Positions 1 to 64,000 of a stretch of DNA of 64,000 nucleotides are shown piece by piece. The DNA is taken from positions 1 through 64,000 of the forward strand of contig JAPOVT010000023.1 of the NCBI GenBank assembly GCA_026708015.1, written 5' to 3'. Source of the stretch: a bacterium (GTDB taxonomy: Bacteria > Actinomycetota > Acidimicrobiia > Acidimicrobiales > Bin134). The notes under the pieces were generated by a model. It had not been told where the DNA came from, did no database searches, and saw only the letters and a program-made list of their open reading frames with translations. The position numbers and the translations under genes were made by a program. The first letter of the stretch is position 1. Every line of letters begins with the position of its first letter.

Positions 1-176
1 GACCACATCAAATGAAAACCATCACGACCGGTTACACAAAAAAACTGACAGACCCTAATCAGCACAATGCGGAACAGCGTCTTGACTCGACTGAGTCCCG
101 CTTCTGGATAATCCACATCCAGCCGTGCCGGGTAGCTGTCGCCGATACCGCTTGTAATTGCTTGGCTGTCAGACAT
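1..176 (-). CDS. DUF4389-like protein, N-terminal part, runs off window edge
   Basis: Read on the minus strand from an ATG at 176, preceded by a strong AGGAGG ribosome site. The first ~40 residues contain YPARLDVDYPE and LSRVKTLFRIVL, which resemble the start of DUF4389 membrane proteins of unknown function. In that family a hydrophobic helix beginning with an IPH-like motif follows. Here the frame instead continues with polar and aromatic residues after a run of seven T, so the gene may be broken by an indel or substitution. It stays open to the window edge. Its 5' end faces livF about 40 bases away on the same strand. Function unknown. Confidence 0.45.
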   Translation of the reverse strand, partial: MSDSQAITSGIGDSYPARLDVDYPEAGLSRVKTLFRIVLIRVCQFFCVTGRDGFHLMW

Positions 177-213
177 GTCTTCCTCCTACTGCCTTCGCCG
201 ATTAGGAACAATC

Positions 214-1014
214 CTACTGCTCAGCAGTGCCTAGGTAGGAGGCTTGTAGGTCGGGGTGGGCTAGGAGGTTCTCTGCGGTGTCGTCGAGCACGACCCGTCC
301 GGTTTGCAGCACCCACCCTCGGTCGGCGATGGACAGGGCCATGTTGGCGTTCTGCTCCACCATAAACACGGTCAGCCCGGCTTGGTGGATCTGCTGGATT
401 AGCTCGAAGTTCTGCTGCACCAGGGCGGGGGCCAAGCCCATCGAGGGCTCGTCCATCAACAGCACCCTCGGATTGGCCATCAGGGCCCGTCCGATGGCCA
501 CCATCTGCTGCTCGCCCCCCGACAGCGTTCCCGACTTCTGGTTGAGCCGCTCCTTGACCCGGGGAAACAGCTCGAACACCCGTTCCAGGTCGGCCGCAAT
601 CTGATCGGAATCGGTGCGCAGGTAGGCGCCGAGATCGAGGTTCTCGCGCACGGTCAGGCGCTTGAACAGCCGGCGGTTCTCCGGGACCATCGTTACTCCC
701 ATCGCCACCCGCTCCCGAGTGGGCTGATGGGTCACCACCTGTCCGTTGACCTTCACGTCGCCGGTAGTGGGCTTCACCATGCCGAGGATGGTCCGCAATG
801 TGGTCGACTTGCCGCTGGCGTTGCCGCCCAGCAGGCACACCAGCTCGCCGGAGTAGATGGCCAGATCCACATCCTTGAGGATGTGGACGGCCCCGTAATG
901 GGTGTTCACTCTTCGGAGCTCAAGCACAGGCTCGGATTGGACGGATACAGGCTGACCCGGAGTCGGGGAGTTGGTGTCGGGCGTGTCGGAGCTCATCGAC
1001 TGCTCAACTCCCAT
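214..1014 (-). CDS. livF: Branched-chain amino acid ABC transporter, ATP-binding protein LivF
   Basis: Cytoplasmic ATPase of a hydrophobic amino acid uptake (HAAT family) importer. Walker A is GGNASGKST, the signature is LSGGEQQ and Walker B is VLLMDEP, in the expected order over about 240 residues. A Pro/Ser/Thr-rich N-terminal extension of roughly 25 residues precedes the ABC domain. ATG at 1014 overlaps the end of livG by 11 bases; an in-frame ATG at 996 would leave a 7-base gap, so the start is ambiguous. It is the last gene of the liv operon. The actual substrate cannot be told from sequence; HAAT systems also carry amides and urea. Confidence 0.93.
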   Translation of the reverse strand: MGVEQSMSSDTPDTNSPTPGQPVSVQSEPVLELRRVNTHYGAVHILKDVDLAIYSGELVCLLGGNASGKSTTLRTILGMVKPTTGDVKVNGQVVTHQPTRERVAMGVTMVPENRRLFKRLTVRENLDLGAYLRTDSDQIAADLERVFELFPRVKERLNQKSGTLSGGEQQMVAIGRALMANPRVLLMDEPSMGLAPALVQQNFELIQQIHQAGLTVFMVEQNANMALSIADRGWVLQTGRVVLDDTAENLLAHPDLQASYLGTAEQ

Positions 1015-1795
1015 CGGCCGATTGGCCCAGATAGGCCTCGATCACCTGCGGGTTGGCCGACACCTCGGCGTAGGTGCCCCGGGCGATGGCCTCGCCGTGG
1101 TCCAGCACCACCACCCGGTCGGAGATGTCCCGCACCACCGACATGTCGTGCTCGATGAGCACGATTGTGTAGCCCATCTCGTCGCGGAGCTTGCCGATGA
1201 GCTGGGTCAGCTCGGCCGATTCCACCGGGTTCATGCCCGCCACTGGCTCGTCCAACAAGATCAGCTTGGGGCTGGTGGCCATGGCCCGGGCGATCTCCAG
1301 GCGGCGGCGGTTGGCATACGACAGAACCGAAGCCGGCTGGTCGAATCGGTAGCCGGTGAGCCGGGTGCCGAAGAAGCCCAGCACCTCTTTGCCCCGGGCC
1401 CTCACCTGCTCTTCCTCGGTGCGGAAACGGCGTGTTTGGAGTAGGGCGTCAAGCATCCGCTGGCGGGTGCGGCAATGCTGGGACACCATTACGTTCTCCA
1501 GCACCGTCATGTTGGCAAACAACCGCACGTTCTGGAAAGTGCGGGCGATGCCCCGGGAGGTGATCTTGTTGGGGTCGAGCCCCAGCAGCGACCGGCCTTC
1601 GAAAGCGATCTGCCCTTCGGTGGGCTTCACCATCCCGCTGATGGCGTTGAAGAAGGTGGTCTTGCCTGCCCCGTTGGGGCCAATCACCGCCACGATCTCG
1701 CCCTCATCCACGGTGAAGTCCAAATCGTTGATGGCGTGCAGGCCACCGAACACCACGTGCAGCCCGGTGATCTTCAGCATCGGCTGAGAGCTCAT
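1004..1795 (-). CDS. livG: Branched-chain amino acid ABC transporter, ATP-binding protein LivG
   Basis: Second ATPase of the importer, 263 residues. Walker A GPNGAGKTT, Walker B LILLDEP, and the LivG-type PVAGMNPVE following it are all present. The ABC signature reads LSYANRRRLEIARA, where LivG proteins usually have LSYGDQRRLEIARA; the glycine of the signature is replaced by alanine. The start is ATG 1795, because it overlaps the livM stop by four bases (ATGA) and the open frame upstream of it is only a shadow of livM. Works with LivF, LivH and LivM at the inner face of the membrane. Confidence 0.93.
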   Translation of the reverse strand: MSSQPMLKITGLHVVFGGLHAINDLDFTVDEGEIVAVIGPNGAGKTTFFNAISGMVKPTEGQIAFEGRSLLGLDPNKITSRGIARTFQNVRLFANMTVLENVMVSQHCRTRQRMLDALLQTRRFRTEEEQVRARGKEVLGFFGTRLTGYRFDQPASVLSYANRRRLEIARAMATSPKLILLDEPVAGMNPVESAELTQLIGKLRDEMGYTIVLIEHDMSVVRDISDRVVVLDHGEAIARGTYAEVSANPQVIEAYLGQSADGS

Positions 1796-3690
1796 GGCTT
1801 CTCGCCTTCTGAGCGGTCTCCGCCACCGCCGCCGGTGGCATCGTCGGCTTCGGCTTGGGCCCGCAGCCAGGCATCCTGATTCATCTCGTCGATGTGCAGC
1901 CCCCGGGTCCTTCGAACGCTGGGTATCAGGCCCTCGGACCGTTGAAGCATCATCCACACCAGCAACGCGCCGTAGATCAAGATCTTGTACTCGGCGAACT
2001 CCTGAAGGAGCCCCGGTTGGTTGGGTCCGCCCAAGACGCCGATGAGCACAACAGCGCCAGCGATGACGCCGGGGATGTTGCCCATGCCCCCGAAGATCAC
2101 CACCACCAGAATCACGATCGACACGATGATGGCGAAGCTGTGGGGGAAGACCGACCCCACTTTGGCCGACAAGATGGCACCGCTGAACGACCCCAGCACG
2201 GCGCCGGTGACGAACGCCATGAGCTTGGCGCTCACCGTGTCCACCCCCATGACCTCGGCCACGGTCTCGTCCTCCCGGACAGCCATCCAGGCTCGGCCGA
2301 TGCGGGAGTTCTCCAGCCGCCACGAAACGTAAATGGCGATGGCGCAGAAGAACAGCACTAGATACAGCACCGACCGAGGTTCGAACCCCCGCACTGTGGT
2401 CAGTCCTAACACCTCCACACCGGGAATATTGGTGATCCCCTGGGCACCGTTGAATGTTCCCGATAGCCAGTCGGACAGGAGCAGAATTCGGATGATTTCG
2501 CCGAATCCCAGTGTGACCACGGCCAGATAGTCGCCCCGCATTCGGATCACCGGCGCGCCGATGAACAGCCCCACCAGCCCGGCCAACAGCATGGCGATGA
2601 ACAGGGCGCCGAACCACGGCATCTCGGGGCTGAACCGGGGTGATCCGGGTGAGGTGAGCACGGCCACGCTGTAGCCGCCCACTGCGAAGAAGGCCACGTA
2701 GCCCAAATCGAGGATCCCGGCCAGCCCCACGATGATGTTGAGCCCCAGCGCCAACAGGATGAACAGTCCCACGTTGGCCAGCAGTTCATTGGTGAGCCGC
2801 CCCAAGAACAGCGGGAGCACCACGACAGCGGCGATGACGAGGGCATAGCCCAGCAGCCGTCTAGAAATCAACCGCCGCCATAGCGCTTGACTCCTGTCGG
2901 ATTCACCGGATGCGGCTGGGCTCTGTCGCCTGCCAACCAACTCAGCCCGCATGAGGGAAGCCCGATAAGCCGAGATCCCGCTCACTACCGCGACGGCGGC
3001 CACGGCCACGACGATGGCTGCGGGGTAGGTGAGGCCGCGTTTGGGTCCATAAAGCCAGTCGGACACCGCCTCGATATGGAAGCCCTGGGACAAATCCGTG
3101 ATCACGCTCTCCAGCACCGCCGCCCCGAACACCGTCAATCCCACGGTCACTGCCGTTCGGGCGATTCTGGTGCTGGCCCAGTGCATTCCCCCGCCCAGCG
3201 CCCCGGTGGCCGCCCCGATGAGGGGCCAGATGACCGCGCCCAGCCACACCGACTCCTCGAACAGCAAGATCGCCAGAAGCTGGGGACTCCAGTTCACCAG
3301 CGGGTCGCGGATGTCCAAGTGGGTGATCCCCACCACCAAGAGGGTGAGTCCGGCGTTGCCCAATAGCCCGGTGATCGCCCCGGCCAAAACGTCACGTCCA
3401 CCCCTGGCGTACGCCGTCATCCCCTCCAGCACCTGCTCGCGGCCAACCCAGTAGCTCACCACCAGCGGCAGCCATATCAGCGACAGATAGCCGAGGCTCA
3501 GGATCGGGTCGATCAGCAGACGCCGGTCGAAGTTCACCGGCATGCCGCTGAGGGCGATGAACACCTGCCCCAGCGCCAATATGGCCCCCGCCCGCACCAG
3601 CTTCTGCCAGTCTTGGTCCAGCAGTCGCCGACGGCTGGCGGCATCCGTCGTTGCACCCTGGGTGGCGGGGAATTCCCCGGTCACGGTCAT
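1792..3690 (-). CDS. livM: Branched-chain amino acid ABC transporter permease LivM with long N-terminal membrane extension
   Basis: The C-terminal part, from about residue 275, is a standard LivM permease: LALGLNIIVGLAGILDLGYV, the RGDYLAVVTLGFGEI motif and a final GNIPGVIAGAVVLIGVLG segment. The protein is 632 residues, well above the usual 300-430. The first ~270 residues contain several extra hydrophobic segments (for example around residues 20-60, 100-130 and 165-195) that I cannot assign to a family. The frame is continuous across both parts with no second ribosome site visible, so it reads as one polypeptide. It overlaps livH by four bases at its start and livG by four at its end. Confidence 0.88.
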   Translation of the reverse strand: MTVTGEFPATQGATTDAASRRRLLDQDWQKLVRAGAILALGQVFIALSGMPVNFDRRLLIDPILSLGYLSLIWLPLVVSYWVGREQVLEGMTAYARGGRDVLAGAITGLLGNAGLTLLVVGITHLDIRDPLVNWSPQLLAILLFEESVWLGAVIWPLIGAATGALGGGMHWASTRIARTAVTVGLTVFGAAVLESVITDLSQGFHIEAVSDWLYGPKRGLTYPAAIVVAVAAVAVVSGISAYRASLMRAELVGRRQSPAASGESDRSQALWRRLISRRLLGYALVIAAVVVLPLFLGRLTNELLANVGLFILLALGLNIIVGLAGILDLGYVAFFAVGGYSVAVLTSPGSPRFSPEMPWFGALFIAMLLAGLVGLFIGAPVIRMRGDYLAVVTLGFGEIIRILLLSDWLSGTFNGAQGITNIPGVEVLGLTTVRGFEPRSVLYLVLFFCAIAIYVSWRLENSRIGRAWMAVREDETVAEVMGVDTVSAKLMAFVTGAVLGSFSGAILSAKVGSVFPHSFAIIVSIVILVVVIFGGMGNIPGVIAGAVVLIGVLGGPNQPGLLQEFAEYKILIYGALLVWMMLQRSEGLIPSVRRTRGLHIDEMNQDAWLRAQAEADDATGGGGGDRSEGEKP

Positions 3691-4790
3691 GTCCGCTCCT
3701 CAGAGGGGAGCCGCTCGCCGAAGATGCCGCTGGGCCGCACCAACAACACGATGATGAGCACGGCGAAGGCTACGGCGTCGCGCAGCTGTGAAGGCCCGCT
3801 CACCCCCAGAGGCTCCAGGATCATCAGCGGACCCAGTGATTCGGCCACCCCGATGGTGAGGCCCCCGGCCATCGACCCTCCGATGTTGCCGATCCCGCCT
3901 ACCACTGCGGCGCTGAATGCCTTGATACCGGGCAAGAATCCCGCGGTATGGAGCACGCTGTTGAACAACAGCCCCCACAAAATGCCTGCCACCCCGGCCA
4001 TGGCCCCGCCGACGGCAAACGTCTTCACGATGATGCGGTTCACGTCGATGCCCATGAGTGAGGCAATCTCAGCGTCTTCAGCCACCGCTCGCATGGCCTT
4101 GCCGGTTTTGGTCCGCTCCACCAAATACCACAGCCCGACCATGGTCACAGCAGCCACCGCCAGCACCAGGATCCGGGTGCCTTGGATCTCCAGAAACGTC
4201 CGCTTCTCGGTGAGCCACTCGGGCATCCTTGGATACGACTTCGTACCCGGCCCCAGCAAGACCAGGATGAAGTTCTGGAGGAAGAACGACACCCCGATCG
4301 ACGTAATGAGCGGAATGAGCCGGGGTTTGCCCCGCAAGGGGCGGTAGGCCACCCGCTCCATGATCATCGCGGTGACCATGCAAACCACCATGGAGAGAAA
4401 CACCACCAACAGCAGGCAGAGAACGAAGTTGCTCTCCCAGGCGCCTGCTTCAGCCAGTTTGCTGGAGGTGACCGCCCCGGTTACCGCACCGATCATGAAG
4501 ACTTCGCCATGGGCGAAGTTGATGAACCCCAGCACCCCGTACACCATCGAATAGCCCAGCGCGATCAGCCCGTACATGGCCCCTTGGGCCAGTCCGGCCA
4601 CCACCAGATCCCGAAACTGCCTACCGGTCAGGTTGAGGGCATCGGGGTTGACCCATCGGGCAAACGGGTTGTTGGCGTCGATGGCCTGGGCAATGAACGC
4701 CAGCAGGCCCGCGCCGATGAGTGCCAGAGCGGCAATTCGAAGGAAGGTGAGGAACCAGTCGACCCGAGTGCGTTGTTTGGCGGTGCTCAT
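3687..4790 (-). CDS. livH: Branched-chain amino acid ABC transporter permease LivH
   Basis: Permease of 367 residues with the LivH core GLAQGAMYGLIALGYSMVYG, then INFAHGEVFMIGA and the terminal VVGGIGNIGGSMAGGL segment. An N-terminal transmembrane helix (about residues 14-32) precedes the core, making it somewhat longer than typical LivH. It pairs with LivM to form the channel. ATG at 4790 lies about 30 bases after the livK stop; its own stop overlaps the livM start (ATGA), consistent with one transcript from livK to livF. Confidence 0.92.
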   Translation of the reverse strand: MSTAKQRTRVDWFLTFLRIAALALIGAGLLAFIAQAIDANNPFARWVNPDALNLTGRQFRDLVVAGLAQGAMYGLIALGYSMVYGVLGFINFAHGEVFMIGAVTGAVTSSKLAEAGAWESNFVLCLLLVVFLSMVVCMVTAMIMERVAYRPLRGKPRLIPLITSIGVSFFLQNFILVLLGPGTKSYPRMPEWLTEKRTFLEIQGTRILVLAVAAVTMVGLWYLVERTKTGKAMRAVAEDAEIASLMGIDVNRIIVKTFAVGGAMAGVAGILWGLLFNSVLHTAGFLPGIKAFSAAVVGGIGNIGGSMAGGLTIGVAESLGPLMILEPLGVSGPSQLRDAVAFAVLIIVLLVRPSGIFGERLPSEERT

Positions 4791-4821
4791 CGCGCAGAGC
4801 GTCGACTACGACGCCGTTTCG

Positions 4822-6123
4822 CTAGGGATACGCGTAGACGACGTTGTTTTTGCTGGCCTCGATGTTGGCTGCGCTCTGGTGGAAGATCACGGTGATCTTC
4901 TGAGAGGCGCAGTCTCCGAACTCGTCGCAGTTCAGGGTTCCGGTGACTCCGTTGTAGCCGCTCACCGCATTGAGGTACTGGCGGACACCGGCCCGGTCGA
5001 TATGCAAGTCGCCGTCCTCCACCCAGGATGCGGCCGCGATGGCGTCCAACAGCAGCGTGGTGGCGTCGTAGGAATGGCCCCAGAATGCGGCTGACGGCAA
5101 CTCACCGTAAGCCGACTCATAGGCGTCCAAGATCTGATCGGCGTTGCGCCCGGTGCCCTGGTTCACATTGGTGCCGAAGCGCAGGTCGGGACCGGAGAAG
5201 TACATGCCCTCGGAGTCGGCCAGTTCCAGGAAACCGTCCACCAACATGCCGTCGGCGGCGAGCAACTGGGTACCTTCCAGGCCCGAGACAGTGGGGGCTT
5301 GGGCGGCCACGTGGTCGCCTTCAGGCGGGAAGATGGGAAAGAACAGCGCACCGGGCGATCCGGTGGCCAACTCGGTCAGGGCGGGCACCATATCGGTGTC
5401 GCCCTTGTTGATGCCGACGATACCGGTGGTCGTTCCTCCGATTTCCTCATAGGCGTTGCTGAAGGCCTGGGCTAGTCCCTGGGTATAGGGGTCGCCATCG
5501 TGCATGGCCGCCGCGGCGGAAATGCCGAGCTCTGAATACACGAAGTTGGCCATGGCCGCGCCCTGCACCAAGTCATTGTGAGCGGTGCGGTAGTAGCCCG
5601 CGTTGTAGCTCTCACCGGCGTTGCCCTCGAAGTCGGAGGTGAGGGCGGGAGAGGTGTTGGACGGCGAGATCATGACCATGCCCGCCTGGGTGACCAGGGG
5701 GGAGGCGGCAACCGCAGCGCCGCTGCAAGAGGTGCCGATCACGCCGATCACCTGCTCGTCGGCCACAATCGTCTGGGCCGCAGCCTGACCGCCCTCGGCA
5801 GAGCAGAGGTCGTCGAGGGGGGTGCCAAGGTCGACGGAGAAGCCTTGGATGTCGCCGTAGTCGGCGATGGCCAGCTCGACGCCTCGCTGGTTGGGCAGGC
5901 CGAGGAAGGCAACGGGGCCGCTGATGGCGTTGAGCGAGCGAATCTGGATGGACTCGCCCTCGGGGACGGTGACGACGCCGAGAGAGCCGTCGCCGACTTC
6001 GGGGGCAGCATCGTCGTTGCCGCAGCTTGCTGCCAGCAGCGAGAACACGGCCAGCAGGGCGACCACCACGGTGAAGGCCCTGCGAGAACCCATAGTTTTT
6101 CCGAGAATTTTGAGCCGATCCAT
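4822..6123 (-). CDS. livK: Branched-chain amino acid ABC transporter substrate-binding lipoprotein LivK
   Basis: Periplasmic-binding-fold type I protein of 433 residues. The start ATG 6123 is chosen because it has a GGAGGGG ribosome site and begins a lipoprotein signal: positively charged residues, hydrophobic VVVALLAVFSLLAASC, lipobox LAASC. The Leu/Ile/Val-binding fold is seen in LNAISGPVAFLGLPNQRGVE and GVIGTSCSGAAVAASPLV. It captures substrate outside the cell for LivHM/GF. It is the first gene of the operon, so a promoter is expected in 6124-6238, but I could not identify convincing -35/-10 elements there. Confidence 0.92.
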   Translation of the reverse strand: MDRLKILGKTMGSRRAFTVVVALLAVFSLLAASCGNDDAAPEVGDGSLGVVTVPEGESIQIRSLNAISGPVAFLGLPNQRGVELAIADYGDIQGFSVDLGTPLDDLCSAEGGQAAAQTIVADEQVIGVIGTSCSGAAVAASPLVTQAGMVMISPSNTSPALTSDFEGNAGESYNAGYYRTAHNDLVQGAAMANFVYSELGISAAAAMHDGDPYTQGLAQAFSNAYEEIGGTTTGIVGINKGDTDMVPALTELATGSPGALFFPIFPPEGDHVAAQAPTVSGLEGTQLLAADGMLVDGFLELADSEGMYFSGPDLRFGTNVNQGTGRNADQILDAYESAYGELPSAAFWGHSYDATTLLLDAIAAASWVEDGDLHIDRAGVRQYLNAVSGYNGVTGTLNCDEFGDCASQKITVIFHQSAANIEASKNNVVYAYP

Positions 6124-6238
6124 GACAGCCCCTCCTTGCCCTATGCCTTTTGACCTATAGCTACCACCAGCGTAAGCCCACCGCATACCTGAGGCAACAA
6201 AGGCATACAGAGCTGTATCCGACCGGCATCGCGCCCGG

Positions 6239-7423
6239 TCAGGTCACTAGATCGGGGCCGATGCCGTCGAAGCGGGGACGACCCACCAGCGCCAATGTGC
6301 GGTCGATGTCGGTGCGGTAGATGTCGAGCATGCGGGCCACTCCGGCCTCGCCGTCCACCGCCAGTCCCCAGAACCAGCTCCTTCCTCCCATCGCGGCCCG
6401 CGCGCCCAGGGCCCGGGCCTTCACCACATCGGCACCCCGCTGGCAGCCGCCGTCCACCAGCACCTCGGCCCGGTCGCCCACTGCTTCGGCGATCTGGGGA
6501 AGCACGGCGAAGGCCCCCGGTACCGAGTCCAATTGGCGACCGCCGTGGTTCGACACGATCACCCCGTCGGCCCCCCACCGCACGGCAGCCTCGGCGTCGG
6601 TCACAGTGGTCACCCCTTTGATGAGCAGCGGGCCGTCCCATTCCCGCCGCAACCAGGCCACGTCGTCCCAGGTGCGGGACGGGTCGGCCAGCTCCCGGTC
6701 CACGTAGGCCCCGATGGCGCTGGCGTCGTCACCGATGCCCAACTCCACCAGGCTGCCGAAGGTGATGTCGGGGCCGGTCACCAACTGGCGCAACCACCGC
6801 AGGCGGCGGGCGGTGTCCAGCGCGCTGTTCCAGCGGATGCGAGGGGGCAGCGACATGCCATTGCGCAGGTCGCGCTCCCGCTTGCCCACCACCGGCACGT
6901 CCACGGTCAGCACCAGTGCCTCGTAACCGGCGTCTCGGGCTCGGTTCACCAGCGATCGCACCACCTCGGGGCTCTTCCATAGGTAGAGCTGGAACCACCG
7001 CCGGCCGTTGGGGGCGGCAGCGGCGATGTCCTCCAGGGGGTAGCCCGATCCGGTACTCACCGCGTACACGGTGCCCGCGGCCGCCGCCGCACGGGCCGCG
7101 GCCAGCTCGCCCTCGCGGTGTACCAGCGTGGCCAAACCGGCGGGGGCCAGCAGAAACGGCAGCGACACCGGCTGGCCCAACACGGTGGTGGACAAATCCC
7201 GCTCGGCCACGTCCACCAGATAGCGCGGAGCCAGCTCCACCTTGTCAATGGCCGCCCGGTTGGCGGCGATGGTCAGCTCGCCCTCCGCGCCGCCCTCCAC
7301 GAAGTCGAACACCATCTTGGGGAGCCGCCGACGGGACTCCTCTCGGAAGTCGTCGTAGGTGTGCCACCGACTGGCCCCCTTGGGGGTTCGGGCCAGCATC
7401 CCGGGCAGGGAGCGCAGCTTCAC
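6239..7423 (-). CDS. FMN-dependent alpha-hydroxyacid oxidase/dehydrogenase (LldD/glycolate oxidase family)
   Basis: TIM-barrel flavoprotein of 394 residues. Family motifs: YRAAP-region equivalent LAPRYLVDV, FMN-binding LTVDVPVVGKRERDLR, the active-site SNHGGRQLD with catalytic histidine and arginine, and DGGCQRGADVVKA (usual form DGGVRRG). It oxidises a 2-hydroxy acid such as lactate, glycolate or mandelate; the substrate is not determined by these motifs. Its start overlaps the stop of the ketopantoate-reductase-like gene by four bases, so the two are co-transcribed and probably act in the same catabolic step chain. Confidence 0.88.
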   Translation of the reverse strand: MKLRSLPGMLARTPKGASRWHTYDDFREESRRRLPKMVFDFVEGGAEGELTIAANRAAIDKVELAPRYLVDVAERDLSTTVLGQPVSLPFLLAPAGLATLVHREGELAAARAAAAAGTVYAVSTGSGYPLEDIAAAAPNGRRWFQLYLWKSPEVVRSLVNRARDAGYEALVLTVDVPVVGKRERDLRNGMSLPPRIRWNSALDTARRLRWLRQLVTGPDITFGSLVELGIGDDASAIGAYVDRELADPSRTWDDVAWLRREWDGPLLIKGVTTVTDAEAAVRWGADGVIVSNHGGRQLDSVPGAFAVLPQIAEAVGDRAEVLVDGGCQRGADVVKARALGARAAMGGRSWFWGLAVDGEAGVARMLDIYRTDIDRTLALVGRPRFDGIGPDLVT

Positions 7424-8379
7424 GAGTTTGCTGACTCCCCGGGCATGGCCGCGGCCAGCAGCCGGGTTACGGCCAGCAGCGTGGGAACCTCAAGTCCGTG
7501 GCCGTCGGCGGTCTCCACCAGGTCGCCGAACACCGCCTGCACCTCGAAGGGCCGTCCCCGGTCGATGCTCTGCAAGATGGACACCCGCACCTCGGTCTCC
7601 CCGGCCGCCTCCATGTCCTCGCCCACGGCTTGGAGCCTCTGATGGGCTTTCGCCCGGCTCTCCTGGGTGAGCGCCCGAATCTGAAACGGGCCGTGGCCAT
7701 CGATCAGCTCTACTCCCTCCGCCGCGGCGATGGACGCCCCTTCGCAGGCCAGGTCATAGAACACGTCCCGGGTCTCGGGCATAAGGAAAATCCGGTGATA
7801 CACCAGCCGGGTCAGCCCCACCACCCCCATGGCGGCAGCGGCCAGCACCCCCTTGGACCACAGCGCCGGGGCGATGTCGTCGTGTACCTCCAGCTTGCGC
7901 CCGGGCAGGGCTTGGGCGATGGTCGCCGCCGTGCCCGGTTCTGTGGTGGGCAGGTCGCCCAGCAGGGTGGGGCCGTCAAAGGAGTGGAAGGCGTGGCCGG
8001 GCTCGCCCAGTGTGCCGCCCACCAGCGACACGCATCCCACCGCGGCAGAACCGAAGCGGGCCACCATCGGCTCCGCTTGGCGCACCCCGTTCTGTACCGA
8101 GAAGGCGGCTTGCGCGCTGCCCCGGTAGCCGCCCAGGAGATCTGCGTTGTTAAACGCCTTGCTGGCCAACAGCAGGATGTCGCAGTCGCCGGCATCGGTG
8201 GGATCGGAGACGGCCTTGACCGCCACCGGCGGCCGGCTGTCGATGCGCAGGCCGCTCCGGTTCACGGCATCGGCATGGGCCGGGCGGGCCACCAGGGTCA
8301 CCTCGGCCCCGGCCTCGGCGAACCACGCCCCGTACACCGATCCCAGCGCTCCGGCGCCCAGCACGACGACATTCGTCAT
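7420..8379 (-). CDS. Ketopantoate reductase-like NAD(P)-dependent dehydrogenase (PanE/ApbA family)
   Basis: The N-terminal Rossmann motif VVVLGAGALGSVYG opens the protein and the C-terminal ApbA helical domain contains LWSKGVLAAAAMG and the ending EVPTLLAVTRLLAA. The family reduces 2-oxo acids such as ketopantoate; many paralogues have other substrates. Three in-frame starts exist (GTG 8400, ATG 8394, ATG 8379). I chose 8379, three residues before the beta strand of the Rossmann fold. The upstream sequence repeats GTGCCCATGAC twice, an in-frame 15-base duplication of the start region. Its end overlaps the hydroxyacid oxidase by four bases, which argues for a linked catabolic role rather than pantothenate synthesis. 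Confidence 0.8.
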   Translation of the reverse strand: MTNVVVLGAGALGSVYGAWFAEAGAEVTLVARPAHADAVNRSGLRIDSRPPVAVKAVSDPTDAGDCDILLLASKAFNNADLLGGYRGSAQAAFSVQNGVRQAEPMVARFGSAAVGCVSLVGGTLGEPGHAFHSFDGPTLLGDLPTTEPGTAATIAQALPGRKLEVHDDIAPALWSKGVLAAAAMGVVGLTRLVYHRIFLMPETRDVFYDLACEGASIAAAEGVELIDGHGPFQIRALTQESRAKAHQRLQAVGEDMEAAGETEVRVSILQSIDRGRPFEVQAVFGDLVETADGHGLEVPTLLAVTRLLAAAMPGESANS

Positions 8380-8458
8380 GGGCACACTTGTCATGGGCAC
8401 ATTCGACGTTGGCAGACTCGTCGTTGGCTAGCTCTCATCTGTGCCATACCCTAGAGCC

Positions 8459-9145
8459 ATGACTGCTCCGGAGATTGTTCACGACATTGTGTTGGCCTGT
8501 CGAGCTCTCACCGTTCGAGGGTGCGACACCGGCATCGGCGGCCATGTCAGCGTGCGGGCCGACGGGGAGGACGCCTTTTGGATCAACGCCTTCGACCGGA
8601 CCCTGGGCGAGATCACCGCCGACGACGTGATGAAGCTCGACTACGACGGCAATCTGCTGGAGGGCAACCGGGAGGTGAGCCTGGGATTCGAGTTCCACGC
8701 CGGTGTGTACCAGAACCGCCGCGACGTCAATGCCATCGTCCACAGTCACGGCCGGTGGATCACCGCGTTGGCTTCGCTGGCCCGGCCGCTCAAGATGCGT
8801 CACAACCTGTGCTGCATCTTCCACGACGACCAGGTGTTGAGCCCCGACGACCGCTTCGAGTCCATCGGGCCGGCTATCGAGACCAACCACACCGTGATCA
8901 TTCCCTGGCACGGGGCCATCACCGTCGGGGCCACCCTGGCCCGGGCCGCGGCACTGCACGCTACCCTGGAAGACCAGGCCCAGCTCGACGTGACCCTCGA
9001 GCCCACCGACGCCCCCGAGATCCCCGAGCACCTGCGGCTCGGTCTGAAAAAGCTGGTGGACGACCAGGCCGGCTACCTGGAGCAGACCTGGACCCTCATG
9101 CGCCGCCAAGGCCGGCGCCACCTGGCTGCGCATCCCCAGGGTTGA
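8459..9145 (+). CDS. Class II aldolase/adducin family protein
   Basis: About 228 residues with the zinc-binding HSHGRW motif (near residue 99) and the later PWHGAITVG histidine, as in fuculose-phosphate aldolase-like and adducin-head proteins. The N-terminal DTGIGGHVSVRAD matches the glycine-rich phosphate/substrate loop (usually GNxS). It probably cleaves or decarboxylates a small oxo/hydroxy substrate. It is divergent from the ketopantoate-reductase-like gene, and the ~80 bases between carry both promoters. ATG 8459 is preferred over an upstream in-frame ATG at 8441, because the family alignment begins at the later residue. Confidence 0.85.
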   Translation: MTAPEIVHDIVLACRALTVRGCDTGIGGHVSVRADGEDAFWINAFDRTLGEITADDVMKLDYDGNLLEGNREVSLGFEFHAGVYQNRRDVNAIVHSHGRWITALASLARPLKMRHNLCCIFHDDQVLSPDDRFESIGPAIETNHTVIIPWHGAITVGATLARAAALHATLEDQAQLDVTLEPTDAPEIPEHLRLGLKKLVDDQAGYLEQTWTLMRRQGRRHLAAHPQG

Positions 9146-9192
9146 AGAAGGGTGCTGGCCAAAGTCCCCACCGGCTAGGGGACTAGGCGCAG

Positions 9193-9534
9193 CTAGGCCA
9201 GATCAGCCATGGAGGCCAGTTCGTAGGGTTGGCTCACCAACCATTCCTTCCAACCGGCAGTGCCGAACAACTCGTATTCGTCGGTGCGGACGTGGAAGGA
9301 GTCGGGCTCGATCACCTCGATCTCGGCCCCTCCCGGCGAGTTGGGATGAAAGGCGCAGAAGACAAGGCTGTCGTCGAGATCGCCGAGCATCCTCTGGTAG
9401 TCGGGCGGCTCCTGCGGTGGTCGGGAGAAGTCGGTTTCCAGCACCAAATCGAACACTGGCATTCCCGCCGCCCGAGCGGAGGCCGCCGCGGCCTTGATGC
9501 CCTCGTCGTCGGCGTGTATCACCAGTCGAGTCAC
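9193..9534 (-). CDS. Conserved-looking hypothetical protein, 113 aa
   Basis: GTG start at 9534. The protein begins TRLVIHADDEGIKAAAASAR and is acidic, without membrane segments or a signal. I do not recognise a family. It sits convergently after the aldolase and diverges from the PhyH gene (start 9567), sharing a 32-base intergenic stretch. Codon use and composition match the neighbours. The HADDEG motif superficially recalls YdjC-like deacetylases, but nothing else of that fold is present. Confidence 0.6.
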   Translation of the reverse strand: MTRLVIHADDEGIKAAAASARAAGMPVFDLVLETDFSRPPQEPPDYQRMLGDLDDSLVFCAFHPNSPGGAEIEVIEPDSFHVRTDEYELFGTAGWKEWLVSQPYELASMADLA

Positions 9535-9566
9535 AGTTTGGAAATTAGCCCGCTTACCATCTTGTC

Positions 9567-10457
9567 GTGGCCCTGAGTCATTTCCCGCCCACTGCCGACC
9601 CGGCCGAGGTAAGCGATCACTTGAGCCGCTTCGGCTATGCCATTGTCGACGACGTGGCCGACGCGGCCACCATGGACCGGCTCCAAGCCGAGGCCATGCC
9701 CTACATCGAGACCTCCGACGCTGGCCGCGATGAGTACGACGGCCGGTTCACCCGTCGCACCGGCGCCCTAGTAGCCCGCTGTCCCACGGCCCGCGAATTG
9801 ATCATGCACCCCGTGATGGTCGGCACCATCAGCCACTTCCTCAGCCACGTGAGCGCGGTGCAGCTGCACCTCACCCAGATCATCTCGGTGGAGCCGGGGG
9901 AGACCCGCCAGAAGCTGCACCGTGATGAGATGGCCTTCGACTTCTTCCCCTTTGGCGCCGACTACCACGTGCAGTGCAACACCATGTGGGCGCTCACCGA
10001 CTTCACCGCGGCCAACGGCGCCACTCACATCCTGGCCGGCTCCTCGGGACTCTCTGATGCCGAGTCCTTCGAGCTAACCGATGCCCAGGCTGAAATGGGC
10101 CGGGGCAGCGTGCTGTTCTACGACGGCAAGGTGCTGCACGGCGCCGGGGCCAACACCAGCGGCAGCGTGCGCCGGGGGGTGAATATCACCTACGCCGTGG
10201 GCTGGGTGCGCCAAGAGGAGAACCAGTACCTGGCCTGCCCACCGGAGATCGCCCGCACCCTCGACGACGACCTGCTGCGAATGATGGGCTACACCCAAGG
10301 AGCGTTCGCCCTCGGCTACGTCGGCGACCAGACCGACCCCTTGTCAGCCCTTCGCGGCGGCACCGCCAAGGCCAAGACCATCGGGGCAGTGGCCCAGTTC
10401 AACGAAAACGCCCGCGAATTCGTCACCGACATCGACGACCTCGAGGAGTCGGGCTAG
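9567..10457 (+). CDS. Phytanoyl-CoA dioxygenase (PhyH) family 2-oxoglutarate/Fe(II) oxygenase
   Basis: A 296-residue double-stranded beta-helix oxygenase. The iron ligands are visible as HRDEM (H-x-D, about residue 118) and the distal histidine in VLHGAG (about 190). The 2-oxoglutarate-binding arginine is in the SVRRGVNITY segment. The family hydroxylates unactivated C-H bonds in lipids or natural products; the substrate is unknown. GTG start. It is followed after 24 bases by a VOC protein and then another 2OG oxygenase on the same strand, suggesting a small operon. Confidence 0.87.
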   Translation: MALSHFPPTADPAEVSDHLSRFGYAIVDDVADAATMDRLQAEAMPYIETSDAGRDEYDGRFTRRTGALVARCPTARELIMHPVMVGTISHFLSHVSAVQLHLTQIISVEPGETRQKLHRDEMAFDFFPFGADYHVQCNTMWALTDFTAANGATHILAGSSGLSDAESFELTDAQAEMGRGSVLFYDGKVLHGAGANTSGSVRRGVNITYAVGWVRQEENQYLACPPEIARTLDDDLLRMMGYTQGAFALGYVGDQTDPLSALRGGTAKAKTIGAVAQFNENAREFVTDIDDLEESG

Positions 10458-10481
10458 TCCTTACCGGGCTACCGTGCTGGC

Positions 10482-10949
10482 ATGGCTTTGATCACTGATC
10501 CCTTTCATAGCGGCATTGTTGTGGCCGATGTCGAGGAGGCCATGGCCGAGATTGCGGCCTCTACCGGGATGACCTGGCACTCGTTGCAGTCCCTCGATCT
10601 GAGTTTGCTGGTGGACGGTGAAGTGGTGTCCACCAGCGTGCGCTTCACCTACTCGGTGGAGGGCCCGGTGCAGCTTGAGCTGGCCGACGGCCCCAAGGGT
10701 TCGTTCTGGGATGTCGAGCTCTACGGCGGGCTCAACCATCTTGGCTATTGGACCGAGGACCTTCACGGCGACATCGCCGCCTTGCAGTCCGGGGGGTGCG
10801 AGCTGATCTACGGCGGCGCCGCCGAGGGCGGCGGCCTAGAGGGGTTTGCCTTTCTGGTGCCGCCCGCCGCGGGGATGAGGATCGAGCTGATCGACGTGGC
10901 CATGCGCCCTGCCTTCGACCGCTGGTTCGCAGGCGGGGAGTTCGGCTGA
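10482..10949 (+). CDS. VOC-superfamily (glyoxalase/dioxygenase fold) protein
   Basis: 155 residues in two beta-alpha-beta-beta-beta modules: PFHSGIVVADVEEAMAEI at the start and LNHLGYWTEDLHGDIAAL in the middle, each beginning with a potential metal-binding histidine, then MRIELIDV near the end with a possible glutamate ligand. Members include lyases, isomerases and dioxygenases, so no reaction can be assigned. It lies between two 2OG oxygenase genes on one strand. Confidence 0.8.
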   Translation: MALITDPFHSGIVVADVEEAMAEIAASTGMTWHSLQSLDLSLLVDGEVVSTSVRFTYSVEGPVQLELADGPKGSFWDVELYGGLNHLGYWTEDLHGDIAALQSGGCELIYGGAAEGGGLEGFAFLVPPAAGMRIELIDVAMRPAFDRWFAGGEFG

Positions 10950-10968
10950 GCTCTGAGGGTTTGCTGCG

Positions 10969-12084
10969 ATGACCGCTACCTTGGGCCAGGTGAGCGCACC
11001 GGCGGCGTTCGATCAGATCCCGGTGGTGGATCTCGGCCCTTTGTCGGGGTCGCGGGTCGAGCGGGAGGCCATCGCAGAGGAGCTGTGCCGGATCTGCCAC
11101 GAGGTCGGCTTCCTGCTGGTGGTGAACCACGGGGTGTCCAGCGGGTTGAGCGCCGGAATCTTCGACATGATGCACCGGTTCTTTGCCCTTACCGAAGAGC
11201 AGAAGAAGCTGATCGACAAGCGCTGCTCCCGGCATTTCCGGGGCTGGGAGCCGGTGGGGGCGGAGTACACCAACTACCGCCCCGACATACGAGAGCAGAT
11301 CGACTGGTGGACCGAGTGGCCCGCCTACCCCGTTGACATCGAGCCCTACTATCTGCGCCTGCTGGGTCCCAATCAGTGGCTGCCCGAAGACGTTCTGCCC
11401 GGCCACCGGGAGCTCACCAATCAGTGGTTCGACGAATTGGGCACCCTGGCCAATCGCCTCATGGGGGCGCTCTCGCTGGGGCTGGGGCTGGGAGAGCACT
11501 ACCTGGAGCAGTATTTCGGTAGCCAGACCATGTCGCTGGCCAAGCTCATCCACTATCCCCCCACCCCTGAGGGCGAGGCCGGGGTCAACGCCCACCACGA
11601 CACCGGATTCTTGACCGTGCTCGACCCCGGCCCTACCGCCGGTTTGCAAGTGCAGAACCAGGATGCCCAGTGGATCGACGTGCCCTCGATTGAGGGGTCG
11701 TACGTGATCAATTTGGGCGAGACGCTCCAGGCCATGACCGGCAACTACCTGGTGGCCACCGCCCACCGGGTGATCACCACCGAAGAGCGCTACTCGGCGG
11801 GCTACTTCCACGGCCCCTCGCTAGACGTCGCCCTGGCCCCGCTGCCCCTCGACGAGAAGTTCGCCGCCGCGGTGGCCGCCAGCCCGCACCACACCACAGC
11901 CGGATTCATGGCCAGTATCGCCGAGACCGAGGCCGGCGTGGCCGATATGTCCAGCTCCTATCGCCCCTCTACCTACGGCGAGCAGCTCTGGAACTACTTC
12001 TCCCGCAGCTACCCCGAAAACGTCGCCGCCCACTACGGCGGAGAGCCGTCGGATCCGGTAAATAAATATGGCTATAGCTACTAG
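10969..12084 (+). CDS. Isopenicillin N synthase-like 2-oxoglutarate/Fe(II) oxygenase
   Basis: 371 residues. The N-terminal DIOX_N region has IPVVDLGPLSGSRVEREAIA and EVGFLLVVNHGV. The C-terminal catalytic domain has HHDTGFLTVL (H-x-D iron ligands), a distal histidine in ATAHRVIT and the RYSAGYF motif (R-x-S, co-substrate carboxylate). Plant and bacterial relatives oxidise gibberellins, amino acids and peptides; the substrate is unknown. The stop codon lies inside the palindromic operator of the downstream toxin-antitoxin pair. Confidence 0.87.
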   Translation: MTATLGQVSAPAAFDQIPVVDLGPLSGSRVEREAIAEELCRICHEVGFLLVVNHGVSSGLSAGIFDMMHRFFALTEEQKKLIDKRCSRHFRGWEPVGAEYTNYRPDIREQIDWWTEWPAYPVDIEPYYLRLLGPNQWLPEDVLPGHRELTNQWFDELGTLANRLMGALSLGLGLGEHYLEQYFGSQTMSLAKLIHYPPTPEGEAGVNAHHDTGFLTVLDPGPTAGLQVQNQDAQWIDVPSIEGSYVINLGETLQAMTGNYLVATAHRVITTEERYSAGYFHGPSLDVALAPLPLDEKFAAAVAASPHHTTAGFMASIAETEAGVADMSSSYRPSTYGEQLWNYFSRSYPENVAAHYGGEPSDPVNKYGYSY

Positions 12085-12098
12085 CTATGGCTATATTT
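12064..12098. promoter_or_regulatory. Near-perfect palindromic operator of the Phd/PIN module
   Basis: Two 17-base arms (12064-12080 and 12082-12098) separated by one base match as inverted repeats at 15 of 17 positions and are much more AT-rich than their surroundings. A TATATT -10-like element (12092-12097) lies in the right arm. The site overlaps the stop codon of the upstream oxygenase. Antitoxins of the Phd/YefM family repress their own promoters through such sites, so autoregulation is the likely role. Confidence 0.6.
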
Positions 12099-12124
12099 GA
12101 ACATAGCTACTTGGAGGTTGTGGC

Positions 12125-12412
12125 ATGGCAGCGAAGCAGCGCACGATTGCAGCCGGAGAGTTCAAGAATCGGTGCCTGGCACTGATGGACGAGGTGAACG
12201 AGACCGGCGAGGAGCTCGTGATCACCAAGCACGGCAAGCCGGTGTCGCGACTGGTTCCGGCGGAAAACCCGAAACCGCAAATGTGGGGTCGGTACAAGGA
12301 TCAGATTCGCATTGTGGGGGACATCATGTCACCTGCCGTCCCTCTCGAAGACTGGGAGGTCATCAGCAATCCCGACCGGGTGCTAAACCCTGATCTTCCA
12401 CTTAAAGAGTGA
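12125..12412 (+). CDS. Phd/YefM-type antitoxin
   Basis: 95 residues. The N-terminal half has the Phd/YefM DNA-binding fold: AAGEFKNRCLALMDEVNETG followed by EELVITKHGKPVSRLVP, the typical 'itrhGkPvA.lvp' signature. The C-terminal tail would bind the toxin. A TTGGAGG ribosome site precedes ATG 12125. GTG of the PIN toxin overlaps its stop (GTGA), so the two are translationally coupled. Confidence 0.88.
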   Translation: MAAKQRTIAAGEFKNRCLALMDEVNETGEELVITKHGKPVSRLVPAENPKPQMWGRYKDQIRIVGDIMSPAVPLEDWEVISNPDRVLNPDLPLKE

Positions 12413-12825
12413 TTCTTCTCGATACCCACATCCTCCTGTGGCTTGTCACAGCGACGACCCGCCTTGGGACGGTGGCTCGGAATGAGATCCAGGGGGCCTG
12501 GGATCGGGGTGAGGCAGCGGTATCTTCGTTCACGTTTTGGGAACTTGCGCTGCACTACAGCAAAGGTCGCCTCGAATTGGACACTCCTCCCCGTATTCTC
12601 TATCGAAACTGGATAGCCGACGGGCTGAGGACCGTTCCCGTGGATGACGAAATTGCTATGCGGTCGGTGGAACTCGGCGCGGATGGATTCCATCCCGACC
12701 CCGCCGATCGCGTCATCACCGCCACCGCAATCCTGGGCGGTTACAGATTGGCCACCGCCGACCGCGCCATCACCGAATGGGCCGAGCGAACCAGGCTCGT
12801 CTCGATCCTCGAGCCCGAGACTTGA
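12409..12825 (+). CDS. PIN-domain toxin (VapC-like ribonuclease)
   Basis: 138 residues starting at GTG 12409. PIN acidic residues can be placed as LLDTHILLWL (first Asp), FTFWELAL (Glu) and HPDPADRVITATA (Asp pair), the arrangement of type II toxin RNases that need magnesium. The partner is the Phd-type antitoxin directly upstream. Predicted function is translation inhibition by RNA cleavage when the antitoxin is lost. Confidence 0.87.
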   Translation: MILLDTHILLWLVTATTRLGTVARNEIQGAWDRGEAAVSSFTFWELALHYSKGRLELDTPPRILYRNWIADGLRTVPVDDEIAMRSVELGADGFHPDPADRVITATAILGGYRLATADRAITEWAERTRLVSILEPET

Positions 12826-12856
12826 GAGGACACAGAATTGGACTCCCACAAAGAAG

Positions 12857-12893
12857 ACGGCCCGGAGCGGGGTTGGGCTTCGCTCCGGGCCGT
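12857..12893. terminator. Strong 13-bp hairpin between toxin gene and tRNA genes
   Basis: Arms 12857-12869 and 12881-12893 are perfectly complementary over 13 GC-rich pairs with an 11-base loop. Read on the minus strand the stem is followed by CTTCTTTG, a partial U-tract, so it most likely ends the tRNA transcript coming from the right; it could also stop the plus-strand toxin transcript. Confidence 0.65.
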
Positions 12894-12907
12894 GGTGGGG
12901 GGGTGGG

Positions 12908-12983
12908 TGGTGGTCGGGACCGGCGTCGATCCGGTGACCTTCCGCTTTTCAGGCGGACGCTCTGCCAACTGAGCTACCCGACC
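12908..12983 (-). tRNA. tRNA-Phe (GAA)
   Basis: The acceptor stem GGTCGGG pairs with CCCGACC, the D-arm contains AGCTCAGTTGGCAGAGC, the anticodon stem-loop is TCCGC CTGAAAA GCGGA giving anticodon GAA, and the T-arm is CACCGGATCGACGCCGGT with a non-standard T-loop start (ATCGA). The 3' CCA is encoded (12908-12910). It is the last of three tandem minus-strand tRNAs. Confidence 0.93.
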
Positions 12984-12996
12984 ATGTTCTGTTGTG

Positions 12997-13071
12997 CGGT
13001 CCCGACGGGATTTGAACCCGCGACCTCCGGCTTGACAGGCCGGCGTGCACTCCAAACTGCACCACGGGACC
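12997..13071 (-). tRNA. tRNA-Asp (GTC)
   Basis: Acceptor GGTCCCG pairs with CGGGACC, discriminator G. The anticodon loop CTGTCAA gives GTC, and the T-loop is GGTTCAAATCC. The terminal CCA is not encoded, unlike the neighbouring tRNA-Phe, so CCA must be added after transcription. It lies 13 bases upstream of tRNA-Phe on the same strand. Confidence 0.93.
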
Positions 13072-13136
13072 CTGATGTCGCTGCCCCGGAGGGCAGTGTT
13101 GTCGCCGCCCGCTATAAAACGATGCGCCGAACCTTG

Positions 13137-13209
13137 CACCCCCAACGGGATTCGAACCCGTGTTACCGCCTTGAAAGGGCGGCGTCCTAGGCCGCTGGAC
13201 GATGGGGGC
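13137..13209 (-). tRNA. tRNA-Glu (TTC)
   Basis: Acceptor GCCCCCA pairs with TGGGGGT (one G-T pair), discriminator G. The anticodon loop CTTTCAA gives TTC and the T-loop is GGTTCGAATCC. CCA is not encoded. First gene of the Glu-Asp-Phe tRNA cluster; the charged tRNA is also the substrate of HemA encoded at 42011. Confidence 0.93.
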
Positions 13210-13307
13210 TCTCGACCTGCGAAGGCCGATTTACGTTAGCAGCCCTCTCTGGCGGAACCGCATCGAAAAACAGATACCATGATCCCGAACCGCGAAAGGA
13301 GCACAAG

Positions 13308-13772
13308 GTGGAGAACGAGGTCTGGCGCTGGCTCTGGACGTGCTCCGCGGTGGTTTTCTCGCTGGCCGAGGTGTTCACCGCCGGATTCTTCCTGCTCCCC
13401 TTCGCCATCGGCGCGGCGGCGGCGGCGGTGCTGGCTTGGGTGGACGCCCACATCCTCTGGCAGTGGCTGGTCTTTTTTGTGGGCAGCGCAGTCAGCTTCG
13501 TGTACTTGCGCCGGTTCGTCCGCCGCCTCGACGACGATGAGCAGCCCCGAGTGGGCGCCAACCGGCTTATTGACGCCCACGGCAAGGTGATCGAACGGGT
13601 CGACGACGACGAGCAGACGGGCATGGTCAGAATTGGGGGCGAAGAGTGGCGGGCGGTTGCCGCCGAACCCATTGAAGTCGAAACTCGGGTCATGGTTACC
13701 GAGATTGACGGCACCCGCCTGGTGGTCGTCCCCGTCCCTCAAGAACAAGCAACTGAGAGCACAGAAAGCTAG
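13308..13772 (+). CDS. NfeD-like membrane protein
   Basis: 154 residues: an N-terminal hydrophobic pair or triplet of helices (about residues 5-65, including FTAGFFLLPFAIGAAAAAV and WLVFFVGSAVSFVYL) followed by a soluble beta-rich OB-fold domain containing GEEWRAVAAEPIEVETRVMV, the NfeD C-terminal signature. GTG 13308 follows an AAAGGAG ribosome site. It stands nine bases before an SPFH protein gene, the usual NfeD/stomatin pairing thought to organise membrane microdomains. Confidence 0.88.
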   Translation: MENEVWRWLWTCSAVVFSLAEVFTAGFFLLPFAIGAAAAAVLAWVDAHILWQWLVFFVGSAVSFVYLRRFVRRLDDDEQPRVGANRLIDAHGKVIERVDDDEQTGMVRIGGEEWRAVAAEPIEVETRVMVTEIDGTRLVVVPVPQEQATESTES

Positions 13773-13781
13773 GTATCAGCC

Positions 13782-14720
13782 ATGGAAGCTGTAGTCGCCC
13801 TATTCATCGTCATCGCGTTGGCGCTCATCCTCATAGCCGCGCTGGGAATTCGCATCATCCGCCCGTATGAGCGGGGCCTCATCGAGATGCTGGGCCGCTA
13901 CCAGCGCACGGTGGACTCCGGCTTGCGCTGGATCCTCCCGTTCGTGCAGCGCATCAGCAAGGTGGACATGCGAGAGCGGGTCATCGACGTGCCGCCCCAG
14001 GAGGTGATCACCAAAGACAACGTGGTGGTCACCGTCGACGCGGTGATCTTCTTCGAGGCCACCGACCCGGTGAAGCTCAAGTACAACGTGGGCAACTTCC
14101 AGCTGGCAGTTACCAAGCTGGCCCAGACCAACTTGAGAAACGTGATCGGCGATCTGGACCTCGATGCCGCCCTCACCTCCCGGGAGCTGATCAACGGCAA
14201 ACTGCGCCAGATCCTCGACGACGCCACCGACAAGTGGGGCACCCGAGTGGTGCGGGTAGAGATCCAGCGCATCGAGCCGCCGCCCGATGTCACCGAGGCC
14301 ATGCACCGCCAGATGAAGGCCGAGCGCGACCGCCGGGCCATCGTCACCGAGGCCGAGGGAGAGAAACGCTCAGCCATCTTGCGGGCTGAGGGCCAAAAGG
14401 AAAGCCAGATTCTGGAGGCCGAAGGCGAGGCCGAGGCCATCAAGCGGGTGGCCGACGCCGAGCGCTATCAGTTCGAGACGGTGGCCCAGGGCGAGTCCAG
14501 CGCCATCGAGCAGGTATTCGGCGCCATCCACACTGGCGACCCAACCCCCGATCTGATCGCCATCCGCTACCTGGAGGCACTGAAGAGCGTGGCCGACGGC
14601 AACGCCACCAAGATCTTCCTGCCCCTCGACACCAGCGGCCTCACCAACGCCATGGCCTCCCTCTCGGAGATCGCCCGTGCCGGCCAGGGAGAACCGGCGG
14701 CTCTGGCTGTGGAGGAGTAA
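13782..14720 (+). CDS. SPFH/Band 7 (stomatin-like) membrane protein
   Basis: 312 residues. An N-terminal transmembrane helix ([20 protein letters not shown]) is followed by the Band 7 domain with [34 protein letters not shown] and the Glu/Ala-rich coiled coil [19 protein letters not shown]. Stomatin-type proteins oligomerise at the membrane. It pairs with the NfeD gene just upstream; in this arrangement the two are partner proteins in membrane quality control or microdomains. Confidence 0.9.
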
Positions 14721-14724
14721 GCGC

Positions 14725-15201
14725 CTACAGCTCGGAGATCGATGCCTCCACCAAGTGCTCCAGTAGCCAGCCCAGGTACCAGTAGGCCGACCGAGCCACC
14801 GACTCCGGATCATCCTCGTCGGCTTCGTCAAACTCGTCGTCCTCGGTGACCCCCAGGCGGGTGCCCAGCACCAGCCGGATGTCGTTGACGGCTCCCATCC
14901 AGGCGGCGAGCTGTTCCTGATCCAAGACGGTGGCTTCGGCGAGTTCGGCCACGATGTCCAATCGGGACAGCCTCTTCATCACCAGTTCGTCTCGCACCAT
15001 TCCCTGAAACTCGGCCTCGGCGTCGGGATCGTCGGGCCGAGCAGTGGGGAACAACCGGGCCAGCATCTCGTCGGCGGGATCGTCGGCCAACAGCCCCCGC
15101 AGATCGGGGACGATGGCGGCGATGAGTGCCCTCTCCTCGTCCCGCAGGTCCAGGCGGTAGGTCCCGTCCTCGTTGGGCTCTATCGGCCGCCGCGGGGCCA
15201 T
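14725..15201 (-). CDS. DUF2017 family protein
   Basis: About 158 residues from ATG 15201 (the frame is open further upstream but looks non-coding). The N-terminus has GTYRLDLRDEERALIAAIVP, then an acidic helical protein with LFPTARPDDPDAEAEFQ and AYWYLGWLLEHLVE. DUF2017 is an actinobacterial family of unknown function that commonly sits next to clpS, as here (61 bases downstream of it). Its stop lies four bases from that of the SPFH gene (convergent). Confidence 0.82.
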   Translation of the reverse strand: MAPRRPIEPNEDGTYRLDLRDEERALIAAIVPDLRGLLADDPADEMLARLFPTARPDDPDAEAEFQGMVRDELVMKRLSRLDIVAELAEATVLDQEQLAAWMGAVNDIRLVLGTRLGVTEDDEFDEADEDDPESVARSAYWYLGWLLEHLVEASISEL

Positions 15202-15262
15202 CAGATTCTCGTCCTCGAATCGTGCCCAGATGTTGAGGCGGGCCAGATTAGTCGGGCAAACA

Positions 15263-15571
15263 TCAGCCGTCGTGCTCCATGGTGGCCCACAAGCCGTGCT
15301 CGTGCAGGCGAAAGACATCCATCTCCGCCTTCTCCTTGGGGCCGTCCGACACCACGGCCCGGCCCTTGTAGTGAACGTCCAGCATCAACTGGGTGGCCTT
15401 CTCCTTGCTGTAGCCGAACAGCTTCTGGAACACGAAGGTCACATACGACATCAAGTTGATGGGGTCGTTCCACACGATCACCTTCCAGGGCCGGTTGGGC
15501 CGCACGTCGGTGTCATCGGTGGTCTCTCTCACCTCCGAGGGCGCAATCTCGACGGGCGCGGCGGGGGTCAT
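15263..15571 (-). CDS. clpS: ATP-dependent Clp protease adaptor ClpS
   Basis: 102 residues. The ClpS core is clear: KVIVWNDPINLMSYVTFVFQ, where VWNDP and the following Met line the N-degron pocket, and FGYSKEKATQLMLDVHYKGR. It delivers N-end-rule substrates to ClpAP/ClpCP. The start ATG 15571 overlaps the ctaA stop by four bases (ATGA). The open frame extending upstream to 15814 is an overlap artefact within ctaA. Confidence 0.92.
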   Translation of the reverse strand: MTPAAPVEIAPSEVRETTDDTDVRPNRPWKVIVWNDPINLMSYVTFVFQKLFGYSKEKATQLMLDVHYKGRAVVSDGPKEKAEMDVFRLHEHGLWATMEHDG

Positions 15572-16479
15572 GCCGGCACGGCCTGGGCGAGGTCGGCCTC
15601 TGCCCGCACGAGCGGGCCTCTCACGTTGAGCCAGAAGAACACGGTGACTATCCACAGTAGGGCAGCACCGGCGATGTGGGCGCCCACCAGCAGCACCGGC
15701 ACACCGGTGAAGTACTGCACGTACCCGATAAGCCCCTGGGCCAGAGCCACCCCCAGCACGGTCCGACCCCAGAGCTGAGCCCGCTCGGGTGCGCCCCGGT
15801 GACGCAGCCACCACACCAGCCCGGCCAACACCACCAGCAGCACCACCACTGTGGTCCCGTGTATCTGGGCCACATCTCTCACGGCCACGTCGATGCGCTC
15901 GGCGTCCTCATCGCCGCTGTGCGGCCCGGCCCCGGTGACGATGGTGCCGGTAACGATCACCACCGAGGTGATGGCCACGACCGCATTTCCCATCCAATGG
16001 GGCCGGGGTCGGGGCTCGCTTTGACGCTCGTAGTCCTCCGATGACCGCCAGAGCAGGACCACCGCATTCCACAACAGCACCATCGACAACAGGAAGTGGC
16101 CTATAACCAGCGCCGGAGGCAGCTCGTAGAGCACGACCAATCCACCCAGTACAATCTGGGCCAGCACCCCAGCCACCAAGCCCCACGACAGCCACACCAG
16201 ATCAGCCCGCCGCGGCGCCCGCCAGTGGGAGCCCAGCACCGCAGCAATCACGATGGCCGAGACCAGCCCGGTGATGAGCCGGTTGATGAACTCGATCATG
16301 GCGTGGGTTTCCAACGGAGCCACCAGCTGGTCGTTGTCGCACGCTGGCCAATCAGGGCAGCCCAGCCCTGATCCGGTGAGCCGGACCGCGCCCCCGCTCA
16401 CGATGATCAAGGCCAAAAGGGCCAGCGCCCAAATGGTGATCTTGCGATAGGTAGCGGGAGAAACCCGGGGTTGGATCAC
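15568..16479 (-). CDS. ctaA: Heme A synthase (CtaA/COX15)
   Basis: 303 residues with eight predicted helices. Family features: GGAVRLTGSGLGCPDWPAC near the N-terminus, the heme-ligand histidine segments MIEFINRLITG and VIGHFLLSM, GAGPHSGDEDA and a late AHIAGAALLW histidine. It converts heme O to heme A in the membrane for the aa3-type oxidase encoded at 20.8-26 kb. It is divergent from ctaB across 132 bases, which should hold both promoters. Confidence 0.92.
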   Translation of the reverse strand: MIQPRVSPATYRKITIWALALLALIIVSGGAVRLTGSGLGCPDWPACDNDQLVAPLETHAMIEFINRLITGLVSAIVIAAVLGSHWRAPRRADLVWLSWGLVAGVLAQIVLGGLVVLYELPPALVIGHFLLSMVLLWNAVVLLWRSSEDYERQSEPRPRPHWMGNAVVAITSVVIVTGTIVTGAGPHSGDEDAERIDVAVRDVAQIHGTTVVVLLVVLAGLVWWLRHRGAPERAQLWGRTVLGVALAQGLIGYVQYFTGVPVLLVGAHIAGAALLWIVTVFFWLNVRGPLVRAEADLAQAVPA

Positions 16480-16611
16480 GCTCCGAATTGTACGGGTCGC
16501 CTGTGACAGTCGGTCATCCCAAGCTGGGGGTTTTCAGGTCGATTGTCGCGGGCAAAGGGCATCCCCGATACCTTGGCCTGCCCTGCGCCGAAACCGTACT
16601 CTTGGCTGGTC

Positions 16612-17580
16612 ATGGGTGTTGCCCGCTTGTCTCCCCGCAGCCGCACGCGCGTTGCCGAACCGAACACAAGCCCCGGTATCAGCCCTGCCCGCCCTTCCTC
16701 CCGCAATCCCCTGCGCTCGGTGCGGGCCTATGTATCACTCACCAAGCCCCGCATAATCGAGCTGCTGCTGGTCACCACGGTTCCCACCATGGTGGTAGCC
16801 GATCGGGGAATTCCTTCGGTGTGGCTGATGGTGGCCACCGTTGTCGGCGGGACACTAGCCGCCGGCGGGGCCAACGCCATCAACATGTACGCAGATCGCG
16901 ACATCGACCGCCTCATGGAGCGCACCAAGAACCGACCCCTGGTAACCGGCGAGATCGCCCCCGTTCGAGCACTGGTTTTCGCCATTGTGCTCGAAGCGCT
17001 GGCCTTCGCCTGGCTGTGGGGATTTGTGAACCTGCTCAGCGCGGTTCTGGCAGTGTCAGCCACCGCGTTCTATGTGTTCGTTTACACGCTGTGGCTGAAG
17101 CGCACCTCCTCTCGCAACATCATCATCGGCGGGGCCGCCGGGGCCGTGCCCGTGCTGGTGGGCTGGGCGGCGGTCACCAACAGCCTCGACTGGGCGCCGC
17201 TGGTGCTGTTCGGCGTCATCTTCTATTGGACTCCACCCCATTTCTGGGCCCTGGCTATCCGCTACCGAGACGACTACCGGGCGGCCAACGTTCCCATGCT
17301 GCCCGCCGTGGCCAGCACTCGCACCACCGCAGTGCGGATGATTGGCTACACCGTGGTTCTGTGGGGGCTGTCGGTGCTGTTCAGCACGGTGGGCAAGATG
17401 GGCCTGGTGTACTTGGTGAGCGCCGTGGTGCTGGGAGCCGTCTTTTTGTACTACGCCGTCCAAGTGCTGCGGACCCAGGAAACCGCGTCGGCGATGCGGT
17501 TGTTCTCCTACTCCATTACCTACATCACGCTGCTGTTCGCAGCGATGGTTGTCGACCAGGTGGTTCGCACCGGTGTTTAA
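16612..17580 (+). CDS. ctaB: Protoheme IX farnesyltransferase (heme O synthase)
   Basis: UbiA-family prenyltransferase of 322 residues from ATG 16612. Motifs are NAINMYADRDIDRLMERT (the N-x3-D-x3-D prenyl-diphosphate site), a second site at YRDDYRAANVPMLP, and repeated membrane helices. It makes heme O, the substrate of CtaA on the opposite strand. A longer reading from TTG 16543 is possible, but the residues between look non-conserved. Confidence 0.92.
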   Translation: MGVARLSPRSRTRVAEPNTSPGISPARPSSRNPLRSVRAYVSLTKPRIIELLLVTTVPTMVVADRGIPSVWLMVATVVGGTLAAGGANAINMYADRDIDRLMERTKNRPLVTGEIAPVRALVFAIVLEALAFAWLWGFVNLLSAVLAVSATAFYVFVYTLWLKRTSSRNIIIGGAAGAVPVLVGWAAVTNSLDWAPLVLFGVIFYWTPPHFWALAIRYRDDYRAANVPMLPAVASTRTTAVRMIGYTVVLWGLSVLFSTVGKMGLVYLVSAVVLGAVFLYYAVQVLRTQETASAMRLFSYSITYITLLFAAMVVDQVVRTGV

Positions 17581-17688
17581 GGCAGATTTCCGCCAACCCC
17601 TGTCACCCATTGGGCAGAGTTGTCTGATGCGAGATACAGCCAGGTCGCTGTATAAAGTTCCGACCCAAATCCGCCTTCGTGGAACACG

Positions 17689-19332
17689 ATGACCCTCACC
17701 GAGACTAGGCCAGAAGCAGAAGCGGTCGCGGCAGGCGACGACTCAAGGCCGGCGACCCAGTCGTCGGCCCCCCAGTGGACCCCTCCGACCGGCTTGGCTC
17801 GAATCCTGAGCACCGGCGACCACCTGACCATCGGCCAGATGTATGTGGTCTTCTCGCTGATCCTGTCGGGGCTGGCCCTCACCCTGGGCATGCTGATGGG
17901 CATCGAGCAGGCTGACATCGACGGTGGCTTCGGTGTTTTCAGCAACGCCAACGAGGTCTTCCAGGTATTCGGCCTCTACCGGACCACGCTGATTCTGTGC
18001 GGTCTGGTGCCGCTGTTCTTGGGCCTGGCCACCGCGATTGTGCCCCGCCAACTCGGCGCCTCTTCGGTGGCATTCCCCCGCGCCGCGGCGGCAGCGTTCT
18101 GGACCTGGCTGGTGGGCGCTGTTGCCCACATCGTGGCCACCTTCTCCTACGGCGGGTTGGGCTCGGTGCAAGCCGGTGCGGCCCGCGAGCAATCAGTGGA
18201 GCTCACCGTCCTCTCGCTGGGCTTGATCGGCGTAGGCCTTCTGGTGGGGTCAGGGGTGGTGTTCACCTCCCTGGTCACCCAGCGCCCGGCGGGGATGGAC
18301 CTGCTCCAGATGCCCGCTTTCTCGTGGTCGATGCTGGTGGCCACCGGGGTGTGGCTGTTCTCGCTGCCGGTTCTGTTGGCCAATTTGATGGTCTCATGGG
18401 TGGACATGCGAGGGGCCGACGCCCTGCCCTTCGGCGGGGGAGAAGCACCGTTCGATTTGGTGGCCTGGGCGTTTGACGCTCCCCAGATATTCGCCTGGAC
18501 GATCCCGCTGCTCGGCATCACCGCCGAGGTGTTCACCTCCGCCCACCGCAGCAGCCCCAAGATGTTCGAGCCCATGGCCTTCATCGTGGGGGCCTTCGGC
18601 TTCTTCTCATTCGGCGCCTGGGCCCAGAGCTTCTTCGACAGCTCCGACCCCACCGCCACCGATGCCCACGTCGTGACCAACGAGGTGCTGTTCACCGCGT
18701 TCGCCCTGGCTATCGCCCTGATGGTGGTGGCCTACGGCGGTTGGCTGGCGTTCAACGCCTATTCGGCCGGACAGCGCCCGCAGATCACTCCGCAGTTCGC
18801 CCTGGTCACCGTGTCCGGCGCACTGCTGACCGCCGCGGCTGTGACCGGTGTGCTGCGGGTGGCCGAACCCGCTCTGGGCGTGCTGCGAGAGGCCGACGGC
18901 GACATCTGGCGGGGTTTCTTCGACGCCATGGACGACCTCGAAACCTCCAGCCTGGTCAACGGGTTGATGAATTTCGCGGTTCTGGCCGGGCTGCTGGCCG
19001 CAGTGGCCGGGCTCTTCCACTGGGCCCCCAAGATGCTGGGCCGCTCTCTCAACGCACCACTGGGGTTCTTGGCCGTGCTGCCGCTGGCCGGGGGCGCGAT
19101 CCTCGTCGGGGCCACCGATGTGCTGAGCGGATTCTTCGACCAGCCAAACCGGCCCTTCGAAACCGGCAGCATTGGCGACATCGACGCGCTCGGCTTCGTG
19201 GAAGCCCTCAATGTGATCGGGTTGATCGGCTACATCGCCGTGCTGGGCGGTTTGGCGCTGGTGGCGCTGAACGTGGTCCGCAGCCTCGGCGCAGCCCCGA
19301 CGGCCGAGGTCGAAAGTGAGGGGGCGGCCTGA
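17689..19332 (+). CDS. Subunit I-like cytochrome oxidase paralogue lacking all heme and copper ligands
   Basis: 547 residues, 12 or so helices, aligned by eye with the true CtaD at 22175. Conserved landmarks line up: helix II LYRTTLILCGLVPLFLGLAT against the CtaD segment around H98, FDAPQIFAWTIPLLGITAEV against FGHPEVYILILPAFGIVSEI, and LFHWAPKMLGRSLN against FYYWWPKAFGYKLN. The six metal-binding histidines are all replaced: TMHGV becomes LILCG (101-105), GHPEVY becomes DAPQIF (263-268), HH becomes QS (313-314), HFH becomes LMN (426-428). It cannot bind heme a, heme a3 or CuB in the usual way. It overlaps the next gene by one base. A -10-like TATAAA stands at 17651 but no -35 is evident. Confidence 0.8.
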   Translation: MTLTETRPEAEAVAAGDDSRPATQSSAPQWTPPTGLARILSTGDHLTIGQMYVVFSLILSGLALTLGMLMGIEQADIDGGFGVFSNANEVFQVFGLYRTTLILCGLVPLFLGLATAIVPRQLGASSVAFPRAAAAAFWTWLVGAVAHIVATFSYGGLGSVQAGAAREQSVELTVLSLGLIGVGLLVGSGVVFTSLVTQRPAGMDLLQMPAFSWSMLVATGVWLFSLPVLLANLMVSWVDMRGADALPFGGGEAPFDLVAWAFDAPQIFAWTIPLLGITAEVFTSAHRSSPKMFEPMAFIVGAFGFFSFGAWAQSFFDSSDPTATDAHVVTNEVLFTAFALAIALMVVAYGGWLAFNAYSAGQRPQITPQFALVTVSGALLTAAAVTGVLRVAEPALGVLREADGDIWRGFFDAMDDLETSSLVNGLMNFAVLAGLLAAVAGLFHWAPKMLGRSLNAPLGFLAVLPLAGGAILVGATDVLSGFFDQPNRPFETGSIGDIDALGFVEALNVIGLIGYIAVLGGLALVALNVVRSLGAAPTAEVESEGAA

Positions 19333-19928
19333 TGGCTGACATCCCCGTTGGAACTCCCCTGGCCGCTCCGCTGCCCCGCCAGCGCACCCTGCTGGTGGGC
19401 ACCGTGTTCGGCACCGCCGCCACGCTCATGTACTTTGCCGGCCTGCTGGGTGTGTACTTGCGGAAGCGGTCCGATGTCCTCTCCGGGGGCGAGGAGTGGA
19501 TCCCCTCTGGCGCAAACATCCAGTTGGCCCCGCCCACCGTTGCGGCGTGGACCATGCTCATGTCGGTGGTCACCATGCAGTGGGCGGTGTATTCCATTGC
19601 CCGCGACGACCGCGCCCACGCCATCATGGCCACTGCGCTGACCACCCTGTTCGGCCTCTCCGTGGTGGTCACAACCTCGTTCCAGTACACCGAGATGGGC
19701 TTGGTGGCCGACGAGTCGATCGCGGCTGTATTGATCTACACCATTTCGGGGTCGCACCTGGCCATGATCGCTGTCGGCTTGGTGTTCCTGCTCCTGATGG
19801 CCTTTCGGGCCCTGGGCGGCCAATACAGCAGCCGCCAAACCGACGGCTTCGTGGCCGCGTCCATCTACTGGTACGCCGTCGTATTCGTCTATGTCGTCAT
19901 CTGGACGGCGATCTTCGTGCTGAAGTAG
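19332..19928 (+). CDS. Subunit III-like heme-copper oxidase protein
   Basis: 198 residues with five hydrophobic helices. It resembles CtaE (24264) in LAPPTVAAWTMLMSVVTMQW, SFQYTEMG (CtaE has GQVYEFTA) and the ending YWYAVVFVYVVIWTAIFVL against YWHFVDIVWIVIFTIVYLF. The conserved histidines of CtaE (GFHGAH and YWHFVD) are reduced to GSHLAM and YWYAVV. ATG overlaps the previous stop (TGATG). With the ligand-less subunit I it forms a second, divergent I/III pair ahead of the genuine oxidase genes. Confidence 0.75.
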   Translation: MADIPVGTPLAAPLPRQRTLLVGTVFGTAATLMYFAGLLGVYLRKRSDVLSGGEEWIPSGANIQLAPPTVAAWTMLMSVVTMQWAVYSIARDDRAHAIMATALTTLFGLSVVVTTSFQYTEMGLVADESIAAVLIYTISGSHLAMIAVGLVFLLLMAFRALGGQYSSRQTDGFVAASIYWYAVVFVYVVIWTAIFVLK

Positions 19929-19985
19929 GCGCTCCGTGTTCACTGTTGAGTTGACTCCCCGCTATCGAAGCCAAGCAGGTTTCTA

Positions 19986-20819
19986 GTGTTCACCCCCGGC
20001 TTCCGTCTGTTCTTCGGCTTCACCCTCGCCGCGGTGGCCGCCGCCGCCGTGTACGGCGTGGCCAGCGGCAGCGCGGGAGAAACCGAGTACTTCGCGGTGC
20101 TCAACGTGGAGACCTGGGTGGGCGTGCTCAGCCTGGGCTACAAGGGCGGCATCGGCGACCATGTGGGCTATGTGGTGCTGATGGGCTTCGCCGTGCTGTC
20201 GGCGCTGGTGGCCCTGTTCTTGGTGGCCTTCCGCGACGCCGACGCCGAGTCGGTGGGCGAGCTGATGGAAGACGGCCGGACCCCCGAGCCGCAAGTCGAT
20301 CTGGAGGCCAACTACTGGCCAGCCGTGGCCGCCTTCGGAGCGGGGGCGATGATCGTGGGGCTGGCCACCCACGCCACCATCTTCGTGATCGGACTGGTGA
20401 TCGTGGGAGCGGCCCTGTTCGAGTGGATGCTCACGGCGTGGGCCGACCGGGCCACCGCCGACCCCGAGGTCAACCGCAATCTCCGAAACCGCATCATGCG
20501 GCCGGTGGAGTACCCGGTCACCGCGGCGCTGGGCGTGGCGGTGCTGGTGCTGGCCCTGTCGCGGGTGTTCTTGACCGTGTCGCAGTTCAGCGCAGTAATT
20601 GTGGCCGGGGTCGTGGCCACCGTGATCTTCTTGATCGCGGTGGTGTTCGCGGTCGGCCCCAAGATCAGCCGGTCGGTGATCGCCGGCACGGTGGCACTGG
20701 TATGCGTCGGTGTTCTGATCGCCGGCGTGGTAACCGCGGCGATTGGCTCGCGCGACTTCCACCACAAGGTGCCGGCGGGCGAACACGGCGAACCCGCGGC
20801 CGAAAACGGAGGCCACTAG
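19986..20819 (+). CDS. Integral membrane protein of the oxidase locus, family unknown
   Basis: 277 residues from GTG 19986. About seven hydrophobic segments are visible: an N-terminal one, GYVVLMGFAVLSALVALFLV, pairs around residues 105-145, then several in the C-terminal third. The end is polar and His/Glu-rich. Its place between two oxidase gene sets, on the same strand with a 34-base gap to ctaC, suggests a subunit or assembly factor. I do not recognise the family; it is longer than the actinobacterial subunit IV (CtaF). Confidence 0.65.
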   Translation: MFTPGFRLFFGFTLAAVAAAAVYGVASGSAGETEYFAVLNVETWVGVLSLGYKGGIGDHVGYVVLMGFAVLSALVALFLVAFRDADAESVGELMEDGRTPEPQVDLEANYWPAVAAFGAGAMIVGLATHATIFVIGLVIVGAALFEWMLTAWADRATADPEVNRNLRNRIMRPVEYPVTAALGVAVLVLALSRVFLTVSQFSAVIVAGVVATVIFLIAVVFAVGPKISRSVIAGTVALVCVGVLIAGVVTAAIGSRDFHHKVPAGEHGEPAAENGGH

Positions 20820-20853
20820 TTATGGCGCCGAGGTCGATGAGGGGCGGTGCTCG

Positions 20854-22116
20854 ATGAGCAAGCGAGCCAGGGGCCTGGTCTGGCTGTCGAGCCTGTTGGT
20901 GATCTTCGGCGCCATTGCCTTGATCGTGGTCGCCATCGTGGTCGACAAAGACCATCCGCTGTCCACGCTGTCGCCCGTGGGCCGCCAAGGCCGCGACATC
21001 GCCGAGCTCATCAACCCCATCTTCATCGTGGCCGGGGTGGTGTTCTTCTTGGTCCAAGGGGCGGTGCTGGCCCTGTGGTGGCGCTATCGGGTATCGGGCT
21101 CTGAAACCGGCGACGGCGAGTACGGCTACTACGAAGACGAGGAGTTCCCCGAGCAGGTCCACGGCAACAACCGCCTCGAAATCGCCTGGACCATCGTGCC
21201 GACGGTGCTGTTGGCTGTTATATCGGTGTTCACCCTGGTGGCGCTGTTCGCCCTCGACGACGTGAAGGCCTCCGACGACGACCTGGTTGTCACCGTGATC
21301 GGCCAGCAGTGGTGGTGGGAGTACCAGTACCACCTCGATGGCGACACCGACTCGGCGCCTGATTTCGTGACCGCCAACGAACTGGTGATCCCCGTCGGGC
21401 AGGACGTGGCCCTCGACATCAAGTCGCGTGACGTGATCCACTCCTTCTGGATTCCCAAGCTGAACGGCAAGCGCGACGCCGTGCCCGGCCGCTCCCACGA
21501 TTGGGTGATCCAAGCCGACGAGCCCGGCCGCTTCCGGGGCCAATGCACCGAGTTCTGCGGCCTGTCCCACGGCTACATGAAGATGGTTGCCGTGGCCCTC
21601 CCCACCGCAGAATTCGCCCAATGGAGAGACAATCAGATCACCCCGGCCGAAATGCCCGAGGAAGGCACCCCGGCGGGAGAGGGTTGGGACACCTTCAGAC
21701 AACAGTGCGCCAATTGCCACGTGATCAACGGGGTCACCGAAGCAGCCAACCGCGGCGGCGACCCTGAATCGGCCCCCGACAGCTGGGACATCTACGGCGA
21801 ATTCAATGGCCCCCACGCTGGCACTTACACCGACGAATTGGTGGCCGGCGCGGCCCCCAACCTCACCCACCTGATGACCCGGGGCACATTTGCCGGGTCG
21901 GCGTTCGATCTCTATCTGAACGCCGGAGACCACATTCCCTATTTGGAGTTGGCCAACAATGGGACGCTCAACCGGGGTGAACTTGAGGCCTGGATCTACA
22001 ACGCTCCCGAGCGCAAGCCGGCCGACGCCGAAGATCTCCGGGGCATGCCGGCCCGCACCGGATTGAGCCCTGCCGACATCGACAATGTCGTTGCCTTCCT
22101 GGAAACTCTCGACTGA
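20854..22116 (+). CDS. ctaC: Cytochrome c oxidase subunit II with fused cytochrome c domain (caa3 type)
   Basis: 420 residues. Two N-terminal helices are followed by the cupredoxin domain: QQWWWEYQY, the CuA histidine in DVIHSFW and the ligand cluster CTEFCGLSHGYMKM. A C-terminal cytochrome c domain carries CANCH (heme c) with a plausible methionine ligand in RGMPART. It takes electrons from cytochrome c and passes them to CtaD. ATG 20854 is chosen because the open frame upstream is non-conserved; a short ORF (20822-20857) ends on this ATG. Confidence 0.93.
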   Translation: MSKRARGLVWLSSLLVIFGAIALIVVAIVVDKDHPLSTLSPVGRQGRDIAELINPIFIVAGVVFFLVQGAVLALWWRYRVSGSETGDGEYGYYEDEEFPEQVHGNNRLEIAWTIVPTVLLAVISVFTLVALFALDDVKASDDDLVVTVIGQQWWWEYQYHLDGDTDSAPDFVTANELVIPVGQDVALDIKSRDVIHSFWIPKLNGKRDAVPGRSHDWVIQADEPGRFRGQCTEFCGLSHGYMKMVAVALPTAEFAQWRDNQITPAEMPEEGTPAGEGWDTFRQQCANCHVINGVTEAANRGGDPESAPDSWDIYGEFNGPHAGTYTDELVAGAAPNLTHLMTRGTFAGSAFDLYLNAGDHIPYLELANNGTLNRGELEAWIYNAPERKPADAEDLRGMPARTGLSPADIDNVVAFLETLD

Positions 22117-22174
22117 TTGTGATTGCGTTGATGACTGCCTCCAGCCCACCGCGGACCGTTGATCGGGAGAGCCG

Positions 22175-24259
22175 ATGACCGTCACCGAACGCACGATCAC
22201 CGCCCCCGAGGAGACTCTGGCGCTACCGGCGGGCCCGGCCATCGCCCATCGCCCCCTGGGTGTCTTCACCCGACCCCAAGGCAGCGAGGGCTGGAAGAGC
22301 TGGCTGTTCACCGTCGACCACAAGCGCATCGGCATCATGTACGGTGCCGCTGCCCTGTTCTTCTTCCTAGTGGGTGGGGCCGAGGCCCTGTTCATCCGCC
22401 TCCAGTTGGCCACCCCCAACGGCTCGGTGATCGGGGCTGGCACTTACAACGGCGTGTTCACCATGCACGGCGTGACCATGGTGTTCCTGGTGATCATGCC
22501 CATGGCCGCCGCCTTCGCCAACTACCTATTGCCCTTGCAAGTGGGCGCCCGAGACGTGGCCTTTCCGCGCCTCAACGCCTTCAGCTTCTGGTGCTTCCTA
22601 GCCGGCGGCATGCTGCTCACCTCCTCGATCCTCGTCGGCGGCTGGTTCCAAAACGCCCCCGACGGCGGCTGGTTCGCCTACGCCCCCAACACCGGTCTGC
22701 TGTTCTCACCGTCCAAGGGCATCGACTTCTACGCCGTCGGCTTGCAGATACTCGGCATCGCGTCGCTGGTCAGCGCCATAAATCTGATCGTGACCGTGTT
22801 GAACATGCGAACGCCGGGTATGAGCTTCTTCCGAATGCCGGTGCTCACCTGGATGCTGCTCATCACCCAGTTCCTGTTGCTGTTCGCCCTGCCGGTGATC
22901 ACCGTGGCGCTGTTCCTGTTGATGTTCGACCGGCTGTGGGACGCCAACTTCTTCAACGTGGAGGCCGGGGCCGATCCGCTGCTGTGGCAGCACCTGTTCT
23001 GGATATTCGGCCATCCCGAGGTGTACATCCTGATATTGCCCGCCTTCGGGATCGTGTCGGAGATCATCCCCACGTTCTCCCGCAAGCCCCTGTTCGGCTA
23101 CCACTTCATGGTCGCCTCCGGCATCGCCATCGGCTTCATGGGCTGGGGGGTGTGGGCCCACCACATGTTCACCTCCGGCGTGGGGCCGCTGTCGGTGGCG
23201 GCGTTCTCGGTGTCCACCATGTTCATCGCCGTGCCCACCGGGGTGAAGATCCTCAACTGGCTGGCCACCATGTACCGGGGTCGATTGCGATTTACCACCC
23301 CCATGCTCTACGCCGTGGGCGTGGTGTCGATGTTCACCATCGGCGGCCTGTCCGGGGTGACCCACTCCATCGCGCCCTCTGACACCCAGCAAACCGACAC
23401 CTATTACATCGTGGCCCACTTCCACTATGTGATCTTCGGCGGGGCGCTGCTGGGGCTGTTCGGCGGCTTCTACTACTGGTGGCCCAAGGCGTTCGGCTAC
23501 AAGCTGAACGAGGCGTGGGGCAAGGCCAGCTTCTGGGTGATGCTCATCGGGTTCAACTTCACGTTCGGCCCCATGCACATCCTCGGCTTGCAGGGCATGT
23601 CCCGGCGCATCGCCACCTATCGGGCCGACGAGGGCTTTGCCTTCTGGAACATGGTGGCCACGATCGGGGCGTTCGTCATTGCCATCGGGGTGGCCATGTT
23701 CTTCTGGAACGTGTACGTGAGCACCCGGAACTGGCGGCGGGCCGGTCGGCCCGATGTGGGCCCCGACCCCTGGGACGCCCGAGGGCTGGAGTGGATGACC
23801 GCCTCCCCGGTGCCCGAGCACAATTTTGACGAAGACATCCAGGTGGACCGCCTCGATCATTTCTGGCACCGCAAGTACGGCGTCGACGAGAACCACCGGG
23901 TGGTCAGGGCCGCCCCCACCTCGGAGATCGCCCACGACGGCAGCAACACCAACGTGCATTTGCCGTCGCCGTCGTACTGGCCCATTGTGCTCGGCGGCGG
24001 CATCCTGCTGGTGGGCTACGGCCTCATCTACAACTTGTGGCTGGCCGCTGCCGGGCTGGTGTTCTTGGTGGCCTCCATCTACGGCTGGATTCTGGAGCCG
24101 GCCGACGACCCCGACGCTGCCGGCCACCACGACGACGGCCACGATCACGGCGACCCCGACAGCAACGGCGGGCCCAGCGGCAATGGCGATTCCGCCTCGG
24201 CGGAGGCGCCCGCCGGCGATTCGGCAGAAGCCGAGGAGGAGGCAGCGACCGTTGGCTGA
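22175..24259 (+). CDS. ctaD: Cytochrome c oxidase subunit I
   Basis: 694 residues. All metal ligands are present: H98 in TMHGVTM (heme a), GHPEVYI with H280 cross-linked to Y284 (CuB), HH at 329-330 (CuB), and HFHYV with H415 (heme a3) and H417 (heme a). Past the 12-helix core there is an extra C-terminal module with two hydrophobic stretches (WPIVLGGGILLVGYGLIYNL and AAAGLVFLVASIYGWIL), like an actinobacterial subunit IV fused on. A His/Asp/Gly-rich acidic tail of about 50 residues follows. It is the catalytic proton-pumping subunit. Confidence 0.95.
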   Translation: MTVTERTITAPEETLALPAGPAIAHRPLGVFTRPQGSEGWKSWLFTVDHKRIGIMYGAAALFFFLVGGAEALFIRLQLATPNGSVIGAGTYNGVFTMHGVTMVFLVIMPMAAAFANYLLPLQVGARDVAFPRLNAFSFWCFLAGGMLLTSSILVGGWFQNAPDGGWFAYAPNTGLLFSPSKGIDFYAVGLQILGIASLVSAINLIVTVLNMRTPGMSFFRMPVLTWMLLITQFLLLFALPVITVALFLLMFDRLWDANFFNVEAGADPLLWQHLFWIFGHPEVYILILPAFGIVSEIIPTFSRKPLFGYHFMVASGIAIGFMGWGVWAHHMFTSGVGPLSVAAFSVSTMFIAVPTGVKILNWLATMYRGRLRFTTPMLYAVGVVSMFTIGGLSGVTHSIAPSDTQQTDTYYIVAHFHYVIFGGALLGLFGGFYYWWPKAFGYKLNEAWGKASFWVMLIGFNFTFGPMHILGLQGMSRRIATYRADEGFAFWNMVATIGAFVIAIGVAMFFWNVYVSTRNWRRAGRPDVGPDPWDARGLEWMTASPVPEHNFDEDIQVDRLDHFWHRKYGVDENHRVVRAAPTSEIAHDGSNTNVHLPSPSYWPIVLGGGILLVGYGLIYNLWLAAAGLVFLVASIYGWILEPADDPDAAGHHDDGHDHGDPDSNGGPSGNGDSASAEAPAGDSAEAEEEAATVG

Positions 24260-24263
24260 CACC

Positions 24264-24881
24264 ATGACTGCCGAAACCACGGCCAGCGAGGCCGCCGCCC
24301 ACGCCGAGGGCCACCACACCAGCACCGGCATCTCCAACGAGAAGCTGGCCATGTGGGTGTTCCTGGGCTCGGAGTGCCTGCTGTTCGGCGGGCTCATCTC
24401 CGTATACATGTTCAACAAGGGTCGCATCGGTCCCAACGATGTCGGACCCGAAGACGTGTTCGACATCCCCTTCACGTCGGTCAGCTCGTTCGTGTTGCTG
24501 ATGAGTTCGCTCACCATGGTGTTCGCGGTGTCGGCCATCGCCCGGGGCGATCTGCGGGGCAACCGCATCTGGTTGGCCGCCACTGCCGCCCTGGGGGCCA
24601 CATTCGTGGCTGGACAGGTGTACGAGTTCACCGCCTTCTACAGCGAGGGCCTCGGGTTCACCACCAACCTGTTCGGCTCCGCCTTCTACGCCCTCACCGG
24701 ATTCCACGGTGCTCACGTCACCTTAGGCATCATCATGCTCATGTCGCTGCTGGTGATGTCGCTGCGGGGCAACCTCACCCAAGAGCGGGCCGAGACCGTG
24801 GAGATCATCGGCCTGTACTGGCACTTCGTCGACATCGTCTGGATCGTGATCTTCACGATCGTGTACCTCTTCCCACAGTAG
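24264..24881 (+). CDS. ctaE: Cytochrome c oxidase subunit III
   Basis: 205 residues, five helices, short form without the first two mitochondrial helices. Markers: FLGSECLLFGGLI, AGQVYEFTAF with the conserved glutamate, LTGFHGAHVTLGI and the terminal YWHFVDIVWIVIF. ATG 24264 lies four bases after the ctaD stop; a TTG at 24252 is an alternative. Stabilises the proton-uptake side of CtaD. Confidence 0.93.
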   Translation: MTAETTASEAAAHAEGHHTSTGISNEKLAMWVFLGSECLLFGGLISVYMFNKGRIGPNDVGPEDVFDIPFTSVSSFVLLMSSLTMVFAVSAIARGDLRGNRIWLAATAALGATFVAGQVYEFTAFYSEGLGFTTNLFGSAFYALTGFHGAHVTLGIIMLMSLLVMSLRGNLTQERAETVEIIGLYWHFVDIVWIVIFTIVYLFPQ

Positions 24882-24889
24882 GGTTCGCC

Positions 24890-25240
24890 ATGGCCACCGT
24901 CACCCCTGATTCCCAAGACACGGCCCACGCCGCCGACGAGCACGCGTCGGGCAACGGCCATACCCACCCCACCGATTGGCTCTATGTCAAAGTGGCCATC
25001 GCCCTTGCGCTGCTCACTGCATTCGAGGTGTTCACCTACTTCGAGTCGGTCCACGGCTGGGGCGACACCGCCATCATCGTGATGCTCATCCTCATGATGC
25101 TGGTGAAGTTCTTCTTGGTGGTGGCCTTCTTCATGCACCTGAAGTTCGACTCTCCGATCTTCTGGCGACTATTTGTGTTCGGCCTGATATTGGCCATGGC
25201 GGTGTACATGGTCATGCTCACCGCGTTCCGCTTCTGGTAG
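24890..25240 (+). CDS. Cytochrome c oxidase subunit IV-like protein
   Basis: 116 residues from ATG 24890. A His/Asp-rich N-terminus is followed by three helices: LYVKVAIALALLTAFEVFTY, AIIVMLILMMLVKFFLVVAF ending in FMHLKFD, and FGLILAMAVYMVMLTAF. The V(K)FFLVVAFFMHLKFD motif is typical of prokaryotic COX4/CyoD-type subunits that assist assembly. It is nine bases after ctaE and 15 before ctaG. Confidence 0.87.
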   Translation: MATVTPDSQDTAHAADEHASGNGHTHPTDWLYVKVAIALALLTAFEVFTYFESVHGWGDTAIIVMLILMMLVKFFLVVAFFMHLKFDSPIFWRLFVFGLILAMAVYMVMLTAFRFW

Positions 25241-25254
25241 ACGGGCTGGCTCTC

Positions 25255-26166
25255 GTGGTGTTCGCCGCTGACACCGACATCTGGCGGTACCAGCCCCACG
25301 CCGAAGTCTGGATCATCCTGCTGGCTGGGATCATGATGGCCTGGTACGCGGCCCGGATCATTGCCCCCAAAGCCTTCCCGGGCGGCGAAGCCCCGTTCGC
25401 CCGCTACCACAAGCTGGCCTTCATCGGAGCAATGGTGCTGCTTTGGGTGGCCAGCGACTGGCCCATGCACGACATCTCCGAGGAGTACCTGTACTCGGTC
25501 CACATGATCCAGCACTTGCTCATCACCCTGGTGGTGCCCCCGCTGTTGTGGGCCGCGATTCCCGAATGGCTGGCCCGGTTGGCGCTCAGCGGCGATGGCA
25601 GCGTCGGCGTCTGGGTGCGGCGGCTAGCCCGCCCGGTGGCCGCCGGGTTGCTGTTCAACTTCATGGTGGCGGTGAGCCACATTCCCTGGGTGGTCAACAC
25701 GTCGGTGGAGAGCGGCGCCCTGCACTACTTCGTCCACCTGCTGCTGTTTGCCACTGCCATGTTGATGTGGCTGCCGGTGTGCGGCCCGATACCCGAATTG
25801 CATATGCGGGAGCCGGGCAAGATGGTCTACCTGTTCTTGATGTCGGTGGTGCCCACCGTGCCCGGCGGGTTCTTGACCTTCGCCCAAGGGGCGCTATACA
25901 GCGCCTACGACCACGACGTGCGCTTGTGGGGCATCGGCATTCAGGCCGACCAGCAGGCCGCCGGGCTCATCATGAAGGTGGTGGGCGGCATGTATTTGTG
26001 GACGTGGATCGGCGTACTCTTCTTCCGCTGGGCCGGCAAACAGCAGCAGGCCAACACCCAGATGCGGGTGGTGACCACCGTTCCGACCGGGCCCATCGCC
26101 GCTGACACCCGGGTCTCGGTCACTTCCGGTTCCAACGTCTCTCACTCCACCAACGGTTCTCGATGA
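25255..26166 (+). CDS. ctaG: caa3 oxidase assembly protein of the CtaG (caa3_CtaG) membrane family
   Basis: About 303 residues from one of two adjacent GTG codons (25255 or 25258). Typical motifs: YHKLAFIGAMVLLWVASDWP, EEYLYSVHMIQHLLITLVVP with paired histidines, NFMVAVSHIPWVVN and LWGIGIQADQQAAGLIMKV. Seven or so helices. This family (PF09678-type) is unrelated to COX11-type CtaG and serves assembly of the copper site in caa3 oxidases. Its stop overlaps the serS ATG by four bases. Confidence 0.88.
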   Translation: MVFAADTDIWRYQPHAEVWIILLAGIMMAWYAARIIAPKAFPGGEAPFARYHKLAFIGAMVLLWVASDWPMHDISEEYLYSVHMIQHLLITLVVPPLLWAAIPEWLARLALSGDGSVGVWVRRLARPVAAGLLFNFMVAVSHIPWVVNTSVESGALHYFVHLLLFATAMLMWLPVCGPIPELHMREPGKMVYLFLMSVVPTVPGGFLTFAQGALYSAYDHDVRLWGIGIQADQQAAGLIMKVVGGMYLWTWIGVLFFRWAGKQQQANTQMRVVTTVPTGPIAADTRVSVTSGSNVSHSTNGSR

Positions 26167-27437
26167 TCGATCTGCGCCTGGTGCGCACCGACTACGACGC
26201 GGTTGCGGCTGCGATGGCCCGCCGGAGGATCGACCTATCGGAACTTGAGCAGGTGGCCGCCCTGGATGAGCGCCATCGCCATCTCACTACCGAGCGCGAT
26301 GCGATGCGCCATGAGGTCAAGGAGCTGTCCCAGCAAGTCGGCCAGCTCAAGCGCGATGGCCGCGACGCCGAGGCCGACGAGGCCGCGGCCGAGAGCCGCA
26401 AGCTAGGCGAGCAGGGTAAGGCCCTGGCCGCTGAGGCCGACACGGTGGCTGCCGAGATCCACGACCTGCTGCTGCACATCCCCAACTTGCCTGCCGCCGA
26501 TGCCCCCGAAGGCGAAGATGAGAGCGACAACCCAGTGCTCCGGGTGGAGAACTTCGACCCCGATTCCTACGGCGAGCACCAGCGGGTGCCCCACTGGGAG
26601 TTCGCGATGGAGGCCGGGTGGCTGGATATGGAGCGGGCGGCCAAGTTGTCGGGGTCAATGTTCGCCATGCTCCGGGGACCGGGGGCGGCGCTGGCCCGGG
26701 CCATGGTCCAGTTCGGCCTCGACCGCAACGCCGACCGCTACGAGGAGATCCGCCCGCCCACCCTGGTCCACAGCCAGGTGATGGTGAGCACCGGCCAGCT
26801 TCCCAAGTTCGCCGACGACGCCTACTGGTTGGAGCGCGACGACTTGTGGGCTATCCCCACTGCCGAGGTTCCCCTCACTTCGCTGGCTTCCGGCGAGATT
26901 CTCGACGAGGCCGACCTGCCCATGAGGATGATGGCCTACACCCCCTGCTACCGCCGGGAGGCCGGGGCCGCGGGCCGCGACACCCGGGGCCTGCTGCGGG
27001 TCCACGAGTTCGACAAGGTGGAGATCTTGGCCTACGCCACTCCCGAGCAGGCCCCCGCCATCCACGCCGAGATCCTGGAGCGGGCCGAGGCCGCAGTGGC
27101 CGAGTTGGGCTTGGCCTACCGCATCGTGGACATCTGCACCGGCGATTTGGGCCAGGCCCACCACCGGTCGTGGGACGTGGAGGTGTACGCCCCCGGCGCC
27201 GACCAGTGGCTGGAAGTGTCGTCGGTGTCCTGGTACTCCGACTACCAGGCCCGCCGGGCCAACCTGCGCTACCGGCCCGCGGGGGAGAAGGGCACCCGCA
27301 TCCTCCACACCCTCAACGGCTCCGCCCTCGCCGTCCCCCGAGTGTGGGCCGCCCTAGTGGAGACTCACCGCCGGCCCGACGGCTCCGTGGTCATCCCCGA
27401 ACCCCTCCGCCCCTATCTGGGCCGCGACGTTCTCTGA
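26163..27437 (+). CDS. serS: Seryl-tRNA synthetase
   Basis: 424 residues. An N-terminal long coiled-coil arm (Glu/Arg/Ala-rich, residues 25-105) binds the long variable arm of tRNA-Ser. The class II core has motif 2 as CYRREAGAAGRDTRGLLRVH and motif 3 around NGSALAVPRVWAALVE. It charges tRNA-Ser in the cytoplasm. Start overlaps the end of ctaG (ATGA), so it may share the oxidase transcript. Confidence 0.95.
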   Translation: MIDLRLVRTDYDAVAAAMARRRIDLSELEQVAALDERHRHLTTERDAMRHEVKELSQQVGQLKRDGRDAEADEAAAESRKLGEQGKALAAEADTVAAEIHDLLLHIPNLPAADAPEGEDESDNPVLRVENFDPDSYGEHQRVPHWEFAMEAGWLDMERAAKLSGSMFAMLRGPGAALARAMVQFGLDRNADRYEEIRPPTLVHSQVMVSTGQLPKFADDAYWLERDDLWAIPTAEVPLTSLASGEILDEADLPMRMMAYTPCYRREAGAAGRDTRGLLRVHEFDKVEILAYATPEQAPAIHAEILERAEAAVAELGLAYRIVDICTGDLGQAHHRSWDVEVYAPGADQWLEVSSVSWYSDYQARRANLRYRPAGEKGTRILHTLNGSALAVPRVWAALVETHRRPDGSVVIPEPLRPYLGRDVL

Positions 27438-27447
27438 TTCTGTCTAG

Positions 27448-28599
27448 CTAGGCAAGCTCGCCTAGCCACAGTTGGGAGGCGAAATCGGTGGCGGGCAAGA
27501 TGTCGATTCCATCGTCAGTGCGCCGCGCCCGAGGTTCGAGGCATACCACCAATCTGCGGACACCGGGATGCTCTTCGGCCAGGGTTCGGAGGCCTTTGAG
27601 GTGCTTGCGGGTGATATTGGCGGTTGCTTTCGCCTCGATGGCCAGGCGCATGTCTCCGATCACGAAGTCGACCTCGATGCCGCTGGGGAGCCGCCAGTAT
27701 GTGAGGGGCTCGTCGAGGTCGCGGTAGGAGGCGAAGGCGGAGAGTTCGTGGAAGACCCAGTTCTCGAATGCCTTGCCGTACACATCTGAGCCGCGTTCGA
27801 GTTCGCCTCGGCGGGCTAGGCGGTTCACGACGCCCACGTCGTCGAAGTAGAGCTTGGGCGCCCCCGAGAGGCGGCGCTTGGCCCGCCGTTGCCAGCGCGG
27901 CAGCCACCGGGCCAACAGCGTGTCCGTGAGGATGTCGAAGTAGGACTTAGCGGTGGGGCCCGACACGCCGCAATCGCGGGCGATGTTTGAGTAGTTGACG
28001 GGATCGCCGTCGCTTAGGGCGGCCGCGTCGAGGAAGCTCGAGAACGCAGGCAGGTTTCGCACCAGGCCCTCGGCGGCTACCTCTTCCCGCAAATAGTCGG
28101 CGATGTAGGAATCGAGCAGCTGTCGTGGCCTTGCCGACTCGTAGATTCTGGGCAGGTAGCCGTGGTTGAGCGCCCGGTCGAGGTTGAACGCATCCCCGAT
28201 CTCACCGGCGGTCAAGCCCCGCATCTCATAGCGGATGGCGCGTCCGCCGAGCAGATTCGCCCCGCCTCGGCGCACCTTTCTGGCACTCGACCCGCAGAGC
28301 GCGAAGCACAGCCCGCGGTTCTCCATCAGCCAGTGCACCTCGTCGAGCAGCGCGGGGACCTTCTGGATCTCGTCGATCACCACCTGCCGGGACGGGTCGG
28401 GGCCCGATGCCTCGAGTTCCTCCCGCAGCAGTTCGGGACGCACCACATAGCGGCGGAACTCGTCTGCCTTCAGCAGATCAACCCACACGCCGTCGGGATA
28501 GTGCTGCTTGAGCAGGGTGCTCTTACCCGCCTGCCGCGGCCCCCACAGAAAGAAGGTCTCCGCCCCCGATTCGGGCAGCGAAAGCTCTCGTTCAAACAT
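27448..28599 (-). CDS. AAA ATPase with C-terminal DUF4143 (PD-(D/E)xK-like) domain
   Basis: 383 residues. Walker A LWGPRQAGKSTLL, Walker B QVVIDEIQKVP, sensor-like LCGSSARKVRRGGANLLGGR. The C-terminal DUF4143 domain ends in GIEVDFVIGDMRLAIEAKA, whose D...E-x-K pattern resembles a nuclease fold. Biological role unknown; such genes occur in many copies in some bacteria and archaea. ATG 28599 is used; a TTG precedes it. A 24-base quasi-palindrome lies immediately upstream. Two relatives are at 45847 and 47357. Confidence 0.88.
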   Translation of the reverse strand: MFERELSLPESGAETFFLWGPRQAGKSTLLKQHYPDGVWVDLLKADEFRRYVVRPELLREELEASGPDPSRQVVIDEIQKVPALLDEVHWLMENRGLCFALCGSSARKVRRGGANLLGGRAIRYEMRGLTAGEIGDAFNLDRALNHGYLPRIYESARPRQLLDSYIADYLREEVAAEGLVRNLPAFSSFLDAAALSDGDPVNYSNIARDCGVSGPTAKSYFDILTDTLLARWLPRWQRRAKRRLSGAPKLYFDDVGVVNRLARRGELERGSDVYGKAFENWVFHELSAFASYRDLDEPLTYWRLPSGIEVDFVIGDMRLAIEAKATANITRKHLKGLRTLAEEHPGVRRLVVCLEPRARRTDDGIDILPATDFASQLWLGELA

Positions 28600-28603
28600 C
28601 AAC

Positions 28604-28627
28604 TTTAGAATATCATGATGGTCTAAA
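28604..28627. promoter_or_regulatory. AT-rich quasi-palindrome upstream of DUF4143 gene
   Basis: TTTAGA and TCTAAA arms flank a CATG centre; 20 of 24 positions are self-complementary. It begins four bases upstream of the ATG of the DUF4143 ATPase, where an operator or promoter would be expected. Similar AT-rich inverted repeats precede the other two DUF4143 genes in the window. Confidence 0.4.
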
Positions 28628-28674
28628 AGGTAGCTTCAGCAAATGGAGAATCGACAGGCTCTGGCGCAAAGAAG

Positions 28675-28998
28675 CTAGTCCGAAATAATGAGCCCGGCGA
28701 CGGCGGCGGCGAGGCCGAAGAAGAGGCTGACAAATGTGTAGGCGACGGCGCGGGGGCGGGTTAGGGCGGTCAGCTCTGCGACGAAGGTGGACAATGTGGT
28801 GAGTGATCCCAGGCCGCCGACGCCCACTGCGGTCATTACCGGATTGCCAGTACCGACTAAGAGGCCCAGCGCGAAGCTGCCGAGCACATTCACTCCCAGG
28901 GTGCCCCACGGCCACGTCGGCGAGTTGAATTGCTGAGCGGTGGTGGCCCGAAGCAGGGTTCCGGCCACGGCCAGCACCGCGAATCCGAGCGCGGTCAC
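28675..28998 (-). CDS. crcB: Fluoride ion transporter FluC/CrcB (first copy)
   Basis: 107 residues with four hydrophobic helices. The family signature is GVGGLGSLTTLSTFVAEL, and the pore asparagine is in GVNVLGSFALGLLVG. FluC channels export fluoride as dual-topology dimers; in Gram-positive bacteria two adjacent genes often encode a heterodimer, as here. Its start overlaps the stop of the second copy by four bases. Confidence 0.9.
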   Translation of the reverse strand: MTALGFAVLAVAGTLLRATTAQQFNSPTWPWGTLGVNVLGSFALGLLVGTGNPVMTAVGVGGLGSLTTLSTFVAELTALTRPRAVAYTFVSLFFGLAAAVAGLIISD

Positions 28999-29387
28999 TG
29001 GGCCCCCTGGGTGTTCGTCGGCCGTAGTGCAGCCCCGACCAAGGCCAGTGCCACTCCGCCCAATACGGACACAGCCAGATAACCGGCGGCATATCCCCAG
29101 CTGCCGTCACGGGCCATCTCCGCCACATCCACAGTCAGGGCTGAGAACGTGGTCAGGCTGCCGCAGAAACCGGTGCCCAGTCCGAGGCTCATCGGAAGCT
29201 GGGCCCGGGCTGACCAGGCGGCCGCCGCCAGATAGCCGAGCACGAGGCAGCCGAACAGGTTGACGGCCAGCACCCCCCACGGCCAGATATCGGTGGCGGG
29301 CAAGACCTCGACCAGCCCCCAGCGCGCCCCTGCTCCGGCCAGCCCGCCTATCCCGACAGCAATTGCGGCCTGAGGTGAGAGAGACAA
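28995..29387 (-). CDS. crcB: Fluoride ion transporter FluC/CrcB (second copy)
   Basis: 130 residues, four helices. Signature FCGSLTTFSALTVDV and asparagine motif AVNLFGCLVLGYL. The TTFSTF triad is slightly altered to TTFSAL, as is common in one chain of heterodimeric pairs. It begins one base after the ccdA stop, so both channels appear to be expressed with the thiol-redox genes. No fluoride riboswitch is visible upstream, and none would be expected inside an operon. Confidence 0.9.
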   Translation of the reverse strand: MSLSPQAAIAVGIGGLAGAGARWGLVEVLPATDIWPWGVLAVNLFGCLVLGYLAAAAWSARAQLPMSLGLGTGFCGSLTTFSALTVDVAEMARDGSWGYAAGYLAVSVLGGVALALVGAALRPTNTQGAQ

Positions 29388-29388
29388 G

Positions 29389-30516
29389 CTATGCGCTACC
29401 GCTCTCGGCCAAGGGCGGGCCAGGATCGCTCCGAGGCCGAAATCGAATCCACAGCACGATGCCCACGATCACCGCGAGCAGCACCTCCCACAGCACCGGC
29501 CAGCGATCGGGGTCGGTGAACCAGTGGCCCACCCGCTCCGGAATGTTGGCGATGGTCCGCACGATGGGCAGCACCAGCAAATCGCCCTGGTACTGGATTG
29601 CCTCTGACAGGGCGTATCCCACCGCAACCACCAAAGAGGCCGCGAGGAGCCAGGGTCGGGGGATGCTGCGGCGGAATGCCCACAGCAGCACAGCCAGCAC
29701 CATGAAGGCGGTGGCCAGGCCGAAGCGGTTGCCGCCCACGTCGATGATCCAGTTCTCCAGGCGGACCGATACCCGATTGGAAGCCTCCACGAACGGGTTG
29801 TTGGCGTCGAAGTCGTCGCGCAGCAGCACTTGGACTTCCCACCAGCCGTAGAACCCGAGCACCACACCGGCCACCACCAGGAAGCCGCCCGAGATCTTGT
29901 TTATATGAGGCAGCAGGCGCCGCATGTGGGCGGTGACCCCCGAGCGGCCCATGGCCACCGCCAGAGTCAAGAAGGTGATGACCAAGCCCATTCCCAGCGC
30001 GTAGGCCAAGAACCGCACGGTGCCCTCCCACACCCCGTCGGTGCTGAACGAGCCGCTGACCGATCCGAAGAACACCGGGCTGGCGCATCCCAGGGACACC
30101 ACCGCATAAGACACCCCGAACAAGAAAATGGAGATCAGCCCTTGGCTATCGCCCCCCTTGGAAAGTCGGGGCACGGAGATCTTGGGTTCGAAGCCGGCCA
30201 GCATGGCGATGCCCAGCACCACCATGAGCCCGCTGATCACCAGCGTGATCCACGGACCTCGGTCGGCGATGGTGGATGTGGAGATGAGCGACGAGGTAAG
30301 CGCGCCGATGATGCCGAAGAAGGCCACAAAGCCGGCAGTGAGGGTGAGTCCGACCAGCAATCCCCGAAGGACATTTCGCCCGGTATCGGTGGATTGGTCT
30401 TGGCTTCCGATACCCAGGAAGTAGGCCAGGTACGCCGGCAACATGGCGAACCCGCATGGGTTGACGGCGGCCACCAGACCGGCTCCGAACGGAACCGCCA
30501 ATTCGAGGTCGAACAC
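29389..30516 (-). CDS. ccdA: Cytochrome c biogenesis protein CcdA/DsbD-type thiol-disulfide transporter
   Basis: 375 residues from GTG 30516. The first half is the DsbD transmembrane domain: AAVNPCGFAMLPAYLAYFLG with the reactive cysteine, and VSLGCASPVFFG with the second. The second half adds about three more helices not found in minimal CcdA. It carries reducing equivalents across the membrane to TlpA (next upstream gene, 10 bases away), needed for heme attachment to the cytochrome c domain of CtaC. Confidence 0.88.
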   Translation of the reverse strand: MFDLELAVPFGAGLVAAVNPCGFAMLPAYLAYFLGIGSQDQSTDTGRNVLRGLLVGLTLTAGFVAFFGIIGALTSSLISTSTIADRGPWITLVISGLMVVLGIAMLAGFEPKISVPRLSKGGDSQGLISIFLFGVSYAVVSLGCASPVFFGSVSGSFSTDGVWEGTVRFLAYALGMGLVITFLTLAVAMGRSGVTAHMRRLLPHINKISGGFLVVAGVVLGFYGWWEVQVLLRDDFDANNPFVEASNRVSVRLENWIIDVGGNRFGLATAFMVLAVLLWAFRRSIPRPWLLAASLVVAVGYALSEAIQYQGDLLVLPIVRTIANIPERVGHWFTDPDRWPVLWEVLLAVIVGIVLWIRFRPRSDPGPPLAESGSA

Positions 30517-30526
30517 AATCTGAAGG

Positions 30527-31033
30527 TTACGGCGTGAGATGCGTATTCAGGTGGTCAGCGATCTGGTCGGCGGTGAGGCCGCCGGTGTGCTGGTAGACGA
30601 CTTCGCCGTCGGGGGCGATGAACAGGGTGGTGGGCATGCCCAGAATCTCGTGGGCGTTGCCGATGGCGGAGTTTGGGTCTATTCCGGTGGCATAGGTCAC
30701 CCCGGTGTCGGCCACGATCTCCCGGGCCCTGGTGGGAGTGTCGTTGACGGCGAGGCCGACGAATGCGATGTCGGGGCGCTGTTGGTGGATGGATTCCAGG
30801 GCCGGCATCTCTGTTACGCACGGCGTACACCACGAGGCGAAAAAGTTGAGCACCACCGGACGGTTGAGGAAGGCGCCCACTGTGGTTGTGCCGCCGTCCA
30901 ACAGTTCGAACTCGATGTCGGTGGCTTGGACGTCGTCGCCGGCGCCCGATCCACAGGAGCCGGCGACGACGGCGATCAGCGCCGAGGCGACGATCAGAGC
31001 GGCCGTGGCCAGCAGCCGACGCCGCCCGGCCAT
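30527..31033 (-). CDS. TlpA/ResA-like thioredoxin lipoprotein
   Basis: 168 residues from ATG 31033. Signal with lipobox ALIAVVAGSC, then a thioredoxin fold with FFASWCTPC (C-x-x-C), GLAVNDTPTRAREIV and the cis-proline segment LGMPTTLFIAPDG. It reduces extracytoplasmic apocytochrome or other thiols, with CcdA as its electron source. The start was chosen because whiB, a 5-codon mini-ORF and this ATG are joined by two TGATG overlaps. An in-frame start at 31072 would overlap whiB. Confidence 0.87.
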   Translation of the reverse strand: MAGRRRLLATAALIVASALIAVVAGSCGSGAGDDVQATDIEFELLDGGTTTVGAFLNRPVVLNFFASWCTPCVTEMPALESIHQQRPDIAFVGLAVNDTPTRAREIVADTGVTYATGIDPNSAIGNAHEILGMPTTLFIAPDGEVVYQHTGGLTADQIADHLNTHLTP

Positions 31034-31050
31034 CAGGCCAAATCGGCCAT
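31033..31050 (-). CDS. Mini-ORF MADLA bridging whiB and tlpA
   Basis: ATG at 31050 overlaps the whiB stop as TGATG; after five codons the TGA overlaps the tlpA ATG, again as TGATG. The surrounding GGCCTGATGGCC is present twice, 17 bases apart, so the junction looks duplicated. Probably serves only to hand ribosomes from whiB to tlpA. No ribosome site of its own. Confidence 0.35.
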   Translation of the reverse strand: MADLA

Positions 31051-31388
31051 CAGGCCGAGCGGAGCCGCTCACGCAGGTGTACGGGCACCGGCACCTGGAC
31101 GAACTCGTCCTCAGGACGGGGCACCTTGGCCGGACGACCCCGGCGACGCTTGCTGGTCAGCACCTTGCCGTTGCGGAACAACTGGCCGCCCCACACTCCC
31201 CACGGCTCGCGGCGAGCGATGGCGCCCTCTAGGCACTCGGCCATTACCGGGCACTCGGCGCAGATGGCCTTGGCCCGGGAGATGTTCTGGAGCTCGTCGG
31301 AGAAGAAGATCTCCCCAAGCGAGGCGTCGATGGTGCGGCACGCGGCCTCCAAGCGCCACGGTGCGTTTTCAAAGAGCAGGGCCTCCAT
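31050..31388 (-). CDS. WhiB-family transcriptional regulator, WhiB7-like
   Basis: 112 residues. Four iron-sulfur cysteines: one in LEAACRTID and CAECPVMAEC (C-x2-C-x5-C). REPWGVWGGQLF is the WhiB turn, and KRRRGRPAK is an AT-hook. The GVWGG plus RGRP tail combination is characteristic of WhiB7, the activator of intrinsic drug-resistance genes in mycobacteria and streptomycetes. An AAAGGAG ribosome site precedes ATG 31388. The long leader with an upstream ORF and hairpin supports the WhiB7 assignment. A C-terminal extension after the AT-hook is unusual. Confidence 0.85.
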   Translation of the reverse strand: MEALLFENAPWRLEAACRTIDASLGEIFFSDELQNISRAKAICAECPVMAECLEGAIARREPWGVWGGQLFRNGKVLTSKRRRGRPAKVPRPEDEFVQVPVPVHLRERLRSA

Positions 31389-31460
31389 TGTTCTCTCCTT
31401 TCGGGGGTCTTCGGTTAGGTGCTTCCTGATGGTTGGTTGGGTGGTGGTTGCAAACTGAAA

Positions 31461-31486
31461 AGGCCGCCGGATTTTTCCGGCGGCCT
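31461..31486 (-). terminator. Intrinsic terminator in the whiB7-like leader (candidate attenuator)
   Basis: Ten-base GC arms (31477-31486 and 31461-31470) with an A/T loop, followed on the minus strand by TTTT. It sits about 75 bases upstream of the whiB ATG, between the leader ORF and the gene. It could end the transcript of the upstream hydrolase gene, but its location matches the conditional terminator known from whiB7 leaders. Confidence 0.65.
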
Positions 31487-31514
31487 CGGTAGATATTTGA
31501 TCCTTGTAGGTGCT

Positions 31515-31670
31515 CTACGTGGACCCTCCCCGAGACCTTCCGGTGGCGGTCTTGTGACCAAACACGCATGGTGTCGGCCAATAGCCCTGATTAATCCGGG
31601 CAGTTTCGGCCATCGCTACACGCGCGGCACGGCCTTGATGGCCGAATGCGAGATAGCTCTGGGCGAACAT
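31515..31670 (-). CDS. Upstream ORF (51 codons) in the whiB7-like leader
   Basis: ATG 31670 to TAG 31515, ending about 29 bases before the terminator hairpin. The ATG is only about eight bases past a -10-like element, so translation could be leaderless. The peptide has no recognised domain. In mycobacterial whiB7, translation of such an ORF controls read-through: slow ribosomes caused by antibiotics or amino acid lack prevent the terminator from forming. The same logic is inferred here from layout alone. Confidence 0.5.
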   Translation of the reverse strand: MFAQSYLAFGHQGRAARVAMAETARINQGYWPTPCVFGHKTATGRSRGGST

Positions 31671-31677
31671 GACCACT

Positions 31678-31713
31678 ACTCAACAGTGTATTGAGCGCGA
31701 TGTCAATTTATTT
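31678..31713 (-). promoter_or_regulatory. Predicted promoter of the whiB7-like gene
   Basis: TTGACA at 31706-31701, preceded by the AT-rich AAATAAA and followed after 17 bases by TTGAGT (31683-31678). WhiB7 is known to activate promoters with an AT-rich stretch just upstream of the -35, bound by its AT-hook, so this layout would permit self-activation. The -10 is a weak match. Confidence 0.5.
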
Positions 31714-31737
31714 CCCGATCAATTTGTGGGCGGGCAG

Positions 31738-32814
31738 CTAGAGCCCTGGCTTGATCTCAAACGTCACCAGTCCCTCGGAGGTGACGTCTTGGTTAGCTTC
31801 GCCGATTACCTTGAGGTGTACGAGGTGGGCGAAGGTCTCACTGGCGGCCATGTTGCCCCAGGCCCGCTCGCTGAACAGCACCCGCATGAAGTCCTCCACG
31901 GTGGCGCAACCCAGCCTTCCGCTGGCGTGCCGCAATACGTTCAGCCGCTCGTGGTGGTGATCGCAGATGTCGTCGGCTCGGGCCCCGATGTCGGAGAACG
32001 GGTGTCCGTGAGCCGGTAGGGCCATGGTGGCACCCTCCAGAGTCTTCATGCGCTCCAGCGAGTCGAAGAACTCGGCCAGCGAGTCGTCGGTGTCGCTGCG
32101 CCCGGCGATGTGGGGAGTGATGGTGGGCAGCACGTGGTCGCCCGAGAACACCGCGCCGTGCTCGGGGTCGTAGAGGCAAAGGTGGTCGCCGGTGTGGCCG
32201 GGGGTGTGGAGCGCCACCCAGTCCCGTCGGGCGAAGCGGACAACCTGGCTGTCCACCACCTTTACCGTTGGCTTGGGAGTCTGGAACCAGCGGGCATGGA
32301 AGTTGTCCCTGGCCCGGAACCGCTCGATGTACTCCCGGCTGGGGGGAGTTCGCTCGGTTCCCCACGGGGTGAGATCGCGGAAGCTGTCCTCGATCCGCTC
32401 CAGAACCTCATCCTCGGAGGCGTTGCCCTCGGCGTCGTGATCTTCCCTCGTCTCGTTGTGTTCCCAGATCGGGCGAAAGCTCTCGTGGGTCAAAATGTCG
32501 GCGCCGGCCTCCTCTCGCAGCCGCTCGGCACCGCCGAAGTGGTCGAAGTGGGAGTGGGTGATGATGGCGGTGTGAACGTCGCCCACCTTGTAGCCGGCCC
32601 GGTCGAGCCGGTCGACCAGGGTGTTCCAGGAATCGGGGCCGGGCAGGCCGGGGTCGACCACCGCCACCCCCCGCTCATCCTCCATCACGTAGCAGTTCAC
32701 ATGGCCGAGTCCGGGCAGGTTCACCGGCAACATTGTGCGAAGCACTCCGGGGACCACCTCGGTGATCTCGGTGGTGGCCTCCTCCTGCTCCTGTTTGCGG
32801 GGCCGCTCGGTCAT
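31738..32814 (-). CDS. Metallo-beta-lactamase-fold hydrolase
   Basis: 358 residues. The metal site THSHFDHFGG (H-x-H-x-D-H) is present, with the third histidine in LHTPGHTGDHLCL and later Asp/His in FSGDHVLPTITPH and PAHGHPFSDIG. The C-terminal region is helical with a winged-helix-like segment (GCATVEDFMRVLFSERAWG), as in LACTB2-like hydrolases. Natural substrate unknown; esters or thioesters are common in the family. Start overlaps the orn stop (ATGA). Confidence 0.87.
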   Translation of the reverse strand: MTERPRKQEQEEATTEITEVVPGVLRTMLPVNLPGLGHVNCYVMEDERGVAVVDPGLPGPDSWNTLVDRLDRAGYKVGDVHTAIITHSHFDHFGGAERLREEAGADILTHESFRPIWEHNETREDHDAEGNASEDEVLERIEDSFRDLTPWGTERTPPSREYIERFRARDNFHARWFQTPKPTVKVVDSQVVRFARRDWVALHTPGHTGDHLCLYDPEHGAVFSGDHVLPTITPHIAGRSDTDDSLAEFFDSLERMKTLEGATMALPAHGHPFSDIGARADDICDHHHERLNVLRHASGRLGCATVEDFMRVLFSERAWGNMAASETFAHLVHLKVIGEANQDVTSEGLVTFEIKPGL

Positions 32815-33386
32815 TGGCCCGCCTTTGGTGGAGCGGAGAAACCTGCCTCCGTGGGAACGGCAAAAAACGTGTCCCGGTAGTGGCGCAGTTCGTTGAGACT
32901 CTCGCAGATGTCGTCAAGGGCGCGGTGGCCTTTGGCTTTTTGAGGGGCTTTGCGGAAGACGCTGTGATTCCACCGCCGAGCCAGTTCTTTCACGGTGGAG
33001 ACGTCGATGGAGCGATAGTGAAGAAAGTTCTCCACCTCGGGGAGCTGGGCGGCCAGGAAACGGCGGTCTACCCCGATGGAGTTGCCGCAGAGCGGCACGC
33101 TGCGGGGCTTGTCGATGTGGGTCTTGAGAAACTCCAGGGTCATCTCGCCGGCGGCCTCCAGGCTGAGCGTGGATGCTTTGATCTGATCCAGCAGCCCGCT
33201 CTTGGTGTGCATCTCCACCACCACCTGCTGCATGGAGGCCAATGCCTCCGGTGGTGCCGAAACCACCAGATCAGGGCCCTCGGCAATCATCTCCAAGTTG
33301 TCGTCGGTGATGAGAGTGGCGATTTCCACGATCACGTCAGTGGCCGGGTCCAACCCCGTCATCTCCAAGTCCATCCACGCCAGCAT
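32811..33386 (-). CDS. orn: Oligoribonuclease
   Basis: 191 residues, DEDDh exonuclease: WMDLEMTGLD (first Asp/Glu), LCGNSIGVDRRFL (Asp), and KGHRALDDICES (catalytic His and last Asp). It degrades 2-5-nt RNA and pGpG to mononucleotides. The C-terminal PTEAGFSAPPKAGQ tail is extra. The first gene of a two-gene unit with the hydrolase; the dUTPase is divergent, with about 100 bases between. Confidence 0.92.
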   Translation of the reverse strand: MLAWMDLEMTGLDPATDVIVEIATLITDDNLEMIAEGPDLVVSAPPEALASMQQVVVEMHTKSGLLDQIKASTLSLEAAGEMTLEFLKTHIDKPRSVPLCGNSIGVDRRFLAAQLPEVENFLHYRSIDVSTVKELARRWNHSVFRKAPQKAKGHRALDDICESLNELRHYRDTFFAVPTEAGFSAPPKAGQ

Positions 33387-33487
33387 GCTGATCTGACCCT
33401 AGAGCTTTGCATCGGCCGAACCCGCACCGGCGAGTAATCGGCGCGGATCAGGAGAAGTCTCTGTTCAGGCCAGGTAGTGTCACCGCC

Positions 33488-33925
33488 GTGTTGGAGATTC
33501 CCATTGTTCGCAGCCGCCCTGACCTGCCATTTCCCCGCTACGCCACCGAGGGCGATGCGGGTGCCGACCTCGTAGCCAGCGAAGACATCGAGTTGGCCCC
33601 GGGCGGCGGACGGGGCCTTGTGCCTACCGGCACGTTCATTGCCATTCCCGAGGGTTATGCCGGATTCGTGCAGCCCCGTAGCGGCTTGGCGCTGCGCCAC
33701 GGGGTCACCTGTCTGAACACACCTGGCCTGATCGACTCCGGCTATCGGGGCGAGCTGAAGGTGCTGTTGGTGAACACCGATCCGGCCGAGCCGTTCACCG
33801 TGCGCCGGGGCGACCGGATCGCCCAACTTGTGCTGCAAAAGGTGGAGCAGGCCGATTTCGTGGAGGTGGAGGAGTTGCCCCCGTCGTCACGGGGATCAGG
33901 AGGATTTGGCTCTACTGGCGCCTAG
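33488..33925 (+). CDS. dut: dUTP diphosphatase
   Basis: 145 residues from GTG 33488. All five trimeric dUTPase motifs are visible: [10 protein letters not shown] (1), [11 protein letters not shown] (2), [13 protein letters not shown] (3), [11 protein letters not shown] (4) and GSGGFGSTG (5). It hydrolyses dUTP to dUMP. The longer open frame upstream (from 33407) shows no conservation and overlaps the promoter region shared with orn. Confidence 0.94.
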
Positions 33926-34284
33926 CCCACGCCCTTGGCCGACTTCTGGAGCCAAAGGCGGCGCTCGTCGGGGTCAAGCTTCCACGAGTCCACCAGCGAC
34001 CCCGCGGAAGACTCGAACCGGTCGATCCGACTGTGGGGGATGGGATTGCATCCTTGGTCGTGCCGCTGGGCCTCGATGGTCACGATCCCTGCCTTGCTCT
34101 GATAGTCGAACGAGATTGCGCCGTCGGGCTGCTCTGGCTCCAAGAGCAGCAGCACGGCTTCCTTGATGGCCTGGCCGAGTTCGGCGACTTCCTCAGAGGG
34201 GAAACCCTGATGGGTGGCGGCGTGTACGGCCGCGATCTCTGCCATGCGGCCATACCGCTTGAGTGCTGGCACCTTGACTCTCAC
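33922..34284 (-). CDS. Anti-sigma-factor-like (RsbW/HATPase) small protein
   Basis: 120 residues from a GTG at 34284. [19 protein letters not shown] and [20 protein letters not shown] resemble the N-terminal half of serine-kinase anti-sigma regulators (HATPase_c_2), including the 'lr.Av.Ea' helix with its conserved Glu. The later G-box of the ATPase site is weak, so kinase activity is doubtful. No sigma or anti-anti-sigma gene is adjacent. It overlaps the dut stop by four bases convergently. Confidence 0.6.
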
Positions 34285-34393
34285 GTCGCCGCCCCCGGTG
34301 CTCAGCCTTCCATGACCGCCGGTCCCATGTCTTGAGGGTACCAACAAGAGCAACAGAACACTGAAAAAGGAGTGCAGCCGATATTCTTGCTCG

Positions 34394-35173
34394 ATGCTTC
34401 GAGTCGGTTTGATCGGTTGCGGGGCCATCGGTTCAGTGGTGGCCCGCGAGCTGTCGCAAGGTGCCGTCAAGGGGGCAGAGCTGACTGCGGTCTTCGATCT
34501 CGTGGTCGACCATCCGCTGAAGGTGGGGGAGCGGGACTCGCTGCTATCCCGATCTGATGTGGTGGTGGAGGCGGCCGGCCATGGGGCCCTCCGAGAACAC
34601 GGTGTGGCAATCCGGGAATCGGGGGCCGATCTGTTGGTGGTGAGCATTGGCGCCCTGGCCGACGATGACCTTGAGGTCCGATTGCGACGGGCCGAAGGCG
34701 GACGACTCTATCTATGTACCGGTGCCATCGGCGGATTCGACATACTGCGGGCGGCCATGCTCTTCGGACCGTTGGAGGAGGTGGCCATCACCAGCACCAA
34801 GCCCGCGGTGGCGCTGAGCCGCCCATGGATGGAGCAGACGGTGCAGGATGCTCTGGCCGGTGGGTCCGAGCCGGTGAAAGTTTTCGATGGTCCGGCTCGA
34901 GAAGCGTGTGCCTTGTTCCCAGAATCAGCCAACGTGACCGCCACCTTGTCGTTGGCCACCCTCGGGTTCGACCGTGTGCGGGTGCAAATGGTGGGCGACC
35001 CGGCAGTTACCCGGGTGCGGCACGTTGTGACCGCTTCGGGAGCGGCAGGCGCCTACGAGCTGTCATTCGAGAATGCCGCCTCCCCCGACAACCCCCGTAC
35101 CAGCGCGGTCACCGCCTATTCGGTGCTCCGGGCTGTCGGTGACATTCGCCGTCCCCCGGTTTCTTTTCTTTAG
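34394..35173 (+). CDS. Aspartate dehydrogenase family protein (NadX-like, DUF108)
   Basis: 259 residues. Rossmann start LRVGLIGCGAIGSVVARELS, then VVVEAAGHGALREHG and the substrate-domain features YLCTGAIGGFDILRAA (usual form SGAI.G.D.l), FPESANVTATLSLATLGFDR with N-V, and a C-terminal ENAASPDNPRTSAVTAYSVL, a close match to aspartate dehydrogenase (usual form N P ktS lta S). It interconverts L-aspartate and iminoaspartate/oxaloacetate with NAD(P). A TATTCT element about eight bases before the ATG suggests a leaderless transcript. Confidence 0.86.
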   Translation: MLRVGLIGCGAIGSVVARELSQGAVKGAELTAVFDLVVDHPLKVGERDSLLSRSDVVVEAAGHGALREHGVAIRESGADLLVVSIGALADDDLEVRLRRAEGGRLYLCTGAIGGFDILRAAMLFGPLEEVAITSTKPAVALSRPWMEQTVQDALAGGSEPVKVFDGPAREACALFPESANVTATLSLATLGFDRVRVQMVGDPAVTRVRHVVTASGAAGAYELSFENAASPDNPRTSAVTAYSVLRAVGDIRRPPVSFL

Positions 35174-35178
35174 GCAAG

Positions 35179-35306
35179 GTGCTGGACATGGTGATGGGGC
35201 TGCGGGTGTCGGCCGAAGTCGAGCGCATGGCCAAGACGGCGGCGAACTCGGGCTCGAGGCGTACCCCGAGTTCGTGCTGATGCCCGAGCCGAACGACTTG
35301 GACTAG
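35179..35306 (+). pseudogene. Frameshifted short coding remnant
   Basis: From GTG 35179 one frame reads VLDMVMGLRVSAEVERMAK, then ends early at 35280. Another frame picks up in the same place with LGLEAYPEFVLMPEPNDLD and stops at 35306. Joining them across one missing or extra base near 35245 gives a coherent ~42-residue peptide. Family not recognised. Could equally be chance in GC-rich DNA. Confidence 0.25.
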
Positions 35307-35307
35307 A

Positions 35308-36057
35308 TCAGGTGCAGGGCTCCCCGGGGGCGACCGCGGGGAGGCGTCCGGCCCGCATTGAGGTCACCGATGTACCGTCGGTCTCCCAGATCACCCGGTA
35401 GTCGGCGTCGGCTTCGTCAACGGGGACGTACTGGATGGAGTTTCCGGTGCCGTCGGCATAGGGGGACACCACGAGTCGTTCCCCGAACAACTCGTGAAGC
35501 TGGGCTTCGGTGCTGCCCACACTGGCTCCCGAGCGGGTGGTGATGCTCGGATTGGTGATATCGATCCGCTCGATGCTGCTGTTGTAAATCGTGAGCACCA
35601 CACCCGATGGCCCGCCCGCCGGGGCCAGCAGATAGCACCGGGGGGTGCCTTCTCCGGGGCCGCCGGTCCACAGGGTGGTGACCGCGTCGCCTGCCTCCTC
35701 CGGGGTCATGCCGAAGTAAACCGAGCCGAGTCCCACGGTGGTGAGCTTGTCGTCGCTGGTGAACGCCGGATCGTTGAGGTCCTCGGGCTCGGGCCGCTCC
35801 AGGGGCTCAGATGTCAGCACGGGCACCGGTGTGGACTCCTCAACCGGAGCGGGCGTGGACTCAACCTCTGGTGCCGGATCGGGCTCCTCTTCGACAGGTT
35901 CCTCTTCGACGGGCTCCTCGATGGGCGCCGGTGTGGAGATGGGTGCCGGCTCTTCGGCTGCTGGTTCCGGCGTTGCCTCATCGGCGGACTCGTCGTCGTT
36001 CCCGCAGGCCGCGAAGAGCAGAGCCAAGATGGCGATCAATGCTATAGAGCGTCGCAT
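35308..36057 (-). CDS. Lipoprotein with Pro/Glu-rich spacer, function unknown
   Basis: 249 residues. Signal peptide IALIAILALLFAAC with lipobox FAAC. A low-complexity linker rich in Glu, Pro, Thr and Val (about residues 25-90) follows, then a globular domain of about 150 residues starting SDDKLTTVGLGSVYFGMTPE. That segment resembles small secreted domains in which 'i.lG.s...v' precedes a helix that reads out a threshold (seen in many actinobacterial lipoproteins). Surface-anchored. No partner is evident. Confidence 0.75.
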   Translation of the reverse strand: MRRSIALIAILALLFAACGNDDESADEATPEPAAEEPAPISTPAPIEEPVEEEPVEEEPDPAPEVESTPAPVEESTPVPVLTSEPLERPEPEDLNDPAFTSDDKLTTVGLGSVYFGMTPEEAGDAVTTLWTGGPGEGTPRCYLLAPAGGPSGVVLTIYNSSIERIDITNPSITTRSGASVGSTEAQLHELFGERLVVSPYADGTGNSIQYVPVDEADADYRVIWETDGTSVTSMRAGRLPAVAPGEPCT

Positions 36058-36094
36058 GGCCCTCAGCGTAGTAGGAAGATCGGTTCGAGTCTTG

Positions 36095-36167
36095 TAGGCC
36101 GCCTGGGACTCGAACCCAGCACCTTGAGATTAAAAGTCTCCTGCTCTACCTGATGAGCTAGCGGCCC
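36095..36167 (-). tRNA. tRNA-Lys (TTT)
   Basis: Acceptor GGGCCGC pairs with GCGGCCT (one G-T pair), discriminator A. D-arm AGCTCATCAGGTAGAGC, anticodon loop CTTTTAA giving TTT, T-loop GGTTCGAGTCC. The 3' CCA is not encoded (CAA follows). Single gene, not in a cluster. Confidence 0.94.
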
Positions 36168-36219
36168 GCCGTCACTGTATCGCCCCCAGTCGGCGGCTTG
36201 GTCGGTAATATGCCCCACG

Positions 36220-36408
36220 GTGGAAGCCTGGGAAGCCCTGCTGGGCGATGTGGAGAGCGAGTTGATCGACGTGGAGGCGGTGCTCGCCGATCTCGACGAC
36301 CTCGATGCCTTGCGCCATCGGGTTCACGCCGCCCAAGCCGACGGAAGCATTCACCAGCGCCCGGTGCTCCAGCGCTGCGCCGAGCTGTTTCAGAGCAACG
36401 CCGGCTAG
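36220..36408 (+). CDS. Small acidic hypothetical protein, 62 aa
   Basis: GTG 36220. The acidic helical N-terminal half (WEALLGDVESELIDVEAVLA) is followed by a basic helix ending RCAELFQSNAG. Composition and codon bias look coding. It overlaps the convergent phosphatase stop by four bases. Resembles small actinobacterial proteins of unknown role; no domain recognised. Confidence 0.5.
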   Translation: MEAWEALLGDVESELIDVEAVLADLDDLDALRHRVHAAQADGSIHQRPVLQRCAELFQSNAG

Positions 36409-37010
36409 AGCAGGTCCGCCGCGGGCACCTGGATATCCACGCCCTCGAGGGGGTGGATCCGCTCTCCGGCAACCAGTTGGCCGTTGTCCACCGTTACCCA
36501 GCGGCCGCTCATGTTTGTGACCCGGCTGGGCGGGCAGCCCAAGTGGGCTTCCAGCGAGTAGATGACCCCTCCGTGGGTTACCACAACGGCCGATCGGTCG
36601 CCCACCACATCGGCCAACCGGTGGAGACCGGCCAACACCCGGGCCAATAAGGCGTCGTCTTGCTCCCAGCCCGGCGGCCGTCGACCGTCCTCCAAGAATC
36701 CGGGGTAGCGCTCTTCAATCTGCGCCCGGGTCAATCCGGAGAACTCCCGCACATCCCGCTCGATCAGCTCGGGAGCCGGGATCGGCGGATTGCAGCCCAG
36801 TGCTTCGGCAATGATCTCCGCGCTGACCCAGGATCGTTTCAGGGTGGACGAGGCCACCACAGCAGTTGGCTCGAGCCGGGCCGCCGCCTCTTCCGCCTGC
36901 TGGCGTCCCAGCTCTGACAGCGGGGGATCGGCTTGGCCTTGCCAGCGCCGGGACGCATTCCATTCCGACTGCCCGTGTCGGATCAGCAGCAAACGAGCCA
37001 CGGCTGTCAC
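36405..37010 (-). CDS. Histidine phosphatase family protein (phosphoglycerate mutase-like)
   Basis: 201 residues. LLLIRHGQSEWN holds the phospho-accepting histidine, STLKRSWVSAEII the arginine, and VVVTHGGVIYSLE the second catalytic histidine. It is the two-histidine fold used by many phosphatases of small metabolites; the substrate is unknown. The glutamate proton donor is in LIERDVREFSGL. Divergent from the MoaD-like gene. Confidence 0.88.
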   Translation of the reverse strand: MTAVARLLLIRHGQSEWNASRRWQGQADPPLSELGRQQAEEAAARLEPTAVVASSTLKRSWVSAEIIAEALGCNPPIPAPELIERDVREFSGLTRAQIEERYPGFLEDGRRPPGWEQDDALLARVLAGLHRLADVVGDRSAVVVTHGGVIYSLEAHLGCPPSRVTNMSGRWVTVDNGQLVAGERIHPLEGVDIQVPAADLL

Positions 37011-37071
37011 GGTAATGGGCGGGGCTTTTCAGACTGAGGCAGTGGCTGAGTATTCCCGTACAATTCTGTTT

Positions 37072-37308
37072 ATGGCCACGCTGCGCCTGTTCGCGCACGT
37101 CAGGGAGGCGGCTGGCACCGGCAAAGACGAAGTGCCCGGCGCCACTGTCGATCAGGTACTGGCTGCCGCCGCTGATCGCTACGGAACGGCGTTTGCCGAG
37201 CAGCTTCAGATTTGCCGGGTGTGGTTGAACGGCGAGCCGGCCACCGGGGCTGAGCCTGTGGCCGACGGCGACGAGGTGGCCGTGCTGCCTCCCGTCTCCG
37301 GGGGTTAG
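37072..37308 (+). CDS. MoaD/ThiS-family sulfur carrier protein
   Basis: 78 residues, beta-grasp fold: ATLRLFAHVREAAGTGKDEV, then GDEVAVLPPVSGG with the terminal diglycine that is adenylated and thiocarboxylated. This is the molybdopterin synthase small subunit pattern. No moaE or thiamine gene is beside it, so its pathway is not confirmed by context. The longer open frame from 36790 is a shadow of the divergent gene. Confidence 0.85.
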   Translation: MATLRLFAHVREAAGTGKDEVPGATVDQVLAAAADRYGTAFAEQLQICRVWLNGEPATGAEPVADGDEVAVLPPVSGG

Positions 37309-37372
37309 TGTCTCTTGGCCATGCCAGTTCCTTGTTTGGCGGGCAACGTCGCCCGAAGCAGAGTGTGATGCC

Positions 37373-38587
37373 ATGACGCACAACGTGGCGATCTTGTCGC
37401 TGCACACGTCGCCGTTGATGCAGCCCGGTGCAGGCGACAGCGGCGGCATGAACGTTTACGTCCGGGAGATGGCCGCCGCCTTGGCCCACGCGGGCTGCGA
37501 GTGCCGGGTTTACGTGCGTCGGTCCCACCACGGGCTGCCCGATGAGGTGGCCATCGAGCCGGGGGTGACCGTAGTTCACATTGATGCCGGATCCCCCGAC
37601 CTGCGCAAAGAGGAGCTGTTCGGGGTGCTAGACCAGTTCGCCGATGGCGTGCTGTCCGACTTCCGGCGCCACCGGCACCCCGACGTTATCCACGCCAACT
37701 ACTGGCTGTCCGGGGTGGCTGGCCACCGGGTCAAGCATGTGGTGGAGGTGCCGCTAGCGGTGACCTTTCACACGCTGGCCCGAGTGAAGGCGGCCACTGG
37801 CGACCCTGAGTCAGAACACCGGGCCCAGGCCGAAACCGAGGTGATCGGCTGCGCCGATGCGGTCATTGCGTCCTGCGAACCGGAAGCCCAGCAACTGCGA
37901 GAGTTCTACGATGCTCCGCCTGAGCGGATTGAGCTCGCTCCGCCGGGAGTGGAACACGCGCTGTTCTCCCCCGGAGATCGCGAAGGCGCCCGCACTGCCC
38001 TGGGATTGGGCCGGGGCCCGGTCCTGCTCTTTGTGGGCCGGATTCAGCCGTTGAAACGGCCCCTGGTTGCGGTCGAGACGCTGGCCCGTCTGGCTCGCGA
38101 GGATGCCCGCCTCCTGGTGGTTGGCGGGCCCAGCGGCACCGAGGGCGAGGACGAGTATCAGCGCCTCCAAGACCGCATTCACACCTTGGGCCTCGAGGAG
38201 CAGGTGACATTGGTTCCCCCCCGGCCTCACCACTGGCTGTCCACCTACTACCGGGCCGCCGACGTGGTTCTGGTTCCGAGCCGCAGCGAGTCCTTCGGAC
38301 TGGTGGCCCTGGAGGCGGCGGCCAGTGGTACCCCGGTGGTGGCCGCGCCCGTGGGCGGTTTGCGCTCGATCGTGGACCATGGCCGAACCGGATTCTTGGT
38401 GGACGATCCCACCGCCGAGGCGTTCGCCGCTCACACGGCCACCCTTATCGACAACCCGCTGCTGGCCGCCGAGACGGCCATGAATGCGGCCGAGCGAGCT
38501 CGTTCGTATTCCTGGGCGGCCATGGCCCGCTCGTTGCGAGCCACGTACCGAAGGGTCCAGTCCCGAGTGCCTGTCTATTGCACATGA
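37373..38587 (+). CDS. mshA: MshA-like D-inositol-3-phosphate glycosyltransferase
   Basis: 404 residues, GT4 family. ILSLHTSPLMQPGAGDSGGM (N-terminal donor/acceptor loop typical of MshA), HANYWLSGVAGHRV, LLFVGRIQPLKRP, and the E-x7-E motif in SESFGLVALEAAASGTPVVA. It transfers GlcNAc to inositol-phosphate, the first committed step of mycothiol synthesis, found in Actinobacteria. Its stop codon falls in the first copy of an 18-base repeat. Confidence 0.88.
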   Translation: MTHNVAILSLHTSPLMQPGAGDSGGMNVYVREMAAALAHAGCECRVYVRRSHHGLPDEVAIEPGVTVVHIDAGSPDLRKEELFGVLDQFADGVLSDFRRHRHPDVIHANYWLSGVAGHRVKHVVEVPLAVTFHTLARVKAATGDPESEHRAQAETEVIGCADAVIASCEPEAQQLREFYDAPPERIELAPPGVEHALFSPGDREGARTALGLGRGPVLLFVGRIQPLKRPLVAVETLARLAREDARLLVVGGPSGTEGEDEYQRLQDRIHTLGLEEQVTLVPPRPHHWLSTYYRAADVVLVPSRSESFGLVALEAAASGTPVVAAPVGGLRSIVDHGRTGFLVDDPTAEAFAAHTATLIDNPLLAAETAMNAAERARSYSWAAMARSLRATYRRVQSRVPVYCT

Positions 38588-38625
38588 CGCCGCCGATGGC
38601 CTGTAACCCTGTCTATTGCACATGA
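38584..38625 (+). CDS. Mini-ORF bridging mshA and ybjN-like gene
   Basis: ATG 38584 overlaps the mshA stop (ATGA). The 13-residue peptide MTPPMACNPVYCT ends at a TGA overlapping ATG 38622 of the next gene. The last residues PVYCT and the stop repeat the end of MshA, because cctgtctattgcacatga occurs at 38570-38587 and again at 38608-38625. Looks like a duplicated junction retaining stop/start overlaps. Confidence 0.35.
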   Translation: MTPPMACNPVYCT

Positions 38626-39077
38626 TTCTGCGGCCTGAGGAGTTGGCCGCCTTGGAGTCGGACATCGACGCCTGGTTGGACGATCAACTCCACACCAATC
38701 CGACAGTGTTGACGGTGGACCGAGGGGAGCCTGGCCAGCGCCGCTGGTACGTGCGGATGGTGGGGGAGGAGAAGACGGTGTCCACCGTTTGGTTCACCCT
38801 CGGCCAACGGCAACTGCACTGCGAGTGCCACTTCATGCCCGCGCCCGAGGAGAACGAGGCCCGGCTGTACGAGTATCTGTTGCGGCGCAACCGCGAGCTG
38901 GTCGGGTTGCGCTTCGCCATCGGGGTGGAGGATGCCGTGTTCCTGGTGGCCGAACGGCCGGCCCACACGGTTACCGAAGCGGAGATAGACCAGCTTTTGG
39001 GATCGTTCTATGCCCACTCGGAGCGGTGGTTCAGGCCCTGCATGCGTATCGGCTATGCCACTCGATTCAAGAATTAG
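38622..39077 (+). CDS. YbjN domain-containing protein
   Basis: About 151 residues. WYVRMVGEEKTVSTVWFTLG and LHCECHFMPAPEENEARLYEYL fit the YbjN fold seen in type III-chaperone-like proteins. In actinobacteria this gene commonly follows mshA, suggesting a link with mycothiol or redox biology, but its function is not known. ATG 38622 is preferred over TTG 38616. ATG overlaps the preceding mini-ORF stop. Confidence 0.8.
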   Translation: MILRPEELAALESDIDAWLDDQLHTNPTVLTVDRGEPGQRRWYVRMVGEEKTVSTVWFTLGQRQLHCECHFMPAPEENEARLYEYLLRRNRELVGLRFAIGVEDAVFLVAERPAHTVTEAEIDQLLGSFYAHSERWFRPCMRIGYATRFKN

Positions 39078-39145
39078 AGCTTTTAATATATTCTAGTTGA
39101 TATCAGTATATTTAATGTATAGATTCCTCGTGTGGTGCTCCTGGT

Positions 39146-39191
39146 CGGTGGGGGTGATCGGGGAAGTCCTCCCACCGGCCAGTGCTTTTTT
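39146..39191 (+). terminator. Candidate intrinsic terminator after the ybjN-like gene
   Basis: CGGTGGG (39146-39152) pairs with CCCACCG (39171-39177) over an 18-base loop, and TTTTTT follows at 39186-39191, nine bases beyond the stem. The loose spacing weakens the call. Confidence 0.35.
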
Positions 39192-39212
39192 GTCCGACGG
39201 CACCGCCTCTGG

Positions 39213-39226
39213 CCTGCTATAGCAGG
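39213..39226. promoter_or_regulatory. Perfect 14-bp palindrome before proC
   Basis: CCTGCTATAGCAGG, perfectly self-complementary, ends three bases before the GTG start of proC. It also contains a TATAGC stretch. It could be an operator or a start-codon-occluding hairpin; no regulator is identified. Confidence 0.3.
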
Positions 39227-39229
39227 GAG

Positions 39230-40024
39230 GTGGCATTTCGACTGCAACTCATCGGCGGGGGTCGTATGGGTGAAGCCTTGCTCGGCGGCCTTCTGGCCGG
39301 CGGATGGGCTCAACCCGGCGAGCTGGCTGTCGTGGAAATGATCGCTGATCGCCGAGCAAAGTTGGCCGATCGCTTCAGCGGGGTGACGGTGACCGACCAC
39401 CCTGTCGAGCGGGCCGATGCGGTGCTGGCGGTCAAGCCTGACGATGCCGCCTCCGCCGGGGACAGCCTCAACAAGGCCGGGGTGAGCCGGGTTCTCAGCA
39501 TTGCGGCCGGGGTCACCACCACGTCGTTGGAGTCGGTTCTGGGTGAAGAGGCCCGAGTGGTTCGAGCCATGCCCAACACTCCTGCGTTGGTAGGGGCTGG
39601 TGCGGCGGCTATCGCCCCGGGCCGTCATGCCGCCGAGGAGGATCTCGTTTGGGCTACGGGAATCCTCGAAGCAGTGGGCACGGTGGTGGTGTGCGAGGAG
39701 CAAATGCTCGACGCGGTCACCGGGCTGTCCGGCTCCGGGCCTGCCTATGTGTTTTGGCTGGCGGAGACATTGACGGCCGCGGGCGTAGGGGTTGGCCTTT
39801 CCCCTGACATGGCTGGTGCCCTCACCCGGCAAACTCTCCTCGGGGCGGCCCGGCTGTTGACCGAGTCGGGGGAGCCTCCCGCCGATCTGCGGGCCGCGGT
39901 TACGTCGCCGGGGGGTACCACTGCCCGGGGGATCGCCGAGCTGGAAGCCCGCGGGGCGGCCGCCGCGTTCATCGCCGCAGTTGCCGCCGCCACCGAGCGC
40001 AGCCGCGAACTGGGTGCTTCCTGA
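39230..40024 (+). CDS. proC: Pyrroline-5-carboxylate reductase
   Basis: 264 residues from GTG 39230. Rossmann start QLIGGGRMGEALLGGLLAGG, AVKPDDAASAGDSL, RVVRAMPNTPALVGAGAAAI (P5CR signature) and the dimer helix DAVTGLSGSGPAYVFWLAE with TSPGGTTARGIAELE. It reduces pyrroline-5-carboxylate to proline with NAD(P)H. An AGGGAGG motif overlaps the start closely, so the real initiator may be slightly different. Confidence 0.92.
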   Translation: MAFRLQLIGGGRMGEALLGGLLAGGWAQPGELAVVEMIADRRAKLADRFSGVTVTDHPVERADAVLAVKPDDAASAGDSLNKAGVSRVLSIAAGVTTTSLESVLGEEARVVRAMPNTPALVGAGAAAIAPGRHAAEEDLVWATGILEAVGTVVVCEEQMLDAVTGLSGSGPAYVFWLAETLTAAGVGVGLSPDMAGALTRQTLLGAARLLTESGEPPADLRAAVTSPGGTTARGIAELEARGAAAAFIAAVAAATERSRELGAS

Positions 40025-40162
40025 GCCCGCGAGAAGCACACTCGAAGCCGGTTACGACAAGGTGAATCCACGATTTCCTAGTTCTTTCGGAAGCGGGGTG
40101 GCACTCGGCGGGCAGTGCCGCGTAAGGTGAGCGGCGCACAGCGGAGTGAGGGGTGTGTTGGC

Positions 40163-40357
40163 ATGGCAAAGCCAGAAGGGCGGGACAAACTCATGACTGT
40201 GGCAGAGGTTGCTGCCCTCATGAGAGTCTCAACAATGACGGTGTATCGGCTGATTAAAGCCCGAGACCTTCCTGCTGTGAGGATCGGCAAGTCGTACCGA
40301 TTGCGCGAGGGCGACGTCGACAGCTATCTGGCCAGTCGCTATACCCAGGCGGGTTGA
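40163..40357 (+). CDS. Excisionase/BldC-like helix-turn-helix protein
   Basis: 64 residues. LMTVAEVAALMRVSTMTVYR is a MerR/excisionase-type helix-turn-helix, followed by LIKARDLPAVRIGKSYRL, the wing. No effector domain. Single-domain proteins like this act as DNA-binding regulators; in actinobacteria BldC is the best known. It lies just upstream of the heme operon; its stop overlaps a TTG-initiated mini-ORF. Confidence 0.82.
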   Translation: MAKPEGRDKLMTVAEVAALMRVSTMTVYRLIKARDLPAVRIGKSYRLREGDVDSYLASRYTQAG

Positions 40358-40398
40358 CGCTGCCCCAAGAATTCTCCGCTGCGTTAGGCAAGCAATGA
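40354..40398 (+). CDS. Mini-ORF bridging the HTH gene and the SAM hydrolase gene
   Basis: TTG 40354 overlaps the HTH stop (TTGA). After 14 codons its TGA overlaps ATG 40395 of the SAM hydrolase. The sequence TGACGCTGC occurs at both ends (40355 and 40396), as in a duplicated junction. Weak, since TTG starts are common in GC-rich DNA. Confidence 0.25.
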   Translation: MTLPQEFSAALGKQ

Positions 40399-41258
40399 CG
40401 CTGCGGTACGACACCATCTCGTTCCTGTCGGACTACGGGTTGGGCGATGAATTCGTCGGCGTGGTGAAGTCGGTGATCCGCTCGATTGCTCCGGAGGTTG
40501 CGGTGGTGGACATCACCCACGACATCGCCCCCCACGATGTGCGGGCCGGAGGCCTGGCCTTGGCCCGCAGTGCCCAGTATCTGGTGCCCGGCGTCGTGCT
40601 GGCCGTTGTCGACCCCGGTGTGGGCGGCACTCGGCGAGCGGTGGCGGTAGAGGTGGGCGAGGGAACCTCGGTGCTGGTCGGCCCCGACAACGGACTGCTG
40701 GCCCCGGCCGTGGCCATGGTGGGAGGTGCCTCTCGTGCGGTGGAGCTCACCGCCGAGGGCTATCACCTCGCTTCTCCTGGTCCCACCTTTGCCGGGCGAG
40801 ATGTGTTCGCCCCCACTGCTGCCCACCTTTGTCTGGGCATCGACCTCGAAGATGTGGGGACCCCAATCCCGGTGCATTCCCTGGTGCCCGGCGTGGTACC
40901 GGTAAGCCGGACCGATGGCGACCAGATCCACGCCGAGGTGCTGTGGATTGACCGGTTCGGCAACTTGCAGCTCAATCTGGATCCCACCGAGCTGGAGCCG
41001 CTGGGGGCCGCCCTCCGGCTCACTGCTGGCGACATAGGCCGCAACGCGATCCGAGTCAACAGCTACAGCGACCTGGAGAGTGGTGAATTGGGGGTGCTGG
41101 TAGACTCCTATGGCTTGGTGGCCATCGCCGTCAACCGGGGATCAGCGGCAATGGAGTTGAGCTGCGTAGAGGGAGACTCCATCACCATTGAGTCCGGTGG
41201 ACCTGCTCCGGCCACCCCGGTCCAACTGCAACCCAAACGATCGGACGAACTGGCATGA
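40395..41258 (+). CDS. S-adenosyl-L-methionine hydrolase (DUF62, SAM hydroxide adenosyltransferase)
   Basis: 287 residues. FLSDYGLGDEFVGVVKSVI, VVDITHDIAPHDVRAGG, AVVDPGVGGTRR, VGPDNGLLAP and FAGRDVFAPTAAHL match the SAM hydroxide adenosyltransferase family that cleaves SAM to adenosine and methionine. The halogenase-specific loop of fluorinases is absent, so this is the hydrolase type. In the siroheme/heme operon it may remove surplus SAM or help recycle products of the CobA methyltransferase. Overlaps the next gene by four bases. Confidence 0.87.
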   Translation: MTLRYDTISFLSDYGLGDEFVGVVKSVIRSIAPEVAVVDITHDIAPHDVRAGGLALARSAQYLVPGVVLAVVDPGVGGTRRAVAVEVGEGTSVLVGPDNGLLAPAVAMVGGASRAVELTAEGYHLASPGPTFAGRDVFAPTAAHLCLGIDLEDVGTPIPVHSLVPGVVPVSRTDGDQIHAEVLWIDRFGNLQLNLDPTELEPLGAALRLTAGDIGRNAIRVNSYSDLESGELGVLVDSYGLVAIAVNRGSAAMELSCVEGDSITIESGGPAPATPVQLQPKRSDELA

Positions 41259-41344
41259 GACCCGGAACAACCATCGCCATCGCCATCTTGTTGTTGGCCA
41301 TTCTCATCGCGGCGGTCATTCAGCTGTTTGTGCTGGCTCGTTAG
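41255..41344 (+). CDS. Tiny single-span membrane peptide (29 aa)
   Basis: ATG 41255 overlaps the SAM hydrolase stop (ATGA); TAG at 41342-41344. After MRPGTT there is one hydrophobic stretch, mostly Ile, Leu and Ala, followed by a basic end. It has a positive N-terminus and length for one helix. It is inserted between the SAM hydrolase and the siroheme synthase gene with 12 bases before the latter. Conservation unknown; the overlap and the composition support it. Confidence 0.5.
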   Translation: MRPGTTIAIAILLLAILIAAVIQLFVLAR

Positions 41345-41356
41345 CGGAGCACGGCC

Positions 41357-41992
41357 ATGCCTATCGACGAAGTGCTCTATCCGGTGAACCTCCGGGTTCG
41401 CGGCCACCGCTGCCTGGTGGTGGGCGGAGGAAAGGTGGCGCTGGCCAAGGTTGACGGGCTGCTGGAAGCGGGGGCGGTGGTTGAGGTGATCGCCCCGGAA
41501 GTGGTTGTCGAATTGGATGACCGTTCCGACATTGCCGTGCATCGCCGGGCCTACCGGTCTGGCGACGTGGAAGGCTACCGGCTGGTGGTGGCGGCCACGG
41601 GCCGAGCCGAAGTGGATGCCGAGGTTTACCGCGACGGTGAAGCAGCCGGGGTGTGGGTGAACAGCGCCGACGACCCCGACCACTGCTCGTTCACCCTGCC
41701 CAGCAGACTGCGCCGAGGACCGCTGTTGGTGACCTGCTCTACGGGAGGGCACAGTCCGGCCCTGTCACGCTGGCTCCGCCAACGATTGGAACACGAGATC
41801 GGCCCCGAATACCAGACCCTGTTGTGCCTGCTCAGCGAAGCGCGGGAAAGGATTCGGGCCGAGGGGATGCACACCGAGGGCCTGGCTTGGCAAGATGTAT
41901 TGGATTCGGGGATGCTGGAGTTGATCCGCTCCGGTGAAACCGGACAAGCGCAAGCAAAGATCGACCGCTTGGTCGACAACACCTTGATGTAG
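41357..41992 (+). CDS. Siroheme synthase N-terminal domain protein (precorrin-2 dehydrogenase/ferrochelatase)
   Basis: 211 residues. YPVNLRVRGHRCLVVGGGKVA with the NAD-binding glycines, VNSADDPDHCSFTLPSRLRR and TGGHSPALSRWLRQRLE match CysG-N/Met8 proteins that oxidise precorrin-2 and insert iron to give siroheme. The methyltransferase that supplies precorrin-2 is the CobA half of the gene at 44164. Confidence 0.87.
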   Translation: MPIDEVLYPVNLRVRGHRCLVVGGGKVALAKVDGLLEAGAVVEVIAPEVVVELDDRSDIAVHRRAYRSGDVEGYRLVVAATGRAEVDAEVYRDGEAAGVWVNSADDPDHCSFTLPSRLRRGPLLVTCSTGGHSPALSRWLRQRLEHEIGPEYQTLLCLLSEARERIRAEGMHTEGLAWQDVLDSGMLELIRSGETGQAQAKIDRLVDNTLM

Positions 41993-42010
41993 GCGAAAGT
42001 CTGGCAAAAC

Positions 42011-43261
42011 GTGTCTGTACTGGCGATAGGCATCAACCACCGATCAGCACCGCTCGGACTGTTGGAGCGGATGACCATCGATGAGTCTGCCCTGCCCAAG
42101 GCACTGACCGATCTGATCGGTCGAGCGAATGTTTCTGAGGCGGTGGTGCTGTCCACCTGCAACCGCATCGAGGTCTACGTGTTCGCTGAGACCTTCCACG
42201 GGGCCTTCCAGAATGTGCGCGACTTCCTTTCTGAGACCGCCCATGTGGCTCCTGAGCAGTTCAGCGATTCCCTCTACGCCCACTACGAGGCCGATGCCGT
42301 TTCTCACCTGTTCTCGGTGGCCTGTGGCTTGGACTCAGCCGTGCTCGGCGAGAACGAGATTCAAGGGCAGGTCAAGAGCGCATGGGAGACGGCCCGGCTG
42401 GAGGGCACCTGCGGCTCGTCGCTGAACAACCTTTTCCGCCACGCCACGGAGGTAGGCAAGCGGGCCCGTACCGAGACCGGCATTTCCCGTCATATCACCT
42501 CTGTCTCCCAGGCGGCAGTGGCCCTGGCCACCGAGCGGCTGGACGGCTTGGCCGGCCGCCGGCTGATGGTGTTGGGTGCTGGCGACATGGGCGAGGGTAT
42601 GGCGGCCAGCCTGGCCAAGAGCGAGGCCGCCGAAGTTGTGGTGGCCAATCGCACCACTGGTCGGGGCGAGGAATTGGCCCAGCGGATCGGAGGCCGGGCA
42701 GTGGGCCTCCGCGAGATGTCCGCCGAGCTGGCCGTGGTGGACGTGCTGCTCACATCCACTGGTGCGTCGTCGATGATTCTGGAGCATTGCGACGTGGCCG
42801 AGATCATGGCTGAGCGAGCCAATCGCCCGCTTTTGATCGTGGACGTTGCGGTGCCCCGCGATGTGGATCCCGCAGCGGGCGATCTGGACGGAGTGACCCT
42901 GCTGGACATGGACGATCTGCGGGCCTTCGCTGATCGGGGCCTGCGAGAGCGCCGGGCCGAGTTGGACCGGGTGCGGGGCATCATCGACGACGAACTGAAC
43001 CGCTATCTGGACCGCAGCTCGGCCCGTGAGGCGGCGCCCTTGATTGCCGCCTTCCGGACTCGAGCGGAGATTCTGCGCAAAGAGGAGCTGGACCGTCATG
43101 CGAGCGGTCTGTCCCCGGCCGAGCGGGAAGCGGTGGAAGCGGCCACTCGGGGTTTGGTGGGCAAGCTCCTGCACGAGCCCACCGTCAGGCTGAAGGACGC
43201 GGCCGGATCGCCGCGGGGCGATCGCCTGGCCGAAGCGCTCCGGGACCTGTTCGATCTCTAG
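42011..43261 (+). CDS. hemA: Glutamyl-tRNA reductase
   Basis: 416 residues from GTG 42011. IGINHRSAPLGLLERM, catalytic cysteine in LSTCNRIEVYVFAE, NAD-domain LMVLGAGDMGEGMA and the dimerisation helix at the end. It reduces Glu-tRNA (charged from tRNA-Glu at 13137 and others) to glutamate-1-semialdehyde, the first step of C5-pathway heme biosynthesis. Co-directional with hemC (10-base gap). Confidence 0.95.
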   Translation: MSVLAIGINHRSAPLGLLERMTIDESALPKALTDLIGRANVSEAVVLSTCNRIEVYVFAETFHGAFQNVRDFLSETAHVAPEQFSDSLYAHYEADAVSHLFSVACGLDSAVLGENEIQGQVKSAWETARLEGTCGSSLNNLFRHATEVGKRARTETGISRHITSVSQAAVALATERLDGLAGRRLMVLGAGDMGEGMAASLAKSEAAEVVVANRTTGRGEELAQRIGGRAVGLREMSAELAVVDVLLTSTGASSMILEHCDVAEIMAERANRPLLIVDVAVPRDVDPAAGDLDGVTLLDMDDLRAFADRGLRERRAELDRVRGIIDDELNRYLDRSSAREAAPLIAAFRTRAEILRKEELDRHASGLSPAEREAVEAATRGLVGKLLHEPTVRLKDAAGSPRGDRLAEALRDLFDL

Positions 43262-43271
43262 GGACAACCCC

Positions 43272-44132
43272 ATGCTGCGCGCCGCCACCCGAGGCAGCGC
43301 CCTGGCCCGCTGGCAGACCGCCCACATCGCTGAACTGCTGGGCCGCGCCGCCGACGTCGAGCCGATTCTGGTCACCACCACCGGCGACCGGTTGGCCGAC
43401 GAGCCCATCTCGGCCATCGGCGGCAAGGGGGTGTTCGTCAAAGAGGTACAGGCCGCGGTGCTCGACGGCCGAGCCGACATCGCCGTCCACTCGGCCAAAG
43501 ACCTGCCCGCGGCCACTCCCGACGGTCTGGTGATTGCCGCGGTGTCCCGCAGGGCTGATCCTCGAGATGCATTGGTGGGCTGTCGCTTATCCGATCTTGT
43601 CCAAGGCGCCCTGGTGGCCACCGGTTCGGCTCGCCGCCGGGTGCAGCTCCGGGAGCTTCGTCCCGACCTGCGGTTCGTCGAGCTGCGGGGCAACATCGGT
43701 ACCCGGCTGAAAAAAGCCACCGACTACGACGCGGTGATAATGGCCAAGGCCGCATTGGACCGCTTGGGCGAACAACCGGCGGTGGTCGACGTGTTGGGCT
43801 GTGAGGTCATGGTGCCCCAGGTGGGCCAAGGCGCCCTGGCGGTGGAGTGCCGTGTCGACGACCACCGAGTGCGCTCGTTGTTGGCCTTCATTGAAGACCC
43901 TGTTACCCGCCGAGAGGTGGATGCCGAGCGGACTTTTCTGGCCACCCTGGGGGGTGATTGCACATTGCCCGCCGGAGCCCATGCCCACGTTCGAGATGGC
44001 ACGTTGGCCATGCGAGCCGTGCTGGCCGACGGCCTCGACGGCCGGTGCCACACTGCGGCAGGCGAAAGCGATGACGGGGAGGCGTTGGGACAGGACTTGG
44101 CCCGCCAACTGCTCAAGGCGGTGGCCTCATGA
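43272..44132 (+). CDS. hemC: Hydroxymethylbilane synthase
   Basis: 286 residues. LRAATRGSALARWQTAHIAE, DIAVHSAKDLPAATPDGL, SARRRVQLRELRPDLRFVEL and the dipyrromethane-cofactor cysteine in ATLGGDCTLPAGAHA. It polymerises four porphobilinogens. The stop overlaps a 12-codon mini-ORF leading to cobA-hemD. Confidence 0.95.
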   Translation: MLRAATRGSALARWQTAHIAELLGRAADVEPILVTTTGDRLADEPISAIGGKGVFVKEVQAAVLDGRADIAVHSAKDLPAATPDGLVIAAVSRRADPRDALVGCRLSDLVQGALVATGSARRRVQLRELRPDLRFVELRGNIGTRLKKATDYDAVIMAKAALDRLGEQPAVVDVLGCEVMVPQVGQGALAVECRVDDHRVRSLLAFIEDPVTRREVDAERTFLATLGGDCTLPAGAHAHVRDGTLAMRAVLADGLDGRCHTAAGESDDGEALGQDLARQLLKAVAS

Positions 44133-44167
44133 CCATGTACCTCGAGCTGGCTTGGACAGCCCGATGA
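44129..44167 (+). CDS. Mini-ORF bridging hemC and cobA-hemD
   Basis: ATG 44129 overlaps the hemC stop (ATGA); the TGA at 44165-44167 overlaps ATG 44164 (ATGA). The peptide starts MTMYLELAW and the true CobA-HemD starts MTVYLVGAG, with matching nucleotides at most positions, so the mini-ORF looks like a duplicated copy of the cobA start. Confidence 0.4.
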   Translation: MTMYLELAWTAR

Positions 44168-45633
44168 CCGTGTATTTGGTGGGTGCGGGGCCGGGAGATC
44201 CCGACCTTTTGACCCTGAGGGGGGCTGAGGTTCTGGCTGGTGCCGATGTGGTGGTGTACGACCGGCTGTCGGTGGCCACACTGCTCGATTTGGCCCCGGC
44301 GGACGCCGAGCGCATCTCGGTGGGCAAACAGCCCGGCGGGCCTCGCACCTCCCAAGACGACATCAATGCCTTGCTGGTGGAGCGGGGCCGGGCCGGACAG
44401 GAGGTGGTAAGGCTCAAGGGCGGCGATCCGTTCGTGTTCGCCCGGGGCGGTGAGGAGGCCGCCGCGCTGGCCGCCGCCGGCGTGGCTTTCGAGGTCGTCC
44501 CCGGCATCACCTCGGCGGTGGCGGTTCCCGCCTATGCCGGAATTCCGGTGACCATGAGGTATTCCTCCACTTCGTTCACGGTGGTAACCGGCCATGAGGA
44601 CCCGGCCAAGGGCGAGGGGTCGGTCAACTGGGAGGCGGTTGCCGCGCTGGGAGGCACGCTGGTGGTGCTCATGGGTGCGGCCCGGTGCCGCCCCATCTGC
44701 GAGCGGCTGATGGCGGCGGGCATGGACCCCGACACCCCGGCGGCCGCGGTGCAATGGGGCACCCGGCCCAACCAGTACACGCTGCGGGCCACCCTGGCCA
44801 CCCTGGCCGACTTCGATCCTCAACCGCCTGCCACCATTGTGATAGGCGAGGTGGCTGCTGCTGATCTGGCTTGGTTTGAGAACCGGCCCCTGTTCGGCCG
44901 CCGCATTGTGGTGACCCGGGCTCGGCCCCAAGCCGCCGCGCTGGCCGCCGACCTCCGCCGACGGGGGGCAGAGGCTGTCGAATTGCCCGCCATCGAGTTC
45001 GAGCCTCCAGAAGACCTCGATCGCCTGGTGAGGGCTGCCGACGAGGTTGGCATCTATGACTGGGTGGTGTTCACTTCGCCCACCGGAGTAGCCCAGTTCT
45101 TCGAGCACCTGCGGGACGCCCGCGTCCTAGGGGGAGTGCAGGTAGCGGCCATCGGCCCGGGTACCGCCGCCGCGCTGGCCGACCGCAACGTGGTCGCCGA
45201 CCTGGTGCCCGAGCAGTACGTGGCCGAGGCCCTGCTTGAGGCTCTGTCCGAAGAGGTCGGGCCCGATGGCCCCGGCCGGGTGCTCATCCCCCGGGCCGAA
45301 ACCGCCCGCGACGTGCTGCCCGACGGTCTGGCCGCCGCTGGCTGGGACGTGGATGTGGTTCCCGCCTATCGCACCGTCGCTCCGGCCCCCGCCCCCGATA
45401 CGGCGGCCGTGCTGGCCGAAGCCGAGGTCATCACCTTCACCTCGTCGTCCACCGTGACCAATTTCGTGGATGCCTACGGTATCGACGCGGTGCCCAAGGT
45501 GGTGGCCACCATTGGCCCCATCACCACCGCCACCGCCCGCAACCAGGGCCTAGAGGTGACCGTAGAGGCTACCGACCACACCGTGCCCGGCCTGGTCGCC
45601 GCCCTAGAGGACTTCTTCACCCGCACAAGTTGA
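44164..45633 (+). CDS. Fused uroporphyrinogen-III C-methyltransferase / uroporphyrinogen-III synthase (CobA-HemD)
   Basis: 489 residues. The first half is SUMT: VYLVGAGPGDPDLLTLRGAE, VRLKGGDPFVFARGGEEAA, PGITSAVAVPAYAGIPVT and GTLVVLMG. From about residue 245 a HemD domain follows: RRIVVTRARPQAAALAADLR, VVFTSPTGVAQFF, and the Tyr-containing VVPAYRT. It closes hydroxymethylbilane to uroporphyrinogen III and methylates part of it to precorrin-2 for siroheme. Such fusions are common in Actinobacteria. The next heme gene (hemB) is not in the window. Confidence 0.94.
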   Translation: MTVYLVGAGPGDPDLLTLRGAEVLAGADVVVYDRLSVATLLDLAPADAERISVGKQPGGPRTSQDDINALLVERGRAGQEVVRLKGGDPFVFARGGEEAAALAAAGVAFEVVPGITSAVAVPAYAGIPVTMRYSSTSFTVVTGHEDPAKGEGSVNWEAVAALGGTLVVLMGAARCRPICERLMAAGMDPDTPAAAVQWGTRPNQYTLRATLATLADFDPQPPATIVIGEVAAADLAWFENRPLFGRRIVVTRARPQAAALAADLRRRGAEAVELPAIEFEPPEDLDRLVRAADEVGIYDWVVFTSPTGVAQFFEHLRDARVLGGVQVAAIGPGTAAALADRNVVADLVPEQYVAEALLEALSEEVGPDGPGRVLIPRAETARDVLPDGLAAAGWDVDVVPAYRTVAPAPAPDTAAVLAEAEVITFTSSSTVTNFVDAYGIDAVPKVVATIGPITTATARNQGLEVTVEATDHTVPGLVAALEDFFTRTS

Positions 45634-45693
45634 CTTGAAAAATGTGTCCGGATTTCCGGCCCGCAGCACACGGCCGCGGTCCAACGCCGCCGA

Positions 45694-45846
45694 TCATGGC
45701 CAGCCGTTTTCTCGCTGATGCTCCAAGGCGGCGTTGGTGACTTGTCGGGATAGGCCGGAGACCGATGCCGGCAGCTGCGCGACCTCGGGCCACTCGTGTG
45801 CCTGGCGAAGCAGGAGATCTATGCGCTCGGCGGGGTGTTCGGCACC
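45694..45846 (-). pseudogene. In-frame continuation beyond the DUF4143 stop, possible gene remnant
   Basis: Directly after the stop of the 45847 gene and in the same frame, about 48 codons stay open with protein-like composition (AEHPAERIDLLLRQAHEWPE, then VSGLSRQVTNAALEHQRENG) and stop at 45694. There is no good start of its own. It may be the C-terminal remnant of another gene. The two other DUF4143 proteins also end in LGP or close to it, so the upstream stop itself looks genuine. Confidence 0.2.
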
Positions 45847-47196
45847 TCAGGGGCCGAGGGTGAACAGGGGCACCACGCTCACGCCGTCGCGGCGCTGGTA
45901 GGCGTATCCGTCGGCGGCGGTGATCACCACCAGTGCCGAGGGCGTGCCCATCCGGCGCTCGTCCACCTTTTTGCTGGCCGCCAGCAGCGATCGGGCCGCG
46001 CTGTCGATCTGCTCGTCGCCGCCGAGCTTGGCCTCGACGGCGATCCAGCGGCCGTCTCGTGCATCGACGATTGCGTCGGCTTCGGCCCCGGCGGCATCGG
46101 TGAACGAGTAGACCTCGGCGTCGGCGGCCTGGGCGTAGATGCGCAACTCTCGGATCACCAACGACTCGAACAGGAATCCGAGCGTTTTGAGGTCGGCCAG
46201 CAGCCCGCGGGGGGTGGCTCGCAGGGCTGCGGCGGCCAGCGACGGGTCGCAGAAGTGGTGTTTGGGGCTCGTCAGCAGCGGCGCCCGGGAGCGCAGGTGG
46301 GTCGGCCACGCCCGAAGCGGCTCTGTGATATGCAGCCGTTCGAGGGCGTCAAGGTAGGAGCGGACGGTGTGGCGGCTGAGCGGCGCGTCGGCGCTGGCTT
46401 CGCCGGCCAGCTTGTTCAGGCTCGCCGCTGTGGCGACATTGCGTGCCAGCGACCTCAGCAGGGCCGACACCCGTATCGGGTCGCGTTCGACGCCGTCGAC
46501 TTGGCGGATGTCGGCGCGGGCGATGTCGTCGAGATAGCTGCGCAGGGCCCGAGCGGCATCCGCGGGCGGCAGCTGCGCGCCGAAAGCGGGCCAGCCGCCC
46601 CGGCACAGCGCGTCCACCGTTTCGGGCAGGTGCTGGCCGGTCGGGGGCCCCTCTGCGGGGACACCGTCGAGCAGGCCGGCCAGCGAGACTGCTTCTGAGG
46701 AGAGCCCCTGCTCAAACAGCGACATGGTGCGCAGCGCCAGCCGCTGCACTCTCAGCGCGCCCGAGTGCCTCGTGAGGTCGTCGGCCGGAACGGCTGACCC
46801 GGTGAGAATGAACTGGCCGGCGGCGCCCCGGGCATCACAGGCACCGCGCACCGCGGCCCACAGCCCCGGTGCCCGCTGCCACTCGTCGAGCAGCCGCGGA
46901 ACGGCGCCGTCGAGCAGCCTGCTGGGAGCGGCCTGGGCCAGCGTCCGCGCTGCCCGGTCTTGCTCGAGCAGCGCTTCGCTGCGAGCGAAGCGCTTGGCGA
47001 ACCACGTCTTGCCGCACCCTTTCGGGCCCTCCACCAGCAGCGCTCGGGCAGTTCGCAAGACAGCCGCGGCTTCAGCCTCGGCGGCGCGTTCTCGATAGCC
47101 CGCAGGGGTCAGCGTCGGCTGGTCCGCCGGTGCCGGCTGGCGGCCGTCATCGGTGCGGGGCCCAGTGTGTGCTTCTTCCGCGGCTGCCTCTTCCAT
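45847..47196 (-). CDS. AAA ATPase with DUF4143 domain (second copy)
   Basis: 449 residues. Walker A LVEGPKGCGKTWFAKRFA, Walker B-like RLLDEWQRAPGLWAAVR, arginine-rich ILTGSAVPADDLTRHSGALR, then the DUF4143 region with ILKTLGFLFESLVIRE-like core (LLADLKTLGFLFESLVIREL) and a terminal PD-(D/E)xK-like EADAIVDARDGRWIAVEAKL. Belongs to a different subgroup from the gene at 27448 but the same as the pseudogene at 47357. Function unknown. A 39-base palindrome precedes it. Confidence 0.88.
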   Translation of the reverse strand: MEEAAAEEAHTGPRTDDGRQPAPADQPTLTPAGYRERAAEAEAAAVLRTARALLVEGPKGCGKTWFAKRFARSEALLEQDRAARTLAQAAPSRLLDGAVPRLLDEWQRAPGLWAAVRGACDARGAAGQFILTGSAVPADDLTRHSGALRVQRLALRTMSLFEQGLSSEAVSLAGLLDGVPAEGPPTGQHLPETVDALCRGGWPAFGAQLPPADAARALRSYLDDIARADIRQVDGVERDPIRVSALLRSLARNVATAASLNKLAGEASADAPLSRHTVRSYLDALERLHITEPLRAWPTHLRSRAPLLTSPKHHFCDPSLAAAALRATPRGLLADLKTLGFLFESLVIRELRIYAQAADAEVYSFTDAAGAEADAIVDARDGRWIAVEAKLGGDEQIDSAARSLLAASKKVDERRMGTPSALVVITAADGYAYQRRDGVSVVPLFTLGP

Positions 47197-47205
47197 GCCA
47201 TCAAT

Positions 47206-47244
47206 CTACCAAATCTGGTAATACCGATATACCGAATTTGGTAG
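47206..47244. promoter_or_regulatory. Imperfect 39-bp palindrome upstream of second DUF4143 gene
   Basis: CTACCAAAT at one end and ATTTGGTAG at the other are perfect inverses, with a largely symmetric interior (GGTA/TACC units). It begins nine bases upstream of the ATG (47196) and is AT-rich against the GC-rich surroundings. Operator candidate. Confidence 0.45.
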
Positions 47245-47356
47245 AGCGAGCCCGCCGACACCCTCCTCACCAGAGACGACCAGCGCCGCTGAGGTGTTGT
47301 CGACTCTTCGCGACGGGTCGGTCCCGCGGGCGCTTTTTCCAGGTTCAGCGGCTGGG

Positions 47357-48278
47357 CTAGGGGCCTAGGGATGTGATGGGGGCCACGCATACTCCGTCGG
47401 GGCGTTCATAGGCGTACCCTCCGGCGGTGATGACCATGAGTTTGGCGGGGTTGCCCGTCCTGTCTTGGTCTAGCTTGTCGCACAGGCGCCGCAACGCTCG
47501 GGCACCCTTTTCGATTGCGGCAGCGCCGCCGAGCTTGACCTCGGCGGCGATCCATCTCCCGTCGGGATGGGTGACGATCAGATCGACCTCAAGGCTGTCG
47601 CTGTCTCGATAGTGCGACACTGAGCAGCGGTTGGCCTGGGCGTACACGAGGAGATCGCGCGTCACCATCGACTCGAACAGTCGGCCCGCGAATGCCAAAT
47701 CCCGCAGCAATCCGCTGACTTCAACCTCTTGGGCTGCTGCAACAAGCGATGGATCGGCCAGATGGATCTTCGGACTCCGGCGCGCCTGGGTCCGAGAAGC
47801 GATGTGGGGGCGCCAGGCTGGCACCTCCTCCAACACGAACAGCCGTGACAACGCCTCCAGTCTCGTGCAGGCTCATCGGACGCATCCTGACCCGCATGAT
47901 CCTGCCCGCCCCCGAATGCCGGGTGATGTCGTCGGGGGGGTCGGCAGAGCCCGTCAGGATGAACTGGCCCCTCGCGCCCCGACGGTCGCAAGCCCGCCGC
48001 ATCGGATTCCACACCTCCGGGGCAAGCTGCCATTCATCCAGCAGCCTGGGTGCCTCCCCGTCGAGAATCGACGCCGGATCCATGCCCGCTTCCAACGCGG
48101 CGCTCGCCCTGTCGTCCAGGTAGGCAGCGCTCTTGGCAAACTGGCGCCCTGTCCACGTCTTGCCGCAAGCACGAGGACCCTCGATCAACACTGCGGGCAT
48201 TGTGCCCAGCGCCCGTTGCATCTCCTCGTCGACAACGCGCGGCAAGTACTCATCGGGTGCGATGCCCTCGGTTGCCAT
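47357..48278 (-). pseudogene. DUF4143 ATPase pseudogene with internal deletion and frameshift
   Basis: The N-terminal ATPase half reads in one frame from ATG 48278: PAVLIEGPRACGKTWTGRQF and QFILTGSADPPDDITRHSGA, ending at MSLHETG near 47860. The C-terminal half is in another frame: EALSRLFVLEEVPAWRPHI, RLFESMVTRDLLVYAQ and WIAAEVKLGGAA to the stop at 47357. Compared with the intact paralogue at 45847, about 140 residues between MSLFEQG and LDALERL are missing, and the join shifts frame. Without the missing helices the protein should be dead. Confidence 0.85.
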
Positions 48279-48299
48279 GAAACCCCCAATCAAGTTACA

Positions 48300-48314
48300 G
48301 GCATATAATATGCC
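48300..48314. promoter_or_regulatory. Perfect 7+1+7 palindrome upstream of DUF4143 pseudogene
   Basis: GGCATATAATATGCC, 22 bases upstream of ATG 48278. It contains a TATAAT-like core (read on the plus strand) and its inverse. Parallels the palindromes at 28604 and 47206. Confidence 0.4.
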
Positions 48315-48664
48315 ATTAAAGTGGCGATTATGAAGCCAATAATCTGGCAGTCTGTCAATCTAAGGCCATCCAACCAACTCCTGCCCAACCCCCGGACGCG
48401 GAGGCCGTTGAGGACGGCACCCGGGAGGGACCAGTATTCCCCGCCCAAGCGGAGGCCGTGGGGCAAGCCTGCGGTGAATCGTCTATTGATGCGCCGAATC
48501 GTGGGTTTGTGCGGTGAATCGTCTATTGATGTGGGCCTCGGCTGGGGTCGTTTTGTTCGGGGTGGGGGGCTGGGAGCTCTTGTTGGATTTGATCGATCCG
48601 GTTGAATGCCTGTGGGGCGGCGGGGGGAGGTGTTCGCCGGCGGCGTCGAGCAGCCAGCACCCCG
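48315..48664. other. Intergenic stretch without a recognisable gene
   Basis: About 350 bases between the DUF4143 pseudogene and the methyltransferase. It has a short repeat (48470-48531) and G-rich tracts (48540-48660). Short open frames are present, but none has a family or ribosome site I can defend. Probably decayed sequence at the edge of the restriction-modification insertion. Confidence 0.4.
48470..48531 (+). repeat. Two copies of a 22-base direct repeat, 40-base period
   Basis: tgcggtgaatcgtctattga followed by tg occurs at 48470-48491 and exactly again at 48510-48531. Only two copies, so not a CRISPR array. Meaning unknown; may be a replication-slippage duplication. Confidence 0.6.
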
Positions 48665-49789
48665 CTAGAAGAGTCGGAGGGGGGTGTCTTCCAATTGTGG
48701 GAATGCTCGACCTGTGTTGAGGGCTCGGAGTGCCTCTCTGATGTTGTGGCCTAGCCGTTCGGCAAATTGGACGGGGACGGCGTTGCCGATTTGGAGGTGG
48801 ACGTCTCGTTTGTTGCCGCCTACGAACTCCCAGGAGTCTGGGAAGGTCTGGAGACGGGCATATTCCCGGTGGGTGAGCGATCGGAGGCGGTCGGCCTGGA
48901 CACGCCATAAGGTGACATCGGTGTCTGGATTGCGGACGAATTTTGCCTCTCTGCTTCGATCCCTTGGCTCGCGGCGGGCAGAGACGTGCCCGTGGGCGAG
49001 GCCCCATATCGTCGCGGTATCTACTGCCGGGAATGAGCGATCCCAGTCCCGAATCGGGTTTCCGTCGGAAGCCGTCCGGGAGAACCTTACAACGCTCATG
49101 GGCGCATCTTGGCCGGGGTCCATCCCGCGATCAACATGCACCTGCGACTTGAAGCCCCATGAGGGATCGTGATTGGGCAAGGAGATCTTGTCGTTGTGAG
49201 CGAGATCCCATAGCCATGGGCGGATCGGCTCGTAGCCGGAGGGGGCTGGGAGGTGCCATCTGTCAGGCGCCTTGTCTCGGAATGCCACGAATACGAACCG
49301 GCGGCGAGTCTGAGGCACGCCGTGAGCATCCATCTTGAACACGTCCCAAGCAATGTCCCCATATCCAGCCTCAGCCAGCGACACAGCGATCTCCTTGATG
49401 AATGGCCGTCCGGTGTCCGGATGCAACATCGTGCGCAAGTTCAAGACGTTCTCGATAATGACAACGCGAGGACGCACTTGTTGGGCAACCCGGCACACTT
49501 CTCGGAACAGCCCGTTTCTATCGTCCGCTGCCTGGCGGTTCCCGCCGAGGCTGAACCCTTGGCATGGCGGTCCGGCCACCAGCACATCCGGGGTGTCGGG
49601 CAGACTGTCAGGCGTCCAATCCCGCACATCAGCCTCGACTGGATTCCATTCGGGCCGGTTCTTGCGGAGCGTGTCGACAGCGTTCGGGTCATGATCGACA
49701 GCAGCGACGGTGGTGAATCCCGCGGCCTCGAATCCAAGGTCAAGACCCCCCGCACCGGAAAACATGCTGAGTGCGGTCAGTTCGCCCAC
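48665..49789 (-). CDS. DNA (cytosine-5-)-methyltransferase of a type II restriction-modification system
   Basis: 374 residues. C5-methylase motifs in order: MFSGAGGLDLGFEAAGF (I), VAGPPCQGFSLGGNRQ (IV, catalytic Cys), VVIIENVLNLR (VI), VPQTRRRFVFVAF (VIII) and LQIGNAVPVQFAERLG (X). The target-recognition region between VIII and X is long (about 110 residues). It methylates cytosine in a short unknown site, protecting DNA from the restriction enzyme whose gene ends nine bases upstream. Confidence 0.94.
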   Translation of the reverse strand: MGELTALSMFSGAGGLDLGFEAAGFTTVAAVDHDPNAVDTLRKNRPEWNPVEADVRDWTPDSLPDTPDVLVAGPPCQGFSLGGNRQAADDRNGLFREVCRVAQQVRPRVVIIENVLNLRTMLHPDTGRPFIKEIAVSLAEAGYGDIAWDVFKMDAHGVPQTRRRFVFVAFRDKAPDRWHLPAPSGYEPIRPWLWDLAHNDKISLPNHDPSWGFKSQVHVDRGMDPGQDAPMSVVRFSRTASDGNPIRDWDRSFPAVDTATIWGLAHGHVSARREPRDRSREAKFVRNPDTDVTLWRVQADRLRSLTHREYARLQTFPDSWEFVGGNKRDVHLQIGNAVPVQFAERLGHNIREALRALNTGRAFPQLEDTPLRLF

Positions 49790-49798
49790 AAACCCACT

Positions 49799-50569
49799 CT
49801 AGGCACTTGGAGTGACACTGTTGCTCATGGTCACCTCGGCACCCGGACCTTCAGACCGGGCAATCCGCCATGCCCGGAAGTGGTGCTGTCGTCCAGCCGT
49901 TGGATTCTCGCGGTACGTGGCACTCAACTGGTTTGTGGCGAAATCAAACGAATAGCCGGTCATCACATCTTCAACCTCAACCCGAGCGACCTCGCCGACT
50001 TGCACGAATCCGCCGCCGGGATCATCGCCAGCGGGGAGCAGCAGGGTGCGAGTACCCTCAACCCCTTCAAGCAGGGCTACCGGGGTCGGCATCACGTACA
50101 TCTTGCGGTCGCGGAGCAAGATATCGCCATAGCTGCCGAAACCCCGAGTGCTTGTGTTCTTGTGCTCGTAAGCGTCGTCGGCATTGAGGAAGGAGCCGGG
50201 GACAATTACAAGGTCCACAACCGGAAAGTTGTTGCCCTCCGGGGACGCCGGATACCTGCCGAACGCGTAGTAGATCGTCCGCCCATTGTGTGTCGGTCGC
50301 GCCACCTGGCTATTCCCATCAAAAGAAGCATCGCGCCCCGGTGTGGCCAGCCCCTTCACTTCGATGCCTTCGGGGGCGTTTACCAACGTCAAATCCGGGT
50401 AGCTGTTCCGACCGGGATCGTCGTGATTGATGCCAGCCTCGCCGAGACGGGCCTGCACCCAACGCTGAAAGTGAAACTCCTTATCGTCGCGCCCCTCACG
50501 AACTATCAGCTCACCACGAACAATGGCAGCATCCATCGACCGAAAAGCAGCAGGGATCAGCGAGGACAC
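49799..50569 (-). CDS. Probable type II restriction endonuclease
   Basis: 256 residues. A PD-(D/E)xK site can be placed as NSYPDLTLVN followed by EGIEVKGLATPG (PD ... E-x-K). The rest does not match a named enzyme family by eye. It has no helicase or methylase parts. Its position immediately before a C5-methyltransferase, in the same transcript, is the main reason for the assignment. A relaxed or novel recognition sequence is possible. Confidence 0.75.
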   Translation of the reverse strand: MSSLIPAAFRSMDAAIVRGELIVREGRDDKEFHFQRWVQARLGEAGINHDDPGRNSYPDLTLVNAPEGIEVKGLATPGRDASFDGNSQVARPTHNGRTIYYAFGRYPASPEGNNFPVVDLVIVPGSFLNADDAYEHKNTSTRGFGSYGDILLRDRKMYVMPTPVALLEGVEGTRTLLLPAGDDPGGGFVQVGEVARVEVEDVMTGYSFDFATNQLSATYRENPTAGRQHHFRAWRIARSEGPGAEVTMSNSVTPSA

Positions 50570-50649
50570 TTTGCGATTTTCGCATCCCCAGCCATCAAGT
50601 ACGAGGATCCCAGGGGGTGAGCTCTACCGGTGGTTGCTGCTGGTCGGCC

Positions 50650-51665
50650 ATGGTGGCCGGTGTCGTGGCAGCGACCGACGGGTGGAGGTTTCCGGTGTGG
50701 CACGGCGGCTTTGTTTTGAGGTGCGCGTCCGGATCGAGGTGATGGTGGGGGCGGGGGGCGGCGCTGGGGGGGGGCGAGGCGGTTGGGCCGCCATCCCGCG
50801 ACGGTGCAGCGCGAGCTCGGGCGGGCGGGGCCTGGGCCTATTGCGCGAGGCGGGCGCAGGCTGCTGCCGACGGACGCGCCGCGCGGCCCAGGTTGCCGAA
50901 GCTGGCTGGCGGCCCCGTTTTGGCTTGCGAGGCGCAGCGGCGCCCGGCCCAGCGGTGGTCGCCGCGTGCGGTCTCAGCTGAACTCGCAGAGCTGGGCCAC
51001 AAGGCGCGCGCGGAGTCGATATGCCGGGGGCGCTATGACCGCAGCGGCAGCAGCGGGCTGGACCCGGATTCGCGGGAGCTGCTGCCCCGCCGGCGCAGGC
51101 ACCGCAAACCGCGAAGCCGCTGCGGGCGGGCCGAGCGCTCTGTTCTGGGCGGATACAAGCCCACAGCAGACCGGCCCCCTCCGCCGAGGACCGCCAAGAG
51201 CCCGGCCGCTGGGAGGGCGACCTGGTCAAGGGCAAGAACAACCGCTCAGCGGTGACCACCCCCCGTCGAGCGCTCCAGCCGCCACACGCTATTGGCGGGC
51301 CTGCCCGACGGCTACGGCGCCAAAAGCACCGCCGAAGCCGCCGCCGCGCCGGCCCGCCAGCCCGAGGCCATGGCCCGCACCCTCGCCCGGGACCAGGGAA
51401 CAGAGACGGCCCGATGGGCCGACATCGAAAAAACCCTGGACACCGAGGTGTACTCCTGCGACCCCCACTCCCCCCGGCAACGACCCGCCAACGAGCAGAA
51501 CAACGGCCTACTCCGACGCCGGCAGCCCAAAAGCACCGACCCCCACATCCCAGCAGCGCGCCCGCCCACAATCGAGGACAACCTCAACACCATGCCCCGC
51601 AAACTCCACCACCGGCAATCAGCCCAAACCATCCACACTGCCCTCAACAGCAACCACCGACAGAG
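50650..51665 (+). mobile_element. IS30-family insertion sequence relic
   Basis: Transposase reading is spread over several frames. RRLCFEVRVRIEVMVGAG and GRHPATVQRELGRA come from the N-terminal HTH. WEGDLVKGKNNRSAV holds the first DDE Asp, DQGTETARWADIEKTLDTEV the second Asp, and ANEQNNGLLRRRQPKSTD the catalytic Glu. LNTMPRKLHHRQSAQTI is the C-terminal signature. At least three frameshifts and several substitutions separate these, so it is not functional. It starts at about 50650; the terminal repeats were not identified with confidence. Confidence 0.82.
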
Positions 51666-51671
51666 CTTGCC

Positions 51672-51832
51672 GCCCAGAGGGCTGGGGCAAGGCGCAAGAG
51701 CCAGGTGCTGTCACACCCCAGCCCTATCAGAACGTGGGGATTGATCGTTCAAAAAGTCGGAGGAATGAGGCATTGGCGACAGACGTTCGGCTTGCCCTAG
51801 CCCAGCAACTTGTCGGGCAGCAAGGGGGCTTA
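51672..51832 (+). repeat. 161-bp direct repeat, copy A
   Basis: Matches 54297-54457 over 161 bases with a single difference (caccccagccc here, caccccaaccc there). It begins seven bases after the end of the IS30 relic. It contains no complete gene; in copy B the minus strand carries the promoter and start codon of the zinc-ribbon gene. See copy B. Confidence 0.93.
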
Positions 51833-51962
51833 CCCGACAACGACATCGCAGCCTCCGTCGGCTCCCGAGGCGACGGCTGTGTCATCGGCGATAGCCTCCA
51901 AAATCAAGGCCAGCAACCCTCCCACATGCTGTTTGAAAAAACCGGCAAACCGTCGCGCGGAG

Positions 51963-51985
51963 TCAGACGCAACACATGCGTCTGA
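51963..51985. other. Hairpin with 8-bp stem
   Basis: TCAGACGC (51963-51970) pairs with GCGTCTGA (51978-51985), loop AACACAT, followed by TTTC on the plus strand. It could be a weak terminator or a structure associated with the element edge. No gene is visible in the ~280 bases between copy A and 52110. Confidence 0.35.
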
Positions 51986-52109
51986 TTTCGCTGTCGGTCC
52001 CAGGACGCATATATTGCACCCAGCTCCGACGGAGGGCAGCGATTCGTGTAGCAGCGAAGGTCGTTCAAATTATGAACAATGTGTCGCTGCCATGCCTACA
52101 CTCTTGTGC

Positions 52110-52316
52110 ATGAAGACCGCGCACACCCCCCAACTTCAGGAAGCGGCGAGTTCTGTTGAGGACGGCGTGTACTGCCCCACCCCTGAGCAGATCCAAGCAG
52201 CCGAAGAGCGACTGCTGGAGAAGTGTGGTTTCTCCAGGGAAGAGTTGGAAGAGCAGGCAAGGCAGGGCAAATTCAAGACGGAGTCAGCGAAGCGCGCTTG
52301 GTTCTGCCTCCCCTGA
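52110..52316 (+). CDS. Small protein of unknown function, 68 aa
   Basis: MKTAHTPQLQEAASSVEDGV opens the protein; then an acidic helical segment (AAEERLLEKCGFSREELEEQ) and a basic tail ending in KRAWFCLP. Codon use is less GC-biased than neighbouring chromosomal genes. An ATG at 52092 is in the same frame and could also start. Lies between copy A and the AbiEii-like gene, on the opposite strand. No domain recognised; looks antitoxin- or regulator-sized. Confidence 0.5.
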   Translation: MKTAHTPQLQEAASSVEDGVYCPTPEQIQAAEERLLEKCGFSREELEEQARQGKFKTESAKRAWFCLP

Positions 52317-52317
52317 C

Positions 52318-52410
52318 ATGACCCCATCGCTTTCCAAGCAGGCGAAGCAATTCGCCGACGACTTGTCGCGTCTTCTCAACAACTCTGCCATCTGCTCTTG
52401 CGTCATTTGA
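52318..52410 (+). CDS. Very small ORF, 30 aa
   Basis: ATG 52318 lies two bases after the stop of the 68-aa gene: MTPSLSKQAKQFADDLSRLL, then NNSAICSCVI. Helical, with two cysteines at the end. Close spacing hints at co-translation. It might be the start of a longer gene lost at its 3' side. Weak. Confidence 0.3.
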   Translation: MTPSLSKQAKQFADDLSRLLNNSAICSCVI

Positions 52411-52469
52411 GCTTGCTGCCGTGGGGCGAAGACTCTTGCCAGAGTGCTCTCCGCTGAACTTCGACAGAT

Positions 52470-53357
52470 TCAGTATCTGTGGTTGTCGTCGGAGTGAGGG
52501 GGCCTCTTGCACTGCTTCTTGGTCCGTTTGCCAATGTGCTGGCAACGTCCTGTGTTCCGCTTGGCGGCAGTGCCTTCGGAAGTGGGGCTGGACCCTGCGA
52601 TTAGTTCGTCGAAGTCTGGGGTGAGCCCAGCCTGGCCTTTTCTGTCGGGCGGTTCGGGACGGTTCTCGCCGACTTGAGCGCGGCGCATTTGGTGCAGGCG
52701 TTGTTCTAGATCGGGCGCGCGGCTCGCGAGGTATCGGAGCACGTCGTCTTTCCGGTCTTCGAATATCGGGTCGATGTCGAGCTCTCCGGGTGTCTCGAGG
52801 AGTTGGACGATTCGGGCGGCGTCATTGGAAGCCGGCGTGATCCCGTAGCGCCGCATGTGGAAGCGGAGCCCGTCTTCGAGGGTGTAGGGGCCTGCCATAT
52901 CCATCGCCATCAGGTCGATGTAGTCACGCAGCTTCGGCCGATACATGATGACATCGAGCTTGGAGGCGAGCAGGTCCGGGAGGGACGCGACCGGGAGGCC
53001 GTCAATTCCGAAGGGTTGTTTGAGGGTCTTCACGTGGCCGGGGGTGGCTCCCCTGTGCGGGGTGCGGAACACCTGGATCAGGACTCCCTTGACCCTGGCG
53101 TGCATCTGATCGGGGCCACTGGCGTCCACTTCGATATCGCCGGTGCTGTCTCTGAGTCTCCGGGCGAGGCGGTCCCCGGAGAAACCCTTGTGGGCCATGT
53201 AGTCGAGGTCGTAGGAGATGCGATGGCGCATGTGTATGGCGAGTGCGGTGCCGCCCATCAGGCACCCGTCGATGCGCTTCGTGGCCTTTTGCAGGATGGG
53301 CCACACTTCGCGCGTTTCTGGCGAGAGGATGTCGCTCCAGGCGTCGATCTCAGCCAT
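52470..53357 (-). CDS. AbiEii-like nucleotidyltransferase (candidate toxin)
   Basis: 295 residues from ATG 53357 (TTG 53372 is an alternative). The polymerase-beta-like signature is CLMGGTALAIHMRHRISYDL followed by DYMA, the AbiEii/AbiGii type GG-T...RxSxDlD. The middle region (FGIDGLPVASLPDLLASKLD, KLRDYIDLMAM) also fits that family. Members transfer nucleotides to tRNA or other targets and act as toxins in abortive-infection systems. The C-terminal tail has a Cys/His-rich segment (RCQHIGKRTKKQCKRPPHSD), uncommon in this family. It overlaps the zinc-ribbon gene by eight bases. Confidence 0.8.
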   Translation of the reverse strand: MAEIDAWSDILSPETREVWPILQKATKRIDGCLMGGTALAIHMRHRISYDLDYMAHKGFSGDRLARRLRDSTGDIEVDASGPDQMHARVKGVLIQVFRTPHRGATPGHVKTLKQPFGIDGLPVASLPDLLASKLDVIMYRPKLRDYIDLMAMDMAGPYTLEDGLRFHMRRYGITPASNDAARIVQLLETPGELDIDPIFEDRKDDVLRYLASRAPDLEQRLHQMRRAQVGENRPEPPDRKGQAGLTPDFDELIAGSSPTSEGTAAKRNTGRCQHIGKRTKKQCKRPPHSDDNHRY

Positions 53358-54339
53358 GGGCGCGTTGGGCAAGGGCCTTGTCGATGCGAGCAGCTATTTC
53401 CCCCGTGTCGTAGCCGCGCATCGTCCGGCACTTTCGCAGCGCCTCTTCCGGCAAGCACCTCAGTGCCCATGTCTGGGCTACGGGGTCTGGGCCGTCGAGG
53501 ATGGTGGTGGCCACGAAAAAGGCGTCTTCGGGAAGCCTGAGGTCTTTGGCACTCGACCCGTTCCAGAACAAGCTCCAGAATTCGGGCGGTATTCGATCGG
53601 GACAAGTGCGGTCCACCTGCTCTGGTCGGGGGGGCAGGTATGCCATAGCGGTAATGCACTCCTCGTTGAGGTCGAGCGACCACAGCGGCAACGTTTGCGA
53701 CCCATACCCCCACGGCACGCTGGATTCCTCGCATCGGGCGTAGCCCAGTTCGGCAAGCGACTTCAAGCACCGTCGTGCGTGGTCGTCGGACAGGCCGGCT
53801 TCGCTGGCAACCTGGTCAAGGGCGGTGCCCCTGATTCTGTTCCGCAGCACCGCCATTACGGCGCGCTGCCCCCTGCTCAGGTCGGCAACCGGATTGTTGC
53901 CGGGGTCGAATGACGCGGGAAGCCGGTTCCGCAGCGCTTGTGCAGGATCGTGATGCTGGTGCAAGAGCGCCACCAAGCGGCTCTCCCCCGGCGGTTTCCC
54001 TGTCACTTCCAAAGCGGCAGCGATACGACGAGCAGCAGGAGCGGATATCTCCAACTCGCGAACCAGCGCAGCAGGGCGAATGTCAGCACACTGTGCAGCC
54101 GCTACCCACTTGGAGACTCCGACCTTGGAGCCGTGCATGGCCGTGTGGGTCGTGACGGTGAAATCCCCCCGGCACACTCGGCATCGCCACTGCTTCACGG
54201 GCCGCTCAGCTCGAATCGCCGGCTCGCCGGCCCCGCACTTTGGACATTCCGCGCCATTGGGCCACCTGAGCCTCTCCAGGTATGTCTCTGTAGAGAGCCC
54301 AGAGGGCTGGGGCAAGGCGCAAGAGCCAGGTGCTGTCAC
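53350..54339 (-). CDS. IS1595-type zinc-ribbon protein fused to winged-helix and unknown C-terminal domain (candidate AbiEii partner)
   Basis: 329 residues from GTG 54339, eight bases overlapping the nucleotidyltransferase. Residues 15-85 (LSTETYLERLRWPNGAECPK, CG, CRVCRGDFTVTTHTAMHGSK) copy the N-terminal zinc ribbon of IS1595/ISXO2 transposases, and residues 85-120 the adjoining helix region. The catalytic ISXO2 domain is absent. Instead residues ~150-225 look like a winged helix (SRGQRAVMAVLRNRIRGTAL, LKSLAELGYARCE) and the C-terminal 100 residues have no obvious family. It fills the place of the antitoxin in an AbiE-like operon. The start lies inside copy B of the 161-bp repeat. Confidence 0.75.
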   Translation of the reverse strand: MTAPGSCALPQPSGLSTETYLERLRWPNGAECPKCGAGEPAIRAERPVKQWRCRVCRGDFTVTTHTAMHGSKVGVSKWVAAAQCADIRPAALVRELEISAPAARRIAAALEVTGKPPGESRLVALLHQHHDPAQALRNRLPASFDPGNNPVADLSRGQRAVMAVLRNRIRGTALDQVASEAGLSDDHARRCLKSLAELGYARCEESSVPWGYGSQTLPLWSLDLNEECITAMAYLPPRPEQVDRTCPDRIPPEFWSLFWNGSSAKDLRLPEDAFFVATTILDGPDPVAQTWALRCLPEEALRKCRTMRGYDTGEIAARIDKALAQRAHG

Positions 54340-54457
54340 ACCCCAACCCTATCAGAACGTGGGGATTGATCGTTCAAAAAGTCGGAGGAATGAGGCATTG
54401 GCGACAGACGTTCGGCTTGCCCTAGCCCAGCAACTTGTCGGGCAGCAAGGGGGCTTA
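54297..54457 (+). repeat. 161-bp direct repeat, copy B
   Basis: Near-identical (160 of 161) to 51672-51832, the two copies being 2625 bases apart and in the same orientation. Copy B covers the GTG start and predicted promoter of the zinc-ribbon gene. Together the copies bracket the AbiEii/zinc-ribbon pair and the two small plus-strand ORFs, and recombination between them would remove that block. Confidence 0.93.
54349..54377 (-). promoter_or_regulatory. Predicted promoter inside repeat copy B, driving the zinc-ribbon gene
   Basis: On the minus strand TTGAAC (54377-54372), 17-base spacer, TGATAG (54354-54349). The GTG start at 54339 is about ten bases downstream, consistent with leaderless translation. 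The same sequence is in copy A, facing into the IS30 relic. Confidence 0.4.
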
Positions 54458-54506
54458 GCCCCGCGTGGGCGGGTGAGGTTCCCCGCTTCGACGCGAAGAG
54501 CCCCAA

Positions 54507-54536
54507 AACGGTGTTGCCAAGATTGGCAACACCGTT
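54507..54536. promoter_or_regulatory. Perfect 14-bp inverted repeat: operator of the HTH-kinase-TPR operon
   Basis: AACGGTGTTGCCAA and its inverse are separated by GA. A promoter fits across it: TTGCCA (54514-54519) as -35, an 18-base spacer and TACGGT (54538-54543) as -10, giving a transcription start at or near ATG 54550 (leaderless). The operator covers the -35 and the spacer, a standard layout for repression. The HTH protein encoded immediately downstream is the obvious binder. Confidence 0.65.
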
Positions 54537-54549
54537 GTACGGTAGAGGC

Positions 54550-54843
54550 ATGGCAGGCAGACGAATAGCCGACATGCTTCGCAATGCCAGACAGGCCAAA
54601 GGCCAGTCTTTGAGGAACGCTGCGAAGGACCTCGGCGTGGACGCGTCGTACCTTTCCCGAGTGGAAACAGGGGAGCGGCAACCATCAGCCGAACTGCGCG
54701 ATCGTGCGGTAAGCCACTATGCGCTCGACGGCGAACACGTTGCGTTGGCCGCTGGCGACATCCCACCCGACATTGCGGAAATCCTCCTGCAACACCCCGA
54801 GCTTCTCGTTGAAATCCGAGCCAGATATGGCCAGCTTCGCTAA
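54550..54843 (+). CDS. XRE-family helix-turn-helix regulator
   Basis: 97 residues from ATG 54550. RIADMLRNARQAKGQSLRNA, then KDLGVDASYLSRVETGERQP, the classic XRE/cro helix-turn-helix. The C-terminal part is short and acidic, without a peptidase or sensor domain. It lies 13 bases after a perfect inverted repeat. Its stop overlaps the kinase start by 17 bases, so the kinase is translationally coupled to its regulator. Confidence 0.88.
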   Translation: MAGRRIADMLRNARQAKGQSLRNAAKDLGVDASYLSRVETGERQPSAELRDRAVSHYALDGEHVALAAGDIPPDIAEILLQHPELLVEIRARYGQLR

Positions 54844-55960
54844 TGCCTGCATCGGCCAGACCCTCAGCGGGCGCTACCGGCTCGCAGCCCATATCGGCGA
54901 CGGTTACTTCTCCCATGTGTTCAAAGCCAGCGATCAACAGACCGCAACGCTGGCCGCTGTGAAGATGCTCGCTCCGAGCGCTACCAGTGACCCTGGCGCA
55001 GTGATGGAGTTTGACGAGGAGGGGATGCTCCTGGAGAAGTCAGAAAAGGTCCGCAATGTCGTCTCGCTGATCGAATCGGGACAGTCGGAATTGTTCATTG
55101 ACATTGGAGGCTCGCCTACGAGGATGCGTGTGCGCTTTCATGTGTTGGAGTTGGGTGACGGGTCGCTTGACGAACTTCTGCCGCATCGGCATGAGCTCAG
55201 CTGGCATGCCAAGATGCTGCTCTTCCGGGATGTCGTGTCAGGCGTCCATCAAATGCATGGCAAGCGGATCATGCATAGGGACATCAAGTCATCAAACGTG
55301 CTCTTGTTTGACACAAAGAAACCCGTCTTGTCCCTGATGTCCGGCTCAGGTGGACTGCCGGTATCCAACCTGCTCTTGTCCGACTCGAGAAAGCCCGTCG
55401 CCACAGCGAAAATCTCCGATCTGGGACGCAGCCGCAGCCTGGACCGAAGCCCTCGGTTTTCTCCGTCCGCGTACGCGTCAGGGCGAGGCGACCACAGTTA
55501 CGCGCCGCCAGAGTTCCTCTGGAACCTGGCCGACGGGAACGACCTAACAGCTCTTAGGCGGGCCGACATCTACCTTCTCGGCTCGGTCCTGTACGAAATC
55601 GCCACCGGTCTGGGAATTACAGCGGTGACGTTGCCGGATTGGCAATTCCACCTCGATCACACAGCAGCTATGGAACGAGAAGATCGAGAAGCCAGTTTCT
55701 GCGCTGCGGCACGTTACATGAGGGAAAGATACGAGTCGGCTTTGGGGGAGCTGGAGGATGAGGTGCCTCCGCAAATACGACAACACGTTGTGGACCTGGT
55801 ACGCCAGATGTGCAGCCCCGTCCCCGCCTTTCGGGAGCGCCGCCGTCGAGCTGAGCAGAACAGCCCTTTGTGGGGCCTGCAATGGGTGTTTCGCCGCGTG
55901 GACATCATCATCAAGACCCTTGACCGAACAGCGTATGAAAGGAGGAGAGTGAACATATGA
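54827..55960 (+). CDS. Ser/Thr protein kinase
   Basis: 377 residues. G-loop HIGDGYFSHVFKA, AAVKML (catalytic Lys), catalytic loop IMHRDIKSSNVLL (HRD...N), DLG in place of DFG in the magnesium loop (KISDLGRSRSL), and APPEFL (APE-like). The kinase domain covers almost the whole protein; no transmembrane helix, PASTA or GAF region is present, so it should be soluble. An insertion before the magnesium loop (LSLMSGSGGLPVSNLLLSDS) is unusual. Overlaps both neighbours. Substrates unknown; the TPR protein that follows is the likeliest partner. Confidence 0.88.
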   Translation: MASFANACIGQTLSGRYRLAAHIGDGYFSHVFKASDQQTATLAAVKMLAPSATSDPGAVMEFDEEGMLLEKSEKVRNVVSLIESGQSELFIDIGGSPTRMRVRFHVLELGDGSLDELLPHRHELSWHAKMLLFRDVVSGVHQMHGKRIMHRDIKSSNVLLFDTKKPVLSLMSGSGGLPVSNLLLSDSRKPVATAKISDLGRSRSLDRSPRFSPSAYASGRGDHSYAPPEFLWNLADGNDLTALRRADIYLLGSVLYEIATGLGITAVTLPDWQFHLDHTAAMEREDREASFCAAARYMRERYESALGELEDEVPPQIRQHVVDLVRQMCSPVPAFRERRRRAEQNSPLWGLQWVFRRVDIIIKTLDRTAYERRRVNI

Positions 55961-57663
55961 CCATGACCATCCAAGAAGACAGAATCCTCGCCCCGCCAAA
56001 CCCCGCGGCTGCCCGCATCGTCGTGCCGCTAAGCGAGGACCAGCAATTGCAGTCCCCAGAAATAGCACTCCTGCCCAACCCTTATTCCGGCCAAATCGAC
56101 GGTGACCTCTTGCAGGCTCGTGCCCTAGCAGACAAGTTTCCAGGTTCGCCTACTGCGCTGGCCAGGCTCGCGGTCAGTGAGGTGAGCTTCGGAAACCGTG
56201 TTAGCGCATGGGAGGCGGCAAAGCAGGTATTGGAGAATGAGACCATCGACGCCCCAGCACTTATAGCTGCGTCGCAGGTTGCCGCGGGTTTAGGAGAGGT
56301 TGCCCTTGCGGACCAAGGACTCCGAAAGGTGTTGGAAGCACCCTCTGTGGGGAACGGAGCCAAACGCTCTGCGGCCGTGCTTGCGGCTAGGTTCGCAGTG
56401 CATCAAGGGTGGTTGGACAGAGCGCTGGAGCTTCTTGAAGACAATGAGAGTGAGACGGGGGCGGCGCTCAAAGGGGCGGTGCTGGCGCAAGTGGGCCGGT
56501 GCCATGACGCCATTCGCGAATTGCGCGCAGCTCTGAGGAGTGTTCCCGACTCCCCCTCAACCCTGTGCAACCTCGGCTACGCATACGCGATGGCAGGCTC
56601 CGCCCGGAAGGCCATCCGGGCTACGTCCGCCGCTGCTGCTCTCGCACCGGCAGACCGCACAGCGGGCCTCAATCTGGCTGCCTTCCTGCTCTCTCAGGGC
56701 GAAACCAGCGAGGCGGTATCGGCCATTGACCGCCTCGCTGCCCATCACCCCGGCGACATCCAACTGGTGCTTGCCGCAGCAGCGGCCCTGCACATCTCAG
56801 GAGATGCCAAAGGCGCGTTGAAGCGCCTGCGACGAGCGGACACGTCAAGGGATATTCAAGAGGCTGCACCCGCCCAGAAGGAGGAACTCCGGCTCTACAT
56901 CGACCTGTTGACTCCTCCGGCAAAGCCCCGCAAGGAGGTGTTTGATCGCGCGTTGGAGGCACTGGAACGGTGTGACTACCGAAGCGAGATGATCGCCCGC
57001 TTGCTCGCTAATACTGCGAAGACAACGGCTGACCTTCCAGCGCTGGAATCCGCTTACAGCGAACTCATCGAGCGCTACGACCGCCCGGCGCTGCTGGCCG
57101 TCGAGCAAGAAGTCGCATTTCTGCGTTTCGAGTTCGACCGCAGTCTGAAAGCCGCTGTCGAATGGGTTCGAGAAGAACCGTTCTCCGCCGCTGCTCACAT
57201 CGCTGCCACCTATCTGCTGTGCATGTACAAGGGGGATTACCAAGAAGCAGCTCGCATCGGGCTGGCCGGAATCAGGCGTGGCATCGGCGACGACGTGCTC
57301 CGCAATAATGTCGCTTTCGCCCTCGCAATGGGTGGCGATCCCGATGGGGCGGAACGAGTGCTTCCCGACCTGTCGGAATGTGATCTCGCCTTGACCACCG
57401 CAGGACTCATCAAAGCCGTGAGAGGAGACCTCGAAGAGGGCATCGCCCTGTACGAGGAGGGCGAAAGAAGGTTCCGCGAAGAGGGAGATCTCGACCTTGC
57501 GGGCATCATTGCAATAGGCAAGGCATTTGCAATTCTCGCAACCGGCCACAAAATCCCCGAAGGCTATCTGAGCGGTTTGGCCAGCAAGAAAAGCACCGAC
57601 CCCAGATTCGCCCTTGTCCACATCGCCATCACGCGAGAGGCAGACGCCCAAGAGCCTCAATAG
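55957..57663 (+). CDS. TPR-repeat protein of a kinase operon
   Basis: 568 residues, start overlapping the kinase stop (ATGA). It is made almost entirely of helical hairpins like TPR units, for example SPSTLCNLGYAYAMAGSARK, and later ALAAFLLSQGETSEAV-type turns. No catalytic motif is seen. The N-terminal ~45 residues (PPNPAAARIVVPLSEDQQLQ) are non-helical. Likely a scaffold or sensor that recruits targets to the kinase. Confidence 0.82.
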   Translation: MTMTIQEDRILAPPNPAAARIVVPLSEDQQLQSPEIALLPNPYSGQIDGDLLQARALADKFPGSPTALARLAVSEVSFGNRVSAWEAAKQVLENETIDAPALIAASQVAAGLGEVALADQGLRKVLEAPSVGNGAKRSAAVLAARFAVHQGWLDRALELLEDNESETGAALKGAVLAQVGRCHDAIRELRAALRSVPDSPSTLCNLGYAYAMAGSARKAIRATSAAAALAPADRTAGLNLAAFLLSQGETSEAVSAIDRLAAHHPGDIQLVLAAAAALHISGDAKGALKRLRRADTSRDIQEAAPAQKEELRLYIDLLTPPAKPRKEVFDRALEALERCDYRSEMIARLLANTAKTTADLPALESAYSELIERYDRPALLAVEQEVAFLRFEFDRSLKAAVEWVREEPFSAAAHIAATYLLCMYKGDYQEAARIGLAGIRRGIGDDVLRNNVAFALAMGGDPDGAERVLPDLSECDLALTTAGLIKAVRGDLEEGIALYEEGERRFREEGDLDLAGIIAIGKAFAILATGHKIPEGYLSGLASKKSTDPRFALVHIAITREADAQEPQ

Positions 57664-57877
57664 CAAAACACCCTGGTGAGCTTTCCCCCCTGAGCTTCCC
57701 CCTAATCGTGGATTGTTGGTTCTGGGATAGGGTTGACGGGGTGGAAGCCCGGCCAGCCAAGATCAAGCGGGATGTGCCTCGGCGCATTGGTATCGTCCCT
57801 CCCTTTAATTGGGGGCGGCGCCAGGACGCGGCTTGCTCCGTTCGGAAGACGACCAGGTGGCCATTTCGATTTTGAGG

Positions 57878-58099
57878 ATGCCAGCGTCGGTCGATGTGGA
57901 GAGGGTGAAACAGGTTGTGGTCTATGTGGAGGCGGGGTCCGACGATCCGGTCGGTACGGGGGGCGGCCCTCCGATCGACGAGGAGACGCGCCAGGCGCTC
58001 GAAGTGATCAGCAACGAGTATGCGGAGCTGTGTGATCGCCTGTTTGCCGGCGACCCGGAGCTGAGCTACGGGTCGCCAGACGACTTCGCCAGTCGTTAG
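57878..58099 (+). CDS. Small hypothetical protein
   Basis: The frame is open from 57809, with plausible starts at TTG 57809, GTG 57857 and ATG 57878. Residues VDVERVKQVVVYVEAGSDDP and EETRQALEVISNEYAELCDR are amphipathic and acidic. No family recognised. An overlapping alternative frame weakens the call. The 230 bases from 58100 to 58326 hold no supportable gene. Confidence 0.4.
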   Translation: MPASVDVERVKQVVVYVEAGSDDPVGTGGGPPIDEETRQALEVISNEYAELCDRLFAGDPELSYGSPDDFASR

Positions 58100-58326
58100 T
58101 CGCCGGTGGCAACTTCTCAATCGTGGAGATCGGCAAGAGGCCAACACGGCTCAGCAGACGCGCTATCGGAGCGATCCCTGGCTGACCGATGCCGACAATC
58201 ATTCTCCCAGTGACGAACAACGAGGTCCGCTGGTCAGACCCCTTTTTGGCCACCATTGGATAAGAGGTAGCGCTGATAGGCGCAAACCTGCGGAAACGTT
58301 GGGGCTTATATCTAATGCTGCCCAAG

Positions 58327-58533
58327 CTAGGCGGGCTGGCGTAGCTCGGTTCGCAGTGTCCGCAGTTCGCTGTGCAGTGCGTCGAAGTCTTCCTCGAACC
58401 ACTGCATGAGCAGAGCACCCGATAGGGCTTGCTCACCGTGCAAGATCATGCCGTTCAGTCGGTCGTGGTATTTGTCGCGCCGGTCGCGTGCCCAGTTTTC
58501 GACTACGAGCAGGGTGTCGATGTTCTCGCTCAT
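58327..58533 (-). CDS. Small hypothetical helical protein, 68 aa
   Basis: MSENIDTLLVVENWARDRRD, then KYHDRLNGMILHGEQALSGA and a Glu/Leu-rich end. Looks like a coiled coil. Its ATG lies inside the 58433-58648 frame, and an ATGA overlap would exist if that frame were shifted by one base. Family not recognised. Confidence 0.45.
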   Translation of the reverse strand: MSENIDTLLVVENWARDRRDKYHDRLNGMILHGEQALSGALLMQWFEEDFDALHSELRTLRTELRQPA

Positions 58534-58648
58534 TGGGTTTGAGGATTTTGTCGGCTAGGTCTTCGGGGGTGCCGTCGAAGTGGAAGGTTTCGTCGGGGTC
58601 GTAGAGGTCTTCGAGTTCGGGTGGGGGTTCTTCGGGGGTGCGGGCCAT
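58433..58648 (-). CDS. Small acidic protein, 71 aa, possibly frameshifted at its end
   Basis: Starts MARTPEEPPPELEDLYDPDE, then TFHFDGTPEDLADKILKPNE, and afterwards becomes basic and low in complexity, which suggests that the last ~30 codons are out of frame. A one-base insertion would make it end on the ATGA of the 58327 gene. Confidence 0.35.
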   Translation of the reverse strand: MARTPEEPPPELEDLYDPDETFHFDGTPEDLADKILKPNEREHRHPARSRKLGTRPARQIPRPTERHDLAR

Positions 58649-58673
58649 GACGGTCAGCGTAGCCGCTGGGCGG

Positions 58674-59017
58674 CTAGGAACTGGCGGGGCCGAGTTGGCG
58701 TTTGTGCTTGTCGCGGGTGATGAAGATGAGGAAGAACACGACGGCGAGGACGAACCAGCCGATCCCGCCCAAAATGAGCGCGTCGGCGGCGTCGTTGGCG
58801 TCTCGGGCCTCGATGCAGATGTCGAGCCAGTCGCTAGAGAGGGGGGCGTCCCGGCACTCTTCGGTTTTCTTGTCGGCGTCGATGCCGACGGGGATGCCGA
58901 TGCCGATGAACAGCACCCCAGCACCAGGGAGATGATGGTGAGCCATTTCATGACCCGGCGGGTCTTGTTCAGGACGACTTGTTCCTCGAAGCCGGGCGGC
59001 GGGGTTGGTTCGGTCAT
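58674..59017 (-). pseudogene. Small membrane protein gene split by a one-base frameshift
   Basis: From ATG 59017: MTEPTPPPGFEEQVVLNKTR, then MKWLTIISLVLG. The rest of a sensible protein lies in another frame: GVLFIGIGIPVGIDADKKTE, then ILGGIGWFVLAVVFFLIFIT and a polar tail. The junction falls in a run of four G near 58921, where a fifth G would restore LVLGVLFIGIG. The protein would have two membrane helices with a ~45-residue extracytoplasmic loop containing two cysteines. Either a real mutation or a homopolymer sequencing error. Confidence 0.6.
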
Positions 59018-59240
59018 TGTGGGTGGCCCCCTTCGGAGGTCGGGTGTCGATTGCCGTCGATGCCGCGACCGGCCCGAAGGAGGCCAGGGGGTGACCCCCG
59101 GCCTTTCGGTCGCGGCTTGATATCGACGGCAGCCGCCAACCTAACCGCCTCGTCAGGGGGTGCCCACCGGGGTGGACAGGGAGTCAACCCGGCAGCTACC
59201 GTCCCCGCTTACACTTGATGAGCAACCTCGGGAGGCATCC

Positions 59241-59465
59241 ATGAGCGCCGAACTGTTGCAACTACTGAACCCAAAAAGCTGGCTTGGCAGACGACAGACT
59301 GCTTCAACGACTAAACCCGCCGATCCAGAGGCCCGCATTCGGGCGGAGGAAGCTGAGATGGACCGCCAGATCGCCGACGGCACCATCGGCCACGATGCCC
59401 TTTCGCGGGAGGAACTAGCGGCGAAATTCAACGACGATCTCGGGCGCGAAGAGTTCGCTGTCTGA
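59241..59465 (+). CDS. Antitoxin-like small protein
   Basis: 74 residues from ATG 59241, with GGGAGG five bases before it. Acidic and charged, with an antitoxin-like end (EAEMDRQIADGTIGHDALSR, EELAAKFNDDLG). The second half resembles the toxin-binding tail of several type II antitoxins; no clear DNA-binding motif is seen in the first half. Five bases upstream of its candidate partner. Confidence 0.55.
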   Translation: MSAELLQLLNPKSWLGRRQTASTTKPADPEARIRAEEAEMDRQIADGTIGHDALSREELAAKFNDDLGREEFAV

Positions 59466-59469
59466 CACA

Positions 59470-59727
59470 ATGCCCCGCTGGAGATGGGCGAACCTGCGCG
59501 TCCTCGATGAGTGGGCAGAGGGTCGAAGCGACCAGGAACGGACAGCCGTCTACCGGGCGATGATGGCGGCTATGGAGTCCGACACGCTGCCGGGAAGGCC
59601 GGTGCTGACCCCACCTGGACGATTGCGGCGAGTGATCGAGACAGAAGCCGCTACCATCAAATTCGCCCCGCCAGAGGACATGTGGAACGCTGCCCACGAC
59701 TGCCTATTCCTACTGGAGATTGGTTAG
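59470..59727 (+). CDS. Toxin-like small protein (RelE/ParE-type size and context)
   Basis: 85 residues: RWRWANLRVLDEWAEGRSDQ, then ERTAVYRAMMAAMESD and PPGRLRRVIETEAATIKFAP. Basic with a hydrophobic end, like small RNase toxins, but without recognisable catalytic residues. Ends four bases inside the convergent IS1595 relic. Confidence 0.45.
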   Translation: MPRWRWANLRVLDEWAEGRSDQERTAVYRAMMAAMESDTLPGRPVLTPPGRLRRVIETEAATIKFAPPEDMWNAAHDCLFLLEIG

Positions 59728-60402
59728 GCGGCTGGCATTTCGTGGCGTTGGCGGAAGTGCGGTCCCTGAGCGATCAACGCCTCGTAGGTGAGCCGCCTCC
59801 CGTCCATGCCCCTCACCAGCTCGCCCATCTGGTCGATGGTGTCCTTCGGACGCTCGTTGTGCCGATGCGAGAACTCAGCCACATAACGGTCCAAGTGCTC
59901 CGAGGAGAGCTGGTGGTACGTCCTGTGATATCCCCTTTTGAGCATCGACCAGAACGACTCCATGCCGTTCGCGTGGGCCATCCCATCGGCCCACTGGCCA
60001 ACGCTGTGGGCCACCGCCCGGTGCCGATACCCGCGGCGTGTGAGCGGCCTGTAGCCCGCCGCCTCGTCGGTCAACACCAGCGCCCCCTTCTCGGCGTGAT
60101 CGGCGACCATGCCGACCAGAGTCGGCGCTGACGTGTCAGCCACCACACGGGCCGCGATCTTGTTGGTGGCCCGGTCCTTCACCCCGGCCACGATGGCCTT
60201 GCCAAAGGGACCGCCAGCCGCCCTCATCCGCTTGTGGCGGTGCTTGTTCTTCTCCAAACCCCCGACATAGGTCTCATCGGCCTCCACCGGCCCGGAGAAC
60301 ACGAAGCCCCCATCGGCGGCCATCGCCTCCCGGAAACGGTGCAACAGGAACCAGGCCGCTTTCTGGCCGATCCCCAGAGCCTTCTACGACATCCAATTCA
60401 AG
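59724..60402 (-). mobile_element. IS1595-family (ISXO2-like) transposase relic, 5' truncated
   Basis: The C-terminal ISXO2-like DDE domain is intact: VEADETYVGGLEKNKHRH, ALVLTDEAAGYRPLTRRGY, and ANGMESFWSMLKRGYHRTYH with the catalytic Glu region. Reading further upstream gives LGIGQKAAWFLLHRFREAMA and then a TAG stop in frame near 60386, and no zinc ribbon. It ends at the VWA fragment. No inverted repeats found. A zinc ribbon of the same family is part of the gene at 53350. Confidence 0.8.
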
Positions 60403-60780
60403 TCAGCGCAGAACCGGCGCGGACGCTAGCCCGCCGCCCATAGCCGGGACCGCCCACGGTAACCTCCGAATCGCAGCCCGGGCGATCAACGACAACGCTC
60501 CAATGTCGGCAGTTGGTCGAAGTGCCCGCAGGGCGGGGAGGGCGGCGGGCGGGGCACAGCTCCAACTCCGGGTCCCCATGGTGGCGGTGTCGGCGCTGTA
60601 GACGGCTATCGCCTCGCCGGGCACGGCATGGGCGAGGATGGTGTGGGTCTCTGCGGTGGCGCGGGCTTGGTCTTCGCGGCCCATGGACCCGGAGGTGTCG
60701 ACGACCATGGCTATGCGGGCGGTGGGCCGGGCCGCCCCGGGTCGCAGCACGGACCCGTGGTCGGGGCGACGGGTTCGCGG
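60403..60780 (-). pseudogene. VWA-domain protein fragment (DUF2201-type)
   Basis: IAMVVDTSGSMGREDQARAT has the metal-ion-dependent adhesion site (D-x-S-x-S), and AHAVPGEAIAVYSADTATMG follows. In intact proteins of this type the VWA domain is at the C-terminal end, paired with an AAA ATPase. Upstream sequence (from ~60780) becomes low-complexity, and the 3' side is cut by the IS1595 relic, so this is a fragment. Confidence 0.6.
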
Positions 60781-61047
60781 GGAGTGCTCTGTGGGGTGGG
60801 CTTTGGGTGGGGTTAATGGTAGTAGGATTTGTGATTGGTGCTTCTCCTTGTATTGCTTGGCCGCTGGGTGGCGGTCTGGCCGGTGGGTCTTGGGTTTTGC
60901 GGGTCGGTGGCCTGTGCTGCTGGCGCTGGTGCGACGGGTTCGCGGGGGTGCGAACTGCGCCCTCATCCCGCTCCTGACGTATTCGCGCGGGGGGGGGTAC
61001 GTGCCCGCTGAGCGGGTACTGCGGTTGGCAGAAGTGAAGGCCCGCGG
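60781..61047. other. Stretch without a recognisable gene
   Basis: About 270 bases with a run of nine G (around 60990), repeated GCGGG units and short overlapping frames. It should contain the promoter of the large secreted protein, but I could not locate it. Confidence 0.35.
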
Positions 61048-64000
61048 GTGAACAGCGCTCACATAGGGCAGCGGCCCCGCAGGCGGGCGGGGCGCATTGG
61101 GCGGCGGGTCACGGCGGTGGTGCTCGCCGTCGCGGTGGGCAGCGGGGTGCTGCCGGTGGTGCCGGGCCCGCTCGGCGCCGAGCGGGCCGAAGCGCAGACA
61201 GCGCAAGACGCCAGCCTCCTGTTCTCCCCCAACACGCTGTCGAGCACCCAGTTCGAAAAAACCGACTCGGGCTATTCGAAGAAGCTCGGTGTTCGCATCT
61301 TCACATCACAGGCAGTCCGAATGCGGGCTGGTGGCGATCTGCGGTTCGGAGGCCCCGGCGGGGGGAACTCCGGCAACCGGTGCGGGTTTGAACGCCACAC
61401 GCCTGACGGTCAGAGCGCTGCGGTGCTCCGAGCCACGCCCGGCGCGCTGGGGACGGGCACCACTCACTGCAACTGGGGGGGGGGGTCGGGCAACATCGGC
61501 CAGTCGGTTCGGGTCACGAGTCCCTCGACCGGCGTCTCTGTCACAGAACTGACTCTGCGCGGGGGAGTAGGTGGTCTGCACAGCGGGGGACCAGCTGGCG
61601 AATACGGGACTTGGGCCGACCTGACGCTGGAGTTCACCAAGGCTGCCTTCGTGGCTCTCAACAAGTCCACGAGCTCCACAACGGTCACCGTCGAGATCGG
61701 CGGGGCACTGGTGCGGGTGAGCAACGGGCCAGGACTCGGCCGCTGCCAGAACGTGTCGAGCCTCAGCGGCGGCGGTGCCAACATCGCCACCTGCCCCAAA
61801 GCGACGGGGACCATCACGGTGACCAAGCCGACCCTTCAGGTGTCGATCTCCACTGGGTCATCCTCGACGGTGGCGGCCAAAGAGGGCACCGATGTCGACG
61901 TCCTCTTCACGGTTTTTCGCCCCGCGATGGGACAACAGCAGAGGCAAAACGTGGCGGCCCCAACCGACATCGAGGTGCCGCTCAAGTTCAGCGGAACGGG
62001 GGTGACGGCGAGCGATAAGCCGAAGACGGCCACCTTCACCTTCCCCAAGGGCAAGTTCTTCTCGTCCCACAAGTTGTCCCTCCCGACAGACACCGTGGAC
62101 GAGCTGCTGGAGGAGATGACGGTCGCGATCGACGCTGACCGGCTGCCCCCAATCGCAGCCGTCGCCCCACAGGTCGGAACGTCGGGAACGTCCATCACCT
62201 TTCAGGTGGTCGACACGAACCCCACCAAGGTGACGTTGAGCGTGCCTGACGGGGTGGCCACTGAGCGGACGTATGTCGCGCCGGGGCCGGCGCTGGTCAA
62301 GGTGGACGTGGGGCGGCCGCTGGACACGGCCGAGAAGATCGAGCTGCCGCTGCTGTTCACCCCGGCGACGCTGGTGCGGGGGACCGACTACGACCTGCGG
62401 CTGAAGCCGGCCAAGGGCGTCTCGCTGGAGGGCGCCACGCTAACCCTCGACGGCGCCGGCGGCGACGGGCCCCAGGTCGCGGAGATCTCGGTGATCGCGC
62501 CCGACGGCGGCGACACCAGCAAGACGCTCAGCGTCGCCATACCCACGGCCCAGACCCCCACCGGCCCGAACGCCCCGGTCATCACCGCCACCGGGTTCAC
62601 GCTCGACGGCAAGCCCCAGGCAGTGACCGGCACCGGCACCGGCACGATCACCTTCATCGACGACGATCCAGTCCGCTACGGAGTTGGTCAGATAATCTTC
62701 ACTCCGCCGAACGACTCCCGGAGCAGATCGCGAGGGTCTGCTCTCGGGGAATGGGAATTCGGGCGCGTCGGGCAGACCGATCAGTACGAGGCGTCACTCG
62801 GCATCTTCCACCGAACTAATTCCAGCTCCGACCGCTACGTCTTGACGGCGATCTATCCGGCGGCAAACGACCCTCGCGGCGGCTGGACGTCCACCGACAG
62901 CGGGCGGTTCGCCAGCGAGATCGCGCTGAGGGGCGGCGAGGTCACCAGAAACGGCGTGAAGAAGACCGTCGGCCCGTCCATCGAGCTCCAGAACGCGCCG
63001 GACGGCATGTCCATTCACAGCTTCCAGCGCGACGCCGACAGGCGTGCCACGGTCACCTTCCGCATGACCGCGGCGGCGCGAGCCGCATTCACAGAGCCGC
63101 AGAACTTTCAAGTCAAGATCGGCGGCATGCTGCTGGGCCAAAGCATAAAGCAGTCCAGAGGCCCGCACTGCACCGACAACGACGACCTGTCCACGGTTAA
63201 CACGTGCCGGCCGATCGTCGCGCACTTCAGGCTCCAGCCCGGACGCGACGGGCGGGTGGTGGCGCCGGAGGTGGCCGTCGAGCTGGGCGACACCACCGAC
63301 GCCACGGCCACCTATGCGATCACCTTGGACCGGGCGCCGTCGAGCGACGTGACCGTCACGCCAACCAGCGGCGACACATCGGCGGTCACCGCGGCGCCGG
63401 TGGTGTTCCGGCCGGGCGACGCCAACGGCGACGCGCCGCTGACCAAGATGGTCACGGTCACCGCAGTCCACAACGATGCCGCCGACAACCCCGGCGGGTC
63501 GAAAGCGGCCGATGTGACCATCAGCCACGCCGTCACCACCAGCGACAACGGCTACAAGAACCTCGCGCTGCCCGATGTCACCGTGGACATCGTCGACGAC
63601 GAGCCCACCGAGGTGTCGCTCACCTTGGCGAATCCCCACCCCGCTCCCGAGCCCATCACTGCCGACGGCCGGATGCTCCTGCGCGAAGGCGGCGGCACCG
63701 GCACCGGCTGGGACGGGGCAACTGTTACTGTGAGCAGCAGCCGGCCGTTGAGGGGGAACGAGACGCTCGCCCCCTCCTTGATGCTGATCAGCGATACCGG
63801 CGTCGACTTCCTCGGCGATGACCGCGACGTGGATATCGGCCGCAGCACGGCCCCCAGCAATACGAATCTGTGCAAATACAACGGCTTCAAGGGCAGGTCG
63901 AGCAGCCCGACGTTGGAATTCACCTCCAACGTGTCCCTGCGAAAGTGCCTGTTGGACGTCAAGCCGTTCGGCACCGACGACGACTCGACCAACGATGCCT
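61048..64000 (+). CDS. Large secreted protein with Calx-beta-like repeats, C-terminus beyond the window
   Basis: Single open frame from GTG 61048 to the window end, at least 984 residues. A Sec signal peptide is clear: basic GQRPRRRAGRIGRR, hydrophobic TAVVLAVAVGSGVLPVV, cleavage site near AERAEAQ-TAQ. No lipobox. After a ~230-residue N-terminal region with a few paired cysteines come repeating beta-rich units ending in ITFIDDDP and VDIVDDEPTEVSLTL, the signature of Calx-beta/cadherin-like repeats that bind calcium. It is likely a cell-surface or secreted adhesin. A gap of relic DNA lies upstream. Confidence 0.82.
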   Translation, partial: MNSAHIGQRPRRRAGRIGRRVTAVVLAVAVGSGVLPVVPGPLGAERAEAQTAQDASLLFSPNTLSSTQFEKTDSGYSKKLGVRIFTSQAVRMRAGGDLRFGGPGGGNSGNRCGFERHTPDGQSAAVLRATPGALGTGTTHCNWGGGSGNIGQSVRVTSPSTGVSVTELTLRGGVGGLHSGGPAGEYGTWADLTLEFTKAAFVALNKSTSSTTVTVEIGGALVRVSNGPGLGRCQNVSSLSGGGANIATCPKATGTITVTKPTLQVSISTGSSSTVAAKEGTDVDVLFTVFRPAMGQQQRQNVAAPTDIEVPLKFSGTGVTASDKPKTATFTFPKGKFFSSHKLSLPTDTVDELLEEMTVAIDADRLPPIAAVAPQVGTSGTSITFQVVDTNPTKVTLSVPDGVATERTYVAPGPALVKVDVGRPLDTAEKIELPLLFTPATLVRGTDYDLRLKPAKGVSLEGATLTLDGAGGDGPQVAEISVIAPDGGDTSKTLSVAIPTAQTPTGPNAPVITATGFTLDGKPQAVTGTGTGTITFIDDDPVRYGVGQIIFTPPNDSRSRSRGSALGEWEFGRVGQTDQYEASLGIFHRTNSSSDRYVLTAIYPAANDPRGGWTSTDSGRFASEIALRGGEVTRNGVKKTVGPSIELQNAPDGMSIHSFQRDADRRATVTFRMTAAARAAFTEPQNFQVKIGGMLLGQSIKQSRGPHCTDNDDLSTVNTCRPIVAHFRLQPGRDGRVVAPEVAVELGDTTDATATYAITLDRAPSSDVTVTPTSGDTSAVTAAPVVFRPGDANGDAPLTKMVTVTAVHNDAADNPGGSKAADVTISHAVTTSDNGYKNLALPDVTVDIVDDEPTEVSLTLANPHPAPEPITADGRMLLREGGGTGTGWDGATVTVSSSRPLRGNETLAPSLMLISDTGVDFLGDDRDVDIGRSTAPSNTNLCKYNGFKGRSSSPTLEFTSNVSLRKCLLDVKPFGTDDDSTNDA

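Follow-up and report, generated by a model that had tools for sequence, protein, structure and literature searches.

Six histidines normally identify subunit I of the haem-copper oxidases, and the question raised by the stretch of DNA analysed here (the window, 64,000 nt of contig 23 of a 3.5 Mb genome) is what a subunit I paralogue that has none of them is doing directly upstream of an intact caa3 oxidase. The nearest named relatives of this genome are Acidimicrobiia, including Candidatus Poriferisocius, relatives which we take, partly from the name, to be sponge symbionts. The paralogue (pI), a subunit III-like gene (pIII) and a gene for a conserved membrane protein (X) are followed by ctaC, ctaD and ctaE, all six being consecutive and co-directional (Table 1). 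The single-base junction between pI and pIII recorded in a preliminary description of the locus is indeed present (TGATG, 19330-19334). The translation of ctaC retains both the CuA motif, CTEFCGLSHGYM, and CANCH; it is the only ctaC in the locus, the pI-pIII-X module having no second subunit II gene. A PF00115 scan of the genome found no other haem-copper oxidase, and there was no match to cytochrome bd. Near its C terminus (residues 583-641), the CtaD encoded at 22175-24259 matches PF12270, the subunit IV or CtaF family (E 4.8e-7), and a CtaF portion seems to be fused to this canonical subunit. Elsewhere in the window lie two adjacent small genes whose translations resemble a Phd-type antitoxin and a PIN-domain toxin (12125-12825), and a cluster of tRNA-Phe, tRNA-Asp and tRNA-Glu on the reverse strand (12908-13209).

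Table 1. Genes and gene parts of the oxidase locus, in window coordinates
Feature	Position	Strand	Basis or remark
ctaB-like haem O synthase gene	16543..17580	+	upstream of pI; read from the translation alone
pI, CtaD/COX1 paralogue without metal ligands, 547 aa	17689..19332	+	PF00115, ligand census, AlphaFold
pIII, CtaE/COX3-like, 198 aa	19332..19928	+	PF00510 E 2.2e-12; CtaE profile match
X, conserved membrane protein, GTG start	19986..20819	+	co-conserved with pI and pIII
X residues 3-150, part aligned to CtaF (subunit IV)	19992..20435	+	hhalign, PF12270 in relatives, weak Foldseek
X residues 150-267, homologue of cupredoxin-protein membrane anchor	20433..20786	+	profile matches, loci, Pfam
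ctaC, normal subunit II with fused cytochrome c	20854..22116	+	PF00116, PF02790, PF00034
ctaD, canonical subunit I, all ligands	22175..24259	+	PF00115 E 1.2e-154; ligands HHYHHHH
ctaE, canonical subunit III	24264..24881	+	PF00510 E 1.9e-21
small gene resembling caa3 subunit IV	ends 25240	+	after ctaE

That pI has the fold of an oxidase subunit I is supported by several lines of evidence. It matches PF00115 (COX1) with an E value of 3.7e-31 and 108.9 bits, over a cut-off of 34.8 (99.5 bits in the genome scan), whilst its score against the NCBIfam model CtaD_CoxA, 127.8 bits, falls far under the equivalog cut-off of 670.75. A profile built from 64 relatives retrieved only oxidase subunits I from the PDB, the best being Mycobacterium smegmatis CtaD (E 3e-97). 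The helix layout had been described as retained, and this was borne out: 12 transmembrane helices are predicted, and the AlphaFold model (pLDDT 84.2, pTM 0.87) finds its best match in M. smegmatis CtaD (6adq_F; Z 37.0, 3.2 A over 469 residues).

The loss of all six ligand histidines, the central claim of the preliminary description, was upheld by alignment of pI with the CtaD of the same window, in which the three CuB histidines, the low-spin haem pair and the haem a3 histidine are all substituted; the same six are replaced in its congeners. Of the replacement motifs proposed earlier, one was misplaced, as the segment aligning with the helix II site is FGLYRTTL, and LILCG lies a few residues further on. 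Retention of ligands at shifted positions was considered and rejected: only one of the five histidines in pI, H45, is conserved in the family, and it belongs to an N-terminal DHK motif and is not a ligand. E286 and the residues of the D and K channels are also lost from the window protein, and across the family the D-channel Asp and Asn and the K-channel Lys are found in 0 of 105 pI sequences, as against 75-76 of 76 canonical CtaD sequences. The active-site tyrosine had likewise been listed as lost, and it is Phe in the window pI; however, Tyr remains in 14 of 20 sequences from the genus and in 63 of the 105 family members, so the substitution does not characterise the family. At one former CuB-histidine position Gln is present in 96 of the 105 pI sequences, next to an invariant Pro, and hence the old cavity appears still to be partly constrained. 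Thus pI has the COX1 fold and matches its profile but does not have the ligands of a catalytic A-family haem-copper oxidase; judged from its sequence it cannot be catalytic, and the window protein would be expected to bind no haem.

The gene is nevertheless under purifying selection. An open pI frame was found in 20 of the 22 genomes of the genus, the remaining two being 68% complete, and median dN/dS within the genus is about 0.20 (range 0.08-0.27; Nei-Gojobori, 154 pairs), the neighbouring ctaD having a median of about 0.12 (28 pairs, same method). Together with the order-wide conservation of the locus described below, this bears out the earlier judgement that the gene is not decaying. The least variable region of pI is the cytoplasmic loop between helices II and III (1.04 bits), followed by loop III-IV and helix V, whilst helices VI, VII, VIII and X, which form the active site, are no less variable than the remainder of pI (2.0-2.3 bits), though nearly invariant in CtaD (0.46-0.69 bits). 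Most invariant positions are Gly, Pro or Trp, or lie in the cytoplasmic loops, and no new conserved polar set was seen inside the membrane part. Such a pattern of constraint would fit selection for contacts, not for catalysis. One relative (L170, G296:C55:20016-21596), a basal member that keeps haem ligands, has one in-frame TAG in pI, possibly through decay or a sequencing error.

The second gene of the module, pIII, exceeds the threshold of the COX3 family (PF00510, 47.8 bits, cut-off 23.8), and its profile matches actinobacterial CtaE with an E value of 9e-29. It had been called shortened, which is not the case, as its 198 residues compare with 205 in the canonical CtaE next door; the two are 22% identical. 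Two residues of the canonical protein are substituted in pIII, namely Glu in SE.LLFGGL of helix I and His in YWHFVD close to the C terminus.

The third gene, X, had been left as a membrane protein of unknown family; a partial assignment is possible. A profile alignment pairs residues 3-150 with the full length of CtaF from other Actinomycetota (hhalign probability 96.8, pairwise E 2.1e-10), the two sharing a W-P motif and a hairpin. The window protein matched nothing in Pfam above cut-off, PF12270 included; 6 of 53 relatives match PF12270 (E up to 1, best 1.3e-4), and a Foldseek search with the model of X (pTM 0.54) placed Corynebacterium glutamicum CtaF at rank 1 with a non-significant E value of 1.4. 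The assignment hence rests mainly on the profile-profile comparison, from which the first half of X is probably CtaF-like, that is, subunit IV-like. Residues from about 150 to 267 match the N-terminal membrane part of cupredoxin proteins (profile matches down to E 2.7e-23), an anchor that adds about three helices to the CtaF-like half. In other Actinomycetota, a gene for a membrane-anchored cupredoxin follows ctaC-ctaD-ctaE (L249-L255; for example L249:5066-5713 and L252:4344-4964); the cupredoxin domain of these proteins is identified by Pfam, and their anchor is homologous to the C-terminal half of X. Overall, X resembles a fusion of CtaF with the membrane anchor that oxidase-linked cupredoxins carry. 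The window protein ends in a short His-containing tail and the cupredoxin is absent; in most basal members X carries a complete, copper-type cupredoxin (PF13473, E 4e-11 to 3e-8) whose pattern is H..C..H..M. What had been presented as a subunit I and III pair thus stands as far as it went, but is really a triplet, in which subunits I, III and probably IV are duplicated and subunit II is not.

Initially pI could be thought of as a gene unique to one genome, a possibility rejected by the finding of relatives across the genus and the order. X is the cleanest marker of the module, and was detected in 170 of 248 sampled Acidimicrobiales genomes, leaving about a third of those sampled from the order without it. 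Several genomes, among them G204, G322, G333, G336 and G360, appeared to have X without pI; this was rejected on re-reading the loci, as pI was present at every X locus read except where the contig ended first. The apparent absences were hence an effect of scoring, low-scoring pI sequences being recovered on re-reading. Amongst Acidimicrobiales loci with enough sequence to show all six genes, the order pI-pIII-X-ctaC-ctaD-ctaE was found in 62 of 63 from the named collection and 44 of 46 further loci, which answers in the affirmative whether relatives keep the pair. The exceptions are one genome sampled twice (L099 and L198), with a stop in X and ctaCDE out of reach, and L173, where the module is separated by several kilobases from the closest fragment of ctaC. 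Beyond the order, matches to the X profile were limited to the C-terminal part of X or to short stretches resembling CtaF, and the full module therefore appears, within our sampling, to be confined to the Acidimicrobiales.

Ligand loss was then counted in the 165 pI sequences in which all columns were readable, these being loci, with some genomes counted twice. None of the six histidines remains in 112; no CuB histidine remains in 154, and the other 11 have one, never more. The low-spin haem pair is kept by 24, of which 12 also keep the a3 histidine. Relatives with intact ligands, which would have undermined the original description, were not found: none of the 165 has more than one CuB histidine, and the basal ones have at most three haem ligands. 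In the IQ-TREE phylogeny pI forms one clade (100/100), with the members that keep haem ligands as a basal grade, and the FastTree phylogeny agrees; the haem-ligand trait requires at least four changes on the IQ-TREE tree. Taken together, the census and the tree indicate that the loss of CuB preceded the radiation of the sampled family and that the haem sites disappeared later, more than once. The metals are hence judged, from alignment and phylogeny, to have been lost stepwise, CuB first. As pI is not nested within the sampled Acidimicrobiales ctaD sequences, its origin may lie in another A-type oxidase, rather than in a duplication in place.

Haem pair and cupredoxin largely coincide: 15 loci have both, 131 neither, nine the haem pair only and one the cupredoxin only, with X cut off by the end of the locus in two of the nine (L024 and L025). 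A linked loss of the two was not upheld, as the tree provides no more than about one independent pair of changes, and shared ancestry therefore explains the coincidence equally well. Running against the trend, L246 (G188) has a pI without the haem pair (NQLGNQT) and an X still carrying the cupredoxin.

What, then, might this module do? The reading we prefer, to which we would give about an even chance, is that pI-pIII-X forms a non-catalytic module of subunits I, III and IV, which binds the caa3 oxidase and serves it structurally or in docking. It would be a copy of the membrane core of the oxidase, comprising subunits I, III and a CtaF or subunit IV-like protein, without subunit II. It would be co-produced with CtaCDE, presumably from a single operon, and would lie beside them in the membrane, in protein contact. 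This pseudo-protomer may dock or space the oxidase in a III-IV supercomplex, or stabilise the oxidase. In M. smegmatis, CtaE and CtaF mediate the contacts between complexes III and IV, and one loop of subunit III is located on the II-III side, at the entry to the D pathway (PMC8361435); since the module duplicates CtaE and probably CtaF, a docking or stabilising partner is favoured. In the genome studied here, complex III genes adjoin nuo-like genes on contig 24 (L256, 15000-25000) and, read from their translations, encode a split cytochrome b, a Rieske protein and a cytochrome c with two CxxCH motifs; the mycobacterial interface is hence not directly transferable. Nor can the module be a general requirement of the caa3 oxidase, given the third of genomes without X. 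Historically, an ancestral pair of CtaD-like and CtaE-like proteins would first have lost CuB, one or two haems and the cupredoxin on X would have been kept for a time, as they still are in basal lineages, and all cofactors would then have been lost with the scaffold retained.

Of the roles suggested in the preliminary description, that of a partner to the caa3 oxidase, in its structure or its assembly, agrees best with the data, whilst an ion channel is less likely, as neither proton path retains its signature and invariance is largely limited to Gly, Pro, Trp and residues of the cytoplasmic loops. The main rival is an assembly factor, for which the conserved neighbourhood alone speaks just as strongly, the module being encoded co-directionally with ctaB on one side and ctaC on the other. 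It would then act as an inactive template or a chaperone during haem A insertion, copper loading or the joining of CtaD and CtaE, and be absent from the finished enzyme. The haem-ligand positions and cupredoxin of basal members could hold and hand over haem or copper. However, derived members, the window included, have neither ligand nor cupredoxin and could not carry cofactors, and a copy of I, III and IV with full-length helices would exceed the apparent need of a chaperone; overall we regard this role as rather unlikely. Those same basal features, a low-spin haem pair and a cupredoxin bearing H, C, H and M, could instead mark a respiratory or redox complex that formerly moved electrons from cupredoxin to haem and is still separate from CtaCDE, as the position of the L173 module might suggest. 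Such independence is very unlikely when the window and most members have no cofactor ligands and the module sits directly upstream of ctaC at almost every locus.

A function away from the oxidase, with the haem cavity now a gas, quinone or lipid sensor site or a transporter path and the operon reflecting co-regulation only, would accommodate the Gln at the former CuB position with its invariant Pro, and the loss of the D and K paths. Yet conservation in pI does not centre on helices VI, VII, VIII and X, no new conserved polar set was seen in the membrane, and pI is always accompanied by its oxidase-like partners pIII and X, making this distinctly unlikely. That the module is the functionless, decaying leftover of a duplicated oxidase is scarcely credible: although every catalytic residue is gone, the dN/dS values, the open frames and the block kept across the order contradict it, and the pseudogene reading was rejected on these grounds. 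The preferred reading of a bound, non-catalytic module can be extended, tentatively and with some doubt, to a live caa3 core permanently paired with a dead I/III/IV core, which would once have been a CuB-less haem protein with the cupredoxin of X replacing CuA; as part of this same doubtful extension, the basal lineages may represent a redox branch of the haem-copper superfamily that has no oxygen-reducing site.

Comparison with known systems underlines the mixture of likeness and difference. With actinobacterial CtaD (6adq_F), pI shares the 12-helix fold, the loop motifs DHK, PLQ.GA...AFPR, R.PGM and W.PK..GR and, in most relatives, the C-terminal TLEW..SPPP.NF tail, but pI of the window genus lacks the ligands of CuB, haem a and haem a3, and the D and K channels. 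The likeness of pIII to CtaE/COX3 extends to a score over the family cut-off and a length like that of its neighbour, though not to close sequence identity, and the window X differs from CtaF in falling under the PF12270 cut-off and in its extra helices. A duplicate beside an active copy is also found in the CydAA' cytochrome bd of some archaea, in which a second CydA-like subunit takes part, although this belongs to a different oxidase superfamily. The orphan CcoN subunits of Pseudomonas cbb3 oxidases are similarly extra copies of subunit I beyond a full operon; they are reported to support biofilm respiration, and so are not ligand-less, unlike pI (PMC5697931). Neither a ligand-less COX1 paralogue nor a pI-pIII-X module was described in the literature searched, most subscription journals lying outside the search.

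Much of a bacterial order keeps a histidine-less subunit I beside the live enzyme, along with copies of two more subunits, and annotation by PF00115 alone would miscount pI as a second terminal oxidase. This suggests that a dead copy of an oxidase is now a lasting, non-catalytic partner of the live one. The family also provides a graded natural series, in which CuB was lost first and haem a3, haem a and the cupredoxin have been lost in some lineages and kept in others. Such a series allows one to ask which parts of an oxidase scaffold are selected for non-catalytic reasons, and bears on whether respiratory supercomplexes recruit dead enzymes as structural parts.

Follow-up and report, generated by a model that had tools for sequence, protein, structure and literature searches.

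A mobile regulator-kinase-TPR cassette that probably represents a divergent, self-repressed subtype of PDC-M71

Three overlapping genes on the plus strand of the window, that is the whole 64-kb stretch of DNA analysed here, raise the question of whether they constitute an undescribed system, as the initial annotation had proposed, or a variant of something already catalogued. The first gene (54550-54843, ATG start at 54550) encodes an XRE/HTH_31 regulator of 97 aa, the second (54827-55960, ATG start at 54827) a soluble Hanks-type Ser/Thr kinase of 377 aa and the third (55957-57663, ATG start at 55957) a TPR superhelix protein of 568 aa. The corresponding Pfam matches are HTH_31 (1.5e-12), Pkinase (4e-25) and TPR_14 (1.1e-7). 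The XRE and kinase genes overlap by 17 nt and the kinase and TPR genes by 4 nt; these overlaps, the gene coordinates and the position of an upstream palindrome are exactly those given in the initial annotation.

From 54502 to 57673 (plus strand) the window shares 91% DNA identity (blastn) with a MAG of the same genus, G021 (record JAPPMA010000077). The match extends from 5 bp before the palindrome to 10 bp past the last stop codon, and the flanks are unrelated; hence the predicted operator and the three genes travel as one mobile cassette. Purifying selection acts on each of the three genes, with dN/dS values against G021 of 0.07 for the XRE gene, 0.21 for the kinase gene and 0.22 for the TPR gene. 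Among 21 other genomes of the genus the cassette is present in only two, G021 and, as a broken copy, G009 (locus L076), whose left cassette border is the same as in the window and in G021. The sample of the order yielded only G520 and G026, and no other window-type member stood out in the samples of the phylum and the class, so that this type of system is rare. In G520, which belongs to another family of the same order, the order HTH-kinase-TPR is conserved with 4-nt overlaps at both junctions, at an identity to the window of 38% for the kinase and 30% for the TPR protein.

This patchy presence disfavours the view that the operon belongs to the ordinary Ser/Thr kinase equipment of the genus, for housekeeping or stress regulation, which we regard as very improbable. 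Regulatory systems often contain Hanks kinases and TPR proteins, and 98 of 99 related genomes have generic kinases, but no housekeeping relative was found among the homologues, and in a tree the kinase falls with PDC-M71A, apart from generic kinases. Moreover, the core synteny of the genus, followed in several genomes, ends at position 45624, which places the cassette in an accessory region.

The palindrome (54507-54536, with the 14+2+14 structure AACGGTGTTGCCAA-GA-TTGGCAACACCGTT and the core TGTTGCCA..TGGCAACA) is perfect and ends 13 nt before the XRE start codon. Among perfect inverted repeats of the window with a spacer of up to 12 nt none is longer; it was not matched in 100 shuffled sequences, and its core occurs a single time in the 3.5-Mb genome. 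A leaderless promoter is predicted at 54514-54543 (plus strand) from the sequence and from the same layout in three relatives: the -35 element TTGCCA (54514-54519) sits within the palindrome and is followed, after a spacer of 18 nt, by the -10 element TACGGT (54538-54543), with the XRE start codon 6 nt further on. G021 and G009 keep the palindrome core GTGTTGCCA...TGGCAACAC, while G520 carries TGTTGCCCAACTGGGCAACA ahead of its XRE gene; the core common to the window and G520 is TGTTGCC…GGCAACA, again over a leaderless promoter. In all four loci a -35-like TTGCCM is found in the left half-site, the -10 element (TACGGT, TATGGT or TACAGT) follows after 17-18 nt, and the start codon lies 6-7 nt beyond it. 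The XRE protein, whose identity to that of the window is 96% in G021, 92% in G009 and 51% in G520, is better conserved than the kinase and the TPR protein, and its site is kept as well. Given that gene order, an XRE protein of 51% identity and the palindrome core over a leaderless promoter are all retained in G520, it is very probable that the palindrome serves as the XRE operator, and the joint conservation of regulator and site is strong footprinting evidence for the predicted autorepression. The picture of a coupled, self-regulated and mobile three-gene module in defence-type surroundings, drawn in the initial annotation, is supported by these comparisons, order and predicted operator being kept in the distant G520.

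The claim of novelty fared differently, as both the kinase and the TPR protein match a candidate already catalogued in PADLOC, PDC-M71A/B. For the kinase, PDC-M71A is the best model (7.9e-37; next family 6e-27), and for the TPR protein PDC-M71B (5.1e-20) is the only PADLOC family match, its best stretch covering mainly residues 391-507; a profile comparison of the TPR protein with PDC-M71B gives an E-value of 2.2e-22 over 311 columns. This divergent TPR match may fall below a PADLOC coverage cut-off. The G520 kinase matches PDC-M71A (3.5e-26) and mad6 (1.4e-26) in a tie. In the kinase tree, window-type and canonical PDC-M71A kinases stand apart from 19 generic kinases with support of 100/99, a result to be taken with caution, since branches are long and the root was placed at the midpoint. 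The C-lobes give a clearer picture: that of the window-type kinase aligns with the canonical PDC-M71A C-lobe over its full length (134 columns, E 1.9e-17), and with generic kinases over 19 columns only. A canonical pair is present within the same order in G026, with model E-values of 1.6e-91 and 4e-106.

The window cassette thus shares with PDC-M71 a homologous kinase with a family-specific C-lobe, a homologous TPR protein in the same gene order, adjacent or overlapping genes, and mobile and defence settings. It differs in that its clade is distant (kinase identity of 23-25%, and model E-values of 8e-37 and 5e-20, where canonical members reach 1e-77 to 1e-110), in the catalytic loop, which is of the RD type (HRD) in the window clade and reads HQD or HND in canonical members, and in the addition of an XRE gene with a conserved palindrome, a predicted autorepressor not seen in canonical PDC-M71 loci. 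Taken together, the PADLOC matches, the tree and the C-lobe homology indicate a divergent PDC-M71 subtype with an added, conserved, predicted autorepressor; judged from sequence, the new part is the regulator with its palindrome, the kinase-TPR pair being already catalogued. PDC systems derive from guilt-by-embedding, mostly without experimental test (PMC12988326), and two others showed no activity when assayed in native hosts (PMC12409345); no published experimental test of any PDC-M71 member was found in the literature.

None of the eight intact kinases that were compared lacks the catalytic Lys, the alpha-C Glu, HxDxKxxN, DxG or APE; the beta-3 Lys is wrongly aligned by MAFFT between the two kinase clades but is invariant inside each of them. 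The DLG motif, described in the initial annotation as a modified magnesium loop, is indeed present, but it is no oddity, since DLG is the majority form among the kinases of the PDC-M71 family. Among relatives the kinase residues are kept in all but one decayed copy, that of G009, where two deletions take out the N-lobe and everything from the DLG motif on; the XRE gene of this locus is intact and the TPR frame is open but without its native start codon. This is a single case on a 4.8-kb metagenome contig, and neutral decay could also account for it; nonetheless, if the kinase carries the cost, it is the gene one would expect to see lost with the HTH and TPR frames still in place. Between the catalytic loop and DLG (window 55300-55420) the kinase has an insert of some 24-29 residues; it looks internally duplicated (NVLLFDTKKPV / NLLLSDSRKPV), and is also found in G021 and absent from G520. 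Structure prediction for the kinase gave no usable model (pLDDT 35).

For the TPR protein the predicted structure is an all-helical superhelix, confident from residue 44 onwards (pLDDT 77). No enzymatic domain was found in it, and a fold search with the model returned only generic TPR superhelices and scaffolds. The protein is plausibly a binding partner that acts as a sensor or an adaptor.

The canonical family extends well beyond the order. With the G026 proteins as queries, plasmids of Deinococcus, Arthrobacter and Rhizobium yielded further pairs, so that canonical pairs occur in Deinococcota, Pseudomonadota and Actinomycetota; the family came to light with the G026 kinase, and not the window kinase, as plasmid query. 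On a prophage contig of IMG/VR (L111, 170-8606) a PDC-M71 pair sits near the genes for portal and head-maturation protease, a neighbourhood which is a typical spot for phage-borne defence cargo. Searches with the window-type proteins were less productive: tblastn of the kinase against plasmids and phages gave at most generic or distant kinases, tblastn of the TPR protein against plasmids gave no family member, the XRE protein had no match on plasmids, and no close relatives were found in viral contigs with window-type profiles. Plasmid kinases of Sinorhizobium and Persicobacter, matched by the G520 kinase, were rejected as long kinases in T6SS or unrelated settings. PDC-M71, a catalogued candidate, is therefore seen here to span three phyla, plasmids and prophage with its catalytic residues kept.

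Defence genes recur as neighbours of these pairs, which is suggestive of a defence role. The window cassette lies beside an AbiEii gene, confirmed by Pfam as had been annotated, and a C5 DNA methyltransferase gene; of the restriction-modification pair named in the initial annotation the methyltransferase is confirmed, but Pfam gave no match for the neighbouring ORF of 256 aa, which presumably encodes the restriction enzyme. The G021 cassette has GmrSD-type HEC-05 and MNT/HEPN PDC-M05 as neighbours, and that of G520 Fic, a MazE-type antitoxin and PIN. Among canonical pairs, PDC-S02 is found in Arthrobacter, Pycsar-type genes in Deinococcus and TniQ/TnsB-like genes in Rhizobium.

On this basis, a self-repressed, horizontally moving kinase-TPR immunity cassette, that is a divergent autoregulated PDC-M71 subtype, is our favoured reading, with a probability of roughly 0.6. 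The XRE protein would bind the palindrome over the -35 element and the spacer of the leaderless promoter and keep its own operon nearly silent, while translational coupling of the three genes would keep the amounts of repressor, kinase and TPR protein in a fixed ratio. The TPR superhelix would most likely bind the kinase, as a sensor or adaptor that holds it off or directs it to its substrate. Upon infection the complex would be released or induced, and the kinase would phosphorylate a host or phage protein and block phage growth, probably at a cost to the cell. The immunity part of this reading has a precedent in KKP, in which a toxic Ser/Thr kinase gives phage defence (PMC11341870). A subtype with a dedicated predicted repressor and a palindrome conserved across families would make PDC-M71 directly testable: the palindrome offers a reporter, the relative with a gutted kinase hints at which gene is the costly one, and the obvious candidate for the sensor is the TPR partner. 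To our knowledge, kinase-based phage defences confirmed by experiment are still few.

The same features could also be read as those of a selfish toxin-antitoxin module, with a toxic kinase, a TPR antitoxin and an XRE autorepressor, maintained by addiction and with no dedicated anti-phage role. The compact cassette with sharp borders and differing flanks, the predicted self-repression, the carriage of the family on plasmids and in prophage and the loss of the kinase in G009 while its partner frames remain would all suit such a module; however, the TPR protein (510-613 aa) is far above the usual size of an antitoxin, and the recurrence of defence genes as neighbours speaks against it. We regard this possibility as rather unlikely, and the distinction is partly semantic because toxin-antitoxin and defence roles overlap.

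Another way of reading the coupling of repressor and kinase is that the kinase is a signalling device which, upon stress or DNA damage, lifts repression by phosphorylating the XRE repressor or a host factor, the TPR protein being the stress sensor. In CapK-CapS, a kinase phosphorylates an adjacent repressor and thereby switches on an immune operon (PMC13373217), and in G026 an XRE gene and a gene for a CapP-like M78 protease precede the PDC-M71 pair, so that inducible control appears to be a theme. Nevertheless, CapK-CapS pairs a GHKL kinase with a STAS-wHTH repressor, whereas the window encodes a Hanks kinase (Pkinase) and an XRE protein (HTH_31), and on these domains its identification as CapK-CapS is ruled out. 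Furthermore, the canonical plasmid and prophage pairs lack such an XRE partner, so the repressor cannot be the general substrate of the family. In addition, no further effector gene follows the operon on its strand over the next 100 bp or so. A signalling device of this kind likewise receives a minor share of our confidence. Slightly smaller is the chance that the three proteins form one signalling unit, in which the TPR protein would sense a phage or stress product and unleash the kinase, and the kinase would phosphorylate both the XRE protein, thereby opening the operon's own promoter, and an essential target; if true, the cassette would be an immune switch run by a Hanks kinase, with positive feedback built in, and a different device from CapK-CapS.

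Compared with other known systems, the favoured immunity cassette resembles CapH+CapP and CapK+CapS in having a repressor beside a candidate immune operon, and its XRE protein weakly resembles capH (2e-6); unlike CapH+CapP, its operon has no M78 (ImmA/IrrE) protease gene, the M78 matches of the window genome being open frames of 372-437 aa on other contigs. With KKP, which is found in Pf prophages, it shares a Ser/Thr kinase as likely toxic effector, a partner gene and a mobile setting, but KKP has two kinases and a phosphatase and no TPR partner. Stk2, PD-T4-6, mad6 of MADS, PglW and MkoA of Mokosh have the Hanks kinase core in common with the window kinase, but their matches are weaker and mostly limited to this core; those to PglW (6e-10) and Stk2 (1e-7) cover the kinase core only, with no full-length match.

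Several observations concern the surroundings of these loci. In G026 (L077, 5511-11379) a single strand carries, in succession, genes for an E1/ThiF-like protein, an XRE protein, the CapP-like M78 protease, PDC-M71A and PDC-M71B, possibly a CapH+CapP-controlled PDC-M71 beside a ubiquitin-like system. The region of the window from 45624 to the contig end appears to be accessory, which suggests a hotspot or a breakpoint. At 45847-48293 (minus strand) there are two adjacent, related ATPase-like genes, the second apparently split (47357-47851 and 47721-48293) and likely a decayed copy. A domain of an IS1595-type DDE transposase at 59724-60344 (minus strand) is probably an insertion-sequence remnant. 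The flanking repeat described in the initial annotation is present, but it measures 164 nt and not 161 bp, its two copies (51672-51835 and 54297-54460) being 99% identical. Between the two copies of this direct repeat (51672-54460) lie the AbiEii gene and the gene of a partner protein, which combines a zinc ribbon of the IS1595 type with an HTH of the IclR type; the bracketed segment may be a mobile type IV toxin-antitoxin unit in its own right.
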